Shown here piece after piece: positions 1 through 64,000 of a stretch of 64,000 bases of DNA (its first letter is position 1; every line of letters begins with the position of its first letter). The notes under the pieces were generated by a model. It did not search any database and was not told the origin of the DNA. It saw nothing but the letters and a program-made list of their open reading frames with translations. Where the stretch lies: assembly GCF_000204645.1 (NCBI RefSeq), contig NC_015422.1, positions 2,931,001 to 2,995,000 on the forward strand. Direction: 5' to 3'. The position numbers and the translations under genes are program-made. This DNA comes from Alicycliphilus denitrificans K601 (GTDB lineage: Bacteria > Pseudomonadota > Gammaproteobacteria > Burkholderiales > Burkholderiaceae_C).

Positions 1-72
1 CCGCCACGCCTGGTCGGCCCCGCGCCCACCGGACTCCGGCCCGCCCCGACCAGGCTCGCGAAACTGCCTCCC

Positions 73-966
73 TTGCACAGCGCACCGTCGCGCCAGCGCT
101 GGGATAGCCTGTCCCCGGCGGCACGCCGCATCCTCGCCGTCACGGCCCTGTCCTTCGGCCTGCAGGCGCATGCGCTGCAGGTCGTGGAGGCCAGTGACGG
201 CGTGGCCGTCGAGGCCACCGCTTCCCTGAAAGAGCCCACCCGCATCCGCATCGAGGGCATGCCGATCACGGACGTGTTCGGCAACATCCATTCGAGCCAT
301 TGCGGCGGCTCGCCCTTGCCGGCCGCTGCGGCATCCCCCGGGGTGCCCTCCGCCACGCCCGGCCTGGTCACGGCGGCCGCCCTGACGTCCTCCGCGGTCA
401 ACCCGGCCGGCGACGTCATCGTCGAGTGCGACCGCGACAAGGGCGAGGTCTACATCCGCCCGGTCGGCGATGCGACGCGGCCGATCAACCTTTTCGTGTC
501 TTCGGCCAGCGCCACCTACACGCTGCTGCTGCGGCGCTCCGACACGCCGGCCGACACCATCGTCATCCGCGACAAGACGCCGCGAGCACTGCGCTCAGCC
601 GCGCCCGAGGCAGCACCGTCCGGCCCCGCGCCCAACCATGTGCGCACGATGAAGGCGCTGCTGGTGGCGATGGCCTCGGACCGCGTGCCGCAGGATGTCC
701 GGGTCGAAGAAACATCGCGTTCCATCCAGCTTTGGGCCGAGGCGCGCTTCACGCTGCTGCGCCTGTACGAGGGCCGCGGGCTCACCGGCGAAAAGTACAC
801 GCTGCAGAACGTCGGCACGGCCCCGATGGTGCTCGCCGAGCAGGAGTTCGACCGTCCGGACAGCCGTGCCGGCGGCGCGGTCGCCGGTATCGCGATCGAG
901 CACCACAACCTGCGGCCGGGCGAGACCACCAGCATCTACGTGATCCGGCGGGGAGGCACGCGATGA
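73..966 (+). CDS. traK: TraK-type secretin-like conjugation protein (F-type T4SS)
   Basis: Periplasmic/outer-membrane component that with TraV and TraB forms the F-type T4SS core channel. The N-terminus shows a hydrophobic export signal (residues about 20-35, ending near QAHA), then a beta-rich body with the early motif RIRIEGMPITDVFG typical of TraK. The TTG at 73 is the first in-frame start that leaves a sensible signal peptide, but the frame stays open to base 1, so the true start could be upstream. The stop overlaps the traB start (ATGA). Family assignment rests on position, size and signal peptide; about 300 aa fits. Confidence 0.82.
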   Translation: MHSAPSRQRWDSLSPAARRILAVTALSFGLQAHALQVVEASDGVAVEATASLKEPTRIRIEGMPITDVFGNIHSSHCGGSPLPAAAASPGVPSATPGLVTAAALTSSAVNPAGDVIVECDRDKGEVYIRPVGDATRPINLFVSSASATYTLLLRRSDTPADTIVIRDKTPRALRSAAPEAAPSGPAPNHVRTMKALLVAMASDRVPQDVRVEETSRSIQLWAEARFTLLRLYEGRGLTGEKYTLQNVGTAPMVLAEQEFDRPDSRAGGAVAGIAIEHHNLRPGETTSIYVIRRGGTR

Positions 967-2369
967 GCACGCCCTCCATGCCACCGGGCGGGCGCCCGCC
1001 CGGTTATGCCGTGCGCGGGCTGCTGGATCGCCTCTCGCCGCGCCAGCGGCAGTACGCCCTGCTGGCCGCCGTCCTGGGCGGCGGCATCGGCCTGCTGTGG
1101 CTGATCTTCAGCTTCTCCGGCACGAACCACCAGCCGCACGGGCGGGCCGCCCCAACGCGGCCCGGCGACGTCACCAACATCGGCGTCCTGCCGCCCGGCG
1201 GCCAGGTGAATCCGGTGGACCAGTGGGTCGGTACCGCGGGCCGGAAGCTGGCCCAGTACGAAACCGAGCGCGAGGAACAAAGCCGGCTCAACAAGGAGCG
1301 GCAGGCCTTCGAGGGGAGAACGATGCAGCGTTTCGCCGAACTGGAGCAGCGCCTGACCGCGAGCCAGCAGGCAGCCGCGCCGAAGCCCGCCGCACCGCCG
1401 CCACCGACGCCCACAGCTCCGGACCCGAGCCCCACGGCCATGCCGCCCGCAGCCAGCCTGCCGCCAGCGCCGCCGTCCACCGCCAGCGGCTTGGGCGCGA
1501 TACCGGCCGGACCGCCCCACCTGCAGCCGCCCGCACCGCCAGCACCGCCGACGCCCGTGATCTCCCGGGTAACACTGGCAGAGCGCGCGCGTCCACCCGC
1601 CGGTGGCGATGGCACAGCCGCGCGGGACGGCCCACCTGCGTCGGCCACCACGCCCAAGACGGTCTCGACCTTCCTGCCCGTCAGCTTCACGCGCGGCATC
1701 CTGCTCGGCGGCCTGGACGCCCCCACTGGCGGTCAGTCGCAATCGAATCCGCACCCGGTGCTGATCCGGCTCTCCGACAACAGCGTCCTGCCCAACCAGT
1801 TCCGCGGCGAGTACCGCGAGTGCTTCGTCATCGCGGCCGGCTACGGCGATATCAGCTCCGAGCGCGCCTACCTGCGCACCGAGAATCTGTCGTGCGTGCG
1901 CGCCGACGGCGCGACGCTCGAAGTGCGCATCCAGGGCAGCGTCTACGGCGAGGACGGCAAAGTCGGGATGCGCGGCAGGCTGGTGACCAAACAGGGGCAG
2001 ATGCTGGCGAATGCGCTCATGGCCGGGGTGGTCAGCGGTATCGGGCAGGGTCTGTCTACCGCCAACACCACCTACAGCACCTCGGCCCTCGGGACCATCG
2101 CGAGCGCGGACGGCAATGCCGACGCCTACCGGGCGGGCCTCGGGCAAGGCGTGGGCAAGGCCCTGGACCGCCTGGCCCAGTACTACATCAAGCTGGCCGA
2201 GAACACCTTTCCGGTCATCGAGGTCGACGCCGGCCGGCAGATCGACGTGGTGATCACCAAGGGCGTGCGCATCGACGTGCCGATGACCGCCATGGCCGGG
2301 CAGGCCACCCGCCGCTCCCCTTCCCACGAAACCCGCTACCTGGAGGCCACCGATGATGGCAACTACTGA
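963..2369 (+). CDS. traB: TraB-type inner-membrane scaffold of the conjugative T4SS
   Basis: 468 aa, VirB10-like. It spans from inner membrane to the outer-membrane core and links ATPase activity to the channel. Visible in order: a cytoplasmic tail, one membrane segment at about residues 31-51, a charged coiled coil at about 85-125, a long Pro/Ala linker at about 130-210, and a C-terminal beta-barrel-like domain. The ATG at 963 overlaps the traK stop; the open frame further upstream (to 300) is antisense-like noise inside traK and is not used. The 3' end overlaps dsbC by 17 bp, suggesting translational coupling. Confidence 0.9.
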
Positions 2370-3198
2370 CCCCGTGCGCGCGCGGCGCCCTCGTTTCGCC
2401 GCAAGGCTTCTCCCTGCGGCGCTGTGCGCGGTGCTGCTGGCCGCCGCCACCCCCGGCCAAGCCACGACGCCCGACGAAACCCGCCTGCTCGGCGCGCTGC
2501 GCATGGCCCATCCCGGCACCCAGTTCACCGAGGTGGCACGCACCGAGGTCGAGGGCCTCTACGAGGTCTGGATGAACGGCAACGTGGCCTACGTCACGGC
2601 CGCCAACCCGCGCTTCTTCGTGTTCGGCCGCCTCTTCGACACGGCCAGCATGCGCGACATCACGGGCCCCAGGATCGCACAGCGTAGCGCTGCCCAAGGT
2701 GCTCAACTCCAGTCGGAGTCGACGTCGGCAGCACCCGTCTCGATCGACCAGTTGCCGCTGAACGACGCGATCAAGACCGTGCGCGGCAATGGCCAGCGCA
2801 AGGTCGCGGTCTTCAGCGATCCGAACTGCATCTACTGCAAGCAGCTGGAGCCCGAGGTCGCTGGCATCGACAACGTCACTGTCTACACCTTCCTCGTGCC
2901 CTTCCAGGGCGAGGCCCGGCCGGTCGCGATCTGGTGCTCCGCCGACCGCGAGCGCGCCTGGCGGCAATGGATGCTGCAAGCTGACGCGAGTCTGCAGCAG
3001 CCGACTGCAAGCTGCGAGCACCCGATCGCGCGCAACCTCGAACTGGCACGCAGGCTCGGGGTGCAGGGAACACCCACGCTGATCTGGGCCGACGGCACGC
3101 GCACCGACGGCTACGTCGGCCGCCAGGTGCTGGAGGCCCGGCTCGCCGAAGCCGCCAAGTCCGCATCCAAGCCGGCCAGCACGGGGAAACGGCCATGA
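2353..3198 (+). CDS. dsbC: DsbC-like periplasmic disulfide isomerase of the T4SS operon
   Basis: 281 aa, exported thiol-disulfide isomerase. A cleavable signal covers about residues 1-37; an N-terminal DsbC dimerisation domain follows ([13 protein letters not shown]), then a thioredoxin fold with the redox motif CIYC at residues 159-162 and a cis-Pro segment GTPTLIW. In SXT/R391-type and related systems a dsbC gene inside the tra operon is common, and its likely clients here are the cysteine-rich TraN and TraU. It overlaps traB upstream and traV downstream (ATGA). Confidence 0.9.
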
Positions 3199-3839
3199 GC
3201 ACGACAACGCTGCGCCTCTGCGCCATGGCCCTGCTCTTGCCGCTGGCCGCCTGCGTCAACATGTCTGGGCTCAGCGGCGGGTCCAAATACGCCTGCGCGG
3301 CGCCCGAGGGCGTGGCCTGCGACTCGGTGTCGGGCACCTACGCCAACGCGCTGCACGAGAACCTTCCCAGCCAGCGGACGTCGGGCACCGCCGCGGGCGA
3401 TGCAGCGGCGCCGTCGAGGAGCGCGGTGCCCGTCGCACCGGCCCCGGCCCGTCAGCCGCTCGCGGCTCCCACAGCCGCGAATGCGTTGGCAGGCACCGGC
3501 GACGCGCCCGCCCTGGCGCTGCGCTCCCAGGCCCGTGTCCTGCGGCTGTGGACCAAGCCCTGGGAGGACGCCGACGGCGACCTGTGGGACCAGGGCTACG
3601 TCTACGTCCAGGTGGACACCGGGCGCTGGCAGATCGACCGCGTCCGCCAGCGCATCCGCGACCAGTACGCGCCGCTGCGCCCACCGCCCGCGGCCCCCGC
3701 CCCATCCTCGTCCGGCCAGGCACCCACCGAGACCGACGCGCCCGCCCCCTCCGAGGGCGCGGTGCAGCGGCCCACGTCCCTCAATCCCTTCCCTTCGCTC
3801 AGTCGGCCCCCGGCGGGCCTGGGCACCCATCCGCAGTGA
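3195..3839 (+). CDS. traV: TraV-type outer-membrane lipoprotein of the T4SS core
   Basis: 214 aa, VirB7-like lipoprotein. The signal ends in the lipobox LAAC (Cys at about residue 19), so it is predicted to be lipidated in the outer membrane. The following segment, [29 protein letters not shown], carries the conserved TraV cysteine pair; it is given here as a description only of residues about 24-52. The C-terminus is Pro/Ala rich. Starts by ATGA overlap with dsbC and ends 7 bp before traC. Confidence 0.85.
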
Positions 3840-3846
3840 GGCCACC

Positions 3847-6429
3847 ATGCGCATACCCTCCACCGAAGCCCCGTCCGGCGAGTTCCGCGCGGCACCGCTG
3901 TTCCCCTTCGCACTGCCAGCGGACACACCGGCCGAACAGTTCGCTGGCTGGCTGCCCTACTCGGCCTACCTCGCCGAAGAGAAGCTCTTCGTGAACCGCG
4001 ACGGCATGGGCTTCCTTCTGGAAGTGATGCCGCAGTCGGGCGCCGACGAGCGCATGGCCGAGGTGCTGGTCTCGCTCTACGCCAACTGCCCGCCGGACAC
4101 CGGCCTGCAGTTCCACTTGTTCGCCTCGCCGCACATCCGCCACCAGTTGCGCCAGTACACCAACCTGCGCGTGGAAGACGAGGACCAGGCCGAGAAGGCC
4201 CGCCCCTTCGGGCGGCCCGTGCCCAACGAGAACCTGTTCCGCAAGCTCGCTCGACAGCGCGTGCAGCACCTGCTGCGCGGCACGCAGACCTCGCTCACCG
4301 CGGGCTTCCACTACACCTTGCGGGACTTCCGGCTGATGCTGAGCGTGTCCTTCCCCGGCGATGCGGCGGATCTGAACAGCCGCGAGGCGCTGCTGACGCT
4401 GCGCGACTCGATGGCCGCCACGCTGCGCGCGGCCATGCTGCCCAACCGCGTGTGCGACGCGGCCGACCTCATCAACTGGTGCGCCCTCTTCACGAACCCC
4501 GACCGGATCGCGCACTCGGACGCGGAAGACCTGCAGTTCGATGACGATCGGTGGCTGCACTACGACGATGGCCGGGAGATTCGGGACCAGATCGTGGACT
4601 TCGACACCATCCAGGATCCGCATCCCTCCGGCATCACCCTATGGAAGGAAACCAGCGCCGAGGTGCTGGAAGCGCGCTTCTACTCGATCAAGAGTTTCCC
4701 GGAGAAATTCGCGTTATGGCAGATGGGCTCGCTGATCGGCGACCTCATGCAGCCGGCGCTGCAGTACAGCGCGCCCTTCCTCATCACGCTGGGCGTGCAC
4801 ATCCTGGACCCCAACGCCACCAAGTCCGTCGTCACCGCGAACCACGTGCGCGCCACCCAGAACGCCAAAAGCAAGATGGCGGATGTGATGCCGGATGTGA
4901 GGAAGAAGCTCGACGACTGGTCCGCCGCGGCGAACGCCATCGACACCGGCGGCAGCCTCGTCAGTCTGTACCACCAGCTCGCGATCTTCACCCACCCGGA
5001 CAAGTCCGCCTCGGCGCACGAGGCCGCCAACGCGATCTGGCGCGCACGGGGTTTTCAGCTCAATTCCGACGCCTACATGCACAGGCAGGCCTTGCTCGCG
5101 AGCCTGCCCATGACGCTGACGCCGAGGATGCACAAGGACCTGGGCAAGATGCGCCGCGTCACGCGCAAGACCATGTCGAACGCGATCCACATGGCGCCGC
5201 TCATTGCGGAGTGGCGCGGCACGCGCACGCCGGCGCTGGTCTTCGGCGGCCGTCGCGGCCAGGTCATGACGCTCGACCTCTACGACAACGATCTCGGGAA
5301 CTACAACTTCGCCATCATCGGCGCCCCCGGCAGCGGCAAATCGGTGCTGATGAACGAGCTGGCCTGGTCCTACCGCGCGATCGGCGCGAAGGTCTGGATG
5401 CTGGACCTGGGCCGCAGCTTCGAGAAGCTCTGCAGGAAAGCGCAGGGCACCTACATCGAGTTCCGCGCGGATTCCAACATCTGCCTGAACCCGTTCACGA
5501 TCGTGCGCGACATCAACGAAGACATCGACATGCTCGTGCCGGGCATCGCCAAGATGTGCTCGATGCAGCATACGCTGGAGGAGGTGCAGTACAAGGCCAT
5601 CTCCGCCATGGTGCTCAAGCTCTGGCGCGAACATGGCCCGGACCTCACGATCACCGGCGTGCGCGACGCCTTCAAGACCGGGACCATCGAGGAACTTGGC
5701 GTCAACGGTGACCAGCGCATACGGGACCTGGCGATCATGCTCAACCCTTACGCCAAGGGTGGGCAGTACGAGCGCTTCTTCGAGGGCCGGTCCAACGTCG
5801 ATTTCAGCAACGATTTCATAGTCGTCGAGAATGAGGAACTCAAGCGCCGGCCCGACCTGCACGCGGTGGTCAACATCCTTCTGTTGCACCAGATCACCGG
5901 GGAGATGTACCTCACGCGCAACCGGCGCAAGGTGCTTTTCATCGACGAGCTGAAACAGCAGTTGGGGGACATCGGCGCCGACGATCCCGTCAAGGCGGCC
6001 GTGGTGGAGGAGGCAGCACGCCGTGCGCGCAAGTACGGGGGCGCGCTCGGCACTGCTACCCAAAGCGCCGACGACTACTACGGCAGCGCCCAGATGGAAG
6101 CGGCGTTCAACTGTTCCGACTGGGTGTTCCTGCTGCGGCAGAAGCCCGAATCCATCGAGATGCTCGACCGCAAGGGGCGCCTGTCCATGGACGAGCCGAA
6201 GAAGCGACTGCTCAACTCGCTGCGCACCGAGGCCGGCGCTTTTTCCGAACTCTACATTTCCTCGCCCGTCGGCGAGGGTGTCGCCCGCAACATCCTCGAC
6301 CCGGCGACCCATCTGCTGTTCTCCAACAAGCTGGAGGACAACGCCCCGATTGACGAACTGCGCGCCCAGGGCCTGTCGATCGACGAGGCCATCACCGAGC
6401 TGCTGCGGCAGCGGGGGTACGCGCTATGA
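3847..6429 (+). CDS. traC: TraC/VirB4-family T4SS ATPase
   Basis: 860 aa cytoplasmic ATPase that energises pilus assembly. The Walker A motif GAPGSGKS lies at residues 492-499, a Walker B-like stretch KVLFIDELKQ follows about 200 residues later, and there is a long N-terminal TraC_F_IV-type domain. Length matches F TraC (about 875 aa). The ATG at 3847 is chosen because it follows traV directly and starts the conserved N-terminus; the longer open frame upstream overlaps traV and has no family resemblance. It ends by ATGA overlap with trbI. Confidence 0.95.
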   Translation: MRIPSTEAPSGEFRAAPLFPFALPADTPAEQFAGWLPYSAYLAEEKLFVNRDGMGFLLEVMPQSGADERMAEVLVSLYANCPPDTGLQFHLFASPHIRHQLRQYTNLRVEDEDQAEKARPFGRPVPNENLFRKLARQRVQHLLRGTQTSLTAGFHYTLRDFRLMLSVSFPGDAADLNSREALLTLRDSMAATLRAAMLPNRVCDAADLINWCALFTNPDRIAHSDAEDLQFDDDRWLHYDDGREIRDQIVDFDTIQDPHPSGITLWKETSAEVLEARFYSIKSFPEKFALWQMGSLIGDLMQPALQYSAPFLITLGVHILDPNATKSVVTANHVRATQNAKSKMADVMPDVRKKLDDWSAAANAIDTGGSLVSLYHQLAIFTHPDKSASAHEAANAIWRARGFQLNSDAYMHRQALLASLPMTLTPRMHKDLGKMRRVTRKTMSNAIHMAPLIAEWRGTRTPALVFGGRRGQVMTLDLYDNDLGNYNFAIIGAPGSGKSVLMNELAWSYRAIGAKVWMLDLGRSFEKLCRKAQGTYIEFRADSNICLNPFTIVRDINEDIDMLVPGIAKMCSMQHTLEEVQYKAISAMVLKLWREHGPDLTITGVRDAFKTGTIEELGVNGDQRIRDLAIMLNPYAKGGQYERFFEGRSNVDFSNDFIVVENEELKRRPDLHAVVNILLLHQITGEMYLTRNRRKVLFIDELKQQLGDIGADDPVKAAVVEEAARRARKYGGALGTATQSADDYYGSAQMEAAFNCSDWVFLLRQKPESIEMLDRKGRLSMDEPKKRLLNSLRTEAGAFSELYISSPVGEGVARNILDPATHLLFSNKLEDNAPIDELRAQGLSIDEAITELLRQRGYAL

Positions 6430-6785
6430 GGGCGCTCCTGCTGCATGCGCTCGTCGCCGCGCTACTCGCCGCTGCCGGCATCGCGGCCTACGACCGCTGG
6501 GTGCTGCGGCCCACGCTCGTCGTCGGCGTGGTGGACCTGTCGGAGGTCTACCGCGCCAAGGAAGCCGAGTTCACGCAGATGCTCACAAGCACCGGCACCG
6601 GCACCGAGGCCGAACGCGAACAGGCGCTCGCACTGGCTCGCCGCTTCTCGCAGCGCCTGCCCGCGGCGCTGGAGGAACTGCCGCGCGAGTGCGGCTGCCT
6701 GGTGGTGATCAAGAGCGCGATCGCCGGTGCGCCGAACAGCCGCGATCTCACGCCGGTGCTACGCAGAAAGGTAGACCATCCATGA
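6426..6785 (+). CDS. trbI: TrbI-like F-type T4SS inner-membrane protein
   Basis: 119 aa with one N-terminal membrane segment (about residues 4-22) and a small periplasmic domain beginning VVGVVDLSEVYRAKEAEF, the pattern seen in F-type TrbI proteins. In F, TrbI influences pilus retraction. It sits between traC and the S26 peptidase gene with ATGA overlaps on both sides, the same place TrbI occupies relative to traW in F. Sequence is short, so the family call is moderately sure. Confidence 0.7.
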   Translation: MRALLLHALVAALLAAAGIAAYDRWVLRPTLVVGVVDLSEVYRAKEAEFTQMLTSTGTGTEAEREQALALARRFSQRLPAALEELPRECGCLVVIKSAIAGAPNSRDLTPVLRRKVDHP

Positions 6786-7369
6786 CCGAACCCGTCTCCA
6801 CCAATGCGGCCATCCAGGCGTCTGGCTGGTGGCGCCTCCACGTCCGATCCTTCGCGGAGTTCCTGCGCCACATGCGGCGGCGCTGGTACCTGTACCTGCC
6901 GGTACTCGCGATCTGGGGCTTCGCCTACGTGCGCCTGTTCGTCGACCCAACGCCGCGCGTGCCGCTGCTCGTGAACTGGACACCAAGCCTGCCGTACCAC
7001 GTGGCGCTGATGCAGTTCCAGCAGAGGCCCGTGCGGCGCGGCGACCTGATCGTCTTCGCCTTTGCTGGCGAGGCACAGGCGCACTACCGCGGCCTGCGCG
7101 GCCAGCCTTTCTTCAAGCGGGTGCGCGGCGTTCCCGGCGATGTGGTCACGGTCTCGGACCGCACGGTCTTCGTCAACGGCGAAGCCGTGGGCCGGGCCAA
7201 GACCCACGCCTACGACGGCCATCCGCTCGCGCCCATCGCCCCGGTGGTGATCCCGCCGGGCCACTACTACGTCCAGGGCATCGGGCTCCACAGCTTCGAC
7301 TCGCGCTATGCCGAGAGCGGACTGGTGCGCGATGGGCAGGTGCTGGGCATCGTCCAGCCGATCTTCTGA
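6782..7369 (+). CDS. TraF/TrhF-type S26 signal peptidase of the conjugation system
   Basis: 195 aa, one membrane segment at about residues 36-54, then a serine peptidase S26 fold: catalytic Ser in NWTPSLPYHV, box with Lys in FFKRVRGVPGD, and a C-terminal box near HSFDSRYAESGLV. Such peptidases process pilin or relaxase-associated precursors (TraF of RP4, TrhF of R27/SXT). The canonical Gly after the catalytic Ser-x-Pro is replaced, but the Ser/Lys dyad is kept. It starts inside the end of trbI and is followed by a small exported protein gene 11 bp downstream. Confidence 0.88.
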   Translation: MTEPVSTNAAIQASGWWRLHVRSFAEFLRHMRRRWYLYLPVLAIWGFAYVRLFVDPTPRVPLLVNWTPSLPYHVALMQFQQRPVRRGDLIVFAFAGEAQAHYRGLRGQPFFKRVRGVPGDVVTVSDRTVFVNGEAVGRAKTHAYDGHPLAPIAPVVIPPGHYYVQGIGLHSFDSRYAESGLVRDGQVLGIVQPIF

Positions 7370-7380
7370 GGAGTCGGACC

Positions 7381-7788
7381 ATGCCCCGTAAATCCAGCAT
7401 CGCCCCCCGCGTGGGCGCCAGCCTCGGCCTCCTGCTGGCTATTCTGGCGGCGGCCTCGAATCCCGGGCGGGCGCAGACCAGCCCGGCCTTCGGTCCGGTG
7501 AGCACGCCTTCCACGGCCGCGCCCGCCGATGACATGCCGCTGGCCGACTACCTCGGCCTGCTGCGGCAGATCGCCCCGGCCGCCGAGCAGGGAGCCCGCA
7601 CCTACCTCGCCGCCGCGCAACTGCGCTGCGGCCGCGCGCCGACCACGACCGAGCTGCGGCAGGCCCTGTCCGAGGGTGACGGCCACCCGGCGCTGATGGG
7701 GCTGATTCGCGCCGCCCACCAGCAAAACAAGGCGGCGCGGGACCGGTGGATCGCACAGATCCCGTGCCCGCGGGGAGCTGCGCGATGA
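7381..7788 (+). CDS. Unknown exported protein in the tra operon, between S26 peptidase and traW
   Basis: 135 aa, not recognised. A signal peptide (residues about 1-31, cut near GRAQ) is followed by a mainly helical body with two cysteines (one near residue 81 in AQLRCGRAP, one near the C-terminus in IPCPRG) that could form a disulfide. GGAG lies 8 nt before the ATG. Its stop overlaps traW. Place and export signal suggest a T4SS accessory factor; nothing in the sequence gives a function. Confidence 0.75.
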   Translation: MPRKSSIAPRVGASLGLLLAILAAASNPGRAQTSPAFGPVSTPSTAAPADDMPLADYLGLLRQIAPAAEQGARTYLAAAQLRCGRAPTTTELRQALSEGDGHPALMGLIRAAHQQNKAARDRWIAQIPCPRGAAR

Positions 7789-8414
7789 AGCGCACCGCCT
7801 CTTTCGCCATCGCCCTGCTGGCCGGGACCGGCCTGCCCACGCTCGCCACCGACCTCGGCACCCTGGGGCCGACCTACGAGATCGCCGAGCCCCACCTTCT
7901 TCGCATGATCGAGGAGCGCCTGCGGGACAAGGAACGCTCGGGCGAACTGGCCCGCATCGAGCAAGAGGCGCGCGCCCGCGGCACCGACATCGTCAGGAAT
8001 CCCGTGCCGGTAGCCAGCGTGCGGACCACCGCCACGCCGCGCACCTTTTACTTCAACCCCACTTACACGCTCGACCGCAACCTCCTGGGCGCCCAGGGCG
8101 AGCTGCTGTTCGCCGCGGGCACAAAGGCCAATCCGCTGGACATCGTGTCCCTCTCGCGCCACCTGCTGTTCTTCGACGCACGCGACAGCCGCCAAGTCCG
8201 CCGCGCACGCGAGCTGATGACGCACTACCAGGGCAAGGTGAAGCCGATCCTGACCGGCGGCTCCTACCTGGATCTCATGAAGTCCTGGCGCGTCCCCGTC
8301 TACTACGACCAGCAGGGGATGCTCACGCGGCGCCTGGGCATCACACAGGTGCCCGCCCTCGTCTCGCAGGAGGGCAAGCGGCTGCGCATCGACGAAATGG
8401 AGGTGACGCAATGA
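7785..8414 (+). CDS. traW: TraW-type periplasmic T4SS assembly protein
   Basis: 209 aa exported protein. The signal peptide ends near TLAT; the mature start DLGTLGPTYEIAEPHLL is the TraW hallmark, and the C-terminal half has the thioredoxin-like pattern seen in TraW (GGSYLDLMKSWRVPVYYDQQG ... LGITQVPALV, described not quoted in full). In F, TraW works with TraU and TrbC in pilus assembly; these three are adjacent here. The start is the ATG at 7785 in the ATGA overlap, not the in-frame ATG 39 bp upstream, because only the former begins with the signal peptide. Confidence 0.9.
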   Translation: MKRTASFAIALLAGTGLPTLATDLGTLGPTYEIAEPHLLRMIEERLRDKERSGELARIEQEARARGTDIVRNPVPVASVRTTATPRTFYFNPTYTLDRNLLGAQGELLFAAGTKANPLDIVSLSRHLLFFDARDSRQVRRARELMTHYQGKVKPILTGGSYLDLMKSWRVPVYYDQQGMLTRRLGITQVPALVSQEGKRLRIDEMEVTQ

Positions 8415-9430
8415 AGCGCCCCTGGTTCACCTCCTTGCTCCGATGGCTGTCCGGACTGGCCCTGGCTGCAGGCGGCGCTGCCGCAGGCGCGACCACCTGC
8501 ACCGGCAAGTTCCCCAACCCCATCACGGACATCTGCTGGAGCTGCATCCTGCCGCTGAGCATCGGCAGCGCCCGCATCGGCGACTTCGGTTCGCAGGAAG
8601 ACATCGAAAACCCCGGCAGCCCGCTGTGCACCTGCGGCGTCAACCCGGTGATCGGCCTGTCGGTCGGCTTCTGGGAGCCGGCCCGGCACGTCGAGGCCGT
8701 GCGCAAGCCCTTCTGCCTGACCTCGCTCGGCGGCATCGACCTCAATCCCGGCATCCCGGCACCCGAGGCCGCGCGATTCACACGGTCCGAGGGCGATGGC
8801 GATGGTGGCAGTTTCTACCAGGCCCATTTCTACGTGAACCCCGTCCTCTACTACCTGGAGGTGGTCACCGATTTCCCCTGCCTGGAAAAGGGCAGCTTCG
8901 ACCTGGCCTACCTCACGGAGGTCGACCCGCTCTGGGCCGACGACGAACTCACGCTGATCATCAACCCGGACGCCGTGCTGTTCGCCAATCCGGTGGCCAT
9001 CGCGGCCTGCGCTGCCGACTGCGTGGCGGCCTCGCTTGGCTTCGGGATCCGGGAGATGTTCTGGTGCGCCGGCTGCCAGGGCGGCCTTTATCCCATGAAC
9101 GGCCATGTTCCGTACCACTTGGGCGGCGTGCGCACCGCCGCGCTGATGGCACAGCGGCTGACGGCCAAGATGCACCGCGAGCTGATCGCCTGGGGCTGGC
9201 ACGGCACACCCGGCCTGTGCGGACCGTACTTCCTGCCCGTCATGGACAAGGCCGCCTACAAGACCCAGCTCACCCATCCAATCCCGGCCACGTCAAAGGA
9301 AACCGGCAAGTGCTGCCGGCCTTTCGGCCGCCAGACCGTCACCTGGAGCGCTGGCAAGGAGTACCCGGTACGAGGCGAGGACTTCAGCTTCATCTTGTTC
9401 AGAAAGAGGAACTGCTGTGTGGGCTACTGA
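8411..9430 (+). CDS. traU: TraU conjugation protein
   Basis: 339 aa periplasmic protein, cysteine-rich, needed for mating-pair formation. Signal peptide about residues 1-28, then CTGKFPNPITDICWSCILP, the characteristic TraU N-terminal block with three cysteines, followed by conserved PLCTCG and LWCAGC-type pairs. Length matches F TraU (330 aa). Overlaps traW by 4 bp and trbC by 14 bp. Disulfide formation probably relies on the operon's own DsbC. Confidence 0.95.
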   Translation: MKRPWFTSLLRWLSGLALAAGGAAAGATTCTGKFPNPITDICWSCILPLSIGSARIGDFGSQEDIENPGSPLCTCGVNPVIGLSVGFWEPARHVEAVRKPFCLTSLGGIDLNPGIPAPEAARFTRSEGDGDGGSFYQAHFYVNPVLYYLEVVTDFPCLEKGSFDLAYLTEVDPLWADDELTLIINPDAVLFANPVAIAACAADCVAASLGFGIREMFWCAGCQGGLYPMNGHVPYHLGGVRTAALMAQRLTAKMHRELIAWGWHGTPGLCGPYFLPVMDKAAYKTQLTHPIPATSKETGKCCRPFGRQTVTWSAGKEYPVRGEDFSFILFRKRNCCVGY

Positions 9431-10169
9431 CCTTCTCTCGCGACACCGGATCGCCTCGGCCTTGGCGCTGGCGCTGCACGCGACGGCGGCAACGGCCGCC
9501 GGACCCGACATCACCGAGGCCGACCTCGAGCGCGTGGGCCGCGAGCAGCCCACCGTCACCGAGCAGGACATCGAGCAGGCGCGGCGCAGGCATCGCGAGC
9601 CGGGCGAGGCCGAGCTGAAAGCGGCACCCGTGCCGTCGGCGCCGGCCATCGAGGCCCTGCCCCAGCCGGCGACGCGCACGCCGATAGACCTCGAAGCGCT
9701 GGCGCGAGGCTACGCCTCGCAGGTCGACGCGATGCAGGCCGCCGAAGGGCTGGCGCGCGGGCCGGGCCTGTTCGTCTTCGTGAGCCTGTCGATGCCACGG
9801 CCCGCCCTGCAGCGCCTGATCGATCAGGCCGCGCGCGCCCGCGCCTCGGTCATCCTACGCGGCCTCGTCAAGGGATCGCTGCGCGAGACCGTGGCGCAAC
9901 TGCAGCCGCTCATCGGTACGCGCCAGGTGGCGGTGCAGATCGACCCCCCGGCATTCGACCGTTTTTCCATCGTGCGCGTGCCCAGTTTCGTGCTCGTGCG
10001 CGACGGCACGCGGCCGGTGTCCTGCGCCAGCGGTACCTGCGCGCCACCCGAGGCCTTCCTGCGCACGGCGGGCGACGTGAGCCTGGACTACGCGCTGGAG
10101 CACATGGTGCGCACCGCCCCGGCGTTCCAGGGCGATGCCGCGGGTTTCCTGCAACGGCTGAAGGAGTAG
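9417..10169 (+). CDS. trbC: TrbC-type F-pilus assembly protein
   Basis: 250 aa exported protein. Start is a GTG (9417) inside the end of traU, with AAGAGGA 6 nt upstream. A signal peptide ends near TAAG; an acidic helical linker follows; the C-terminal half carries the TrbC_Ftype core GPGLFVFVSLSMPRPALQRL and a second strand-loop VPSFVLVRDG. F TrbC is a periplasmic partner of TraW; here the two genes are separated only by traU. Confidence 0.88.
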   Translation: MWATDLLSRHRIASALALALHATAATAAGPDITEADLERVGREQPTVTEQDIEQARRRHREPGEAELKAAPVPSAPAIEALPQPATRTPIDLEALARGYASQVDAMQAAEGLARGPGLFVFVSLSMPRPALQRLIDQAARARASVILRGLVKGSLRETVAQLQPLIGTRQVAVQIDPPAFDRFSIVRVPSFVLVRDGTRPVSCASGTCAPPEAFLRTAGDVSLDYALEHMVRTAPAFQGDAAGFLQRLKE

Positions 10170-10178
10170 GAGCCCGCC

Positions 10179-12596
10179 ATGCGCCCCGCCCTCGTCCTCC
10201 TCCTGCGCCGTGCCGTGGTCTGGCTCACGCTGGCCTGCTTCGTCACGACGCAGACGGTCGCGCAAACCGGTCCGCATGCCGAGGGCACAGCCGCGGGCCA
10301 GGCCGCCAACCCGGTGATCCGCGGTACGATCAACGCCCCCGACGCATCGGCGGTGGTGCCGGGCTACACCACGACGCCGCCCGAGCGCGGCTACTACGGC
10401 CAGCCCAACCTCTCGGGCCAGACCAGCGCCCGGCTCGCGGCCTGCGCGACCACCCCGAACGATCCTGTGTGCCAGGCGCTGCTGGGCGCGCGGGCCTCGG
10501 CCAACACACCGCGCGAGCCCGTCTCGCCCTACGACCCGGCTGTCCTCGACGCGCGCCGCGTGGCGGCCAACCCCTCGACGGCCCTGGAGGACATCGCGAG
10601 CTACTACAGCGGCTGCCAGGTGGAGACCGTGGCCACGCCCGCGACGGAGACCCGCGTGTGCCGGCAGTACAGCGGCGCGACTGCCCAGTCGTGCGCCCGC
10701 ACGCTGTCGGTATCGATCTCGCGCACCAGCAGTTGCCCGCCGGGCGAGTGGTTCGCCCAGGCGGCCTCCGGCAGCGTCGCACTGGGCGTGCAGTGCAAGC
10801 CCGACCAGCCGGCCTCGGGCCAGCGCTTCCGGGTGACCAGCGCCGGTGTGCCGGTGGTCTTCTTCGACGTCGATGTGGGCTCGGGACTGGTGTTCCCGCA
10901 GATGGTGGCCCCCTTGCCCAACCCCGCCTGGCCGCCGGGCGGCCAGAACGGTGTCTGGGTCGTCAACAACCGCTGTGATGGCGATGCCTGCCGGCTGACC
11001 GGCTTCATCGCGCAGGAGTACCGCCAGGTCTGCACGGGCGGCGGGGGCGACTCGGGGGACATGAATTGCACCAACGAGCGGCCGTTCCTGGAGGTGTATG
11101 GCGCCTGCCCTTCGGGCACGCAGAGCGGCGACCGCATCGCGCACACGACCGGCTCGGGCGGTGATGCCGGCGACATCCAGACCACCTACCTCGACGAGGG
11201 CCGCTGCTATGCCCCCAGCACCGACCCGAACGACGCGCCGGGCCAGGACGTCACGGGCACCTATTCGGCCTCTTACTGGCGGTTTGGCAGCAACCGCCCC
11301 ATCGTGGGCTTCCGGCTGAACGCGTTGTACGGCCCGATCTCGCAGATGACGCTGAGCTTCGAGCGGCCCCACACCACGGTGACCGAGTCGGACCAATGGG
11401 ATGAGCAGTGCCCCGCACTCGACAGCGACGGCCGCTGCGCCGTCACCGGCGCGGCGCGCTGCGCCGACGGGCCGGCCACCAAGGTGATCGACGGGGCTTC
11501 GGTCACACGCGCGTGCTGGCGCTACGAGACCTCGCTCTCCTGCCAGTACGGGACGCCCACCGACGAGTGCGCGCCACTGGCCGCGGCAGGCTGCACGCCA
11601 TCGGGAACCGTCTGCCGCCAGATGAACCCGGCCACGGGCACCTGCGAAATCGCGGAGAACACCTACAGCTGCCCGGTGGCCCCGGGCTCGGCGGTGACGG
11701 CGCGCAACTGCCCGATCGACGTCTTCTGCATCGCGGGCAGCTGCTTCAATACCACGTACACCAACGACGCCGACTTCGCGAGGGCCATGTCCTTCCTGGA
11801 AGCGGGACGCGAGGCAGGGGTCTACCTCGATACGGACAACCTCCAGGTATTCCGGGGCGAAGCCAACCGCTGCCGCGACCGCCTGCTCAACAACTGCTGC
11901 ATGTCGGACGCCTCGGGCCGGGGCATGAGCAACCAGAGTCTATTCGGGGTGGGTTCGCGACTGGTTTTCGATGTGTTGATGAATTCCGGCAACCGCGACT
12001 TCCTCTACCACGGAATGCAGGCGCTGCTGATGAGCGGCGGATTCTCAGGCAGCTTTACCACCTATGGCGTCACGGTGGCTATCAATGGCACGGCCCTGCC
12101 TGCCGGCTCGTCGGTGCTCTATGCCGGAGAGAGCGTGGTGGTGGCCTTCGACCCATGGAGCCTGGTCATCGCGATCGTCATCTACGTGGTGATGTCTGCG
12201 ATCTCCTGCGACGAAGAGGAAGGCAAGCTGGCGATGAAGGAAGGCGCACGGCTGTGCCATACGGTCGGCACCTACTGCTCATCCTGCATCCGCATCCTGG
12301 GCAAATGCGTCTCCTGCATCACGCACACCACGACCAAGTGCTGCTTCAACTCGGCCCTGGCCAGGATCATCAATGAGCAGGGTCGGCTGCAGGTCGCGAA
12401 GTGGTGGGGCACGGCCGAAGCGCCGGACTGTTCGGGCTTCACGATCGCGCAGTTGCAGAGCCTGAACTTCGCGCAGATGGATCTCACCGAGTTCTACGCG
12501 TCGATCGTGCCAAACCTGCCTAGCGCAGGAGCGATGCAAGGCGGCGCCGTCGGTCGCGCGAGCAACTGCTACTACGGCGAAGGAAGATGCCAATGA
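10179..12596 (+). CDS. traN: TraN-type outer-membrane mating-pair stabilisation protein
   Basis: 805 aa, exported (signal about residues 1-28, ending TVAQ) and very rich in cysteine, especially in the last 400 residues, as expected of TraN, which contacts the recipient's surface. The C-terminus contains a Cys-dense block around CHTVGTYCSSCIRILGKC that is conserved in the family. It is longer than F TraN (602 aa) and similar to the large IncA/C and SXT forms. It ends by ATGA overlap with a small exported protein gene. Confidence 0.92.
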   Translation: MRPALVLLLRRAVVWLTLACFVTTQTVAQTGPHAEGTAAGQAANPVIRGTINAPDASAVVPGYTTTPPERGYYGQPNLSGQTSARLAACATTPNDPVCQALLGARASANTPREPVSPYDPAVLDARRVAANPSTALEDIASYYSGCQVETVATPATETRVCRQYSGATAQSCARTLSVSISRTSSCPPGEWFAQAASGSVALGVQCKPDQPASGQRFRVTSAGVPVVFFDVDVGSGLVFPQMVAPLPNPAWPPGGQNGVWVVNNRCDGDACRLTGFIAQEYRQVCTGGGGDSGDMNCTNERPFLEVYGACPSGTQSGDRIAHTTGSGGDAGDIQTTYLDEGRCYAPSTDPNDAPGQDVTGTYSASYWRFGSNRPIVGFRLNALYGPISQMTLSFERPHTTVTESDQWDEQCPALDSDGRCAVTGAARCADGPATKVIDGASVTRACWRYETSLSCQYGTPTDECAPLAAAGCTPSGTVCRQMNPATGTCEIAENTYSCPVAPGSAVTARNCPIDVFCIAGSCFNTTYTNDADFARAMSFLEAGREAGVYLDTDNLQVFRGEANRCRDRLLNNCCMSDASGRGMSNQSLFGVGSRLVFDVLMNSGNRDFLYHGMQALLMSGGFSGSFTTYGVTVAINGTALPAGSSVLYAGESVVVAFDPWSLVIAIVIYVVMSAISCDEEEGKLAMKEGARLCHTVGTYCSSCIRILGKCVSCITHTTTKCCFNSALARIINEQGRLQVAKWWGTAEAPDCSGFTIAQLQSLNFAQMDLTEFYASIVPNLPSAGAMQGGAVGRASNCYYGEGRCQ

Positions 12597-12988
12597 AGAA
12601 TACCGCCACCCGCGCCAGATCCCGCTTCGCAGGTATCGTCCTGATCCTCCTTCTCGCCACGCGAGCGCATGCCGAGCCGATCCGCACGCCCGTGACCGAT
12701 GCACGGCCCGTCCTGCTGGCGGCCTTGCAGTCCACGGACGGGGCAGCCCACGGCGTACTCATCGGCAAAGTGGCGGATGCGATCACCCGGCATTTCCAGG
12801 CCACCTCGCCGATCTATATCGATGTGTCCACCGTGAAGCGCTACCGGGAGACGGGCTGCAGCCGACTCAAGGTGCTCTTCTGGCAGGCGGGCTTAAAGCT
12901 GCCCGACGTTGCGGTGCCGCGCAAGCAGACCATCGAATTCGGTATCAACTACTGCCTCGACGGCCTGCCGCCGAAGTCGCTGCTGTGA
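12593..12988 (+). CDS. Unknown exported protein between traN and traF
   Basis: 131 aa, not recognised. Signal peptide about residues 1-27 (ending RAHA) and a compact mature domain of about 100 residues with two cysteines (ETGCSRL and INYCLDG). The ATG at 12593 is chosen because it overlaps the traN stop; an ATG two codons upstream is also possible. Seven bases separate it from traF. Its location among disulfide-rich T4SS proteins suggests a periplasmic conjugation factor. Confidence 0.75.
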   Translation: MKNTATRARSRFAGIVLILLLATRAHAEPIRTPVTDARPVLLAALQSTDGAAHGVLIGKVADAITRHFQATSPIYIDVSTVKRYRETGCSRLKVLFWQAGLKLPDVAVPRKQTIEFGINYCLDGLPPKSLL

Positions 12989-12995
12989 GGACGCC

Positions 12996-13874
12996 ATGAT
13001 GAGCTGCCCCACTTACGCGTACCTGCGGTTGTTGCCGATCCTGGCACTGGCAATGGCGCTGGTCACGGCCGCGGCCCAGGAAGCAGCCCCTGCCGCTGGG
13101 CAGGTCGAGCCCCGCCCCTACTGGTCCGACCGCTGGCGCGGCTGGCACTTCTACGAAGACCCTCCGCTGGAGGAGCCCGCGCCGCCACGCGCGCAGGCCG
13201 TCCCGGCAAGGCCAACCAAACCGGCAGATCCGCCCCGCCCGCCCGAGCTGGTGGAATTCGAGCGGCTGCAAAAGTCCCTCGAAGACCTGCGCAACATCGC
13301 GATCATGCGACCGACCGAGTCCAACGTGCGGCGCTACATGGAGCTGGAGATGCAGGTGGTGAACCGCGCCTCCTACTTCGCCGACGTGGCGCAGCGCGTG
13401 GCCTGGGCCACGCCCGAGCTTGATCCGACATTGCAGGGCCGGCCCGTCAACGCCCAGGCGCTGGAGGTCTTCGAGCGCCAGCAGCGGACCGACCGCTCCG
13501 CCTCGGTCGCCGAGCTGGGCCGCGACCACGTGCTCATCTTCTTCTATCGCAGCGACTGCCCCTACTGCCACGCCTTCGCGCCCACCCTGCAGGCATTCGA
13601 GGCGCGCCACGGCATCCAGGTCGTACCCGTGAGCGTGGACGGCGGCCCGATGCCGGGCTTCCCGCGCGCCCGCCCCGACAACGGCATCGCCACGGCTCTG
13701 CAGGTGACCCAGGTGCCGGCCGTTTTCCTGGCCCAGCCCACCACCGGAAAGATCACCCCGATCGGATCCGGCGTGCTCTCCGAGTCGCAGCTGCTCGAGC
13801 GCATCGCCATCGTCTCCTCGCCCACCGGCGAGGCCATGCTGCCCGGCGCGACCCAGCACCTGGCCCTGCCCTAG
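12996..13874 (+). CDS. traF: TraF-type thioredoxin-fold pilus assembly protein
   Basis: 292 aa periplasmic protein. The signal peptide (to about residue 27) is followed by the TraF N-terminal motif WSDRWRGWHFYEDPP and a C-terminal thioredoxin domain with redox motif CPYC at residues 188-191. F TraF itself lacks this Cys pair, but SXT/R27-type TraF keeps it, so this protein may be an active thiol oxidoreductase acting with DsbC. Two adjacent ATGs (12996, 12999) could serve as start. Confidence 0.9.
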   Translation: MMSCPTYAYLRLLPILALAMALVTAAAQEAAPAAGQVEPRPYWSDRWRGWHFYEDPPLEEPAPPRAQAVPARPTKPADPPRPPELVEFERLQKSLEDLRNIAIMRPTESNVRRYMELEMQVVNRASYFADVAQRVAWATPELDPTLQGRPVNAQALEVFERQQRTDRSASVAELGRDHVLIFFYRSDCPYCHAFAPTLQAFEARHGIQVVPVSVDGGPMPGFPRARPDNGIATALQVTQVPAVFLAQPTTGKITPIGSGVLSESQLLERIAIVSSPTGEAMLPGATQHLALP

Positions 13875-13883
13875 GAGGTTTCC

Positions 13884-15332
13884 ATGTCCCGTCCCTCCCG
13901 CCCTGTCCGTGCTCGCAAGGCCGTCGCGCTGGCCGCGGCCCTGGTCGTGCTATCCGCCACGCTGCCCGCCCGCGCCGACCTCAACAGCGAGGTCAATGAC
14001 ATGTTCAACAACCTGGGCGCCATCGGCAACTACACCGCACCGGGAGCATTTCGCGGGCAGACCTACAACACCTACACCGGCGGCTCGCTCATGATGCGAT
14101 CGCCCAACAAGGTCTATCAGCTCGCGGCGATCCAGTTTCCGAGCGTGAAGGCGGGCTGCGGCGGGATCGACGTGTTCGGCGGCTCGTTCTCGCACATCTC
14201 CGCACAGGAGTTCAAAAACCTCTTGCGCAACATCACGGCCGCGCTGCCCGGCATTGCGTTCCAGCTCGCGCTCGAGGCCGTGTCCCCACTCCTCGGGGGC
14301 CTGACCAAGTGGGCGAAGGGGCTGGAGACCTGGATCAACAATGCCCGCATCAATTCTTGCGAGACCGCGAAGGCGATCGTCAGCAGCGCGGCCGAGGCTG
14401 TGGGCTACAGCTCGCAGGAAACCTGCTCGGACCTGGCGATGGAGATGGGCCTTGAGAGCGACCGCGACGCTGCCCGCCGCCGTTGCTCGACCGACCGGCC
14501 CAGCATCCTGTCTTCTGCCCGCTCATCGGGCGATGCCAATGTGCGCAACAAGGCGCCTTTCGTGGGCAACCTGACCTGGAAGGCGCTGCAGTACACCGGC
14601 TCCTCCCTCGACGACGCAGGGCGTGAATTGATCATGAGCATGGTCGGCACCGTCATCTATTACCCCGAGGAATCGGGACGCGACCCGGAGCCGATCGCAC
14701 CGACCCTGACGTCGATCAGCCAGTTGCTCTACGGCCAGGCCGCCGGATCGGGCAACAACGTCATCCAGCACCTGCTGCGCTGCAACGACTATTCGACCTG
14801 CGACGTCGTCTCGACCAACACCGCCTACGACCACGTGCCCTTCACGGCGCGCGTGGAGACCATGATGCGCTCGATCGCCGACCGCATCGCCACCCGCACG
14901 GCCATCCCCAACAATTCCGCCGAGGTCGGCTTCGTCAACCAGACCACCGAGCCGGTCTACAAGATGCTCTCGGTGGGCACCAGCATCCCGGGCTCGGGTC
15001 TGGCCGACAGCCTGATCGGCCAGTACCGCGACGTGATCGCGGCGGACTACGCCCACGTCTTTCTCGAAAGGAACCTGCGCCTGGGCATGGCGGCCCTGGC
15101 GAAGGACTACACGCTGCAGCAGACGCAGCGCGACCAGGCCAACCAGATCCGCCAGCGCGCCCAGGCCATCCTGCTGCAGATCTCCCAGGAGAAGAACCTC
15201 CTGTATGCGAAGGTCGGTTCCTACCGCGCCGTCGCCAGCCACCTGGAGCAGTTGGAGCGCCAGTTGCGCTCGAGCATGCCCCAGCATGTGATGGACATGC
15301 TGGGCCAGCAGGCGGCCCACCTGTCGCGTTGA
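13884..15332 (+). CDS. traH: TraH conjugation protein
   Basis: 482 aa exported protein required for F-type pilus assembly. Signal peptide ends near ARAD; the mature protein begins with DMFNNLGAIGNYTAPGAFRG, a TraH signature, and has the conserved GCGGIDVFGGSFSHI block (about residues 91-105). A coiled coil lies near the C-terminus (QRDQANQIRQRAQ region). GGAGG precedes the ATG by 5 nt. Length equals F TraH (458 aa) within family range. Confidence 0.95.
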   Translation: MSRPSRPVRARKAVALAAALVVLSATLPARADLNSEVNDMFNNLGAIGNYTAPGAFRGQTYNTYTGGSLMMRSPNKVYQLAAIQFPSVKAGCGGIDVFGGSFSHISAQEFKNLLRNITAALPGIAFQLALEAVSPLLGGLTKWAKGLETWINNARINSCETAKAIVSSAAEAVGYSSQETCSDLAMEMGLESDRDAARRRCSTDRPSILSSARSSGDANVRNKAPFVGNLTWKALQYTGSSLDDAGRELIMSMVGTVIYYPEESGRDPEPIAPTLTSISQLLYGQAAGSGNNVIQHLLRCNDYSTCDVVSTNTAYDHVPFTARVETMMRSIADRIATRTAIPNNSAEVGFVNQTTEPVYKMLSVGTSIPGSGLADSLIGQYRDVIAADYAHVFLERNLRLGMAALAKDYTLQQTQRDQANQIRQRAQAILLQISQEKNLLYAKVGSYRAVASHLEQLERQLRSSMPQHVMDMLGQQAAHLSR

Positions 15333-15353
15333 CGCCGATGGTAGGGCACGACC

Positions 15354-18128
15354 ATGTGGGAGATCTACGCCTACCAGAACGCGGACAGCCTGTTCGGAGT
15401 ATTCAACGCGTCCGCCGCGATTCACGCCTCCGGCGACTACGCCTCAGCCGTCGCGGCGGTGGCCTTCTGCGGCTTCGTCGCCGCGCTCATCGCCTACGCG
15501 TTTGCCCCTGAAAAGCTCCAAGGCTGGAAGTGGCTCGCCTCCGTGGTGCTGGTCTTCGGCATCCTGATTGTGCCCAAGGTCACCGTGGGCATCGTCGACA
15601 AGACCGGCGGCTCGCCGGTCAAGGTCGTGGACAACGTGCCCTTCGGGGTGGCGCTGCTGGGCAGCCTGACCAGCACCATCGGACACACGCTCACCGGGCT
15701 ATTCGAGACCGCCTTCCAGGTGATCCCTGGAGCGGGGGCCTTGCCTTCGGAGCTCTCCTACCAGCAGAACGGTTTGATGTTCGGCAACCGCCTCGTCAGG
15801 GAGACCGGCAACGTGGTGTTCCAGGATCCCGCCTTCCGCACGGACCTCGTGAACTTCATTCACAACTGCGCGATGTACGACCTGATCGACGGCTCGCTCG
15901 ATCCGGCCACATTCTCCGCCTCCAACGATGTCTGGCCGCTGATGGCCTCACCCAACCCTGCGCGATTCAGCACGCTCACGGGCGCAGGCGGAGCCGTGGG
16001 CGTGGACACCTGCCCGAACGTGTACCAGAGCCTCAATGGTCGGCTGCCGGCACAGTTGCAGCGCATCCAGAGGCGCCTGGCCTTCCAGCTTAACCCGACG
16101 CTGCCCGGCACCGCGGCGGCAGCCGCGATCGCAGGCCAGATCCAGCAGGCCTACCTCAAGAACAGCATCGCCAACGCATCGGCCACTGCCGCGGACATCA
16201 TCCGGCAAAACGCGATGCTCAACGCGCTGGAGGACACCGGCAAGATCGTCGGGCAGAAGGTCAACGACCCGGCCTCCATGGTGCTGGCCGTGGGGCGGGC
16301 CCAGGCCGTGGCTCAGATGAACGCTTCATGGCTGAACTACGGCAAGGTGGCCGAGCAGGCGCTGCCCGTCTTCCGCAACGTGATCGAAGCGGTCACCTAC
16401 GCAATGTTCCCGCTGTTCGTGCTCCTGCTGCTGCTCACCAGCGGCCGCGAGACGATGATGGCGTTCAAGGGGTATGCGTCGATCCTGATCTGGATCCAGC
16501 TCTGGCCTCCGCTGTACGCCATCCTCAACTACATGGCCTCGATCTACGCGGCCTACGACCTGGCAGCCGCGGCGGACCTGGGCACCGGCACGAAGGCGCT
16601 GGCGCTGCAGACGGCCTCGGTGATCTATTCCCGCGCGCTCTCGGGTGAGGCGATCGTGGGGTATCTCGCCATTAGCATTCCCTTTGTAGCCTGGGCCGCA
16701 CTGAAAAGGATGGAGAACTTCGGCACGGCGCTGGTGGGCGGGCTGTCAGGCTTGCAGGCCATGCTGTCGGGCTCGACTTCGGCGGTCACCGTCGGCAATA
16801 CGTCGCTGGGCAACGTCTCCATGGACCAGATGCAGCTCGCGCCGAACCGTACCTCGGCATTCATGGGGAGCTGGCAGCACGACCTGAGCGGCAACACCTT
16901 CTCGGCGAACGCGCTCACGGGCAGGACGGCGGTGAGCCTGCTGCGCAACCAGGGCTACGCATCGCGGGTCGTGTCGATGCGGGTGTCCGAACAGGACGTG
17001 CAGGACGCCAGTCGGCAGGTGGATGCCGCGCGCAGCGAGGCTGTGGCAGCCAGCAGCGAGCGCTCGTCCGTGCTGGCGGAGGCATTCACGAAAGGCGTGG
17101 CCAAGTTGCGGTCGTCGCGCAGCAGCAGCGGCTCCACGTCGAGCAGCTTCGAGCAGTTCGGCGAGACGCTCAATCGGCTGGACCAGATTAGCAGGAGCGT
17201 CTCGGACACCACGGGCCTGACACAGGCGCAGGTCGCGCGAATAGCGCTGGGGGTCTCTGGCCGACTTGGCGTCAACACCCCCCTCTTCGGTCTACAAGGC
17301 AACGCAACAGCTGAGAAGGCCTATGCATCGGGTTTGTCCAAGGCAGAGCAGCAGGCTCTTGCCTCCATGACGAGTGAACAACTTGCCGAGTTCAAGCAGT
17401 TCGGCGACCGAGCATCGCAGGACAGGAGCTTCATGAACGTCATAGCGAGCGATGCACGTGAAGCCCAGGACCTCGCCTCACGCCTGTCTTCGACCGCTAC
17501 ACGCTCGGAGCGTGCCGACGCAAGCCTCGCGGAGCGAAGCGCCTTCGCGGAGCGCGTCTCGACAGCGTACGAACGGGGCGAGACGATCTCTATCGACATC
17601 GCCCAGGACCCGCACAACCTCGCCATGTTCACCCGCTACGCCGAGCAGTACGGCGGCAACAGCGCCTCCGCGCACGTGCTGATGGAAGCGGAACTGGCCC
17701 GACAATCCCTGCGCCCGCATAGCGTGTTCTCGGACGGCACGGCGGTGCCAACGACCTTTGGCGACCTTCAGGCCCATCACCTGCGGAACTCCGGCGATCC
17801 GGCACTTGCACCCGACCTCACAGGGCGCCACCAATCGAATCAAGGTGACGTGCGCCGGTTCGGTGGCGGCGCAGCGCCCCCCGCGCCGATGGCGGGTTCG
17901 CCTTCATCGGTGCGCAGCACGATTCATCAGGAGGGTCAGCGCATCCGGGCAAGCACTTCGGCCGATCAGGGAGGATTCGACCGAAAAGCCCAGATCACGC
18001 AGACACCAGACGGCACCCTAGCTTCCGAGCGTTCCCTGATGAAGCAGACTGGGAAGCAGATCAAAGAAGACGCCGCCCCGATCATCAACGATGCGACTCA
18101 AGCCGTTAAGGACGCCTTGAAGAAGTAG
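15354..18128 (+). CDS. traG: TraG mating-pair stabilisation / entry-exclusion target protein
   Basis: 924 aa. The N-terminal half has several membrane segments (about residues 35-75, 95-115, 330-365, 375-410, 430-455) as in TraG_N; the C-terminal half is a long hydrophilic periplasmic, Ser/Ala-rich helical region. In F and SXT the N-terminus acts in pilus assembly, while the C-terminus acts in mating stabilisation and is recognised by the entry-exclusion protein of the recipient. It is the last gene of the tra operon; the next gene is convergent. Confidence 0.92.
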   Translation: MWEIYAYQNADSLFGVFNASAAIHASGDYASAVAAVAFCGFVAALIAYAFAPEKLQGWKWLASVVLVFGILIVPKVTVGIVDKTGGSPVKVVDNVPFGVALLGSLTSTIGHTLTGLFETAFQVIPGAGALPSELSYQQNGLMFGNRLVRETGNVVFQDPAFRTDLVNFIHNCAMYDLIDGSLDPATFSASNDVWPLMASPNPARFSTLTGAGGAVGVDTCPNVYQSLNGRLPAQLQRIQRRLAFQLNPTLPGTAAAAAIAGQIQQAYLKNSIANASATAADIIRQNAMLNALEDTGKIVGQKVNDPASMVLAVGRAQAVAQMNASWLNYGKVAEQALPVFRNVIEAVTYAMFPLFVLLLLLTSGRETMMAFKGYASILIWIQLWPPLYAILNYMASIYAAYDLAAAADLGTGTKALALQTASVIYSRALSGEAIVGYLAISIPFVAWAALKRMENFGTALVGGLSGLQAMLSGSTSAVTVGNTSLGNVSMDQMQLAPNRTSAFMGSWQHDLSGNTFSANALTGRTAVSLLRNQGYASRVVSMRVSEQDVQDASRQVDAARSEAVAASSERSSVLAEAFTKGVAKLRSSRSSSGSTSSSFEQFGETLNRLDQISRSVSDTTGLTQAQVARIALGVSGRLGVNTPLFGLQGNATAEKAYASGLSKAEQQALASMTSEQLAEFKQFGDRASQDRSFMNVIASDAREAQDLASRLSSTATRSERADASLAERSAFAERVSTAYERGETISIDIAQDPHNLAMFTRYAEQYGGNSASAHVLMEAELARQSLRPHSVFSDGTAVPTTFGDLQAHHLRNSGDPALAPDLTGRHQSNQGDVRRFGGGAAPPAPMAGSPSSVRSTIHQEGQRIRASTSADQGGFDRKAQITQTPDGTLASERSLMKQTGKQIKEDAAPIINDATQAVKDALKK

Positions 18129-18133
18129 ATCCG

Positions 18134-18469
18134 TTAGATGTTCTTGTCGGCGTCGAACATGTGGTTTCCAAGCTCCGGTCGCGGTGGCTTCATGAACGGC
18201 ATGTGTCCTTCATCGCGCCAGTAGTTGGCCGCGACATCACGGCTTGACGTTCCAAGTCCCCCAGGGATGGGCTCGATTTCTTCTTCGGTTTGGAGTGGAA
18301 GGCGACCTTGCCGTTTCCCGATCTGTGACAGCTCACCGCCGATCGCTGCGCCGAACAGCGCGCCCACGGCCATCATGACAACACACAGGCCCCAGTCATC
18401 GTTGCGGGCCGACAGGTACCCAGCACCGATGCCCAGCAGCAGGAAGAAGAGGAAGATGGCTTTTCGCAT
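18134..18469 (-). CDS. Small membrane protein convergent with traG (entry-exclusion candidate)
   Basis: 111 aa, not recognised by sequence. Two hydrophobic helices cover residues about 3-20 and 28-46; the second holds a glycine zipper (GALFGAAIGG). A polar, Pro-rich cytoplasmic or periplasmic tail follows. AGGAGG sits 5 nt before the ATG at 18469, which decides the start against a GTG two codons upstream. It has its own promoter. In SXT/R391 the inner-membrane exclusion protein Eex is encoded immediately after traG; this gene holds that place, though on the other strand. Function is inference from position only. Confidence 0.7.
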   Translation of the reverse strand: MRKAIFLFFLLLGIGAGYLSARNDDWGLCVVMMAVGALFGAAIGGELSQIGKRQGRLPLQTEEEIEPIPGGLGTSSRDVAANYWRDEGHMPFMKPPRPELGNHMFDADKNI

Positions 18470-18488
18470 GAGCACCTCCTGACAGTTA

Positions 18489-18516
18489 CCCTATCAGCGG
18501 CGACCTTCATGTCAAG
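18489..18516 (-). promoter_or_regulatory. Sigma70-like promoter of the small membrane protein gene
   Basis: On the minus strand TTGACA (18511-18516), a 16-bp spacer and TAGGGT (18489-18494). The expected transcript starts a few bases before the AGGAGG of the gene beginning at 18469. The consensus -35 supports expression independent of the tra operon. Confidence 0.5.
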
Positions 18517-18683
18517 ACCTCCAAGGGCCTTCCAGCCTCTCACCACACGATATGGTCGGCTGGCGCCGTCGAATGTCCGAGTTCCTCAATCTTCCTGGGA
18601 GCCCTGCGAATCCTAGACTGCCGTCTGCGTCTCGCGGACTGCAGCCTCGATCACGTCGAAAGCGACCGTCGGCACACGGTCGG

Positions 18684-18939
18684 CTAACGCTTGCGCTCTT
18701 TGATGGAGATCACCTCGGCGTTGTCCAGGCAGATGACCGCCAGCACGGTGTCACTGCGATGGCTCGCGCGTGCCCCACAGCTTGAGAGCGCTGCCGAACC
18801 GCTTGAATCGACTGAGGCACTTGCGCGGGCCGCGAATGGCACAGGTGCCGCGAGCGTGAACGGGCGGATTTCCCGATGACAAATCCTCTTTGTCGCTTTT
18901 GGCAATGACGTTTACATTCCCTTCGTATCGGAAATGCAA
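18684..18939 (-). pseudogene. Possible frameshifted small ORF of unknown function
   Basis: Two minus-strand frames with gene-like codon use join into one: an ATG at 18939 opens MHFRYEGNVNVIAKSDKEDL and runs to a stop at 18751, while the frame ending DNAEVISIKERKR with stop at 18684 takes over near 18755. A single-base shift would give about 84 residues. No family was recognised. The rest of the 470-bp stretch 18485-18954 shows no other gene beyond the promoter noted above. It may be a decayed gene or chance. Confidence 0.25.
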
Positions 18940-18954
18940 CCAACGGAGGGGCGG

Positions 18955-20064
18955 ATGATGAAGCGGATCTCCAAGGCAGCGGCGGCGGCTGGTCTCTCGC
19001 TGCTAGCGAGCGGCTGTGTCACATTCAGCCAGCAGAAGGCGCTCACGGAGAAAGTAAGCCCCGTCATTTCACAACTGCGACAACGTCAGGCCGAGGCGGA
19101 CGCTGCCCGGATGGCGTTCTACGCAGCCGCGCCCATTCTCAACAGCCAGGTGGACGCCACTGAACTAAATGGCCTGATCAGCGCGCTGTGCGCGCCGCCT
19201 CCACCGATTCCGGCAGAAGCGCTCGATGCGCTGGACGCATTCCAGCGACAGCTGACCGTGCTCAGCAAGGAACCCGATGCCAGCTTTTCGGGCTATCAGC
19301 AGAGCATCGCCACCACACAGAAGACGCTCAACAGCCTCACTGCACTGGGCGACTACCAGGCCCGGGAAATACAACGCCGGAAGGACACGGCCGAGCAGGA
19401 GGCCGATATCGTGAAGCGCGAATTGGACTGCGGCACTGTGATCCGACAGAACTTTGCTGCGGAGATCACTGGGCCTGATTTCGGCACGGATGTCAAGGCA
19501 TTGGGCTCGGTAGCTGTGATCCAAGCAGTCGGTGCGCTCATCCTCAAGATCGAGCAGATCGCGGACCGCGAGCTTCGCGCTGCCGCGCTACGCCAGTACG
19601 TCGCCATCTACAAGGCAGAGGTGGCTGTCGCCTTGGACCAACTCGATTCCAGCACGAGCCAAGGCGCCATCGCCAACGATCCGGAGCTGCGCAAGTCAAA
19701 AGTACCACCGGGTGCGCGCAGCGCCTACTCCCGTATGCTGCGCGAGCACCTTCAATACCTTGAGCGCAAGGCCTTGCTACTGCTACGCGATGCACGAAAC
19801 CCGGCCTTGCCCCGCACTCTCAACCTGCAGGCCGCAGACGCGTTCGCCGAGACCGCAGCAGCGCACGCCAAGGTGCTGGGCGCTCTCACGATCGCCGACC
19901 GGACTCTAGCCAGCTTGCGCACTTGGTACTGGACCTACACGCGGGCTATCGAGGCCGGTCCGTCAAGCCCCAGCGAGTTGGTTGACGCGCTGTTCGCTGC
20001 CACCAAGGATCTGAGCGCATTGGACAGTTTGTATGGCTCCTTCGACAAGGCCCGCAACCAATAG
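18955..20064 (+). CDS. Helical lipoprotein of unknown function, ICE cargo
   Basis: 369 aa, not recognised. The signal ends in the lipobox LLASGC (Cys near residue 21 of the ATG at 18955), so it should be lipid-anchored in the periplasm. The body is almost all helical, with heptad-like stretches (ADAARMAFYAAAP; ERKALLLLRDARN) and few cysteines. GGAGGGGC precedes two adjacent ATGs (18955, 18958). Its last 32 bp overlap the start of the downstream protease gene, so the two are probably made and act together. Codon use is less GC-biased than in the tra genes. Confidence 0.75.
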   Translation: MMKRISKAAAAAGLSLLASGCVTFSQQKALTEKVSPVISQLRQRQAEADAARMAFYAAAPILNSQVDATELNGLISALCAPPPPIPAEALDALDAFQRQLTVLSKEPDASFSGYQQSIATTQKTLNSLTALGDYQAREIQRRKDTAEQEADIVKRELDCGTVIRQNFAAEITGPDFGTDVKALGSVAVIQAVGALILKIEQIADRELRAAALRQYVAIYKAEVAVALDQLDSSTSQGAIANDPELRKSKVPPGARSAYSRMLREHLQYLERKALLLLRDARNPALPRTLNLQAADAFAETAAAHAKVLGALTIADRTLASLRTWYWTYTRAIEAGPSSPSELVDALFAATKDLSALDSLYGSFDKARNQ

Positions 20065-20890
20065 GAGGCGGCTGTTCCTCGGCCTCGCTGTGGCGGGCTG
20101 CGGCGGCCTCGCCCTCGCGGCCGCTTGGCAGGAAGGCACCAAGCCCTATATCTACAAGGGCTTCAAGCCCGATCCATCGCTGGAGCTATCCTGGCAAGTG
20201 GCAATCGTGCTGCGCAAGACCCCCGATGCAATCCGCTGCGGAGGCGCGGTCATTGCATCGCGCTGGGTTCTCACCGCCGCCCACTGCTCTGATGGCATCG
20301 ACGCCTCCGACGTCCGCGTCATCGCCAATACGCGGAATCTCAAAGATCCGGCGCGAACCGTGCGCCGGGTCAACGAACTCGAGACCTACTACCACCAGGG
20401 ACTGGAATACAGCGCCTCGTCCCGGCGCTTCGACGCCGCGCTGCTCAAGCTCGACCAGCCCATCGCGGCAAAACCGCTGGAACTCGCCTCCGCGGCCGAA
20501 GCGTCACTGGACGCCGTAGGAGCGAAGGCCCAGGTCTTCGGCTGGGGTATCACGGAATCGGGGGTGTTTTCCACCGACTTGCTGGCAGCGAACGTCACCA
20601 TCCATCCCGGCGCGACATGCCAAGCATCGGGTCCTGGGATACCTCCGCTGGCGGACACGCTGATGATCTGTGCAGGGGGGAACGTCGAGGACGCATGCAG
20701 CGGCGACAGCGGGGGACCGCTCGTGGCTGAGCTGGGCGGCCGACAGTTCGTGATCGGCATCGTCAGCCGCGGCGTCGACTGCGCGAAGCATCAGGGAGCC
20801 GGCATCTACACGCGAGTTCGCGCCCTGAGCACTTGGATCTCCACAATGCGCGCCAAGCACGCCGATCCCGGAGAAATCGAGCAGCGCTAA
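20033..20890 (+). CDS. Trypsin-family (S1) serine protease with Tat-like lipoprotein signal, ICE cargo
   Basis: 285 aa chymotrypsin-fold protease. Catalytic triad visible: His84 in TAAHC, Asp134 in RRFDAALLKL, Ser226 in CSGDSGGP; the cysteines next to His84 and Ser226 fit the usual disulfides. The N-terminus reads NRRRLFLGLAVAGCGG, combining a twin-arginine pattern with a lipobox-like AGC, so export as a folded or lipid-anchored periplasmic protein is likely. The ATG lies inside the preceding lipoprotein gene; starting later would lose the arginines. Substrate unknown. Residue before the catalytic pocket (DACSGD) suggests trypsin-like Arg/Lys specificity (Asp six residues before Ser). Confidence 0.88.
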   Translation: MAPSTRPATNRRRLFLGLAVAGCGGLALAAAWQEGTKPYIYKGFKPDPSLELSWQVAIVLRKTPDAIRCGGAVIASRWVLTAAHCSDGIDASDVRVIANTRNLKDPARTVRRVNELETYYHQGLEYSASSRRFDAALLKLDQPIAAKPLELASAAEASLDAVGAKAQVFGWGITESGVFSTDLLAANVTIHPGATCQASGPGIPPLADTLMICAGGNVEDACSGDSGGPLVAELGGRQFVIGIVSRGVDCAKHQGAGIYTRVRALSTWISTMRAKHADPGEIEQR

Positions 20891-21070
20891 AGGTGAGACG
20901 CTTCTTACCAGGCCAATGCAACGCGCAAGAACGAAACCGGACACGGGGCACGTAACCAGTTCGCCAGCCCATCCAGCGCAAAACCCTCTACAGCATGCAG
21001 GGAATACGTGTGCGCTTCGGGTTTCTGCACCCATCTATGTCGCAAGGGAAGCCCATCCCGTCCCAGAACT

Positions 21071-21094
21071 GGTGGACCCCTGGGTGGACCCCTG
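21071..21094. repeat. Two tandem copies of a 12-bp repeat near the element end
   Basis: GGTGGACCCCTG occurs twice without a gap, 58 bp from the tRNA 3' end. It lies in the 261-bp gene-free stretch 20891-21151, which otherwise holds only the terminator below. Integrase arm sites often are short direct repeats near attachment sites; no integrase is in view, so this is a suggestion only. Confidence 0.5.
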
Positions 21095-21112
21095 GCTGCC
21101 GAACAAAGAAAA

Positions 21113-21142
21113 AGGGCTCCTAACTTGATAGCTAGGAGCCCT
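21113..21142 (-). terminator. Rho-independent terminator downstream of tRNA-Pro
   Basis: Perfect 10-bp stem AGGGCTCCTA / TAGGAGCCCT with a 10-nt loop. On the minus strand it is followed by TTTTTCTTTG, as expected for termination of the tRNA transcript 10 bp after its 3' end. Confidence 0.85.
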
Positions 21143-21151
21143 TATCGTTAT

Positions 21152-21228
21152 TGGTCGGCGTGGCGGGATTCGAACTCGCGACCCCTTGCACCCCATGCAA
21201 GTGCGCTACCAGGCTGCGCTACACGCCG
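21152..21228 (-). tRNA. tRNA-Pro (anticodon GGG)
   Basis: 77 nt including an encoded CCA. The acceptor stem CGGCGTG pairs with CACGCCG; the anticodon stem CTTGC/GCAAG closes the 7-nt loop ATGGGGT, with anticodon GGG; the T arm holds GTTCGAATC. The conjugative element lies directly beyond its 3' end, the usual place for tyrosine-recombinase integration, so the tRNA 3' end is the likely attachment core. Confidence 0.95.
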
Positions 21229-21261
21229 ACAAGACTTGTATTCTATAGCGAAAAATCAGCA

Positions 21262-21687
21262 CTAAAAAAGAAGTGCGCGAATTTCTTCCAATTCTTTTCT
21301 GAGCCGCGCAGGGTCGAGAGGCACAGCGTGCGGCCCATCGCCCTCCACGGACTGCGCGCCAGGCTCCCCGTGCAATGCCTGCTCGTCATCGGGCCCGGGC
21401 AGCGAAGCGCCACGCAAACCCTTGTCCGCATGCGTCAGCTCCTGCAACCGGTTGCGCGCGCCACTGATGGTGAAGCCCTGGTCGTACAGCAGGTCGCGGA
21501 TGCGGCGGATCATCAGCACCTCGTGGTGCTGGTAATAGCGCCGGTTGCCACGCCGCTTCACGGGCCTCAGCTGCGTGAACTCCTGCTCCCAGTAGCGCAA
21601 GACATGGGGCTTGACACCGCACAGATCGGCCACCTCACCAATCGTGAAGTAGCGCTTGGCCGGGATGGGGGGCAGCTGGGTGCTCAT
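21262..21687 (-). CDS. MerR-family transcriptional regulator
   Basis: 141 aa. The N-terminal winged helix is clear: YFTIGEVADLCGVKPHVLRY followed by WEQEF and RRYYQ, then helices leading to a coiled region. It lacks metal-binding cysteines, so it is a MlrA/CarA-like or orphan MerR rather than a metal sensor. It follows ihfA in the order pheS-pheT-ihfA-merR-tRNA-Pro common in betaproteobacteria. The effector is unknown. Confidence 0.88.
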   Translation of the reverse strand: MSTQLPPIPAKRYFTIGEVADLCGVKPHVLRYWEQEFTQLRPVKRRGNRRYYQHHEVLMIRRIRDLLYDQGFTISGARNRLQELTHADKGLRGASLPGPDDEQALHGEPGAQSVEGDGPHAVPLDPARLRKELEEIRALLF

Positions 21688-21786
21688 GGGATCTGCGTGA
21701 ATGAGCGGAAACCCTCAAGGGTACTGCAGGCGCCCCGAGTCCACCAGGGACCGGGGGGCTGCAAACGCAAGACAGTGTCAACGGCC

Positions 21787-22140
21787 TCAGGCCTCTTTGG
21801 AGCGGCCCTGGATCTGCTCCTTGAGCTTGCTGCTGGCATGGAACGTCACCACACGCCGCGCCTCGATGGGGATCGTCTCGCCCGTGCGCGGGTTGCGCCC
21901 GGGCCGCGGGGCCTTGGTGCGGATCTGGAAATTGCCGAAGCCCGAGAGCTTCACGTCCTGGCCATCGACCAGGCTTTGCACGATCAGGTCGAAGAACGCG
22001 TCCACCATGTCCTTGGACTCGCGCTTGTTCAGGCCTATGTGCTCGAACAGCAGGTCCGCCAGCTGCGCCTTGGTCAGAGCCGGGGACTCCAGGCTCTCCA
22101 CCGCGAATTCGATCGCGCCGGTTTCCATTCCCGATGTCAT
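21787..22140 (-). CDS. ihfA: Integration host factor alpha subunit
   Basis: 117 aa DNA-bending HU/IHF-family protein. Core residues run from [20 protein letters not shown] to the beta-arm motif [10 protein letters not shown] with the intercalating proline, then [16 protein letters not shown]. An N-terminal extension of about 20 residues precedes the usual start; the ATG at 22140 overlaps the pheT stop, so translation is coupled. IHF is also a host factor for many tyrosine integrases, relevant to the neighbouring element. Confidence 0.96.
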
Positions 22141-24581
22141 CGCAACCTCGCTCCCGTCTGTTGGGCCAGCGCCTGCAGCACGGTCTGCACGGCGGCGTCG
22201 ATTTCCGTATCTGTCAGCGCGGCGCTGTCGCTGCCCAGCGTCAGGCGCATGGCCAGGCTCTTTTCGCCCTGGGCCAGCGCGCCCGCCGGCGCGCTCTCGC
22301 CCGCGCGCGGCGGCTGGGGCCGGAACACGTCGAACAGCACGGCCGAGCGCAGCAGCTCGCCCGGCAGGGCGGCGGCGATGGCGCCCATCACCTCGTCATG
22401 GGTGACGCGCTCGGCCACGACCACGGCGATGTCGCGCTCCACGAACTGGCGCTTGGCCACGGCGCGGAAGGCCGGCACCTTGCGCTGCAGCACGGCATCG
22501 AGTTCGAGCTCGAACATCACCGGCGCCGCGGGTAGTTCCCAGGACTGGCGCCACTGCGGGTGCAGCTCGCCGACGAAGCCGATGGCCTTGCCGTCGAGCA
22601 GCACGCGCGCGCAGCGGCCTGGGTGCAGCGCGGGGTGCGTGGCCGGCTCGAACGTGGGGCGCAGCGGGGCCAGCAGCGCCTCCACGTCGCCCTTGGCGTC
22701 GTAGAAGTCCACGGCTTTGTCCTTGCGGCCCCATTGCAGCGCGTCGGCCGCGCCATGGGCCAGGCCCGCCACGCGCATGGGCTGGGCATAGCCCTCCACG
22801 CTGCTGTCGCTGCCCTGCACGCCGGCATCGCGCAGGAACACGCGGCCAAGCTCGAACACGCGCACGCGGCCGGCCTTGCGGTCCAGGTTGAACTTGAGCA
22901 CCTGCAGCAGCGAGCCCAGCAGCGACGAGCGCATCACGCTCAGCTGGCTGGCGATGGGGTTGAGCAGCCTGATGGGCGCGGCGTTGCCGGCCAGCTCCGT
23001 CTCCCAGCGCTCTTCGACAAAGCTGAAGTTGATGGTCTCCTGGTAGCCCAGGGCCGCGAGCTCGCGGCGCACGGCGAAGCTGCTGCGGCGCGACTCGGCG
23101 CGCAGCTTCGGCGTGATGGGAGCAAGCGGCGGGTTCGTGGGCAGGTTGTTGTAGCCCACCACGCGCGCGACTTCCTCGATCAGGTCTTCCTCCAGGCGCA
23201 GGTCGAAGCGGAAGGACGGCGGCAGCACGGTCACCGCACCCTCCTCCTCCCGCACCGACAGGCCCAGGCGCCTGAGCGCATCCGCGCATTGCACCTGCGT
23301 GAGCGGCATGCCGATGACCTTGGCCGCGCGCGCCACGCGCATGCGCACGGCGTTCTGCGCGGGCATGTTCACGCGCTGGTCGTCGATGGGGCCCAGGGCC
23401 GTCTCGGGCGTGCCGCAGATCTCGACGATGAGCTGCGTGATGCGCTCGATGTGCTCCACGGTGAGCTCGGGGTCCACGCCGCGCTCGAAGCGGTGGCCCG
23501 CGTCGGTCGCGAAGTTGTAGCGGCGCGAGCGGCCGGCCACGGCCTCGGGCCACCAGAAGGCGGCCTCCACGTAGACGTTGCGCGTGTCGTCGGAGACGGC
23601 CGTGGCGTCGCCGCCCATGATGCCGGCGAGCGATTCCACTTCGCGCTCGTCGGCGATCACGCCGACTTTCTCGTCGACGGTGATGGTGTTGCCGTTGAGC
23701 AGCTTGAGCTGCTCGCCCGCCCTGCCCCAGCGCACGTCGAGGCCGCCATGGATCTTGTCCAGGTCGAAGATGTGGGACGGCCGGCCGAATTCGAACATCA
23801 CGTAGTTGGAGATGTCCACGAGCGGCGCCACGCTGCGCTGGCCACAGCGCGCGAGGCGATCGACTATCCACTGCGGCGTCTGCGCGCGCGGGTTGACGCC
23901 CCGCACCACGCGGCCCGAGAAGCGCCCGCACAGGTCGGGCGCGCTCACGCGCACGGGCAGGCGGTCGTCGATGGCGGCGGCGGCCTCGGGGAACTGCAGC
24001 GCCTTGAGCGGCGCGCCCGTGAGCGCGGACACTTCGCGCGCGACGCCGTACACGCTCAGGCAATGCGCGAGGTTGGGCGTGAGCTTGAGCGTGAACAGCG
24101 TGTCGTCGAGCTTCAGGTACTCGCGAATGTCCTGGCCCAGCGGCGCGTCGGCGGGCAGCTCCAGCAGGCCGCCGTGGTCCTCGGACAGTTTCAGCTCTCG
24201 CGCCGAGCACAGCATGCCGTGGCTCTCCACGCCGCGCAGCTTGCCCACCTTGATGAGGAAGGGTTTGCCGTCCTCGCCCGGAGGCAGCTCGGCGCCCACC
24301 ATGGCGCATGGCACGCGGATGCCCGCGCGCGCGTTGGGCGCGCCGCAGACGATGTTGAGCAGCTCGGGCTGGCCCACGTCCACCTGGCACACGCGCAGGC
24401 GATCGGCGTTGGGGTGCTGCGCGGCCTCCTTGATCTCGCCGACGACTATTCTTCTGAACGGCGGGGCGACGGGCTGGAGCTCCTCGACCTCCAGCCCCGC
24501 CATCGTCAGGGTATCGGCCAGTTCTTGGGTGGTCAAAGGCGGGTTGCAGAACTCTCGCAACCAGGATTCAGGGAATTGCAT
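22137..24581 (-). CDS. pheT: Phenylalanyl-tRNA synthetase beta subunit
   Basis: 814 aa, charges tRNA-Phe as an alpha2-beta2 enzyme. N-terminal [15 protein letters not shown], an EMAP/tRNA-binding domain, B3/B4 editing domain, B5 and a C-terminal anticodon-binding FDX-ACB domain are in order. The start is the ATG at 24581 that gives the conserved N-terminus, not the longer frame upstream, which enters the intergenic repeat. Stop overlaps ihfA; pheS lies 123 bp upstream. Confidence 0.97.
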
Positions 24582-24613
24582 AGTCAGACTTCTTTGGCGT
24601 GCTCTTTTAAAGT

Positions 24614-24691
24614 GAGCTGCTGGCGCTTGCCATTCCATAGTTTCAATATCAAAACGATCTGAAACCCTTTGCCGGCAAGCGCTGGCAGCTC
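24614..24691. repeat. Long-looped inverted repeat between pheS and pheT
   Basis: 18-bp arms GAGCTGCTGGCGCTTGCC (24614-24631) and GGCAAGCGCTGGCAGCTC (24674-24691), two mismatches, enclose 42 bp. The arms are a spread-out version of the AGCGCTTG..CAAGCGCT hairpin family found elsewhere in the window; here another sequence seems to have opened the loop. Confidence 0.65.
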
Positions 24692-24704
24692 CTCTTTTCG
24701 TGCG

Positions 24705-25757
24705 TTACTGGAACTGCGACAGGAAGCGGATGTCGCCGTCGAAGAACAGGCGCAAATCGTTCACGCCATAGCGCAGCATGGTCAGCCGGTCCGGCCCCAT
24801 GCCGAAGGCGAAGCCGATGAAGCGCTCGGGGTCCAGCCCCATGTTGCGCACCACGTTGGGGTGCACCTGGCCGCTGCCCGCCACCTCCAGCCAGCGGCCG
24901 GCCAGCGGGCCGCTCTGGAACTGGATGTCGATCTCGGCGCTGGGCTCGGTGAACGGGAAGAAGCTGGGCCGGAAGCGCAGCACGAGGTCATCGCTCTCGA
25001 AGAAGGTCCTGCAGAAGGCCGTGAACACGACCTTCAGGTCCTTGAAGCTCACGTTCTCGCCGATCCACAGGCCCTCGCACTGGTGGAACATGGGCGAGTG
25101 CGTGGCGTCGCTGTCCACGCGGTAGGTGCGGCCCGGCGCGATCACGCGGATCTCGGGCATGGGCTGGCCCGCGTCGATCAGGTGGCGGTATTTCTTGACG
25201 TGCTGCACCGCGTAGCGCACCTGCATGGGGCTGGTGTGCGTGCGCAGCAGGTGGGGCGCCTCGCTCGTGCCGCCTTCCACGTAGAAAGTGTCGTGCATGG
25301 AGCGCGCCGGATGGTCCTCGGGCGTATTGAGGGCCGTGAAGTTGAACCAGTCGGTCTCGATCTCGGGGCCGTCGGCCACGTCGAAGCCCATGGAGCCGAA
25401 GATGCCCTCGATGCGCTCGAGCGTGAGCGACACCGGGTGCAGCCCGCCGCGCCCCTGCCTGCGGCCGGGCAGCGTCACGTCCAGCGCCTCGGCCTTGAGC
25501 TGGCGTTCCAGCTCCGCATCGGCCAGCGCCTGGCGACGCGCCGCGAGCAGCGCCTCCACCGCCTGCTTGGCCACGTTGATCGCGGCGCCGCGCGTCTTCT
25601 TCTCCTCGGGCGAGAGCTGCGCCATGCCCTTCATCAGCTCGGTCAGGCGGCCCGACTTGCCCAGGAACTGCGCCTTGGCGTTCTCCAGCTCGGCGGGGGT
25701 TGCGGAGCGCGCGAACGACTCGCGCGCGCTTTCGACCAAGGAATCCAACTCGTTCAT
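24705..25757 (-). CDS. pheS: Phenylalanyl-tRNA synthetase alpha subunit
   Basis: 350 aa. N-terminal coiled coil, then class II synthetase motifs: motif 1 region [17 protein letters not shown], motif 2 FHQCEGLWI and motif 3 [17 protein letters not shown] near the C-terminus. The ATG at 25757 starts the conserved MNELDSLV. Upstream, between rplT and pheS, is a hairpin with T-rich tail preceded by a short Phe-rich ORF, suggesting attenuation. Confidence 0.97.
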
Positions 25758-25775
25758 ATCGACTCTTGAAAAGAA

Positions 25776-25811
25776 ACAAGGGCTAGCGCCTTCTCAAGCC
25801 CTAGCCCTTGT
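25776..25811 (-). terminator. Hairpin terminator/attenuator between rplT and pheS
   Basis: Perfect 11-bp stem ACAAGGGCTAG / CTAGCCCTTGT with a 14-nt loop, followed on the minus strand by TTCTTTTC. It can end the infC-rpmI-rplT transcript or act as attenuator for pheST. It also resembles the local REP-like hairpins, so a repeat origin is possible. Confidence 0.6.
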
Positions 25812-25841
25812 TGTTTGCGCGCTGAAAGCTATGAAGAACAT
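25794..25841 (-). CDS. Candidate Phe-rich leader peptide of pheST (PheM-like)
   Basis: 15-codon ORF MFFIAFSAQTTRARA, three Phe in the first six codons, ending within the terminator hairpin before pheS. E. coli pheST is controlled by attenuation through the Phe-rich PheM peptide, and the layout is alike. Against it: no clear Shine-Dalgarno, and the first codons lie in a small inverted repeat (AGCTATG..CATAGCT) that may be a mobile hairpin. Confidence 0.35.
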   Translation of the reverse strand: MFFIAFSAQTTRARA

Positions 25842-25858
25842 AGCTGACAGTCGTGAAC

Positions 25859-26218
25859 TCAAGCGGCCAGCTTGGCCTTGACTTGCTCCACGATGCTGCC
25901 GAAGGCAGCCTTGTCATGCACCGCGAGGTCGGCCAGCATCTTGCGGTCGATCTCGATGGACGCCTTCTTCAGGCCGTTGGCGAACTGGCTGTAGGTCAGG
26001 CCCAGTTCACGGGCAGCGGCGTTGATACGGGCGATCCACAGCTGGCGGAACACGCGCTTCTTGGTACGGCGGTCACGGTAGGCATATTGCCCGGCCTTCA
26101 TCACCGCCTGCTTGGCGATGCGGAAGACGTTGCCGCGGCGGCCGCGGAAACCCTTGGCCAGGGCGAGAACCTTCTTGTGACGGGCGCGGGCCGTAACACC
26201 ACGTTTGACGCGAGGCAT
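25859..26218 (-). CDS. rplT: 50S ribosomal protein L20
   Basis: 119 aa, start [18 protein letters not shown], strongly basic N-terminal extension, typical length. Binds 23S rRNA early in 50S assembly. It is 26 bp downstream of rpmI. Confidence 0.98.
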
Positions 26219-26244
26219 GTGCTTTCTCCTTGTTCGTCAGTTGA

Positions 26245-26448
26245 TTACAGGCCTGCGAAAGGCAGCATCTGTGCCATGTGACCCATGTTGGTCTCATGCA
26301 CGGCCACTGCACCACGCAACTGGCGCTTGTTCTTGGTGGTCTTCTTGGTCAGGATGTGACGCTTGAAGGCTTGACCGCGCTTGACGGTGCCACCCGGACG
26401 AACGCGAAAACGCTTCTTCGCGCTGCTCTTGGTCTTCATTTTGGGCAT
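26245..26448 (-). CDS. rpmI: 50S ribosomal protein L35
   Basis: 67 aa, [20 protein letters not shown], ending [11 protein letters not shown]; normal length. The start is the ATG at 26448 with AGGAGC 7 nt upstream; the open frame beyond it has no likeness to L35. Part of infC-rpmI-rplT; the 175-bp infC-rpmI gap contains only GC-rich hairpin potential. Confidence 0.97.
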
Positions 26449-26623
26449 GTGAATGCTCCTGTTGCTTGTGCTCGTGAGGCGTTTGCACACCGCTGTGCAA
26501 CCTTGTTGGCCCCGAGCCACTTTTTCAAACGGCGGGGGCTTTCGCCCTGCCGTGCGGCCATGCTCTCGCACGGCCTATCGGCTGGCGTCCGCCTTGCGGC
26601 GGGCGCCGGCCAAATCCTCTCGC

Positions 26624-27214
26624 CTACGCTGCAGTCGCCGCTGCATCCGCCGCGGGCTTGGCCCCGGGCTTCTTGCGCGCCGGCGCGATCATCATGATCA
26701 TCTGGCGGCCTTCGAGCTTGGGGAACTGCTCCACCTGGATGCTGTCGGCCAGCTCGTCGCGCAGGCGGTTGAGCAGGGCCAGGCCCAGTTCCTGGTGCGT
26801 GATCTCGCGGCCGCGAAAGCGCAGCGTGACCTTCACCTTGTCGCCATCGGCCAGGAAGCGGCGGATGTTGCGCAGCTTGATGTTGTAGTCGCCATCGTCC
26901 GTACCGGGGCGGAACTTGACTTCCTTGATGTCGATGACCGTCTGCTTGGCCTTGGCCTCGGCAGCCTTCTTCTGTTCCTGGTACTTGAACTTGCCGTAGT
27001 CCATCAACCGGCACACCGGCGGGTTGGCCGTGGCGGCGATCTCCACCAGGTCCACGTCCAATTCGCCCGCCATGCGCAGAGCCTCTTGCAGGCTGACGAT
27101 GCCCAGGGGTTCGTTGTCAGGGCCGGACAGGCGCACTTCGGGCGCCATGATTTCCCGGTTCAGGCGGTGCTTGCGCTCCTCGCGCTGGCGACGGTCACGA
27201 AATTCAGTAGCGAT
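26624..27214 (-). CDS. infC: Translation initiation factor IF-3, probable ATC start
   Basis: 196 aa from 27214. The N-domain ([14 protein letters not shown] ... [10 protein letters not shown]) and C-domain ([20 protein letters not shown]) of IF-3 are complete; the C-terminal tail is Ala/Lys rich. There is no in-frame ATG before MAPEV. The codon ATC at 27214 follows AAGGTGAG by 4 nt and opens the conserved [13 protein letters not shown] (27229) and GTG (27223) are the alternatives. IF-3 genes often use rare AUU/AUC starts because IF-3 discriminates against them, giving autoregulation. Confidence 0.93.
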
Positions 27215-27301
27215 GGTTCTCACCTTCAATCAAAAATGCTACGAAAAGCGTAGCTGCTCACGCACCACCTGTGCGCTCTCAGGCCAGTTTTGACTCAAAA
27301 A

Positions 27302-29221
27302 TCAGGCTTTGGAGGCGATGTCCCGTGCGATCAGTTCGACAAAGGCGTCGAGGGACATCACACCCAGGTCTTTATTGCCCCGGGCGCGCACTGCGACGGC
27401 TCCGGCCGCCTTTTCCTTGTCGCCCGCGACCAGGATATAGGGCAGCTTTTGCAACGCATGCTCGCGTATTTTATACGTAATCTTTTCGTTACGCAGATCC
27501 TGGACCACCCTAAGATCTTGATGCGGCAGCGCTTTCTGCAGCTTTGCGGCAATTTCGCGACAGTAGTCGCTCTGCGCGTCGGTGATGTTGAGCACCGCCA
27601 CCTGCACCGGCGCCAGCCACACCGGCAGCGCGCCCGCGTGCTGCTCGATCAGGATGCCGATGAAGCGCTCGAGCGAACCGACGATGGCCCGGTGCAGCAT
27701 CACCGGGCGGTGGCGGCCGCCGTCCTCGCCCACGTATTCGGCGTCCAGCCGCTCGGGCATCGAGAAATCCACCTGGATGGTGCCGCACTGCCAGTGGCGG
27801 CCGATCGCGTCCTTGAGCGTGTACTCGATCTTGGGGCCGTAGAACGCGCCCTCGCCGGGCGAGATCTCGAAGTCGCAGCCCGAGGCCTTCAGGCTCTCGA
27901 TGAGCGCCGCCTCGGCCTTGTCCCAGATCTCGTCCGAACCGATGCGCGCGTCGGGCCGCGTGGCGACCTTGTAGACGATGTCGGTGAAGCCGAAGTCCTG
28001 GTAGACCCTCTGCAGGAGCCGCGTGAACGCCAGCACCTCGTGCTGGATCTGGTCCTCGGTGCAGAAGATGTGGCCGTCGTCCTGCGTGAAGCCGCGCACG
28101 CGCATGATGCCGTGCAGGCCGCCCGTGGGCTCGTTGCGGTGGCACTGGCCGAACTCGCCGTAGCGCAGCGGCAGGTCGCGGTAGCTCTTGATGCCCTGCT
28201 TGAAGATCAGGATGTGGCCCGGGCAGTTCATCGGCTTGAGCGCATAGTCGCGCTTCTCGCTCTCGGTGACGAACATGTTCTCGCGGTACTTGTCCCAGTG
28301 GCCGGTCTTCTCCCACAGGCTCTTGTCGAGGATCTGCGGGGCCTTGACCTCCTGGTAGCCGTTGTCGCGGTACACGCGGCGCATGTACTGCTCCACCTCC
28401 TGCCACAGCGTCCAGCCCTTGGGATGCCAGAACACCGTGCCGGGCGAATGCTCGTCGATGTGGAACAGGTCGAGCTCGCGGCCCAGGCGACGGTGGTCGC
28501 GCTTTTCCGCCTCTTCCAGCATGTGCAGGTACTGGTTCAGCTCATCCTTGGTGGCCCAGGCCGTACCGTAGACGCGCTGCAGCATCTCATTGCGATGGTC
28601 GCCGCGCCAGTAGGCGCCGGCCACCTTCATCAGCTTGAAGAACTTCAGCTTGCCGGTGCTGGGCACGTGCGGGCCGCGGCACAGGTCCTCGAAGCCCCCC
28701 TCGCGGTACAGGCTCACGTCCTCGTTGCTCGGGATGCTGGCGATGATCTCGGCCTTGTAGTGCTCGCCCAGGCCCTTGAAGTACGCCACGGCCTCGTCGC
28801 GCGGCAGCACGCGGCGCACCACGGGTTCGTCCTTGGCGGCGAGCTCCATCATGCGCTTCTCGATCGCCACCAGATCCTCGGGCGTGAACGGGCGCTTGTA
28901 GGCGAAGTCGTAGTAGAAGCCGTTCTCGATCACCGGGCCGATGGTCACCTGCGCGTCAGGGAACAGCTCCTTGACGGCGTAGGCCAGCAGGTGGGCTGTG
29001 GAGTGGCGGATCACCTCCAGGCCCTCGGGATCCTTGGCCGTGACGATGCTCAAGGGGCTGTCCTGCGTGATCCGGTAGCTGGTATCGACGACCTTGTCGC
29101 CGATCTTGCCCGCCAGCGCGGCCTTGGCCAAGCCGGAGCCGATCGAAGCGGCCACATCGGCCACCGTCACCGGGCCGGGAAACTCGCGCCGGGAACCGTC
29201 GGGGAGCGTGATCTGAAGCAT
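27302..29221 (-). CDS. thrS: Threonyl-tRNA synthetase
   Basis: 639 aa. TGS domain at the N-terminus ([20 protein letters not shown]), editing domain with HSTAHLL, class II catalytic core with NCPGH (zinc and motif region), motif 2 [19 protein letters not shown] area and motif 3 [10 protein letters not shown], then the anticodon-binding domain. The ATG at 29221 gives the conserved start. The upstream 185 nt contain a Thr-rich leader ORF and a terminator, implying threonine-responsive attenuation. infC begins 87 bp downstream. Confidence 0.98.
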
Positions 29222-29278
29222 GGTGTGCAAATCCTTGTGAACTGAAAGAGGTACGGTGCGCGCTCCCGGCCCCAAAGC

Positions 29279-29307
29279 AAAAAGCGCGGAACACAGTCCG
29301 CGCTTTT
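29279..29307 (-). terminator. Intrinsic terminator in the thrS leader (attenuator)
   Basis: On the minus strand GCGCGGA, loop CTGTGT, TCCGCGC, then TTTTTG; with flanking A/T the stem is 11 bp and perfect. It lies 58 nt before the thrS ATG, so it would stop transcription before the gene unless its 5' arm is captured by an upstream segment. Confidence 0.8.
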
Positions 29308-29338
29308 CGAGGGTGGGGGAGAAAGTGGTCTCGTGCAG

Positions 29339-29365
29339 GCGCGAACGGCCAGCCTCAACGGCTGG
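29339..29365 (-). promoter_or_regulatory. Competing leader hairpin and antiterminator segment of thrS
   Basis: CCAGCC/GGCTGG (29349-29365) can form a hairpin across the leader-peptide stop codon. The next segment, TTCGCGC (29339-29345), can pair over 7 bp (one G-T) with GCGCGGA, the 5' arm of the terminator, forming an alternative structure. This is the classical four-segment attenuator layout. Confidence 0.55.
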
Positions 29366-29405
29366 TGAAGGTCTCCATCGTAGTTCGCGGTGTCATAACC
29401 GACAT
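29355..29405 (-). CDS. Threonine-rich leader peptide of thrS
   Basis: 16-codon [19 protein letters not shown] (or 13 codons from the second ATG at 29396), five Thr codons using four different triplets. A GGGCGAG stretch precedes the first ATG by 7 nt. It starts about 30 nt after a -10-like TAGAAT (29441-29446) and ends 47 nt before the terminator. Stalling at Thr codons when charged tRNA-Thr is scarce would favour antitermination and raise ThrS. The remainder of the gap 29222-29579 shows no gene. Confidence 0.65.
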
Positions 29406-29579
29406 TGCCTTTCTCGCCCTTGTGTCTTGCAAAAGTTCGGATTCTACCCTGTGCCGACGCAAAAACCCCGGAGCCTGCGCCCAGGGCCGTGAGCGCCCTG
29501 CGCGAGATCAGTGGAACGGATCTTCGCAGCCGCCCCATGCGCTCATGCGCGATCTGCAGCAGTGGCGCAGCGCACCAAC

Positions 29580-30491
29580 CTACAGGTGGAAATCGCCCGC
29601 TGCTTCCGGCTGATAAAGCACCTTCCTGATCCGGATATGGCAGGTTCGGTTCGGACTCCGCCAGTCGAAGGCATCGCCCTCCTTGTAGCCCAGGATCGCG
29701 GTGCCGATGCCGGAGCAAACCGATAGCTTCTCGACACCGCCGTCCGCATCCTCTGGGTAAACCAGCGCAACTTGCACCTCCTCGTTGCCCACCTCCAGCA
29801 AGGCCTTGGAGTTCATCGTGACGACATCCTCCGCCACTTGCCGTGGATCGACGACGACGGCTCGCTCGATCTCGTGCTCCAGCTCAAAAATATCCGAGCC
29901 CTGTTCGAGCTCGATCAGGCTCCTGAGCCGGGCCTTGTCGATTTCGGTGATGTAGATGACGGAGGTATGAGCCGCAGGGCTTTCGCGCAAGAGCCGGAGA
30001 TAGCGCTCCGAGTTGATGGCAAAAGACTTCATCGCGGGCGTTTCGCTTTCCAGCAGGAAGCCGCTGCGCAGAAAAGCATTCAGCGACCGCGCGTTGTCTG
30101 GGTGGATTTTGGCGATGAGCTTCTCGGCCCGCATGTCGAAGAAGGCGAGTTTCATGCCTTCGCGAATCGCGCTTGCTCCGAGCTTGCGGCCCCAGTTGTC
30201 GCGGTTGCCAATGACCAGGACCATTTCGCAGTCCGGGCCCTTCTTGACGAGACGCACGAAGCCCACTGGCACGTCATGCCGGTCGTAGGCCATGAAGAAC
30301 CGGCCGCCTTGGTTGAATAGATGGGTCAGGATCGGCAACTGGATCCGACCGATGGCCTGCTCAATGGACCGGGAGACATGGCGCGAGTCTCTCAGGTAGC
30401 GCGTGACGGCCTCATCTTCCAACCAGTCCATCAGAGTCAGCGCGTTTGCCCGGGTGATCTCGGGACACAGGGAAATGAAAGGCTTGTTCAT
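29580..30491 (-). CDS. GNAT acetyltransferase fused to a GreA/Rnk-type C-terminal domain
   Basis: 303 aa with two domains. Residues about 1-150 form a GNAT fold (LMDWLEDEAVTRYL, acetyl-CoA loop region NRDNWGRKLGASAIREGM, KIHPDNARSLNAFLRSGF). Residues about 170-303 match Rnk/GreA-B C-terminal domains, with VVTMNSKALLEVG and the FKBP-like end GDAFDWRSPN. Rnk binds RNA polymerase near the secondary channel, so the acetyltransferase may be brought to transcription complexes. The ATG at 30491 is preferred, 3 nt after GGGGTG; a TTG seven codons upstream is possible. Confidence 0.85.
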   Translation of the reverse strand: MNKPFISLCPEITRANALTLMDWLEDEAVTRYLRDSRHVSRSIEQAIGRIQLPILTHLFNQGGRFFMAYDRHDVPVGFVRLVKKGPDCEMVLVIGNRDNWGRKLGASAIREGMKLAFFDMRAEKLIAKIHPDNARSLNAFLRSGFLLESETPAMKSFAINSERYLRLLRESPAAHTSVIYITEIDKARLRSLIELEQGSDIFELEHEIERAVVVDPRQVAEDVVTMNSKALLEVGNEEVQVALVYPEDADGGVEKLSVCSGIGTAILGYKEGDAFDWRSPNRTCHIRIRKVLYQPEAAGDFHL

Positions 30492-30572
30492 CTTCACCCC
30501 GTTGGGTTTCAAGAATGAAAGCCTTTCATGGCCGAAGCCATGACGGTTCTTTCGACAGAGTGCTCATTCTAA

Positions 30573-30800
30573 GAGTCTGTTCAAAATCCTTCGAGCAGCA
30601 AAGCCAGGAACGCCAGGTGAATGAGCTGCAAGCTGGTATTCAGATGTCTTTCCACACGCGGAATGTGATCGGCCCCAGGTTGAATGCGTAGAAGAGCCGA
30701 TCCTGGCTTACCTGCTGTCCCAGCATGGTGTGCGCCTTCGTCAGTGATGGCGGACCACCCATCACTGGTCGGGCTCCCGGCTCAAGGGGAGTTTTTCAAC
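30573..30800 (-). mobile_element. Deleted, chimeric insertion-sequence remnant
   Basis: At 30573 is GAGTCTGTTCAAAAT, typical of an IS5-group end, and the minus strand then encodes a transposase C-terminus ending HLNTSLQLIHLAFLALLLEGF (stop at 30581; the last 20 residues are quoted with one more as description). At 30726 an ATG starts MLGQQVSQDRLFYAFNL, an IS1182-like transposase N-terminus, which goes out of frame at about 30676 and stops at 30640. The two parts are from different places of one or two transposases, joined by deletion. The right end near GAGTTTTTCAACACG (about 30790) is uncertain. The rest of 30492-30911 holds only the terminator of the next gene. Confidence 0.6.
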
Positions 30801-30825
30801 ACGATAAGCCGAACTCAGCCATTAA

Positions 30826-30862
30826 GAAAAAAACCACCGTGACACCGAAGCATCAGGTGGTT
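30826..30862 (-). terminator. Terminator of the isocitrate lyase gene
   Basis: On the minus strand AACCACC, a 17-nt loop including CTTCGG, GGTGGTT and a run of T residues. It begins 50 bp after the aceA stop. Confidence 0.8.
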
Positions 30863-30911
30863 TCTCATTGAACAAGCCCAAGCGCCCTCCCGAGCGCCTG
30901 AGTCCGTCAGA

Positions 30912-32243
<1,332 letters not shown>

Positions 32244-32301
32244 GCTTGCTCTCCAAGAGGTAAGGGAATCGACAGGTGCCAATGCGGCATCCTTGGGTGC
32301 A

Positions 32302-32330
32302 ACTCTAAGTCTTATATAAGACCAATGCAA
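32302..32330 (-). promoter_or_regulatory. Isocitrate lyase promoter
   Basis: Minus strand TTGCAT (32325-32330), exact 17-bp spacer, TAGAGT (32302-32307). The spacer is filled by the palindrome GTCTTATATAAGAC, so a bound regulator would block polymerase. Start of transcription expected near 32295, about 50 nt before the ATG. Confidence 0.6.
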
Positions 32331-32365
32331 GCTCTTATGTCTTATATAAGAGATAAATTTATCTC
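32309..32365. promoter_or_regulatory. Array of three palindromic operators upstream of aceA
   Basis: GTCTTATATAAGAC (32309-32322) and TCTTATATAAGA (32340-32351) share a core and have centres exactly 30 bp apart, three helical turns. GAGATAAATTTATCTC (32350-32365) is a third perfect palindrome touching the second. The paired boxes suggest a cooperative dimeric repressor, for example of GntR type; the protein is not identifiable here. The stretch to 32508 also has AATTTCTC..GAGAAATT (32411-32431). Confidence 0.65.
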
Positions 32366-32508
32366 ATGAAAATCAATCACTTGCGCCAACCATTCCTCAT
32401 CGTGGAAAGTAATTTCTCTTATCGAGAAATTTTGCCGCACCGCAACAAGATCGATTATTCACGATGAGAAAACTAACTTCCGCATTATGAAATTTACCCG
32501 GAAAAGCG

Positions 32509-33528
32509 ATGGCCACAGTGCGCCGCCGCGGCCGTATCGTGCATGATGTGCGCCCCTTCCCCCGCCTCCATCGAGTGAACACCCCCAGCCGCCCCGTCGC
32601 CTATCTCTGCCTGGCACTCAGCATGACGTTGGTCGGCAGCTACGTAGCGCTGTCCAAGCCGTTGGCCGCGGCCTTCCCGGTTTTCCTGCTCGTCTGGATG
32701 CGCTTCGGCATCGGCGGCGTGGCCATGCTGGGCTGGATCAAAAGGCCCGTGCAGGAGGAGCCGCTGACGGCGCAGACCCGCGGCCTGTTGTTTCTGCAAT
32801 CCCTGCTCGGCAACTTTTTGTTCACCGTCTGCATGATCTATGGCGTGAGCCTGACCAGCGCCACCTCGGCCGGCGTGATCATGGCGTCCATCCCCGCCTG
32901 CGTGGCAGTGATGAGCTGGCTCTTCCTGCACGAGCGGGTGGCGCCCCGCACCTGGCTGGCTGTGGCCTGCGCCGTCGCCGGCATCGCGCTTTTCGCGCTA
33001 TCCGGACAAGAGCATGCGGCGCCCGCCAATATTGGGGAATCCCCTGAAAACTCTATCTACATGCAGTGGCTGGGCTATACCCTGTTGCTGGGCGCCTCGG
33101 TGTGCGAGGGCGCGTATTCCGTGATTGGCAAGAAGCTCACCGGCGCGCTTGGTCCCAAGCGCATCACCGCACTCATCAATCTATGGGGCTTTGCGCTGTC
33201 CACACCGCTCGGCATGTACTTCGCCTGGGGCTTTGACTTTGCCGCCGTGCCCTGGAGCCTGTGGCTGCTGCTGCTGTTCTACGCGCTGGCCGCGTGCATG
33301 TGGACCGTGTGGCTGTGGATGACGGGACTCAAGGCCGTGCCCGCCGCACAAGGCGGCGTGTTTACCGTGCTGCTGCCCGTGAGCGCAGCGCTGGTCGGGG
33401 TGCTGGCGCTGGGCGAACGCTTCACGCCGATCCAGCTGCTGGCCTTCGGCATGGCGCTGGCCAGCGTGGTGCTGGCCACCCTGCCCTCACGCCTGGCATG
33501 GCGCGTGAGGCACGGCGGCAGCCGCTGA
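32509..33528 (+). CDS. EamA/DMT-superfamily transporter
   Basis: 339 aa inner-membrane protein, about ten helices in two EamA repeats (first repeat from YLCLALSMTLVGSYVALSK, second from MQWLGYTLLLGASVCEGAYS). Such carriers export amino acids or other small metabolites; substrate cannot be read. The start is unsure: ATG at 32509 adds a basic leader of 22 residues; GTG at 32575 would give 317 aa, nearer the family norm. Divergent from aceA. Confidence 0.85.
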   Translation: MATVRRRGRIVHDVRPFPRLHRVNTPSRPVAYLCLALSMTLVGSYVALSKPLAAAFPVFLLVWMRFGIGGVAMLGWIKRPVQEEPLTAQTRGLLFLQSLLGNFLFTVCMIYGVSLTSATSAGVIMASIPACVAVMSWLFLHERVAPRTWLAVACAVAGIALFALSGQEHAAPANIGESPENSIYMQWLGYTLLLGASVCEGAYSVIGKKLTGALGPKRITALINLWGFALSTPLGMYFAWGFDFAAVPWSLWLLLLFYALAACMWTVWLWMTGLKAVPAAQGGVFTVLLPVSAALVGVLALGERFTPIQLLAFGMALASVVLATLPSRLAWRVRHGGSR

Positions 33529-33684
33529 AGCACCCGCGCAAAGGCTTCCCGGACCACTACAAATCGAGGCAAAAAAGACCTCCCCCTCCTTGGAAACGCG
33601 TTTTTTTCCCAGTAGCATCGCCGCTAGCCAGTGGAGCAGGTTTTCGCTGGTGATACTTTTCACATCCAACAAGGACCACCCGAC

Positions 33685-33966
33685 ATGGCAACTGCAAAGA
33701 CCGCTCCCGCAAAGAAGCGCACCCCCAATGCCGCCTTCATGAAGCCGCTGACTCCCAGCCCCGCCCTGGCTGCCGTGGTCGGCGCCACCCCGTTGCCGCG
33801 CACCGAGATCATCAGCAAGCTGTGGGTCTACATCAAGGCCAACAACCTGCAGGACGCCGCCAACAAGCGCATGATCAATGCCGACGCCAAGCTCAAGGAA
33901 GTGTTCGGCAAGCCCCAGGTCTCGATGTTCGAGATGGCCGGCCTGATCGGCAAGCACGTGAAATAA
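33685..33966 (+). CDS. SWIB/MDM2-domain protein
   Basis: 93 aa, essentially one SWIB domain (AFMKPLTPSPALAAVVG ... KLWVYIKANNLQDAANKRMI ... MFEMAGLIGKHVK) after a short Lys/Ala-rich tail. In eukaryotes SWIB occurs in chromatin remodellers; bacterial copies are small stand-alone proteins, best known from Chlamydia and some Proteobacteria, and are thought to bind nucleoid or topoisomerase partners. AAGGA lies 10 nt before the ATG. A strong terminator follows. Confidence 0.9.
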   Translation: MATAKTAPAKKRTPNAAFMKPLTPSPALAAVVGATPLPRTEIISKLWVYIKANNLQDAANKRMINADAKLKEVFGKPQVSMFEMAGLIGKHVK

Positions 33967-34016
33967 GTCCCGCCCGGGCATGCAGACCGCGCCATAGCGG
34001 GCCTGCGACGAAAAAG

Positions 34017-34040
34017 ACCGGCCCTCGCGCCGGTTTTTTT
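34017..34040 (+). terminator. Terminator of the SWIB gene
   Basis: ACCGGC, 6-nt loop, GCCGGT followed by seven T residues, 50 bp after the stop. Confidence 0.88.
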
Positions 34041-34095
34041 GTGCCCGCCCGGCCTCAGCCACAGTATTCGACATCGCAGTGTGGGCACAGACTGC

Positions 34096-34121
34096 AAATG
34101 CGATGAATTCGCATTTATAAT
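34096..34121 (+). promoter_or_regulatory. Fur-box-like operator over the bfd promoter
   Basis: AAATGCGATGAATTCGCATTT (34096-34116) differs only inside the arms from the Fur consensus; described here as perfect 8-bp arms AAATGCGA and TCGCATTT around TGAAT. The -10 TATAAT (34116-34121) overlaps its end. Iron-replete repression of bfd and the genes after it is expected. Confidence 0.6.
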
Positions 34122-34160
34122 CCAACCATTGTTTCATAGCCAGCCACAACTGCCTGCACC

Positions 34161-34433
34161 ATGATCGTCTGTGTTTGCCACCGCGTTTCCGATCGCGAGA
34201 TTGCACGCCATGCGCGCGCAGGTATGAGCTTCGATGAGATCCAGTTCGAATTGGGCGTTGCCACCCAATGCGGGAACTGCGAGGATTGCGCGCGCGATAT
34301 CGTCGCGCAATGCTGCGCATCGCAGCCGGTGGCCGCCCTCCACAAGGAGGTCGGAGCCAGTGACGTCCAGCTTGCCAAAGCCTGCCAGGAAGGTACGTCA
34401 TGCAACTGCTCTCGACACTCGCTGCAAGTCTGA
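34161..34433 (+). CDS. bfd: Bacterioferritin-associated ferredoxin
   Basis: 90 aa [2Fe-2S] protein that reduces bacterioferritin to release stored iron. Ligand cysteines Cys4, Cys6, Cys37 and Cys40 are in place (VCVC, QCGNCEDC). The C-terminal tail is longer than in E. coli Bfd (64 aa) and has extra cysteines. Preceded by a Fur-like box; no bacterioferritin gene is adjacent. Its 3' end overlaps a 24-codon membrane ORF. Confidence 0.92.
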   Translation: MIVCVCHRVSDREIARHARAGMSFDEIQFELGVATQCGNCEDCARDIVAQCCASQPVAALHKEVGASDVQLAKACQEGTSCNCSRHSLQV

Positions 34434-34474
34434 TCATCGTCATAGGATCCGCCTGGTGGGTCCTGCGTAAATAG
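34400..34474 (+). CDS. 24-residue single-helix membrane protein overlapping bfd
   Basis: ORF MQLLSTLAASLIIVIGSAWW followed by VLRK; one hydrophobic helix with a basic C-terminus. AGGAAGG lies 7 nt before the ATG, one of the better ribosome sites in the window. It overlaps the last 34 bp of bfd in another frame and precedes tonB by 63 bp. Not recognised; could be a regulator or stabiliser of the ExbB-ExbD-TonB complex by position, or a chance ORF. Confidence 0.5.
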   Translation: MQLLSTLAASLIIVIGSAWWVLRK

Positions 34475-34496
34475 GCAGAATATTCAAGCTTGTATT

Positions 34497-34529
34497 AGCT
34501 CCAGCCTTGCTGGACAAGTGCTGGCAGCT
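34497..34529. repeat. REP-like hairpin repeat before tonB
   Basis: AGCTCCAGCCTTG, CTGGA loop, CAAGTGCTGGCAGCT. Imperfect arms of the AGCTnCCAGCGCTTG family that recurs in the window's intergenic spaces. Confidence 0.6.
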
Positions 34530-34537
34530 ATTACTTT

Positions 34538-35251
34538 ATGTCGCATTTAGATCGATATGGCTCCCCCAGGGGATTGAGCCGCAATGCCGTGATCGCGGGT
34601 TCGGTGGTGTTGCTGCATGCAGCCGGCCTGTGGGCCCTGCAGTCCGGGTTGATGCGCCAGGCCGCGGAAATCATCATCCCGGCCGAGGTCCTGAGCGAGT
34701 TTCTTACGCCGGCGCCGCCCGCCGCTCCTCCTGCGCCGCCCGTGCCGCTGCCGCACAAGCCCACGCCTGCCCCCCCCAAGCCCACGCCCCCGAAGCCGCG
34801 TCCGGCACCGACACCCGCTCCCGCGCCCATGCCCCTGGCGATAGCCGACCCCACGCCGGCACCCGCGGCGCCCGTGGGCGTGGTGCAGCAGCAGCCGGCC
34901 GCCGCGCCAGTCGAGGCCGCTCCCGCCCCGGCCCCTGCGGCGCCCGCGGCCCCGCCCGGGCCGGCCATCATCCAGCCTTCGAGCGATGCCAGCCACCTGA
35001 ACAACCCCAAGCCGGTCTACCCTGCGGTCAGCAAGCGCCTGGGTGAGCAGGGCAAGATCGTCCTGCGCGTGCTGATCGGCACCGACGGCCTGCCGCAGAA
35101 GATCGAGATCAAGCAATCGAGCGGCTACGAGCGCCTGGACCGCCAGGCCGTGGACACCGTCTCGCGCTGGCGCTTCGTGCCCGGCACGCGCAATGGCGTG
35201 CCCGAGGCTATGTGGTACCTGCAACCCATCAACTTCGTTCTCCAACAATAG
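34538..35251 (+). CDS. tonB: TonB energy-transducing protein
   Basis: 237 aa. One N-terminal membrane helix (residues about 17-35, AVIAGSVVLLHAAGLWAL), a long Pro-rich spacer with PKP repeats (about 60-140), and a C-terminal TonB domain with YPAVSKRLGEQGKIVLRVLI. It carries proton-motive energy from ExbBD to outer-membrane receptors. Followed by exbB after 15 bp; probably in the Fur-controlled bfd transcript, since the gap before it holds only a repeat. Confidence 0.95.
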   Translation: MSHLDRYGSPRGLSRNAVIAGSVVLLHAAGLWALQSGLMRQAAEIIIPAEVLSEFLTPAPPAAPPAPPVPLPHKPTPAPPKPTPPKPRPAPTPAPAPMPLAIADPTPAPAAPVGVVQQQPAAAPVEAAPAPAPAAPAAPPGPAIIQPSSDASHLNNPKPVYPAVSKRLGEQGKIVLRVLIGTDGLPQKIEIKQSSGYERLDRQAVDTVSRWRFVPGTRNGVPEAMWYLQPINFVLQQ

Positions 35252-35266
35252 ACCCCGGGAGTTTTC

Positions 35267-35986
35267 ATGGAATCGCATTTCGGCATCGCCAACGTCTGGA
35301 TACAAGGCGACTTCGTCACGCGTGCCGTCGCCGTGCTGCTGCTGGGCATGTCGCTGGCATCGTGGATCGTCATCATCATCAAGGCGCTGGACATCGTCAG
35401 GTACAAGAAGCACGCGCGCCAGGCGCGCGACTTCTGGCACAGCGAGGACTTCGCCGCCGGCCTGACCAAGCTGGGCGCCGACCCGGCGAACCCCTTCCGC
35501 CACTTGGCGCTGGAGGGCCGCGAAGCCACGGCGCACCACCGCAACACCCAGGCCCATCTGCACGACAGCCTGGACGTGAGCGACTGGGTCACGCGCTGCC
35601 TGCGCAACTGCATCGACGAGTTCACCGCCCGCCTGCAGTCGGGCCTGGCCATCCTGGCATCGGTGGGCTCCACCGCGCCGTTCATCGGCCTGTTCGGCAC
35701 CGTCTGGGGCATCTACCATGCGCTGGTGGCCATCGGCGCGTCGGGCCAGTCCACGATCGACAAGGTGGCCGGCCCGATCGGCGAGGCGCTGATCATGACC
35801 GCCCTGGGCCTGGCCGTGGCCATTCCGGCCGTGCTGGGCTACAACGCCCTGGTGCGCGGCAACAAGTCCGTCCTGAGCAGCCTCAACAGCTTCGCCCACG
35901 ACCTGCACGCCTACTTCGTGACCGGCGCGCGCGTGACGGTGCAGGGCGACGCCGCGGCCAAGGTGCTGCCCATCAAGAAAGGCTGA
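35267..35986 (+). CDS. exbB: ExbB proton-channel subunit of the TonB system
   Basis: 239 aa MotA/TolQ/ExbB protein with three membrane helices: about residues 17-39, 130-155 (ILASVGSTAPFIGLFGTVWG) and 172-195 (GEALIMTALGLAVAIPAVLG). Forms the pentameric stator with ExbD. Six bases before exbD. Confidence 0.96.
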   Translation: MESHFGIANVWIQGDFVTRAVAVLLLGMSLASWIVIIIKALDIVRYKKHARQARDFWHSEDFAAGLTKLGADPANPFRHLALEGREATAHHRNTQAHLHDSLDVSDWVTRCLRNCIDEFTARLQSGLAILASVGSTAPFIGLFGTVWGIYHALVAIGASGQSTIDKVAGPIGEALIMTALGLAVAIPAVLGYNALVRGNKSVLSSLNSFAHDLHAYFVTGARVTVQGDAAAKVLPIKKG

Positions 35987-35992
35987 CGTGCC

Positions 35993-36403
<411 letters not shown>

Positions 36404-36440
36404 GCCGCGCACCGTTTGTGCATGAGGTTACAGAAAACGC

Positions 36441-36471
36441 TTGACACACAAACGATAATGATTATCATTAT
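36441..36471 (+). promoter_or_regulatory. hemP promoter with canonical Fur box
   Basis: TTGACA (36441-36446), 16-bp spacer, TATCAT. GATAATGATTATCATTAT (36454-36471) matches the classical Fur box nearly fully and covers the -10, so iron repression is expected. Confidence 0.8.
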
Positions 36472-36498
36472 TATATCCAAAATGGATTGACGATCATC

Positions 36499-36726
36499 AT
36501 GCACGCCGAGCTGACCATCCCCTCCGCCCCGACCGCCTCGCATCTGCGCAACACCGGCAATGCCGCCGTTGGCTACTTCAATGGCCCGGCAGACATGCAT
36601 GCCGGCGGGATGGCCGTCGATAGCAAGACCCTGCTGCGTGGCCACAAAGCCGTGACCATCGTGCACAACGGCGCCAGCTACCGCCTGCAGGCCACCAAGC
36701 TCGGCAAACTGATTCTGACGAAATAG
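36499..36726 (+). CDS. hemP: HemP/HmuP hemin-uptake protein
   Basis: 75 aa; the conserved C-terminal half VDSKTLLRGHKAVTIVHNG through RLQATKLGKLILTK is a full HemP domain. In Burkholderia and Bradyrhizobium HmuP is needed for expression of haem receptor genes. The ATG at 36499 starts MHAELTIPSA; an in-frame TTG lies 12 bp upstream. Unusually no haem receptor or hmuTUV operon follows. Confidence 0.88.
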   Translation: MHAELTIPSAPTASHLRNTGNAAVGYFNGPADMHAGGMAVDSKTLLRGHKAVTIVHNGASYRLQATKLGKLILTK

Positions 36727-36831
36727 GTTTCATCGTGGGGCGACTCCAGGACCTCGGTCCCAAGGGTCGTATTGGCCAGCCAACGGGCATGCCCGCGTAG
36801 CCAGGCTTTTTTTCACCCACCACCCACCCGC

Positions 36832-36861
36832 AAAAAAACCGGCCCGCAAGGCCGGTTTTTT
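36832..36861. terminator. Bidirectional terminator between hemP and the GlcG-like gene
   Basis: A-run, CCGGCC, loop CGCAA, GGCCGG, T-run. Symmetric A/T flanks let it work for both converging genes. Confidence 0.85.
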
Positions 36862-36885
36862 CATTCGGGTTCTTCAAGCCTTTTC

Positions 36886-36920
36886 AGGCTCCAGCGCTTG
36901 TCTGCCGAGCGCTGGCAGCT
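36886..36920. repeat. REP-like hairpin repeat
   Basis: CCAGCGCTTG, short loop, AGCGCTGGCAGCT followed by ATCAAAAG: the best-preserved member of the family here. Confidence 0.7.
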
Positions 36921-36953
36921 ATCAAAAGAAGAATCTTCGGATGCCGGGTCCGG

Positions 36954-37361
36954 TTACAGGCCGATCGCCGCGATGCCCGCGCGCGCGATCTGCGCGTCCT
37001 CACTGGACTTCACGCCGCTCACGCCCACTGCGCCCAGGCACCGGCCGTCCTTCATGACGGGCACGCCGCCCTCCAGCAGGCCCTGCATGGTGGGCGCGCT
37101 CAGGAACGCGGTGCGGCCGCCGTTGATCATGTCCTCGTAGCCCTTGCTCTCGCGGCGGCCCAGGGCTGCAGCGTGGGCCTTGGCCGGCGCGATGTGCGCG
37201 GAGATGGCAGCCGCGCCATCAAGGCGCTGCAGCCACAGCAGGTGGCCGCCATCGTCTACGATGGCGATGGTCACGGCCCACTGGTTCTTCAGCGCCTCTG
37301 CCTCTGCGGCTGCGGCGATCAACTTCACGTCGGCGAGTTCGAGTTCGGGTTTGGTCTTCAT
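36954..37361 (-). CDS. GlcG/HbpS-family protein
   Basis: 135 aa. MKTKPELELADVKLIAAAAE, then WAVTIAIVDDGGHLLWLQRLDGA and a Gly-rich end GAVGVSG, the pattern of the GlcG/HbpS (DUF336) fold. Members bind haem or corrinoids or accompany glycolate genes; no partner is adjacent, although hemP lies 230 bp away in convergent direction. The ATG at 37361 is taken since the extra 38 residues upstream are not family-like. Confidence 0.85.
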   Translation of the reverse strand: MKTKPELELADVKLIAAAAEAEALKNQWAVTIAIVDDGGHLLWLQRLDGAAAISAHIAPAKAHAAALGRRESKGYEDMINGGRTAFLSAPTMQGLLEGGVPVMKDGRCLGAVGVSGVKSSEDAQIARAGIAAIGL

Positions 37362-37579
37362 GCGGCAAATCCTGCAATGGATGAAAGAAACGCGCGCGGC
37401 GCACCGCGCGCAAGCCCGTGGAGCATAGACCCGGCACGCCGCGCCAATGAACCTTCCCAAGGCAAAAGAATCCATCCGTTTAAGTACGGGATAGCGCGCG
37501 GGTATTGCATTGGGCGCCCGGTACCCGCATCTAGAATGCCCCGGCCTGCACCATGCAGGCCATTCAGGAGAGAAACCAG

Positions 37580-38269
37580 ATGAACACTGAAATCACCAGT
37601 ATCGGCTCGGGCTATGCGTTGTCGCAGGAGCAGCGCCACCGCGTGCTGCGCAACACCTATTGGCTGCTGGCGCTGAGCCTGGTGCCCACGGTGCTGGGTG
37701 CATGGCTGGGCGTGGCCACTGGCATCACCGAGTCGCTGCGCGGCGGAATGGGGCTGATCGTGTTCCTGGGCGGCGCCTTCGGCTTCATGTTCGCCATCGA
37801 AAAGACCAAGAACTCGGCCGCCGGCGTGGCCGTGCTGCTGGGCTTCACCTTCTTCATGGGCCTGATGCTTTCGCGCCTGATCGGCATGGTGCTGGGCTTC
37901 AAGAACGGTGCGGACCTGATCATGACGGCCTTCGCCGGCACGGCGGGCGTGTTCTTCGTCATGGCCAGCCTGGCCAGCGTGATCAAGCGCGACCTCTCGG
38001 GCATGGGCAAGTGGCTCTTCGTGGGCGCGCTGGTGCTCATGGTGGGCGCCATCGTCAACGTGTTCGTGGGCTCGTCGGCCGGCATGATGGCGATCTCGGT
38101 CGCAGCCATCGGCATCTTCAGCGCGTACATGCTGTACGACCTGAAGCAGATCCTGGACGGCGGCGAGACCAACTACATCAGCGCCACGCTGGCCCTGTAC
38201 CTGGACCTGTTCAACGTGTTCCAGAGCCTGCTGGCCCTGCTGGGCATCATGGGCGGCGAGCGCGACTAA
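37580..38269 (+). CDS. BI-1/YccA-family membrane protein
   Basis: 229 aa with seven hydrophobic helices, the Bax inhibitor-1 fold. YccA of E. coli binds and inhibits the protease FtsH, so a role in membrane protein quality control is likely. GAGAG lies 8 nt before the ATG at 37580. Ends with the acidic GGERD tail. Followed by a strong terminator. Confidence 0.9.
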   Translation: MNTEITSIGSGYALSQEQRHRVLRNTYWLLALSLVPTVLGAWLGVATGITESLRGGMGLIVFLGGAFGFMFAIEKTKNSAAGVAVLLGFTFFMGLMLSRLIGMVLGFKNGADLIMTAFAGTAGVFFVMASLASVIKRDLSGMGKWLFVGALVLMVGAIVNVFVGSSAGMMAISVAAIGIFSAYMLYDLKQILDGGETNYISATLALYLDLFNVFQSLLALLGIMGGERD

Positions 38270-38298
38270 AGCGCGGCACTGCCCTTCCCCGCTCCACA

Positions 38299-38322
38299 AG
38301 CCCCGGTCCGCCGGGGCTTTTT
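38299..38322 (+). terminator. Terminator of the BI-1/YccA gene
   Basis: AGCCCCGG, TCCG loop, CCGGGGCT, five T residues. Confidence 0.88.
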
Positions 38323-38345
38323 CGTTGGCGCAGGCGCAATTTTGT

Positions 38346-38385
38346 TGCATTTGATATTATTGCAAACGAAATAATATCGGATGCA
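38346..38385 (+). promoter_or_regulatory. 40-bp dyad operator before the MarR gene
   Basis: Centred at 38365.5: outer arms TGCAT/ATGCA and inner arms GATATTATT/AATAATATC, all perfect and sharing one centre. It ends 2 bp before the ATG region, so the MarR protein probably represses its own gene and the MFS gene. Confidence 0.7.
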
Positions 38386-38387
38386 CC

Positions 38388-38891
38388 ATGGAAACCGAAT
38401 CACGCCGAAACCGCCTGCTGGCCGGCAGGCCGCAGCCCCTGCGCGACCGCGTGGCCGCGTCGCGCGAACTCCTGCACGCTGCGCACCTGCTGGAGCGGCG
38501 CATCAACGCCGCGCTGGCCCCCTGCGGCCTGCACATGCACGAATACCTGGCGCTGCGCCTGCTGTCGGACAGCGTGCACGAGCCCTTGCGCCCCACCTCG
38601 CTGAGCATGGCGCTGGACGCCACGCGCACGCAGATCACGCGCCTGCTCGACGGGCTGGAGAAGAAGGCGCTGATCGCCCGCGCGCTGCACAAGCATGACC
38701 GCCGCAGCCTGGAGATCACGCTGACGCCAGCCGGCGCCGAGCGCCTTGAGCAGGCCGTGCCGCTGGTGCAGGCCGCCTATGCGAGCGCCTGGGAGCCGCT
38801 GACCGGCGACGAGATACACGCCCTGGCCCTGCAGCTCGCGCAGGTACATGCCCACCTGCGCGGCACCGGCCTGCCGGAGGATGCGCCATGA
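38388..38891 (+). CDS. MarR-family regulator of the adjacent efflux gene
   Basis: 167 aa winged-helix protein: LHMHEYLALRLLSD, recognition helix LSMALDATRTQITRLLDGLE, wing HKHDRRSLEITLTPAG. Overlaps the MFS gene by 4 bp. Like other MarR proteins it should release its operator on binding a phenolic or drug-like ligand. Sits at once after a large palindrome. Confidence 0.92.
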   Translation: METESRRNRLLAGRPQPLRDRVAASRELLHAAHLLERRINAALAPCGLHMHEYLALRLLSDSVHEPLRPTSLSMALDATRTQITRLLDGLEKKALIARALHKHDRRSLEITLTPAGAERLEQAVPLVQAAYASAWEPLTGDEIHALALQLAQVHAHLRGTGLPEDAP

Positions 38892-40321
38892 ATGCGCCGC
38901 AACTGCAGCAGTGGCTGCACCGGCGCAAGCAGCGCCTGCTAATCGTCCTGATCTGCGGCCTGGTGGGCGTGGAGTTTCTCGAAAGCGGGATGTTCGTGTT
39001 CGCCGCTGCGCCCATCATGCGAGCCATTGGCGCCGCGCCGCAGGAGTTCGCCCTGGTGCAGATGGCCTACGCCGTGGGCAACATGTTCATGGTGGCCACG
39101 CAGCAGTGGATGGTGCGGCATTTCGGCTACCGGCGCTACCTGCTGCTGGCGCTGCTGCTGTTCGGCCTGGGCGACGTGGGCTCCGCGCTGGCGTCCAACC
39201 TGCCGGAGATGATCGTCGCGCGCCTGCTCCAGGGCATGGGCGGCGGCGCCTTCTTCCTGAGCACGCGCGTGCTGATCCCGCTGCTGTTCTCCGTGCCCAT
39301 GCGCCCGCTGGCTTCGCGCGGCTTCCTGCTGACCATCTTCGGAATGGGAGTCATGGCCCCGGCGCTGGCGGCCCTGCTCGTGGGCGGCGGGGGCTGGCAA
39401 TGGATCTTCTGGGTCCAGCTGCCCATCGTCGTCCTGTTGGCCGCAGGGGTGCAGAGATTCATGCCCAGGCACCTGGGCAAGAGCATCCAGCCGATACGCT
39501 GGTCGGCCATCCCCGTGGTGCTGTTCCTGCTGGCCGTGGGCCTGGTGCAGTGGGTGTTTTCCGAGGCCGACCACGAGCTGCTGCAGCGGCCCGACAAGCT
39601 CGCCCTCGTGGCGCTGGCGGGCGTGACGCTGCTGGGCCTGTTCAGCCTGCACCAATGGCGGCACGACGAGCCGCTGCTGCACCTGCGCGACCTCACCCAC
39701 CCCGGATTCCTCGCAGGCATGGGGCTCTTTGCCACGTACTACTTCATCGTCAACTTCAACAACTACCTGTTCCCGCAATATGCCGAGCACGGCCTGGGCC
39801 TGCCGGTGGTGACAACGGGCTGGCTCAACAGCTTCTCGGGCGGCGTCACCTTCGTCGCCGTGGTGCTCTACAGCCGCTATTCGGCCCGCGTGGCCAACAA
39901 GCGGGCGATGATGATGATCGGGTGCCTGTGCATGGCCGTCTCCGCGTGGTGGATGGCGTCGTTGCCGCCCGACGCGCCCGTCGCCGCGCTGTACGGGCCG
40001 CTGGCCATCAAGGGGCTGTTCGGCGTGCTGATGATCCTGCCCGTGTCGGCCCTGACCTGGCGCGCGCTAGGCGACACCCATTTCGCCAAGGGCTACCAGG
40101 CCAAGAACGTGATGCGGCAGATGATGATCTCGCTGGCCTCCGCCGTGGCCGCCGTCGCGCTGCAGAACGGCCGCACGGCCCAGCTCATCCGGCTACCCGC
40201 GGGGAGCGGACACCTGGACATGCAGGCGGTCTTCCTCGCGGGGCAGCACCTGTACCTGTGGATCGCGGCGATGGCCGTGGCGGCGGCGGTGGTGGTGGCG
40301 GCGCAAAAGCAGCTGCGCTGA
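38888..40321 (+). CDS. MFS transporter, DHA2-type drug efflux
   Basis: 477 aa, about 14 membrane helices, motif-like LLQGMGGGAFFLSTRVLIP (motif C region) and the typical 14-TM layout. ATGA overlap with the MarR gene. No membrane-fusion (EmrA) partner is present, so it may act alone. Substrate not deducible. Confidence 0.9.
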   Translation: MNAPQLQQWLHRRKQRLLIVLICGLVGVEFLESGMFVFAAAPIMRAIGAAPQEFALVQMAYAVGNMFMVATQQWMVRHFGYRRYLLLALLLFGLGDVGSALASNLPEMIVARLLQGMGGGAFFLSTRVLIPLLFSVPMRPLASRGFLLTIFGMGVMAPALAALLVGGGGWQWIFWVQLPIVVLLAAGVQRFMPRHLGKSIQPIRWSAIPVVLFLLAVGLVQWVFSEADHELLQRPDKLALVALAGVTLLGLFSLHQWRHDEPLLHLRDLTHPGFLAGMGLFATYYFIVNFNNYLFPQYAEHGLGLPVVTTGWLNSFSGGVTFVAVVLYSRYSARVANKRAMMMIGCLCMAVSAWWMASLPPDAPVAALYGPLAIKGLFGVLMILPVSALTWRALGDTHFAKGYQAKNVMRQMMISLASAVAAVALQNGRTAQLIRLPAGSGHLDMQAVFLAGQHLYLWIAAMAVAAAVVVAAQKQLR

Positions 40322-40374
40322 AATCAGCGCGCCGTGGGCTCAATTGTTCCGCCCGCCTGCCGATATAGGGATAC

Positions 40375-40758
40375 ATGCTGCCACCTCGCCCCCGCCTCGC
40401 CGCCGGCCTTCGCGCCGCCTTCGCCGCCGCCGCGCTGCTGGCCCTGGCCGGCTGCGAGATTCCGGGGCTGGGCCCGGACCCGCGCATAGCGCAGCGCGAG
40501 GCCGAGGCCAAGGCCATAGGCGGGGCCTGCCGCCATGCCCTGCGCGGGCTGGAAGACTGCTTCACGCTCAACCCCAAGGCATCCAAGGCCATGGTGTTCG
40601 CGGGCTGGAAGGAGATGGACCAGTACATGCGCGAGAACAAGATCGAGGGCGCGCCCTCGGTGCTCACGCAGCTGGAGAAGAAGCCCGCCGCCGCTCCCGC
40701 CCGCTCCGGCGAGGACAATGCCGAGCCCCAGCCCCGCGGCTCCCGCAATCGCGGCTGA
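40375..40758 (+). CDS. Small lipoprotein, unknown function
   Basis: 127 aa. Basic N-terminus, hydrophobic stretch and lipobox LALAGC (Cys near residue 27). The mature part has a possible disulfide pair (GGACRHALRGLEDCF) and an Ala/Pro-rich tail. Not recognised. Convergent with emrE. Confidence 0.7.
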   Translation: MLPPRPRLAAGLRAAFAAAALLALAGCEIPGLGPDPRIAQREAEAKAIGGACRHALRGLEDCFTLNPKASKAMVFAGWKEMDQYMRENKIEGAPSVLTQLEKKPAAAPARSGEDNAEPQPRGSRNRG

Positions 40759-40790
40759 CCTGAGAAGGAAGGGGCCGGCTGCGCCTCGCC

Positions 40791-41123
40791 TCAATGCCCG
40801 GTGGTCTTGGACAGGAGCTGCATCACCAGCACGCCGCCCACGATCATGGCCATGCCCACGATGGCCGGCAGGTCCAGCTTCTGCCCGTGGAGCAGCCAGC
40901 CCACGAGGGAGATCAGCACGATGCCCAGCCCCGACCAGACGGCGTACACCACGCCCGTGGCCATGTGGTTCATGACCTTGGAGACCAGGTAGAAGGCCAC
41001 GCAATAGCCCAGCACGGCCAGCACGGCGGGCCACAGGCGCGTGAGCCCCTGTGAGGACTTCAGGGCCGTGGTCGCGACGACCTCCGCCGCTATGGAGATG
41101 CCGAGCAAGATGTAGGGGTGCAT
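40791..41123 (-). CDS. emrE: EmrE-type small multidrug resistance transporter
   Basis: 110 aa, four helices, aligns along its whole length with E. coli EmrE. The essential Glu14 is in AAEVVATT; the GVVYAVWSGLGIVLISL segment with its Trp and Gly residues is kept. It exchanges protons for cationic aromatic drugs as an antiparallel dimer. Start ATG at 41123. Confidence 0.92.
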   Translation of the reverse strand: MHPYILLGISIAAEVVATTALKSSQGLTRLWPAVLAVLGYCVAFYLVSKVMNHMATGVVYAVWSGLGIVLISLVGWLLHGQKLDLPAIVGMAMIVGGVLVMQLLSKTTGH

Positions 41124-41167
41124 GGTAGGTGTCGCCGCTTCGCCGCCAGTCGTTGGAGTATTAAAAT

Positions 41168-41199
41168 GATAGCTTACAGCGCTTACTGGATAAGCGCCG
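41168..41199. repeat. REP-like hairpin repeat before the chromate genes
   Basis: ATAGCTTACAGCGCTTAC and GGATAAGCGC form the arms; a divergent member of the family. Confidence 0.55.
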
Positions 41200-41337
41200 C
41201 ATGGATATTCCCCCTTAACCGAACCAGTGCATCGCCACCCATCGCCCCGGCTGATGGCCGCATCGCATTCGGCGATGGCTCCTGTACTGCAGCCGGGGCC
41301 GCGCCCGCTTACCATGGCATGCCTCGCAGCGCCTGTC

Positions 41338-41928
41338 ATGCCCACCGCTTCCATCGACACCTCTTCCATCGGCGAACGCCCGCGTCCACACAGCCTGCGC
41401 GAATTGTTCTGGGCCTTCACCTGGCTGGCGCTGCAGGGCTTTGGCGGCGTGCTGGCGGTGGTGCAGCGCGAGCTGGTGGATCGCCGCCGCTGGATGACGA
41501 ACGAGGAATTCATGGAAGACTGGGCCGCGGCGCAGATACTGCCCGGCCCCAACGTGGTGAACCTGTCCATCATGGTGGGCGACCGCCATTTCGGTGCGCG
41601 CGGCGCCCTGGTGGCCGTGGTGGGCATGCTGCTGCTGCCCATGCTGCTCGTGGTGGCGGTAGCCGCCGTGTATGCGGTTTTTGCCACGCACCCCATGGTG
41701 GTCGGCGCGCTGCGCGGCATGGGCGCGGTAGCGGCAGGCCTGGTCGCGGGCGTGGGCTGCCGGCTGGCGGCGTCGCTGGGCAGGCACCCGCTGGGGCCCC
41801 TGCCCTGCGGCCTGATCGTCGTGGCCACCTTTGCCACCATGAGCGTGCTACGCCTGCCGCTGGCCTGGGTGCTGCCCGTGGTGGGCGGTGCGGCCTGCGT
41901 GCTCACGTGGCGCAAGCTCCCAGCCTGA
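41338..41928 (+). CDS. Chromate transporter, N-terminal half-protein
   Basis: 196 aa CHR-family half transporter: WAFTWLALQGFGGVLAVVQRE and ILPGPNVVNLSIMVG are the conserved CHR motifs. The ATG at 41338 gives the usual length; the frame is open for 37 codons more upstream. The partner half starts 2 bp after its stop, so both are needed for one functional unit. No chrB regulator is near. May move chromate or simply sulfate-like anions. Confidence 0.9.
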   Translation: MPTASIDTSSIGERPRPHSLRELFWAFTWLALQGFGGVLAVVQRELVDRRRWMTNEEFMEDWAAAQILPGPNVVNLSIMVGDRHFGARGALVAVVGMLLLPMLLVVAVAAVYAVFATHPMVVGALRGMGAVAAGLVAGVGCRLAASLGRHPLGPLPCGLIVVATFATMSVLRLPLAWVLPVVGGAACVLTWRKLPA

Positions 41929-41930
41929 TC

Positions 41931-42524
41931 ATGGCCACTGCACTGAACCTGCAACCCGTGGACTGGCTGAACCTGTTCCTGTACTACCTGTCGATCTCGC
42001 TGCTGGCCGTGGGCGGCGCCATCGCCACGGCGCCGGACATGCACCGCTTCCTGGTCGAGCGCCAGGGCTGGCTCACCGACGTGCAGTTCAACACCTCCAT
42101 CGTCATCGCCCAGTCCGCGCCCGGCCCGAACGTGCTGTTCATCGCCCTGCTGGGCTGGAACGTGGGCCTGAACACGGGCGACGGCACGCACATGGCCTGG
42201 GCTGCCGGCGCGCTGGGCGTGGCCGTGTGCATGGTGGGGATCATGCTACCCAGCAGCCTGCTGACCTGGGCCGCCACGCGCTGGGCGCACCGCAACCGCG
42301 AGCGCCGCTCGGTGCGGGCCTTCAAGCAAGGCATGGCGCCACTGGTGATCGGGCTGATACTGGCAACGGCCTGGGTGCTGGGCAGCGCCCACGGCGACCC
42401 GGCGCGGGATTGGCCGCTGTGGCTGCTCTCCGCCGTCACCACGCTGCTGGTGTGGCGCACGCGCATCCACCTGCTGTGGCTGCTGAGTGCAGGTGCGTTG
42501 CTAGGCGCGCTGGGCTGGGTCTGA
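41931..42524 (+). CDS. Chromate transporter, second half-protein
   Basis: 197 aa, second CHR half with YLSISLLAVGGAIATAPDMH and AQSAPGPNVLFIALLGWN. Topology is expected to be inverted relative to the first half. The stop codon's last base is the first base of a 104-bp palindromic element. Confidence 0.9.
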   Translation: MATALNLQPVDWLNLFLYYLSISLLAVGGAIATAPDMHRFLVERQGWLTDVQFNTSIVIAQSAPGPNVLFIALLGWNVGLNTGDGTHMAWAAGALGVAVCMVGIMLPSSLLTWAATRWAHRNRERRSVRAFKQGMAPLVIGLILATAWVLGSAHGDPARDWPLWLLSAVTTLLVWRTRIHLLWLLSAGALLGALGWV

Positions 42525-42627
42525 TTCCATTTCTCAATCAATCGATTACTTTGTCGGCTTCGCTTGCCGTACGGGTCGTACTGTCTGCGCTTCGCCTTCG
42601 CGTACTCGATTGATTGAGAAATGGAAT
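42524..42627. repeat. 104-bp palindromic element that encodes the sirtuin C-terminus
   Basis: Perfect 22-bp inverted repeats (42524-42545 and 42606-42627, starting ATTCCATTTCTC) flank 60 bp rich in CGTAC/CTTCGC motifs. It separates two convergent genes, and may terminate both, yet the sirtuin frame continues 26 codons into it. Such size and structure suggest a MITE- or RPE-like mobile palindrome. Confidence 0.75.
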
Positions 42628-43373
42628 GAAACGTCCAGCAATGCAGGCAGCAGCTGCGACGACGGCCCGCGCAGCACGGCATGGGCAATGCCGTCGAGCT
42701 CGCTCGGCCCGATGTTGAGCACCACCACGCGCGCACCGGCCTGCCGCGCCTGGTGCGCCAGACCGGCGGCCGGATAGACGGCGCCGGCCGTACCCACCAC
42801 CAGCATCACATCGCAGGCCTGCACGGCCTGCTGCGCCGCATCCAGCGCCTGCGTCGGCAGGGCCTCGCCAAACCAGACCACGCCGGGGCGCACCAGATTG
42901 CCGCAGCCGGCGCAGCGCGGCGGGCGATCCGGCACGGCCCGGGCCAGATCGCAGCAGGGGCGCGGGTGGTCCAGCCAGCGGTCGTCCGCAAGCCTGCCGT
43001 GCAGGCACAGCACGCCCTCGCTGCCCGCCAGCTGGTGCAGCCCATCCACGTTCTGCGTGATCAGCGTGAGCCGGCCCGGCGCGCGCCGCGCGAACGCCGC
43101 CAGCGCATGGTGGCCGGCGTTGGGCTGCACGCCCAGCAGCTTCTCGCGCCGCTCGGCGTACCAGTCCCAGACGCGCCCGGGGTTGCGCCGGAAGGCCTGC
43201 TCCGTGGCCAGGTCCTCGGGCCGAAAGCGCGCCCACAGGCCGGTCTGCGCATCGCGGAACGTGGGCACGCCCGACTCGGCGCTGACGCCGGCGCCGGTCA
43301 GCACCGCGACGCGGCGCGCGTCCCGCAGCCAGGCGCGGGCCTCGTCGAGGGCGGTTGAGGGGTTATCGCGCAT
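42546..43373 (-). CDS. cobB: CobB-type NAD-dependent protein deacylase (sirtuin)
   Basis: 275 aa. NAD site GAGVSAESGVPTFRD (residues 27-41), TQNVDGLH, catalytic His125, zinc cysteines at CC (140-141) and CAGC (154-157). Tyr72 and Arg75 (YAER) match the class III motif for succinyl/malonyl groups. CobB in other bacteria reactivates acyl-CoA synthetases such as PrpE, which is present 14 kb away. The last 26 residues come from the palindromic element and have no place in the fold. Confidence 0.92.
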   Translation of the reverse strand: MRDNPSTALDEARAWLRDARRVAVLTGAGVSAESGVPTFRDAQTGLWARFRPEDLATEQAFRRNPGRVWDWYAERREKLLGVQPNAGHHALAAFARRAPGRLTLITQNVDGLHQLAGSEGVLCLHGRLADDRWLDHPRPCCDLARAVPDRPPRCAGCGNLVRPGVVWFGEALPTQALDAAQQAVQACDVMLVVGTAGAVYPAAGLAHQARQAGARVVVLNIGPSELDGIAHAVLRGPSSQLLPALLDVSFHFSINRVREGEAQTVRPVRQAKPTK

Positions 43374-43394
43374 GTCGGTTCATCGTGCCGAAGC

Positions 43395-44060
43395 TCACAC
43401 CTTTTCAGCCAGCAGGCCCTGCTCGACCATCGCGACCAGCCGCTCGGCCAGCGCCTGGCATCCGGCCTCGTCCAGGCCGCGCAGGGGGCCGTCGAGCACC
43501 AGCATCGCCATCCCGTGCACGGCGGACCAGGCCAGGAACTCGGCCCCCGGCCGGCGCACGGGCGGCAGCAGGCCGGCATCGACCATGCCGTCGAGCGTGT
43601 GGCACAGCAACTCGAACGGGTCCATGCCGCTGGCGCCGCGCGCCGCGCCGTCATGCGGGGCGCGTTCGTTCACGTCGAAGGGCCGCGCCGCGAATGCGGT
43701 GCGAAACAGGCCAGGCTCCCGCCGCGCAAAGCGCAAATAGCCCAGGCCCACGCCGCAGAACGCCGCGCGCGCGCGCCGGCGCGGATCGCGCATGCGCCGG
43801 GTTGCATCGATCTCGGCCTCGATCGCGCGCGCCAATTCGGAAAGCGCTACCGCGCGCACTGCCTCCAGCAAGACCTGGTGGCTCTGGAAATGCCGGTACG
43901 CCGCATTGGGCACCACGCCGGCGCGCCGCGTAGCCTCGCGCAGCACGACGGCACCCGGGCCACCCTCACGCGCCAGCGCAACGCCCGCATCAAGCAATGC
44001 GCGCCGCAGGTCACCGTGGCGGTAGGTGCTGCGGACGGGGCTTGAATCCTCGTTCGGCAT
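43395..44060 (-). CDS. TetR-family regulator, WHG-domain type
   Basis: 221 aa. HTH at residues about 13-60 (GDLRRALLDAGVALAREGG ... VVPNAAYRHFQSHQVLLEAV), C-terminal domain with WSAVHGMAMLVLDGPLRGL, the WHG-type ligand domain. Divergent from a run of small detoxification-like genes, with 83 bp between the starts containing GTGTACAC and a TATAAG -10-like box; it most likely controls them. Confidence 0.9.
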   Translation of the reverse strand: MPNEDSSPVRSTYRHGDLRRALLDAGVALAREGGPGAVVLREATRRAGVVPNAAYRHFQSHQVLLEAVRAVALSELARAIEAEIDATRRMRDPRRRARAAFCGVGLGYLRFARREPGLFRTAFAARPFDVNERAPHDGAARGASGMDPFELLCHTLDGMVDAGLLPPVRRPGAEFLAWSAVHGMAMLVLDGPLRGLDEAGCQALAERLVAMVEQGLLAEKV

Positions 44061-44143
44061 TCTTACTAGGTTTTACATGGACACGATTCATTTTCGATCG
44101 TGATGCGCGTATAAGTGTACACCGTCCACAAAGGAACCGCATC

Positions 44144-44497
44144 ATGAAATCCGACAGCTACGTCGACGGTTTTCTGCTCGCCGTCCCCACCGCCAACAAG
44201 GAAGCGTACCGCCGGCTTGCCACCGAGGCAGCGCAGCTCTTCAAGGAACACGGCGCCACCGAGTTCGTGGAGTGCTGGGGCGACGACGTGCCCGAGGGCA
44301 AGCTCACGTCCATGCCCATGGCCGTGCAACGCAAGGACGACGAGACCGTGGTGTTCTCATGGGTGGCCTGGCCCTCGCGCGCGGCGCGCAATGCCGGCAT
44401 GAAGGCTTTCATGGACGACCCTCGCTGCCCCAAGGACATGCCGTTCGACGGCAAGCGCCTGATCTACGGCGGCTTTCGCGTGCTGGTGAGTGCTTAG
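44144..44497 (+). CDS. DUF1428 family protein
   Basis: 117 aa, start MKSDSYVDGFLLAVPTANKE with AAGGA 8 nt upstream. The block KEHGATEFVECWGDDVPEGK and end DGKRLIYGGFRVLV are typical of DUF1428 (YbaA-like ferredoxin-fold dimer). Function unknown; first gene of the seven-gene cluster. Confidence 0.9.
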   Translation: MKSDSYVDGFLLAVPTANKEAYRRLATEAAQLFKEHGATEFVECWGDDVPEGKLTSMPMAVQRKDDETVVFSWVAWPSRAARNAGMKAFMDDPRCPKDMPFDGKRLIYGGFRVLVSA

Positions 44498-44541
44498 CCA
44501 GGCCGGCCCCTCCGACCCTCACGAATCAACCGGGAGCATCA

Positions 44542-44889
44542 ATGCAATACAAGGCCAGCTGCCACTGCGGGAAAGTGGCAATGGAGTTCGAAGGCGACAT
44601 CCAGGAAGTGGTGTCCTGCAACTGCTCGATCTGCCAACGCAAGGGCGCGCTACTGTGGTTCATGCCGCGCGGCGAGCTCAAGCTGATCTCGCCGAACGAC
44701 GCCGCATCGACCTACCAGTTCCACAAGCACGCGATTCGGCACCGCTTCTGCCCGACCTGCGGCATCCATCCCTACGCCGAGGGAGTCGACCCCAAGGGCC
44801 GGCCGATGGCGGCCATCAACGTCCGCTGCGTGCACGACATCGATCTGGCCAGCCTGTCCGTCAAGCACTTCGACGGCCGCTCGCTTTGA
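44542..44889 (+). CDS. GFA-family zinc protein
   Basis: 115 aa, Gfa-like fold with zinc ligands in CHCGK, CNCSICQ and CPTCG. The family includes glutathione-dependent formaldehyde-activating enzyme but most members have unknown substrates. GGGAG precedes the ATG. Confidence 0.92.
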   Translation: MQYKASCHCGKVAMEFEGDIQEVVSCNCSICQRKGALLWFMPRGELKLISPNDAASTYQFHKHAIRHRFCPTCGIHPYAEGVDPKGRPMAAINVRCVHDIDLASLSVKHFDGRSL

Positions 44890-44982
44890 CCGCATGCCAA
44901 GGCTTTCGCCGGCGGCCGCACGTGACCGACGGCATTGCGCACCACCCACGCCATTTGCAAGCACCAACGTCAGGAGACACAC

Positions 44983-45435
44983 ATGCAGTTCACCCCCTAC
45001 CTCAATTTCGACGGCAACTGCGCCGAGGCCTTTGCCTTCTACGCCAGGCTGTTTGGCGGCACCATCGTCCACCAGAGCACCTTCGGCGAGATGCCTGCGT
45101 CGGAAGGCATGCCAAAGCTGCCCGAATCGGCCAGGAACCGCATCATGCACGTGCACCTGCAGATTGAGGGGCAGTCGCTGATGGGCTCCGACACCATGCC
45201 GGCCGTGCCGGGGCAGGACCCTGCCCTGTGCGGCGGCGGCTACCAGCTGCCGCAGGGCTTGTGGGTGTCGATCCAGGCCGCCGATGCGGCCGAGGGGCAG
45301 CGCCTGTTCGACGCGCTCGGCAACGGTGGGCAGGTCGTGATGCCGTACGCGGCCACGTTCTGGTCGCCCGGCTTCGGCATGGTGCGCGACCGCTTCGGCA
45401 CGCCGTGGATGGTGAACGTGACGGCGCAGCATTGA
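44983..45435 (+). CDS. PhnB-like VOC-superfamily protein
   Basis: 150 aa, two beta-alpha-beta-beta-beta modules; starts MQFTPYLNFDGNCAEAFAFY and ends DRFGTPWMVNV, the PhnB/3-demethylubiquinone-methyltransferase-like form of the glyoxalase fold. AGGAG 7 nt before the ATG. Substrate unknown. Confidence 0.92.
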   Translation: MQFTPYLNFDGNCAEAFAFYARLFGGTIVHQSTFGEMPASEGMPKLPESARNRIMHVHLQIEGQSLMGSDTMPAVPGQDPALCGGGYQLPQGLWVSIQAADAAEGQRLFDALGNGGQVVMPYAATFWSPGFGMVRDRFGTPWMVNVTAQH

Positions 45436-45467
45436 TCCCCATGCATCAACCCACCCGAGGAGTCCCC

Positions 45468-45914
45468 ATGTCCGACCGAACCGTCCATCTCCATCGCGTG
45501 CTGCGCGCCAGGCCCGAGAAAGTCTACCGTGCCTTCCTGGAGGCCGACGCCATGGCCAAATGGCTCCCGCCCCATGGCTTCACCTGCAAGGTGCATCACT
45601 TGGAAGCCCGCGCCGGGGGCACGTTCCGCATGTCGTTCCACAACTTCGGCACAGGCCACGGGCACTCGTTCTCGGGCGAGTACCTTGAACTCGTCCCGGA
45701 CGCGCTCATCCGCTACACGGACCGGTTTGACGATCCGAACCTTCCTGGCGTGCTGGAAGTCACGGTCAGGCTCAAGCCGGTGGTCTGCGGCACGGAACTG
45801 AGCATCGCCCAGGCGGGAATCCCGCAGGCCATTCCCCTGGAGATGTGCTACCTGGGCTGGCAGGAGTCCCTCGCCCAGCTGGCCGCGCTCGTGGAGCCGG
45901 ACATTCCAGACTAA
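45468..45914 (+). CDS. SRPBCC (AHSA1-type) protein
   Basis: 148 aa START-like fold: RVLRARPEKVYRAFLEADAM, WLPPHGFTCKV, and C-terminal helix CYLGWQESLAQLAALVEP. GAGGAG before the ATG. Binds small hydrophobic ligands in the family; ligand unknown. Confidence 0.9.
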   Translation: MSDRTVHLHRVLRARPEKVYRAFLEADAMAKWLPPHGFTCKVHHLEARAGGTFRMSFHNFGTGHGHSFSGEYLELVPDALIRYTDRFDDPNLPGVLEVTVRLKPVVCGTELSIAQAGIPQAIPLEMCYLGWQESLAQLAALVEPDIPD

Positions 45915-45949
45915 ATGTGCGCTGGCTTGCAAGGATGTGGAGAAGCGAA

Positions 45950-46435
45950 ATGATGAAACCCGCGAAGAACACGATTTGCCTTTGGTACGACGGCGGCGCC
46001 GAGGAGGCCGCGCGCTTCTACGCCCGGACTTTCCCCGACTCGTCAATCGGCGCGATCCACCACGCCCCGGGCGACTTTCCATCCGGCAAGCAAGGCAATG
46101 TATTGACCGTCGAATTCACGGTCATGGGGATCCCCTGCCTCGGGCTCAACGGCGGCCCCGCGTTCAAGCACAGCGAGGCCTTCTCGTTCCAGATCGCGAC
46201 CTCGGACCAGGCGGAAACCGACCGGTACTGGGATGCGATCGTCGGCAACGGCGGCGAAGAAAGCGTATGCGGCTGGTGCAGGGACAAATGGGGCATTTCC
46301 TGGCAGATCACGCCGGTGGCCCTGACCGAGGCAGTCACCGGCCCTGATCGCGCGGCCGCGAAGCGTGCGTTCGACGCCATGATGCAGATGCGCAAGATCG
46401 ACATCGCCGCCATCGAAGCGGCGCGCCGCGGGTGA
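45950..46435 (+). CDS. VOC-superfamily protein, 3-demethylubiquinone-methyltransferase-like
   Basis: 161 aa: NTICLWYDGGAEEAARFYAR, then CLGLNGGPAFKHSEAFSFQI, typical of PF06983-like VOC proteins. GGAG 7 nt before the ATG at 45950 (a second ATG follows at once). Fifth gene of the cluster. Confidence 0.92.
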   Translation: MMKPAKNTICLWYDGGAEEAARFYARTFPDSSIGAIHHAPGDFPSGKQGNVLTVEFTVMGIPCLGLNGGPAFKHSEAFSFQIATSDQAETDRYWDAIVGNGGEESVCGWCRDKWGISWQITPVALTEAVTGPDRAAAKRAFDAMMQMRKIDIAAIEAARRG

Positions 46436-46557
46436 GGCGGATACCAGACCGAATGCCCTGCCGGCCACGCGATCACCGTTGACGCCTCCGACAAAGCACC
46501 CATCGACCACCACCCGCGTGCCTGATCGATCCACCCCCAGCCACCCAGGAGCCACAA

Positions 46558-46941
46558 ATGAAACCCAATCCCGTCGTCTGGTTCGAAATCTATGTGCAGG
46601 ACATGGAGCGCGCGCGGCGCTTCTATGAGACGGTATTCCAGTGCACGCTGCAACCGCTGGCGGCGCCCGCCGAGCTGGATGGCGGTCTGCAGATGCTGTC
46701 CTTTCCCGGTGACATGAGCACCATGGGCGCAAGCGGAGCACTGGTCAAGATGGAGGGCGCGCCCTCGGACGGCGGCACGCTGGTGTACTTCGCCTGCGAC
46801 GATTGCGCCGTGGAGCAGGGCCGCGCCGAAGCCGCGGGAGGCCAGGTGTCCAAGCCCAAGTTTTCCATTGCGCCGCACGGGCACATTGCCCTCGTGATCG
46901 ATACCGAAGGCAATTGCATCGGCCTGCATTCCATGCAGTGA
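46558..46941 (+). CDS. Glyoxalase-like VOC protein
   Basis: 127 aa, WFEIYVQDMERARRFYETVF and VIDTEGNCIGLHS mark a single-chain VOC unit. AGGAG 8 nt before the ATG. The preceding 122 bp carry no gene. Confidence 0.9.
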   Translation: MKPNPVVWFEIYVQDMERARRFYETVFQCTLQPLAAPAELDGGLQMLSFPGDMSTMGASGALVKMEGAPSDGGTLVYFACDDCAVEQGRAEAAGGQVSKPKFSIAPHGHIALVIDTEGNCIGLHSMQ

Positions 46942-46947
46942 ATCGCC

Positions 46948-47406
46948 ATGAGCCCTGCAGCATCCAACGAGATCCGCACGCTCTGCACCACGCGCGTGCT
47001 GGCCGCCTCGCCTGCGGCCGTATTCGGCGCCATTGCCGACTGGCGCCTGATCTCGCGCTGGTGGGGGCCGGCCGGCTTCCGCAGCACCTTCCACACGTTC
47101 GACTTCCGCCCGGGCGGACGCTGGATCCACACCCTGCACGGACCGGACGGCACCGACTACGCCAACGAATGCCGTTTCACCGAGATCGTGGCGTGCCAGC
47201 GCGTCGTGATCGAGCACACCAGCGCGCCCTGGTTCGAGCTGGCGCTCACCTTGGCGCCGCAGGACGGCGGCACCCGCATCGGCTGGCGCCAGACGTTCGC
47301 GGACACCGAGACCTGCGCGCGCCTGGCACCTGTCTGCGTGCCCGGCAACGAGCAGAACCTGGACCGGCTGGCCGCCGTGCTAGCCGACCTTGCGGCCAGG
47401 CGCTGA
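46948..47406 (+). CDS. SRPBCC (AHSA1-type) protein
   Basis: 152 aa: RVLAASPAAVFGAIADWRLI, WWGPAGFRSTFHTFDFRPGG and a C-terminal amphipathic helix. Last of the cluster, 6 bp after the VOC gene, convergent with rlmB. Confidence 0.9.
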   Translation: MSPAASNEIRTLCTTRVLAASPAAVFGAIADWRLISRWWGPAGFRSTFHTFDFRPGGRWIHTLHGPDGTDYANECRFTEIVACQRVVIEHTSAPWFELALTLAPQDGGTRIGWRQTFADTETCARLAPVCVPGNEQNLDRLAAVLADLAARR

Positions 47407-47412
47407 GGCCGG

Positions 47413-48159
47413 TCAGCCGCGCTGGCGCAGCGCCTCGTACAGGCACACGGCGCTGGCCACCGAAACGTTCAGACTCTCCACCGCTCCCTTCATCGGGATG
47501 CTTACGAGTTCGTCGCAGGTCTTACGCGTGAGCTGGCGCATGCCCGGTCCCTCGGCGCCCAGCACCAGCGCAACGGGGCCCTTCAGGTCCACCTGGTAGA
47601 GCGTCTTGTCGGCGTCGCCGCTGGTGCCGATGACCCAGATGTTGCGTTCCTTGAGCTCACCCAGCGTGCGCGCCAGGTTGGTGACCATGAAGTACGGCAT
47701 GGTCTCGGCCGCGCCGCTGGCCACCTTGGCCACGGTGGCGCTGATTCCCACGGCATGGTCCTTGGGCGCTATCACGGCGTGCGCGCCCGCTCCGTCGGCC
47801 ACGCGCAGGCAAGCCCCCAGGTTGTGCGGATCGGTCACGCCGTCGAGCACCAGCAGCAGCGGGTTCGCCACGCCGTCGGCCTCCAGCTGGTCGAGCAGAT
47901 CGTCCAGCGAATGCAGCTGCGCCACGGCCTGCACGCGCGCGGCCACGCCCTGGTGTCCATGGCTGCCCGCCAGCTTGGCCAGGCGCAGGCCGTCGGCCTC
48001 GATCAGGCGCACGCCCGCTTCCTTGGCGCGCGCAAGGAACTGGCGCATGCGTGCGTCGCGGCGCGTGGCCTCGTAATACACCTCGATGATGGACTGCGGC
48101 GCCGTCTTCAGGCGCACGCCCACGGCATGGAAGCCGAACAGGATCTTGGGGGAAGACAT
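47413..48159 (-). CDS. rlmB: 23S rRNA (Gm2251) 2'-O-methyltransferase
   Basis: 248 aa SPOUT enzyme. N-terminal L30e-like domain (ILFGFHAVGVRLK), then knot motifs DPHNLGACLRVADGAGAHAV, LGAEGPGM and IPMKGAVESLNVSVASAV. Length equals E. coli RlmB (243). Stand-alone. Confidence 0.95.
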   Translation of the reverse strand: MSSPKILFGFHAVGVRLKTAPQSIIEVYYEATRRDARMRQFLARAKEAGVRLIEADGLRLAKLAGSHGHQGVAARVQAVAQLHSLDDLLDQLEADGVANPLLLVLDGVTDPHNLGACLRVADGAGAHAVIAPKDHAVGISATVAKVASGAAETMPYFMVTNLARTLGELKERNIWVIGTSGDADKTLYQVDLKGPVALVLGAEGPGMRQLTRKTCDELVSIPMKGAVESLNVSVASAVCLYEALRQRG

Positions 48160-48301
48160 GGCGGGGATTATCCGGGCTTGCGGGCCGGGCTTTTAGAATC
48201 GCGCCCACACCATTCCACGAGCCCCCTGGCCATCCGCCATGGCGCAAGCGTCCGCCCCGCCTATCCCGCGGGCACGCGCGGCTCCCGGTTCCTGTTGCAC
48301 C

Positions 48302-49513
48302 ATGATCCTCTCTCCCCTGCTGCGCCGTGCGCAGCGCACCAGCCTGGTCTCCCAGATCGCGATCGCGCTGATCCTGGGCGTGGCGCTGGCCGCCGCCTGG
48401 CCCGCCGCCACGCCCGCCGTGGCATTTCTGGGCCATCTCTTCATCTCCGCGCTCAAGGCAATCGCCCCGGTGCTGGTGTTCGTGCTGGTGGTAGCCGCCA
48501 TCGGCAACCACCGCCCGGGCGAGAACACGCACATGCGCCCGATCCTGCTGCTGTACGCCATTGGCACGCTGGCCGCGGCCGCCGTGGGCGTGGCCGCCAG
48601 CATGTGGTTTCCGAGCACCCTAGCGCTCAAGGGTGCAGCACAGGCGCAGGCTGCGCCGGGCGCGGTCTCGGAGGTGCTGCTCAACGTGGTGGGCAGCATC
48701 GTGGCCAACCCGGTCAAGGCGCTGCAGGATGCCAACTACATCGGCATCCTGGCCTGGGCCGTGGCCCTGGGCGTGGCGCTGCGCCACGCCAGCGAGTCCA
48801 CGCGCGAGATGCTGCAGGACGGCGCGCAGGCCGTCACGCGGATCATCCAGTGGGTGATCCGCTGCGCGCCGCTGGGCATCCTGGGCCTGGTGGCCACCAC
48901 CCTCGCCGAGGCGGGCGCGCAGGCACTGTGGGGCTATGCGCAGCTGCTGGCCGTGCTGCTGGGCTGCATGCTGTTCATGGCGCTGGTGGTCAATCCCCTG
49001 ATCGTGTTCCTGACCATCCGCCGCAACCCCTACCCGCTCGTGCTCACCTGCCTGCGCGAGAGCGGCGTGACGGCCTTCTTCACGCGCAGCTCGGCCGCCA
49101 ACATCCCCATCAACCTGGCACTGGCCAAGCGCCTGAACCTGAGCGAAGAGACCTACAGCATCGCCATCCCGCTGGGCGCCACGATCAACATGGCGGGCGC
49201 CGCCATCACCATCAGCGTGCTGTCGCTGGCGGCCGCCCACACCCTGGACATCCATGTGGACGTGCCCACGGCACTGCTGCTGTGCTTGGTGGCCTCGGTC
49301 TGCGCCTGCGGCGCCTCGGGCGTGGCCGGGGGCTCGCTGCTGCTGATCCCGCTGGCCTGCAGCCTGTTCGGCATCGGCAACGACATGGCCATGCAGGTCG
49401 TAGGCGTGGGCTTCATCATCGGTGTGCTGCAGGACTCGGCCGAGACGGCGCTCAATTCGTCCACCGACGTGCTGTTCACGGCGGCTGCCTGCATGGCACC
49501 CCGGCGCGCCTGA
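48302..49513 (+). CDS. sstT: Serine/threonine:sodium symporter
   Basis: 403 aa, DAACS family; about nine helices with two hairpins. Signatures [17 protein letters not shown] and [16 protein letters not shown] contain the Ser-rich HP1 and NMxGA sodium/substrate motif of SstT. The ATG at 48302 fits the E. coli length (414). Confidence 0.94.
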
Positions 49514-49546
49514 ACGAACGGCCCCGATGCCGTTCCTGGCATGCCG

Positions 49547-50269
49547 CTACACCAGGCGCCCGGCCTCGATGGTGATGCGCCGGTCGCAGCGCGCGGCGAT
49601 GGCGCGGTCGTGCGTGACCAGCACCAGCGTCGTGCCCTGCTCGCGGTTGAGGGCGAACATCAGCTCCATGATGGTCTCGCCGGTGGCGAAATCCAGGCTG
49701 CCCGTGGGCTCGTCGGCCAGCAGCACGGCCGGCTCGACCACGAAGGCGCGCGCCAGCGCCACGCGCTGCTGCTCGCCACCCGAGAGCACCTTGGGATAGT
49801 GCGACAGGCGCTGGCCCAGACCCACGCGGCCCAGCATCTCGGTCGCGCGGCGGCGCGCGTCGCGGCTGCCGGCCAGCTCCAGCGGCAGCATCACGTTCTC
49901 CAGCGCCGTGAGGTTGCCCAGGAGCTGGAAGCTCTGGAACACGAAGCCCACCTGGCGCGCGCGCAGCGCGGCACGCTCGTCCTCGTCCAGCGCGAACAGG
50001 TCCTGCCCCGCCAGCCGCACCGTGCCGCGCGTGGGCGTATCCAGCCCTGCGATGATGGACAGCAGCGTGCTCTTGCCCGACCCCGAGGCGCCGACAATGG
50101 CGGCGGTCTCCTGCGGCGCGAGGCGGAAATCGATATCCCGCAAAATCTCCAGCGTGCCCGTGGAGTCGGTGACCGACTTGTACACATGCTCCACCGCGAT
50201 GATGGGCTCCGGGGGCACGGGCGACTCGGAAGCGGTGGTTGTTGCCGCAGCGGCGAAGGGTTCGGACAT
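49547..50269 (-). CDS. YbbA/LolD-type ABC transporter ATPase, orphan
   Basis: 240 aa. Walker A GASGSGKST, Q-loop FVFQSFQLLG, signature LSGGEQQR, Walker B LLADEPTGSLD, H-loop LVTHD. It is divergent from tesA exactly as ybbA is in E. coli, but the usual large permease ybbP does not follow; the next gene (sstT) converges. Confidence 0.9.
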   Translation of the reverse strand: MSEPFAAAATTTASESPVPPEPIIAVEHVYKSVTDSTGTLEILRDIDFRLAPQETAAIVGASGSGKSTLLSIIAGLDTPTRGTVRLAGQDLFALDEDERAALRARQVGFVFQSFQLLGNLTALENVMLPLELAGSRDARRRATEMLGRVGLGQRLSHYPKVLSGGEQQRVALARAFVVEPAVLLADEPTGSLDFATGETIMELMFALNREQGTTLVLVTHDRAIAARCDRRITIEAGRLV

Positions 50270-50287
50270 GAAAGGTTCTCGACAGTG

Positions 50288-50941
50288 ATGCGTATGTTTC
50301 GGCGTGACTTTATCGCGGCCGGCGCCCTGGCCCTGCTCGGCACGGCGCCTGCGCTCGCGCAGCAGAGCCGCAAGGCCGCCGCCAGGGCCCCCGTGATCCT
50401 GGTGGTGGGCGACTCGCTCAGCGCCGAATACGGCCTGCCGCGCGGCAGCGGCTGGGTGGCGCTGCTGGAGAAGCGGCTGGCCCAGGAAAAGATCGGCGCC
50501 ACGGTGGTCAACGCTAGCGTGAGCGGCGACACCACGGCCGGCGGCCGCGCGCGATTGCCTGCGCTGCTCAGGCAGCACGGCCCCACGCACGTGGTGATCG
50601 AGCTGGGCGCCAACGACGCGCTGCGCGGCCTGCCCCTGACCAACACCCGGGACAACCTGGCATGGATGGTCGAGCAGTCACAGGCCGCCGGCGCGCGCGT
50701 GCTGCTGGTGGGCATGCAGATGCCGCCCAACTACGGTGCCGACTACGCACGCCGCTTCGCCGCCCTGTTCGAGGCCGTGGCCAAGGAACGCAAGGTCCCG
50801 CTGGTGCCGTTCCTGCTGCATGGCATTGCCGACGTGCCGGACTCCACGGCGCTGTTCCAGCCCGACCGCATCCATCCGCGCGCCGAGGCGCATCCGCGCA
50901 TGCTCGACAATGTGTGGCCGCAGCTGCGCAAGCTGCTGTGA
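50288..50941 (+). CDS. tesA: Periplasmic acyl-CoA thioesterase/lysophospholipase (SGNH)
   Basis: 217 aa. Blocks of SGNH hydrolases: GDSLSAEYG (catalytic Ser), GANDALRG (Asn) and DRIHPRAEAHP (Asp/His). The signal MFRRDFIAAGALALLG carries a twin-arginine pattern, unlike Sec-exported E. coli TesA. Starts 18 bp from the divergent ATPase gene; two ATGs (50288, 50294) are possible. Confidence 0.93.
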   Translation: MRMFRRDFIAAGALALLGTAPALAQQSRKAAARAPVILVVGDSLSAEYGLPRGSGWVALLEKRLAQEKIGATVVNASVSGDTTAGGRARLPALLRQHGPTHVVIELGANDALRGLPLTNTRDNLAWMVEQSQAAGARVLLVGMQMPPNYGADYARRFAALFEAVAKERKVPLVPFLLHGIADVPDSTALFQPDRIHPRAEAHPRMLDNVWPQLRKLL

Positions 50942-50954
50942 GCCGCAGGCGCCG

Positions 50955-51785
50955 TCAGGCTCCGTCCTGAGGGGGCGCGGAAACGGCAGGCTCCGCGGCG
51001 CGGGGTGCTGCCACCGCCGCACGGTAGGCGTGCCAGCTGGCATGGCCCAGTACCGGCCCGACCACGAGCAGGCCCGCCCCCCAGGTCCACCACAGGGAGA
51101 GCACGACCAGCGCGGTGATGAGCGCGCCCCACAGCAGCATCACGCCGGGGTTTTCCAGCACCACGCGCACGCTCGCGATGCCCGCCGTCAGCGCGTCGGT
51201 GTCGCGGTCAAGGATCATCGGAATGGACACCACCGTGCTGGAGAACACCAGGGCCGCGAACACCCCGCCCACCAGCAGGTAGACGACGATGAACTGCCAG
51301 TTGCCAGGGCTGAAAATCGCCTGCACCACGCCCGTGGTGGAGGGCATGCCGGTATTGAAGAACACCGCGAACACCACCAGCGATGCCCTGCCCCACAACA
51401 GTTCCAGCACGACGAGCACGAGCACCAGCATGCCCATGCTGCCCATGTGGCTGTCCCAGCAGGTGATGGACTCGCCCAGTTGCGGCGGCAGGCCCAGCTC
51501 GCGCCTGCGGCTCGTTTCGTACAGCCCCATGGCCAGGAACGGCCCCACGAGCAGGCAGCCGCTGACCAGCGACATGGTGTATTCGGGACTGGCCCGGAAC
51601 ACCCAGCCCAGCACCAGCGCCATGAGCCAGAAGCAGCCGCCATAGAACAGGGCGATGCCGGGCGCCGCCGCCACGTCGCGCAGGCCCCTGGCAAGCCAGC
51701 GGAACGGGTCCCGCCACCCCAGAGGGGTGAGCACCAGGGGGGCCGCAGGGGCGCTGGCGGATACGGGCGCGGGGGAATCGGTCAT
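50955..51785 (-). CDS. DUF2189 family membrane protein
   Basis: 276 aa with about six helices; block PFRWLARGLRDVAAAPGIAL and YLLVGGVFAALVFSS are typical of DUF2189 proteins. Pro/Ala-rich ends. Function unknown. Start ATG at 51785; an open stretch of 18 codons precedes it. Confidence 0.85.
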   Translation of the reverse strand: MTDSPAPVSASAPAAPLVLTPLGWRDPFRWLARGLRDVAAAPGIALFYGGCFWLMALVLGWVFRASPEYTMSLVSGCLLVGPFLAMGLYETSRRRELGLPPQLGESITCWDSHMGSMGMLVLVLVVLELLWGRASLVVFAVFFNTGMPSTTGVVQAIFSPGNWQFIVVYLLVGGVFAALVFSSTVVSIPMILDRDTDALTAGIASVRVVLENPGVMLLWGALITALVVLSLWWTWGAGLLVVGPVLGHASWHAYRAAVAAPRAAEPAVSAPPQDGA

Positions 51786-51897
51786 GGCGGCAAGCCGGCG
51801 GCGCGGCGGCGGTGGAAGTACGCCCACGATAACCAGCACCGGTCTTGCTGGACATCAAGGAAATCCCACCCCGGCAGCCGCCGGCCGTGCCTGCCCG

Positions 51898-53127
51898 TCA
51901 GCCGGCGAAGGCGCGCTCCATGGCCTGCGCCAGGTCCTGGCGCAGGTCTTCCACCGCCTCCAGCCCCACCGCGAAGCGCACCACCGTGCCGGCCTCGAGG
52001 TGCGGCGTGGCGCGCTCGCGCATGCCGGGCAGGTCGTAGGGCACCACCAGGCTCATGGGCCCGCCCCAGCTGTAGCCCAGCCTGAACAGGCGCAGGCCGT
52101 CGCAAAACGCATCCACCTGTGCCTGCGTGTGGCGCGCATCAATGACCACGCTGAACAGGCCCGCCGCGGCGCCCTCGGGGCCGCCAGCGCTGCCGCACAG
52201 GGCGCGCCAGTGCTCGTGGCCGGGCGAGCCCGGCAGCGCCGGGTGCAGCACCTGCGCCACGGGCGCCTTCGTGCCCATCCACTGCGCCAGGGCGCGCGCC
52301 GCCGCGTCGTGCGCACGGTAGCGCAGCGCCATGCTGGGCAGGGAGCGCAGCACGGCCTCGACGTCGTTCGCGCCCACGCCCAGGCCCAGGCGCATGTGGG
52401 TGAGCTTCATGCGCAGGTGCAGCGCCTCGTCGCGCGTGGTGATGCTGCCCATGAGCACGTCGCCGCCGCCGCTGGGGTATTTGGTGAGCGCATGCACGCT
52501 GATGTCCACGCCCAGTTGGCCATCGCCCGCGAGATCGAACGGCGCGAAGGCCAGGCCCGCGCCCCAGGTGTTGTCCAGCGCCGTGGTCACACCGCGCGCG
52601 CGGCAGATGCGCACCTGCTCGGGCAGATCGGGGAACTCGAGCGTCACCGAACCCGGCGCCTCCAGCCACACGAGCCGCGTCGCGTCGGTGATCCTGGCGG
52701 CCAGGTCGGCCGGATCGAGCGGGTCGTAGACCTGGTGGCGTATGCCGTAGTGGCGCAACTCCACCTCGGCCAGGGCCTTGTTCGGGCCGTAGGCGTTGTC
52801 CGGGATCAGCACCTCGTCGCCATGCCGCAGCAGGGCCAGCGACACGGTGGCGATGGCAGCCAGGCCGCTGGGCGCCAGCAGGCACTGGCGACCGCCCTCC
52901 AGCGTCGCCAGGCGCTCTTCGAGCTGGTAGGTGGTGGGCGTGCCGTGCAGGCCGTAGGTGTAGCTGCTCTTGTCCTTCCACTCGCGCGCGCGCATGGCGG
53001 CCACGTTCGGGAAGATGACGGTGGACGCCTTGTGCACCGCCGGTTGCGGCGCTTCGAACCCCGCGGGCGGGCGGTAGTCGTGGTGGATGAGCCGGGTGCG
53101 GAGGTCTGGAGCAGGTGGCTGGGTCAT
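51898..53127 (-). CDS. metC: Cystathionine beta-lyase (PLP enzyme)
   Basis: 409 aa Cys/Met-metabolism PLP enzyme, fold type I. Schiff-base Lys216 in SVHALTKYPSGG, YGLHGTPTTYQLEERLATLE substrate/PLP loop and LDNTWGAGLAF. Converts cystathionine to homocysteine, pyruvate and ammonia. Close relatives include other C-S lyases, so exact substrate is likely but not certain. Confidence 0.9.
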   Translation of the reverse strand: MTQPPAPDLRTRLIHHDYRPPAGFEAPQPAVHKASTVIFPNVAAMRAREWKDKSSYTYGLHGTPTTYQLEERLATLEGGRQCLLAPSGLAAIATVSLALLRHGDEVLIPDNAYGPNKALAEVELRHYGIRHQVYDPLDPADLAARITDATRLVWLEAPGSVTLEFPDLPEQVRICRARGVTTALDNTWGAGLAFAPFDLAGDGQLGVDISVHALTKYPSGGGDVLMGSITTRDEALHLRMKLTHMRLGLGVGANDVEAVLRSLPSMALRYRAHDAAARALAQWMGTKAPVAQVLHPALPGSPGHEHWRALCGSAGGPEGAAAGLFSVVIDARHTQAQVDAFCDGLRLFRLGYSWGGPMSLVVPYDLPGMRERATPHLEAGTVVRFAVGLEAVEDLRQDLAQAMERAFAG

Positions 53128-53147
53128 GCGCCGATGTTAGAACGTTC

Positions 53148-53603
53148 TCAGCCGCCGGAAACGGTGAGCTTGTTCTCCACCGAGCTCACGCCCGACACGG
53201 CCTGAGCGATCTGGCTCGCGCGCTCGCGCGCCTGTTCGGACTTCACCTCGCCCTTGAGCGTGACCACACCCGCGCTCGTGTCCACGTCGATCTTGAGGGC
53301 GCCGAGGTCCATGTCCTGCGCCAGCCCCGCCTTGACCTTGGCGGTGATGGCCGCGTCGTCCACCAGCGCGGCGGCGCCGGCCGCGGCGCGGCGCGTGGCA
53401 TCACCCATTTCGCCGGCGGCGGTCTCCGCCTTCTTTTTGGCCTCCTGGGCCGCCTGTTCTGTCTTGTTGATCGCCTCGTCCACGCGCTGGCCCGCCGTCT
53501 GCTCCTCGGTCTTGTTGCAGCCGGCCAGCCCCAGGGCCACCGCCAGCGCTGCGGCCAGGCCCGTCCAGCGCAGCATCGAAGGGTTGGAACGTGTACTGTC
53601 CAT
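53148..53603 (-). CDS. BON-domain lipoprotein
   Basis: 151 aa. Lipobox LGLAGC, helical Lys/Ala/Glu linker, then one BON domain (AAITAKVKAGLAQDMDLGAL ... VVTLKGEVKSEQARERA). OsmY-like envelope stress protein. AGGAG 7 nt before the ATG at 53603. Confidence 0.9.
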   Translation of the reverse strand: MDSTRSNPSMLRWTGLAAALAVALGLAGCNKTEEQTAGQRVDEAINKTEQAAQEAKKKAETAAGEMGDATRRAAAGAAALVDDAAITAKVKAGLAQDMDLGALKIDVDTSAGVVTLKGEVKSEQARERASQIAQAVSGVSSVENKLTVSGG

Positions 53604-53729
53604 GGTTGGTTCTCCTGTGTGGGGGGTATGCCTGCCACTGTAGAAAGCATGGCGTTGGCCGGGGGTCGGAGAGGGCTGAAATCGGGGGTAGGACAACGGC
53701 GGTCCCTACTGGCGTGACAATCGGGCCCC

Positions 53730-55415
53730 ATGTCCATACCCGTATTGCACCGCTGGCTTCCCTTTCTGGCCTGGCCCCGCCCCACGGCCGCCCTCCTTCA
53801 GGGAGAGTTCTGGGCCGGCATGACCGTCGGGCTGATGCTGGTGCCTCAGGGCGTGGCCTATGCGGCGCTCGCCGGCATGCCGCTGGTGACGGGCATCTAT
53901 GCATCGCTCGTGCCGGCCCTCGTGGCCGTGCTCTGGAGCTCCTCCACCCGCCTCGGCGTGGGTCCCACGGCGCTCACCAGCCTGCTCATAGGCGCATCAC
54001 TCACCGGCATGGCCGAGCCCGGCAGCGCCCAATGGGTGGCCCTGGCCGTGTGGATGGCGCTGCTGTCGGGGCTGCTGCAGCTGGTGCTGGGCGTGGTGCG
54101 CTTCGGCTGGCTGCTCAACTTGGTGACGTCGCCCGTGCTGGGCGGCTTCACGCAGGCCGCGGCGCTGCTGATCCTGGCGTCGCAGCTGCCGGCGCTGCTC
54201 GGGCTACGCACCAGCTGGCACGCGCTGGCGGAGAGCCCGTCGCCGCACCACTTCGACTTCACCGCGCTGGCCTTCGGGTTGGGCAGCCTGGCGCTGCTGG
54301 TGCTAGCCCGGCGCTGGCGCCCGAGCTTTCCGGCCGCCATCGTGGTGATCGCCCTGGCGGCCTTTGTCAGTTGGGCCATGGGCTACGCGGATGCCGACGG
54401 CGCCGTGATCGGCCACCTGCCCTCGGGCCTGCCCTCGCCGTATTGGCCGGGGTGGCTGTCGTGGGACGACATGGGTGCCCTGGTGATGCCGGTGATGGTG
54501 ATCACGCTGGTCAGTTTCCTGGAAACCGCGTCGAGCGCCAAGGTGGAGCACCAGCAGGGCGGCACGCGCTGGAACGAGAACCAGGACCTGATCGCCCACG
54601 GCATGGCCAAGATCAGCTCGGGCCTGTGCGGCAGCTTCGCCACCAGCGCCTCGTTCTCGCGCTCTGCGATCAACCTGTACGCGGGCGCCAAGACCGGCTG
54701 GGCCACGCTGTTCGCGCTGCTGCTGGTGCTGGCCACGCTGCTGTGGCTCACGCCCGCGCTCTACCACGTGCCGCAGTCAGTGCTGGCCGCGGTGGTGGTG
54801 GCCGCCATCACGAACCTGATCAAGCCCGGCACCATGTTCAGGCTGTGGCGCATCTCGCGGGTGGAGACGGCCATCGGCCTGGCGACCTTCGGCCTCACGC
54901 TCGCGACCGCGCCGCGCATGTACTGGGGCGTGCTCGTCGGCCTGCTGATGAACCTGAGTCACTTCCTGTACCAGCGCCTGCACCCGCGCATCATCGAGGT
55001 GGGGCTGCACCCCGACGGCAGCCTGCGCGACCGCCACCTGTGGCAGATCGCCCCGCTGGCCCCCCGGGTGCTTGCGCTGCGTATGGATGCGGAGCTGGAC
55101 TTTGCCTCCGCCAACGCGCTGGAGCGCCGCGTAGCCGACGAGCTGGCCCAGCGCTCAGACATTCAGCACCTGTGCCTGTTCGCGCTGCCCATCAACCGTA
55201 TCGACGTGACCGGCGTGGAGGCCTTCATGCGCCTGCGCGCGTTGCTGCAAAGCCACGGCGGCATGCTGCACGTGAGTGGAATCAAACTGCCCGTGCAGCG
55301 CACCCTCGAGAATGCGGGGGCCCTCGCGCCCGGCCCCAACTTCATCACGTACCGGACCGATGCTGAGGCCATCGCAGCACTGCAGCAGACGGCCGCCGAA
55401 AACAGCCCGGCGTAG
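53730..55415 (+). CDS. SulP-family anion transporter with STAS domain
   Basis: 561 aa. About 12 helices with the SulP motif GMTVGLMLVPQGVAYAALAG and GLYAS-like GIYASLVPAL; C-terminal STAS domain (about 440-550) with ALPINRIDVTGVEAF. Moves sulfate, bicarbonate or dicarboxylates; substrate not deducible. Confidence 0.93.
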   Translation: MSIPVLHRWLPFLAWPRPTAALLQGEFWAGMTVGLMLVPQGVAYAALAGMPLVTGIYASLVPALVAVLWSSSTRLGVGPTALTSLLIGASLTGMAEPGSAQWVALAVWMALLSGLLQLVLGVVRFGWLLNLVTSPVLGGFTQAAALLILASQLPALLGLRTSWHALAESPSPHHFDFTALAFGLGSLALLVLARRWRPSFPAAIVVIALAAFVSWAMGYADADGAVIGHLPSGLPSPYWPGWLSWDDMGALVMPVMVITLVSFLETASSAKVEHQQGGTRWNENQDLIAHGMAKISSGLCGSFATSASFSRSAINLYAGAKTGWATLFALLLVLATLLWLTPALYHVPQSVLAAVVVAAITNLIKPGTMFRLWRISRVETAIGLATFGLTLATAPRMYWGVLVGLLMNLSHFLYQRLHPRIIEVGLHPDGSLRDRHLWQIAPLAPRVLALRMDAELDFASANALERRVADELAQRSDIQHLCLFALPINRIDVTGVEAFMRLRALLQSHGGMLHVSGIKLPVQRTLENAGALAPGPNFITYRTDAEAIAALQQTAAENSPA

Positions 55416-55439
55416 CTGCTAAAATCGCTTGAAATCAAT

Positions 55440-56225
55440 TTGTTTCTTTTTGTGACCGATCTCGCGTCCTCAGCTTCCGTTCGTCTGCGTGACCTGAGCC
55501 TGGCCACGGCACATGCGCTGGTGGCCCAATCGCTGGGCTCCGAAGCGGCGCTGTACGAACAGTCGCCGGCGCTGTACCTGCAGAACCTGATCAACGGCCT
55601 GTGCGAGCTCTCGCTCAAGGATCCTCTCACCGGCCTGCCCAACCGGCGCCACGTGCATGGGGTGCTCGAACGCGAGCTCGACCGCGTCGCCCGCTCGGGA
55701 GAGGCGGCGCTGCTGCTCATGCTCGACATCGACCATTTCAAGCAGGTCAACGACTGCCATGGCCACCTCGCGGGCGACATCGTGCTGCAGTCGGTCGCGC
55801 GCACGCTCGAATCGTGCGTGCGCCCCATGGACACCGTGTCCCGCTACGGCGGGGAAGAATTCGCCATCGTGCTGCCCGCATGCCAGTTCGGCTTCGGCCG
55901 CGTGGTTGCCGAGCGCGTGCGCCGCGCGATCGAGTCCACGCCCGTGTACGTTTCCCCGTCGCTGACGCTAAACGTCACCGTCAGCATCGGCGGCGCCTTC
56001 GCACTGCAGTGGATCCGCAGCACCACCGCGCTGTGGACCGACCGCGCCGATGCCGAGTTGTACAAGGCCAAGCTTTCCGGCCGCAACCGCGTCAGCATCG
56101 AGGACCAGCCCGACAGCAGCGTGAGCGCGGAGGAAAAGAGTTTGCTGTTCGGCCCGCTATACACCCCCACGGGCTGGGGCGACCTGCCCCCGCCCCTGGA
56201 CCCATCCCCAAGCAGCGCCTATTGA
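55440..56225 (+). CDS. Diguanylate cyclase
   Basis: 261 aa. A short N-terminal helical region and a GGDEF domain with active-site GGEEF. RPMD lies five residues before it, the autoinhibitory I-site, so feedback by c-di-GMP is expected. LTGLPNRR and LDIDHFKQVND are standard. The start is uncertain: TTG at 55440 or GTG at 55452. No membrane or sensor domain. 10 bp before the FlhG-like gene. Confidence 0.92.
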   Translation: MFLFVTDLASSASVRLRDLSLATAHALVAQSLGSEAALYEQSPALYLQNLINGLCELSLKDPLTGLPNRRHVHGVLERELDRVARSGEAALLLMLDIDHFKQVNDCHGHLAGDIVLQSVARTLESCVRPMDTVSRYGGEEFAIVLPACQFGFGRVVAERVRRAIESTPVYVSPSLTLNVTVSIGGAFALQWIRSTTALWTDRADAELYKAKLSGRNRVSIEDQPDSSVSAEEKSLLFGPLYTPTGWGDLPPPLDPSPSSAY

Positions 56226-56235
56226 AAGCCCAGTG

Positions 56236-57105
56236 ATGACCGACGCGCTGTCCCCACAACCGACACCTTCCGCCGGCGCCACCGCCCCGGCCACCGCCCC
56301 CACGCCTGTCGCCGCGGCGCCGGTCGACGCGCGCATCATTGCCGTCACCAGCGGCAAGGGCGGCGTCGGAAAGACCTTCGTATCGGCGAACCTGGCCGCC
56401 GCGCTCACCCGCCGCGGGCTGCGCGTGCTGGTGCTGGACGCCGACCTGGGCCTGGCCAACCTGGACGTGGTGCTGAACCTGCACCCAAAGACCACGCTGC
56501 ACGACGTGTTCACCGGCAAGGCCCAGCTGGAGGACGCCGTGATCAAGGCCCCCGGCGGCTTTTCCGTGGTGCTGGCCGGCTCGGGCATGGTCGAGTATTC
56601 GCGCCTCACGCCCGAGGTGCGCAACGAGTTCTTCAACGTCATCCAGACCCTGGCGCCGCAGTACGACGTGGTGCTGCTGGACACCGGCGCCGGCATCTCC
56701 GACGTGGTGCTGTTTTCCGTGTCGCTGGCCCAGGAAGTGCTCATCGTGGCCACGCCCGAGCCCACCTCGCTCACGGACGCCTACGCCGCGATCAAGGTGC
56801 TGGCCACCCAGCAGAAGCGCCAGCACGTGCGCATGGTGGTGAACCAGGCCGCACGCGCCGGCGACGGGCGCGCCATCACCGGCCAGCTGCAGCAGGTGCT
56901 GGACCGCTTCGTGACCACCGACTCGGGCCGCCCCGTGCGCCTGATCCACATGGGCGACATCCCGGCCGACTCCTCGGTGCGCGAGGCCGTGATGCGCCGC
57001 CAGCTGCTGATGCTGCAGATGCCCGGCTGCCCGGCCGCCCTGGCCGTGGCGCAGCTGGCCAACAAGCTCGAATCCACGCTGCTCAAGCCTGCGGGCAACC
57101 CATAA
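56236..57105 (+). CDS. FlhG/FleN-like MinD-family ATPase
   Basis: 289 aa from the ATG at 56236 (a GTG one codon upstream is possible). Deviant Walker A SGKGGVGKTF, switch DADLGLANLDV and LLDTGAGISD. FlhG sets flagellar number and position; no flagellar gene is in view, so MinD-like placement of another apparatus is possible. An Ala/Pro tail of 30 residues precedes the domain. Confidence 0.9.
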   Translation: MTDALSPQPTPSAGATAPATAPTPVAAAPVDARIIAVTSGKGGVGKTFVSANLAAALTRRGLRVLVLDADLGLANLDVVLNLHPKTTLHDVFTGKAQLEDAVIKAPGGFSVVLAGSGMVEYSRLTPEVRNEFFNVIQTLAPQYDVVLLDTGAGISDVVLFSVSLAQEVLIVATPEPTSLTDAYAAIKVLATQQKRQHVRMVVNQAARAGDGRAITGQLQQVLDRFVTTDSGRPVRLIHMGDIPADSSVREAVMRRQLLMLQMPGCPAALAVAQLANKLESTLLKPAGNP

Positions 57106-57110
57106 AAAAA

Positions 57111-57147
57111 GCCTCCAGAGCCCGCCATCCGGGCGCTGGAAGCTATC
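57111..57147. repeat. REP-like repeat after the MinD-family gene
   Basis: GCCTCCAGAGCCCG and CGGGCGCTGGAAGCTATC form imperfect arms; followed by AAAACAAAAG like the other copies. Confidence 0.5.
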
Positions 57148-57175
57148 AAAACAAAAGCAGACGGGGATTGCCCGT

Positions 57176-59080
<1,905 letters not shown>

Positions 59081-59200
59081 GGTGCTGTCTCCTGGAAGCG
59101 TGCCGCGCCACCCCAGCGCGGAAGGTCGATCATCCAAAACCCATAATTATTCATGTCGCGCTTGCAGAAAGCTGACGCTGCCGCCCGCGTGGGGGCCCCG

Positions 59201-59809
59201 TTACTTCACCAGCCCCAGCATGTCCTTGAACGCCGGGTGCTCGCAGCCGCGCAGCCATTCGAAGGCGACCATTTCGGTGGTGACCAGCTCAGCGCCCGCA
59301 CCCGCCAGGCGGTCGAAGGCGGCGTCGCGATTGCGTTCGGTGCGCGAACTGCAGGCGTCCGTCACCACCCAAACCTCGAACTCGTCCTCGATGAGCTGAA
59401 GCGCCGTCTGCAGCAGGCACACGTGCGCCTCGCAGCCGGCGATGACGATGCTGGCGCGCTCGGAGACCTGCTGTTGCTCGCGGGCCTTCTGCAGGTGCTT
59501 GGGCAGGCTGCGCGCGTTGCCGCCCTGGGGCTTGGGCGCCGGGCGCAGCCACTCGCCCAGGCCCTCCTCGGCGGCGCTGAAATGCATCTTGGCCAGCGTG
59601 CGCCGGCACAGGGCGCGCAGCTCGGCATCGTTGGGGCCCAGGCGCGAGGGGTTCTGCTCTGTGCCCCACACGGGCACGTCCACGAGCTGCGCGATCCGGG
59701 CCAACTTCCGCGCATTCGCCAGCACGGCCGCGCCTTCGAAGATGGCGGGCATCAGGCGTTCCTGGTAGTCCACGAGCACGAGTTGGGATTCGGAGGCATC
59801 AAGCAGCAT
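59201..59809 (-). CDS. Isochorismatase-fold hydrolase
   Basis: 202 aa. Catalytic triad Asp14 (VDYQ), Lys74 (AKMHFSA), Cys126 (GCEAHVC). Closest in style to YcaC-like or ribonuclease-inhibitor-free cysteine hydrolases; substrate unknown. Confidence 0.9.
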   Translation of the reverse strand: MLLDASESQLVLVDYQERLMPAIFEGAAVLANARKLARIAQLVDVPVWGTEQNPSRLGPNDAELRALCRRTLAKMHFSAAEEGLGEWLRPAPKPQGGNARSLPKHLQKAREQQQVSERASIVIAGCEAHVCLLQTALQLIEDEFEVWVVTDACSSRTERNRDAAFDRLAGAGAELVTTEMVAFEWLRGCEHPAFKDMLGLVK

Positions 59810-59872
59810 GGCGGTCGATCTTCTGTTCAGGGGTGTAGGCGGCCATTGTCGCAGGCGGTGCGCACCCCGCCG

Positions 59873-61051
59873 TCAGGGTTTGAGGCGCAGCAGTTGCCCG
59901 TCGGGGCTGTCGGTGAGCAGGTAGAGCCAGCCGTCCGGCCCCTGGCGCACGTCGCGGATGCGCGCGCCCAGGCCGTCGAGCAGGTATTCGTCGCGCACCA
60001 CGCGCGCATCGCGCAGTTCCAGCCTGTGCAGGCGCGCGAACTTGAGTGAGCCCACGAACAGGCTGCCCTTCCAGGCCGCGCCGTACCGGTCGCTGGTGAG
60101 AAAAGCCATGCCCGAGGGCGCGATCGACGGCACCCAGTAGTGCAGCGGCTGCTCCATGCCGGCCTTGGCCGTGCCCTCGCCAATCCTGCCGCCGCCATAG
60201 TTCTCTCCGTAGGTGATGACCGGCCAGCCGTAGTTGCGGCCGGGCTCGGGGCGGTTGATCTCGTCGCCGCCCTGCGGGCCATGCTCGTGGATCCACAGCC
60301 TGCCGTCCGGCCCCCAGGTGGCGCCCTGGGGGTTGCGGTGGCCCCAGCTCCAGATCTCCGGCAGCGCGCCCGCGCGGCTGGCCAGCGGGTTGCCGGGCGC
60401 GGCGCCGCCCGTGGGCGCCAGGCGCACGACCTTGCCCAGGTGGCCGTCCAGCCGCTGGGCGTCGTCCTTGCGGCTGAAGCGCTCGCCCAGCGTGAGGAAC
60501 AGGTTGCCGTCCGGCGCCTGCACGATGCGGCAGCCGAAGTGCAGCTGGCTCGCCACCTTGGGCGACTGGCTGAAGAGCACCTTCACGTCCTGCAGCGCCG
60601 GCGCATCGGGCGCGAGCGTGGCGCTGGCCAGGGCCGTGCCGTTGCCGCGGCCCTCCGGGGCAGGCTCGGAGTAGCAGAAGAAGATGCGCCGGTTGCGCGC
60701 GAAGTCCGCGTCGGTGATCACGTCCAGCAGCCCACCCTGCCCGCCCGCCGCCACCTGCGGCAGACCGGCCAGGGGCGGCCCCAGGCGCCCGCCGGGCTCC
60801 ACCACACGCAGGCGGCCGGGCCGCTCGGTGACCAGGAAGCGCCCGCCAGGCAGAAAGGCCAGGCCCCAGGGATGCTCCAGGCCCGAGGCCACCACCTCCG
60901 CCGACGCGCGGCTGCGCGCCGCCACGGGCTGCACGGGCGCGCCGTCCTGCGCATGCGCACCGCTGCTGGCAAGCATGGCGATCGCTACGCAAACAGTAGC
61001 TGCATGCGCTTTCCGGAAAGGCGTTAGAAGCACTTTTCGCAAGTAATTCAT
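59873..61051 (-). CDS. PQQ-dependent aldose sugar dehydrogenase (YliI/Asd-like)
   Basis: 392 aa periplasmic beta-propeller. Signal peptide ends SGAHAQ; VASGLEHPWGLAFLPGGRFL and EHGPQGGDEINRPEPGRNYG are family blocks, the latter with calcium/PQQ ligands. Oxidises sugars with PQQ supplied from outside. Start ATG at 61051. Confidence 0.92.
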   Translation of the reverse strand: MNYLRKVLLTPFRKAHAATVCVAIAMLASSGAHAQDGAPVQPVAARSRASAEVVASGLEHPWGLAFLPGGRFLVTERPGRLRVVEPGGRLGPPLAGLPQVAAGGQGGLLDVITDADFARNRRIFFCYSEPAPEGRGNGTALASATLAPDAPALQDVKVLFSQSPKVASQLHFGCRIVQAPDGNLFLTLGERFSRKDDAQRLDGHLGKVVRLAPTGGAAPGNPLASRAGALPEIWSWGHRNPQGATWGPDGRLWIHEHGPQGGDEINRPEPGRNYGWPVITYGENYGGGRIGEGTAKAGMEQPLHYWVPSIAPSGMAFLTSDRYGAAWKGSLFVGSLKFARLHRLELRDARVVRDEYLLDGLGARIRDVRQGPDGWLYLLTDSPDGQLLRLKP

Positions 61052-61121
61052 GGAACGGCTCCCCGGGCGCCGCCTTCGGTGCCCTGCCCTGGCATTGTGC
61101 GCAGGCCGGGCACCCTCCCGC

Positions 61122-62036
61122 TCATCCGGGTTTATGCGGCGCATCCGGCACCAGCAGCCCGGCCTCTTTCTGCCCCACTTCCTTCAGGAACGCCCACACG
61201 GCCTGCATGCGCGCTAGGTGCTTGGCCTCGGCGGGCATGCTCATCCAGAAGGTGCGGGTGAACGCGGCCTCGTGCGGCAGCACGCGCGCCAAGATGGGGT
61301 CGCGGTCGGCCAGGAAGGCGGGCAGCACGGCCAAGCCCGCGCCGGCGCGCACGGCCTCGTACTGGGCGGTGATGCTGGTGCTGCGCAGGGCGAAGCGCTC
61401 GGGCGGGTACAGCTGGTCGAGGAACTGCAGCTCCTTGGTGAACAGCAGGTCGTCCACGTAGCTGATGAAGGCGTGGTGGCGCAGGTCTTCGCGCGTGGCC
61501 ACCAGCGGCCGGCGTGCCAGGTATTCGCGCTGGCCGTAAAGGCGCAGGGTGTAGTCGGCCAGCCTGGTGACGATGACCGAGCCGCGCTTGGGGCGCTCCA
61601 GCGATATGACGATGTCCGCCTCGCGCCGCGACAGGTGCAGCATGCGCGGCAGCGCCAGCAGGTCGATGGACAGGTGCGGGTGCCGCTGCGTGAGCCGCGC
61701 CAGGTGTGGAGCCAGGATCAGCGTGCCGAAGCCCTCGGTGGCGCCCACGCGCACCAGGCCCGACGGGCCGGCGGCGGACGCATTGGCCGGCGATGCGCGC
61801 TCCACGCCGAGCACGGCGGCCTCCATGGCCTCGACGGCGGGCAGCAGGTGGCGGCCGGCCTCGGTCAGGCGGTGGCCGGCGGCCTCGCGCGCAAACAGGG
61901 GCGCGCCCATCTGCTTTTCCAGCGCCTGGATGCGCCGCGCCACCGTAGTGTGTTCCACGCCCGTGCGGCGCGCGGCGGCGGCCAGGGTGCCGGTGCGGGC
62001 CAGTTCCAGGAAGTAGCGCAGGTTGTCCCAGTCCAT
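61122..62036 (-). CDS. LysR-family regulator divergent from mmsA
   Basis: 304 aa. MDWDNLRYFLELARTGTLAA opens the HTH (recognition helix HTTVARRIQALEKQMG); substrate domain follows with YGQREYLARRP. It reads away from mmsA across 130 bp and probably controls it. ATG at 62036. Confidence 0.92.
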   Translation of the reverse strand: MDWDNLRYFLELARTGTLAAAARRTGVEHTTVARRIQALEKQMGAPLFAREAAGHRLTEAGRHLLPAVEAMEAAVLGVERASPANASAAGPSGLVRVGATEGFGTLILAPHLARLTQRHPHLSIDLLALPRMLHLSRREADIVISLERPKRGSVIVTRLADYTLRLYGQREYLARRPLVATREDLRHHAFISYVDDLLFTKELQFLDQLYPPERFALRSTSITAQYEAVRAGAGLAVLPAFLADRDPILARVLPHEAAFTRTFWMSMPAEAKHLARMQAVWAFLKEVGQKEAGLLVPDAPHKPG

Positions 62037-62060
62037 GGTGGAGCCCTCTCTTCGCACGAA

Positions 62061-62126
62061 TGTGCATATTTGCAAAGCCAAGGTGCACAATTGTCTATTG
62101 CATGGGTAATTTCGCACAACTACCAT
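62061..62126 (+). promoter_or_regulatory. lysR-mmsA intergenic operator and mmsA promoter
   Basis: TGTGCA (62061) and TGCACA (62084) form a dyad of 6-bp arms with 17 bp between, overlapping TTTGCAAA. Further on TTGCAT (62098-62103), 17 bp, TACCAT (62121-62126) is a fair sigma70 promoter to mmsA. Confidence 0.45.
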
Positions 62127-62166
62127 AGGGCCCGTTCACTCACCTTCAGCACAGGAGACCCGCGCC

Positions 62167-63684
62167 ATGGATGCATCCACCGCCGTACAAGCCCCTACCG
62201 TCAAGCTCTTGATCAACGGCCAGATGGTCGAATCCAAGACCACCCAATGGCGCAACGTGGTCAACCCCGCCACCCAGGAGGTGCTGGCGCGCGTGCCCTT
62301 CGCGACGCCCGACGAGGTGAATGCCGCCGTCGCCAACGCCAAGGAGGCCTTCAAGACCTGGCGCAAGACCCCCATTGGCACGCGCGCGCGCATCTTCCTC
62401 AAGCTGCAGCAGCTGATCCGCGAGAACATGAAGGAGCTGGCCGCGCTGCTCACGGCCGAGCAGGGCAAGACCCTGCCCGACGCCGAGGGCGACGTGTTCC
62501 GCGGCCTGGAGGTGGTGGAGCACGCCGCCGCCATCGGCAACCTGCAGCTGGGCGAGCTGGCCAACAACGTGGCCAGCGGCGTGGACACCTACACCGTGCT
62601 GCAGCCCCTGGGCGTGTGCGCGGGCATCACGCCGTTCAACTTCCCGGCCATGATCCCGCTGTGGATGTTCCCCATGGCCATCGCCACCGGCAACACCTTC
62701 GTGCTCAAGCCCTCCGAGCAGGACCCGATGGTGACCATGCGCCTGTGCGAGCTGGCGCTCGAAGCCGGCATTCCCCCCGGCGTGCTCAACGTGGTGCACG
62801 GCGGCGAGGACGTGGTCAACGCCATCTGCGACCACCCGGACATCAAGGCCATCAGCTTCGTGGGCAGCACCCGCGTGGGCACGCACGTCTACAACCGCGC
62901 CAGCCTGGCCGGCAAGCGCGTGCAATGCATGATGGGCGCGAAGAACCATGCGATCGTCATGCCCGACGCGAACAAGGAGCAGTCCATCAACGCCATCCTG
63001 GGCGCCTCGTTCGGCGCGGCCGGCCAGCGCTGCATGGCCATCTCGGTGGTGCTGCTGGTGGGCGAGGCGCAGAAGTGGCTGCCCGACTTCGTCGAGAAGG
63101 CCAAGGGGCTCAAGGTCTCGGCCGGCACCACCCCGGGCGCCGACCTGGGTCCGCTGATCTCCTGCGCCGCGCGCGAGCGCGTGGAGGGCCTGATCGCGCG
63201 CGGCGTGCAGGAAGGCGCCAAGCTCGAACTCGACGGCCGCAACCCCGGCATCGCCGGCTTCGAGAAGGGCAACTTCGTCGGCCCGACGATCTTCAGCGGC
63301 GTCAAGCCCGGCATGAGCATCTACGACCAGGAGGTTTTCGGCCCCGTGCTGTGCGTGGTGGCGGCCGACGACCTGGAGCAGGCCATCGAGTTCATCAACG
63401 CCAACCCCAACGGCAACGGCACGGCCATCTTCACGCAGTCCGGCGCGGCCGCGCGCATGTTCCAGGAAGATATCGACGTGGGCCAGGTCGGCATCAACCT
63501 GCCCGTGCCGGTGCCGGTCCCGCTGTTCTCGTTCACCGGCAGCCGCGCCTCCAAGCTCGGCGACCTGGGCCCCTACGGCAAGCAGGTGGTGCTGTTCTAC
63601 ACACAGACCAAGACCGTCACCGAACGCTGGTTCGACGACAGCACGCTGCACCACGGCGTGAACACCACCATCAGCCTGAAGTGA
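62167..63684 (+). CDS. mmsA: Methylmalonate-semialdehyde dehydrogenase (CoA-acylating)
   Basis: 505 aa ALDH-superfamily enzyme of valine and inositol breakdown. Starts [20 protein letters not shown]; catalytic Cys289 in [11 protein letters not shown] site FVGSTRVG. Typical MmsA variant with QRC. GGAG 9 nt before the ATG. The product, propionyl-CoA, links it to the prpE product. Confidence 0.95.
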
Positions 63685-64000
63685 CCGGCCCGCGCGCTGC
63701 CGCCCTCGCCCTTGCGCTGTGCCTCGGCGGCACGGCCGCCTGGGCGCAGGCCGGCGGCGCCTGCCGCCCCGGCGGTTCGGTGGAGGAGACCAACGCCTGC
63801 GCCGTGCGCGACTACCAGGAGGCGGACACCGCCCTGCAGATCCTGTACGGCGACGTGATGCGCGCCCTGTCGGCCCACGAGCGCCCCGCCCTGCGCCAGG
63901 ACCACCAGGCCTGGCAGCGCGCCCGCATCACGCAGTGCAAGCAGGCGCAGCGCGCGCAGGAGCAGCGCCCCGAATGGCCGCGCCTGTACCACGAATGCCT
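63681..64000 (+). CDS. LprI-like (DUF1311) exported protein, cut by window end
   Basis: First 106 codons, no stop in the window. GTG start overlaps the mmsA stop (GTGA). Signal peptide ends AAWAQA; mature part has [20 protein letters not shown] and RITQCK, the Cys/Tyr/Asp pattern of LprI/DUF1311 proteins, some of which inhibit lysozyme. Function here not shown. Confidence 0.75.

Follow-up and report, generated by a model that had tools for sequence, protein, structure and literature searches.

The gene for threonyl-tRNA synthetase, thrS, in the 64,000-nucleotide stretch of DNA analysed here (the window) is very probably controlled by a ribosome-mediated transcription attenuator that senses charged tRNA-Thr. 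The parts of its leader, their conservation and their pairing logic are the product of computation, and from these we infer a transcription start, translation of the leader ORF, stalling of the ribosome and a response to threonine. The leader is real, and its interpretation is well supported as far as computation goes. Its features, with the evidence for each, are as follows.

29446-29441, minus strand: -10-like hexamer TAGAAT (sequence; recurrence of TANAAT in relatives)
29408..29415, minus strand: Shine-Dalgarno-like GAGAAAGG of the leader ORF (sequence; recurrence in the thinned leaders)
29355..29396, minus strand: leader ORF of 13 codons plus TGA, with five Thr codons (conserved start; in-frame Thr enrichment)
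29383..29389, minus strand: segment 1, CGCGAAC, which lies within the leader ORF (from folding the window in stages)
29349..29365, minus strand: hairpin CCAGCC-GTTGA-GGCTGG spanning the stop codon (sequence; compensatory changes counted jointly with the terminator)
29365-29360 and 29354-29349, minus strand: arms of that hairpin, CCAGCC and GGCTGG respectively (sequence)
29357-29355, minus strand: leader stop codon TGA (sequence)
29339..29346, minus strand: segment 2, GTTCGCGC, containing TTCGCGC (29345-29339) and partly covered by a ribosome that stands at the stop codon
29297..29303, minus strand: segment 3, GCGCGGA, both the antiterminator partner of segment 2 and the 5' arm of the terminator
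29279..29307, minus strand: intrinsic terminator AAAAGCGCGGA-CTGTGT-TCCGCGC-TTTTT, that is, 3:4 plus the U run (sequence; recurrence before thrS)
29290-29284, minus strand: segment 4, TCCGCGC, the 3' arm of the terminator (sequence)
29283-29279, minus strand: the five T of the terminator (sequence)
27302..29221, minus strand: thrS, threonyl-tRNA synthetase, the regulated gene (ATG at 29221, 58 nt past the T run)

The first-pass annotation of this DNA had built its case on the TAGAAT hexamer, the stop hairpin, TTCGCGC, the GCGCGGA terminator, the T run and the 58-nt gap before the gene, and each of these is present at the position it had been assigned. The leader RNA is predicted, from the placing of the hexamer, to start near 29434, about 7 nt downstream of TAGAAT, and 175 nt separate the start of the leader ORF from that of thrS. 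To judge by the usual operon order and the translations in the window, thrS is presumably followed by infC, rpmI, rplT, pheS and pheT. The start of infC is probably ATC (IATEFR...) at 27212-27214, after AAGGTGAG, where the ORF list gives TTG 27229; ATC is a rare start codon, like those of other infC genes.

The leader ORF and its distribution

Leaders were recognised by the 21-mer GGTTATGACACCGCGAACTAC with up to five substitutions. Removal of five rows not linked to thrS (L062 and L234-L237) from 212 left 207 leaders, a set that includes repeated loci; 198 are distinct over 150 nt and 144 remained after thinning. By tblastn, 205 of the 207 were verified as lying upstream of ThrS coding sequence. 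Exact copies of the 21-mer were found in at least 119 named genome stretches. In 117 of them tblastn places ThrS coding sequence downstream on the same strand, no more than 420 nt away; the loci of the other two (L137 and L139) are too short to tell. Acidovorax, Comamonas, Variovorax, Rhodoferax, Polaromonas and Roseateles are represented among the matches listed, together with Massilia, Janthinobacterium, Herbaspirillum, Cupriavidus and others, and it is from these named exact-match records that the order was judged to be Burkholderiales. Within two mismatches, the 21-mer was found in none of 365 genomes of the wider class outside the order.

The first sample anchored on thrS comprised 59 genomes and 58 upstream regions, G013 being excluded as having no true thrS. 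At up to five substitutions the leader was present in 30 of 34 relatives of the same family and in three of 24 from other families, one of these 24 regions (L048) being shortened by a contig end. Across the 33 leaders so obtained, the 18 positions GGTTATGACACCGCGAAC are each 90-100% identical, and most flanking positions are below 70%, except for the Shine-Dalgarno-like stretch and the next three bases. The same-family relatives without the leader are L012, L014, L022 and L028. Upstream of thrS, L014 (genome G024) keeps a terminator-like, T-rich TGCGCGG...TGCGC without the leader ORF, which is perhaps, on its sequence, the remnant of a decayed attenuator.

A pattern search through the order matched in 69 of 399 genomes, and only thrS-linked matches were used because a reversed control pattern also matched scattered genomes. 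The order-wide sample consisted of 130 genomes, 128 of them with thrS, and yielded 127 upstream regions from 50 families; the census omits G094 (partial hit) and G109 and G143 (no hit), and the thrS start finder was weak (motif score <3) in 28 of the 127 regions. Here 17 of 127 genomes have a leader resembling the 21-mer, and 37 have a mini-ORF that encodes Arg-Thr within its first ten codons, compared with four in a reverse-strand control. The union of both criteria places related leaders in 39 of 127 genomes and 20 of 50 families, and the other 88 genomes show neither. A second thrS-like gene, at 56-58% identity, was seen in three of the 130 genomes (G066:C5, G111:C13 and G151:C15, with upstream regions L343-L345).

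The annotation had read a 16-codon ORF with five Thr from the ATG at 29405. That ORF is present, but the widely conserved start is the ATG at 29396, which gives 13 codons. An ATG at the 29405 position occurs in all seven loci of the window's genus (L001-L006 and L058) and in 12 of 144 thinned leaders, and was rejected as the general leader start since it is a genus-level feature. The ATG at 29396, within GGTTATG, is present in 144 of 144, this ATG being part of the search pattern, and the last 18 nt before GGTTATG contain AAAGG in 120 and GAGAAAGG in 90 of 143 thinned leaders. The N-terminal MTPRT is strongly conserved, ATGACACCGCGAAC being kept in 193 of 207 leaders. Leaders of the same build that lack CGA also occur: families f3 and f23 have MTPLT, MRPPTT and MVPPTTT, and L087 and L088 (genomes of f10) have MTPLTT.

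Threonine codons set the leader frame apart beyond the conserved start. Past codon 6 there are 1.21 Thr per 8 codons in this frame, versus 0.20 and 0.28 in the other two, and it stops early, a median of 7 codons past codon 6, where the other frames mostly continue. Thr stands at position 2 in 140 and at position 5 in all 144 leaders, both being inside the search pattern, at position 6 in 116 of 144, and frequently at codons 7-9 and 11, past the core; the stop codon is TAG in 80 of 144. The conserved Thr codons are ACA and ACT, which account for 4.9% and 3.3% respectively of all Thr codons across 30 of the window's long ORFs. What is found ahead of thrS in the window is, in short, the translated-looking ORF expected of an attenuator, with five cognate Thr codons out of 13. 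The annotation had held that a lack of conservation among relatives would speak against its reading; the Thr-rich ORF is conserved among them, start and Thr codons included.

Upstream of the ORF, 120 of 204 leaders have a TANAAT no more than 90 nt away, versus 268 of 13192 background stretches of 90 nt, and 47 of its occurrences are spaced at 45-46 nt, the spacing in the window being 46. No clear -35 box is visible upstream of the leader, and a consensus scan of 29000-29700 called neither a promoter nor a terminator by its rules. In 83 of 127 genomes (41 of 50 families), the 420 nt upstream of thrS contain a tRNA-Val(GAC) gene in the same orientation as thrS. In the window's genome this tRNA gene is found elsewhere (C1:3752449), so the leader there probably has its own promoter.

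Pairing alternatives and the position of the ribosome

A hairpin followed by a T run is present between the ORF and thrS in all 206 testable leaders (L139, whose locus ends, was left out), with a median end 49 nt before thrS. In shuffled leaders the same finder returned any hit in 83 of 432 cases and reached the real score in one of 432. Covariation was counted in an alignment (A1) of 44 leaders hand-picked from the 143 length-filtered thinned leaders, from which other builds (such as the Massilia type) were left out and to which the structures of the window's sequence were applied. When terminator and stop hairpin are counted as one, 29 cells differ on both sides of the pair (0 of 500 shuffles), further pair types not being above shuffles (360 of 500); 95.1% of cells are paired in the terminator and 67.1% in the stop hairpin, of whose six pairs five have a both-side change. 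Antiterminator 2:3 pairs in 80.2% of cells with weak covariation, its score being reached by 21 of 500 shuffles and one pair having a double change. Pairing 1:2 is possible in 76.0% of cells, and cannot covary because segment 1 hardly varies.

Duplex energies, which separated poorly from shuffled spacers (rank <=0.05 in about 31% of leaders for 2:3 and 25% for 1:2, n=144), were discarded and ungapped complementarity was used in their place. By this measure 2:3 beats shuffled spacers at p<=0.05 in 42 of 144 leaders (Fisher p about 5e-27, relatedness ignored) and 1:2 in 35 of 144 (combined p about 2e-10, relatedness again ignored). In the order-wide sample, where 33 leaders were tested and one more was too short, 2:3 complementarity is supported (combined p 1.3e-4) and 1:2 pairing is unsupported (Fisher p 0.39). 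Segments 2 and 3 differ between leaders yet remain complementary, for instance GTTCGCGC/GCGCGGAC and CTAGTCG/CGGCTAG. Base by base, in the 87 of 144 leaders with both motifs, an A after GCGG in segment 3 is matched by T opposite in segment 2 in 24 of 24, a C by G in 26 of 48, and a T by G in seven of 15 and by A in one. Segment 2 as located via segment 1 is the same as that located via segment 3 in 71 of 144 leaders (15.2 expected), a coincidence favoured by the shared CGCG. Swapping segment 1 variants (CGA, CTG, CCG, CCA and CGG) between leaders gave no support for 1:2 covariation, a leader's own partner being best in 50 of 133.

Folded as a single sequence, the leader of the window fares only slightly better than its shuffled versions (z -1.85; 9 of 200 shuffles did as well). 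Within this fold, CTTTCTC at 29319-29325 can pair with the Shine-Dalgarno GAGAAAG at 29409-29415, and a similar CTTTTCTC is kept in some close relatives and not in others.

Staged folding of the window, in which the masked ribosome lengths are assumed values, gives a different outcome for each position of the ribosome. When the ribosome is absent, P(1:2)=0.98 and P(2:3)=0.001; when it is stalled at codon 2, 5/6, 9 or 11 and segment 4 has yet to be made, P(2:3)=0.96-0.97; once it is at the stop codon, P(3:4)=0.98. A ribosome-dependent antiterminator 2:3, mutually exclusive with the terminator, is accordingly what the folding model predicts. At full-length equilibrium the terminator of the window prevails even when a ribosome is stalled, which means that switching has to be kinetic, as it is in classical attenuators. 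Over 144 leaders, the mean probability that the 5' arm of the terminator is held upstream is 0.86 with the ribosome stalled at codon 5, 0.60 with no ribosome, 0.58 once it has reached the stop (n=143) and 0.75 after shuffling of the spacer; the stalled value exceeds that without a ribosome in 119 of 144, that at the stop in 129 of 143 and that of the shuffled spacer in 115 of 144. In 115 of 144 leaders, versus 67.5 expected, segment 2 overlaps the stretch that a terminating ribosome would cover, taken as 3 nt before to 16 nt after the first base of the stop codon, and in 98.6% it is located 15 nt or more past codon 5.

We would therefore picture control of thrS in the following way. RNA polymerase would start near 29434 and a ribosome would begin the 13-codon leader; were it to reach the stop codon, the terminator would form. 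When Thr-tRNA is scarce, the ribosome would stall on a Thr codon and leave segment 2 free for segment 3 as it emerges, and the 2:3 pairing would bring the terminator too late, so that thrS is transcribed. In the window, absence of a ribosome would permit 1:2 pairing and lead to termination.

Among the elements of the first-pass annotation, the terminator is kept in 206 of 206 testable leaders, with compensatory changes in terminator and stop hairpin together. Its TTCGCGC/GCGCGGA antiterminator finds backing in pairing above shuffles and in sequences that have diverged yet stay complementary, with weak column covariation. Its overall reading, ribosome-mediated attenuation, is supported by the conserved parts, by staged folding and by the placing of segment 2 at the stop codon.

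Other accounts of the same sequences have to be weighed against attenuation. The conserved 21-mer might mainly be an RNA element bound by protein, for example by threonyl-tRNA synthetase in a feedback like that of E. coli, with the mini-ORF secondary. In keeping with such an element, ATGACACCGCGAAC is more conserved than coding for the peptide requires, third codon positions included, and CGAAC(T/G) recurs over 19 families without consistent pairing. We nevertheless consider it unlikely, given that Thr is enriched in one frame only, that the core remains in frame despite a distance from the start varying from 3 to 8 codons, and that segment 2 is tied to the stop codon. It is very unlikely, in our estimation, that the leader is constitutive and sets a basal level of thrS by coupling or constant partial termination with no sensing of threonine: a terminator between ORF and gene in every testable leader, the frequency of Thr at codons 7-9 and 11 beyond the core, and a pairing logic that varies with ribosome position all argue for regulation, even though some relatives lack Thr past the core (MTPRTCFFLR and MTPRTFLLKR) and conservation by itself is no proof of it.

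The terminator might, lastly, merely end an upstream transcription unit, with the leader ORF a chance ORF. The same-strand tRNA-Val(GAC) genes upstream of thrS in 83 of 127 genomes, several with a terminator directly after them, lend themselves to this account, which we find scarcely credible in view of the recurrence of the ORF and its start in 198 distinct leaders and of the -10-like box that stands at a preferred distance just upstream of the ORF.

The CGA-AC(T/G) core

In the order-wide census an in-frame CGA-AC(T/G) core, encoding Arg-Thr, is present in 34 of the 39 leader genomes. CGA is the Arg codon in 34 of 39 Arg-Thr ORFs, versus 7.9% of 3457 Arg codons in related thrS genes, and 6.0% of Arg codons in 30 long ORFs of the window; the Thr codon that follows is ACT in 29 and ACG in eight of 39, against a background of 46% ACC, 41% ACG and 8% ACT. 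The five Arg-Thr ORFs without CGA look like chance ORFs, and one of them adjoins a CGA leader in G047. The 34 ORFs with CGA come from 34 genomes and 19 families, and 22 of them, from 13 families, do not start MTPRT (for example MSFRTTTTGTLNLG, MFKRTTTTRISR, MAVRTTTTHP, MQLNRTTTTS and MGFRTCTQDSMHRV). The core stays in frame as Arg-Thr at 3 to 8 codons from the start codon, and 34 of the 44 CGAAC(G/T) hexamers in these regions are the in-frame core. In eight of the 39 ORFs the codon after Arg-Thr is TGC (Cys), several of these ORFs being poor in Thr (for example MTLRTCTKH and MFRTCSLALYC); such leaders might conceivably sense cysteine as well.

Pairing with segment 2 as the sole reason for keeping CGAAC was dropped as an explanation: pairing 1:2 is unsupported order-wide, and so does not explain the retention of CGA. 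The tRNA-Arg anticodons of the window's genome, according to ARAGORN applied to 48 places found with Rfam tRNA, are CCG, TCT, ACG and CCT; none of the 48 is tRNA-Arg(TCG), although the absence of tRNA-Ile(GAT) as well shows the list to be incomplete. Only tRNA-Arg(ACG), presumably ICG, was found able to read CGA in this genome. CGA would be read by inosine, and slowly. Pairing of I with A in the ribosomal P site could delay decoding of the Thr codon that follows, turning the ribosome into a more sensitive gauge of Thr-tRNA. We put forward tentatively, as a possibility on the doubtful side, that CGA-AC(T/G) is a working part of the leader throughout the order, acting either through such a P-site pause that sharpens the gauge or as a CGAAC recognition element at the nucleotide level; if so, it would be an order-wide design rule under either reading. 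We know of no classical attenuator with an in-frame dicodon of this kind before its control codons. The core touches on the general question of how a leader ribosome comes to respond to a single amino acid, and is the part of the system that could prove new.

Comparison with known systems

Like the E. coli thr operon leader (Rfam Thr_leader) and the trp, his, leu and phe attenuators, the leader described here has an ORF with cognate codons, an antiterminator/terminator alternative and an intrinsic terminator. Unlike the E. coli thr leader it controls a synthetase gene, thrS, and not a biosynthetic operon, and it has a conserved N-terminal MTPRT. No Rfam family matches the leader. The Rfam Thr_leader covariance model has no match in the window or in 29200-29520, the T-box model has none at the gathering threshold in the window and none at E<=5 in 29200-29520, and a permissive Rfam search returned three weak matches only, far below gathering scores; with no model match, membership of the T-box and Thr_leader families was rejected.

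In E. coli, thrS is under translational feedback through an operator, and in Firmicutes it is under T-box control, in both cases according to ThrRS or tRNA-Thr. The E. coli operator consists of hairpins that bind ThrRS, mimic tRNA-Thr and overlap the ribosome-binding site of thrS. To our knowledge neither the operator nor the T-box uses a leader peptide. In the sampled Burkholderiales this essential gene appears to be under a third mode of control, leader-peptide attenuation, in 20 of 50 families. Because MTPRT, with which the leader begins, is easily searched for in any genome, the switch can be readily annotated.

A Thr leader peptide for thrS in betaproteobacteria had been described by the first-pass annotation as unfamiliar. 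A betaproteobacterial case was indeed not found in titles and abstract openings, nor in passages of PMC2965389, PMC3766115, PMC4833913 and PMC10272879; an earlier prediction may stand in Vitreschak 2004 or Lopatovskaya 2010, which these papers cite. A figure in PMC2965389 ranks many attenuated gene families, and betaproteobacterial thrS could be among them. The idea of a Thr leader before thrS is not itself new, however, a thrL-thrS leader having already been predicted in Streptomyces lividans TK24, according to excerpts of PMC8079986.

In codon usage, the eight ACC codons of the E. coli thr leader, as given in passages of PMC1183508 that treat codon choice together with the stop codon in attenuation, may be set beside the conserved ACA and ACT found here. 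The S. lividans thrL-thrS arrangement is alike in placing a short ORF with Thr codons, proposed as an attenuator, upstream of thrS; it differs in belonging to another phylum and in its peptide, MKRVRPFLETTPGFVPAR, which has two Thr, and its termination is described as unclear, there being a hairpin and no U-rich stretch (PMC8079986, in excerpt). Attenuators of synthetase genes are likewise described, in the part of PMC1262725 seen, for pheST of gammaproteobacteria and for trpS and leuS of Streptomyces, and these share with the thrS leader the control of a synthetase by a leader peptide, for other amino acids and in other lineages.
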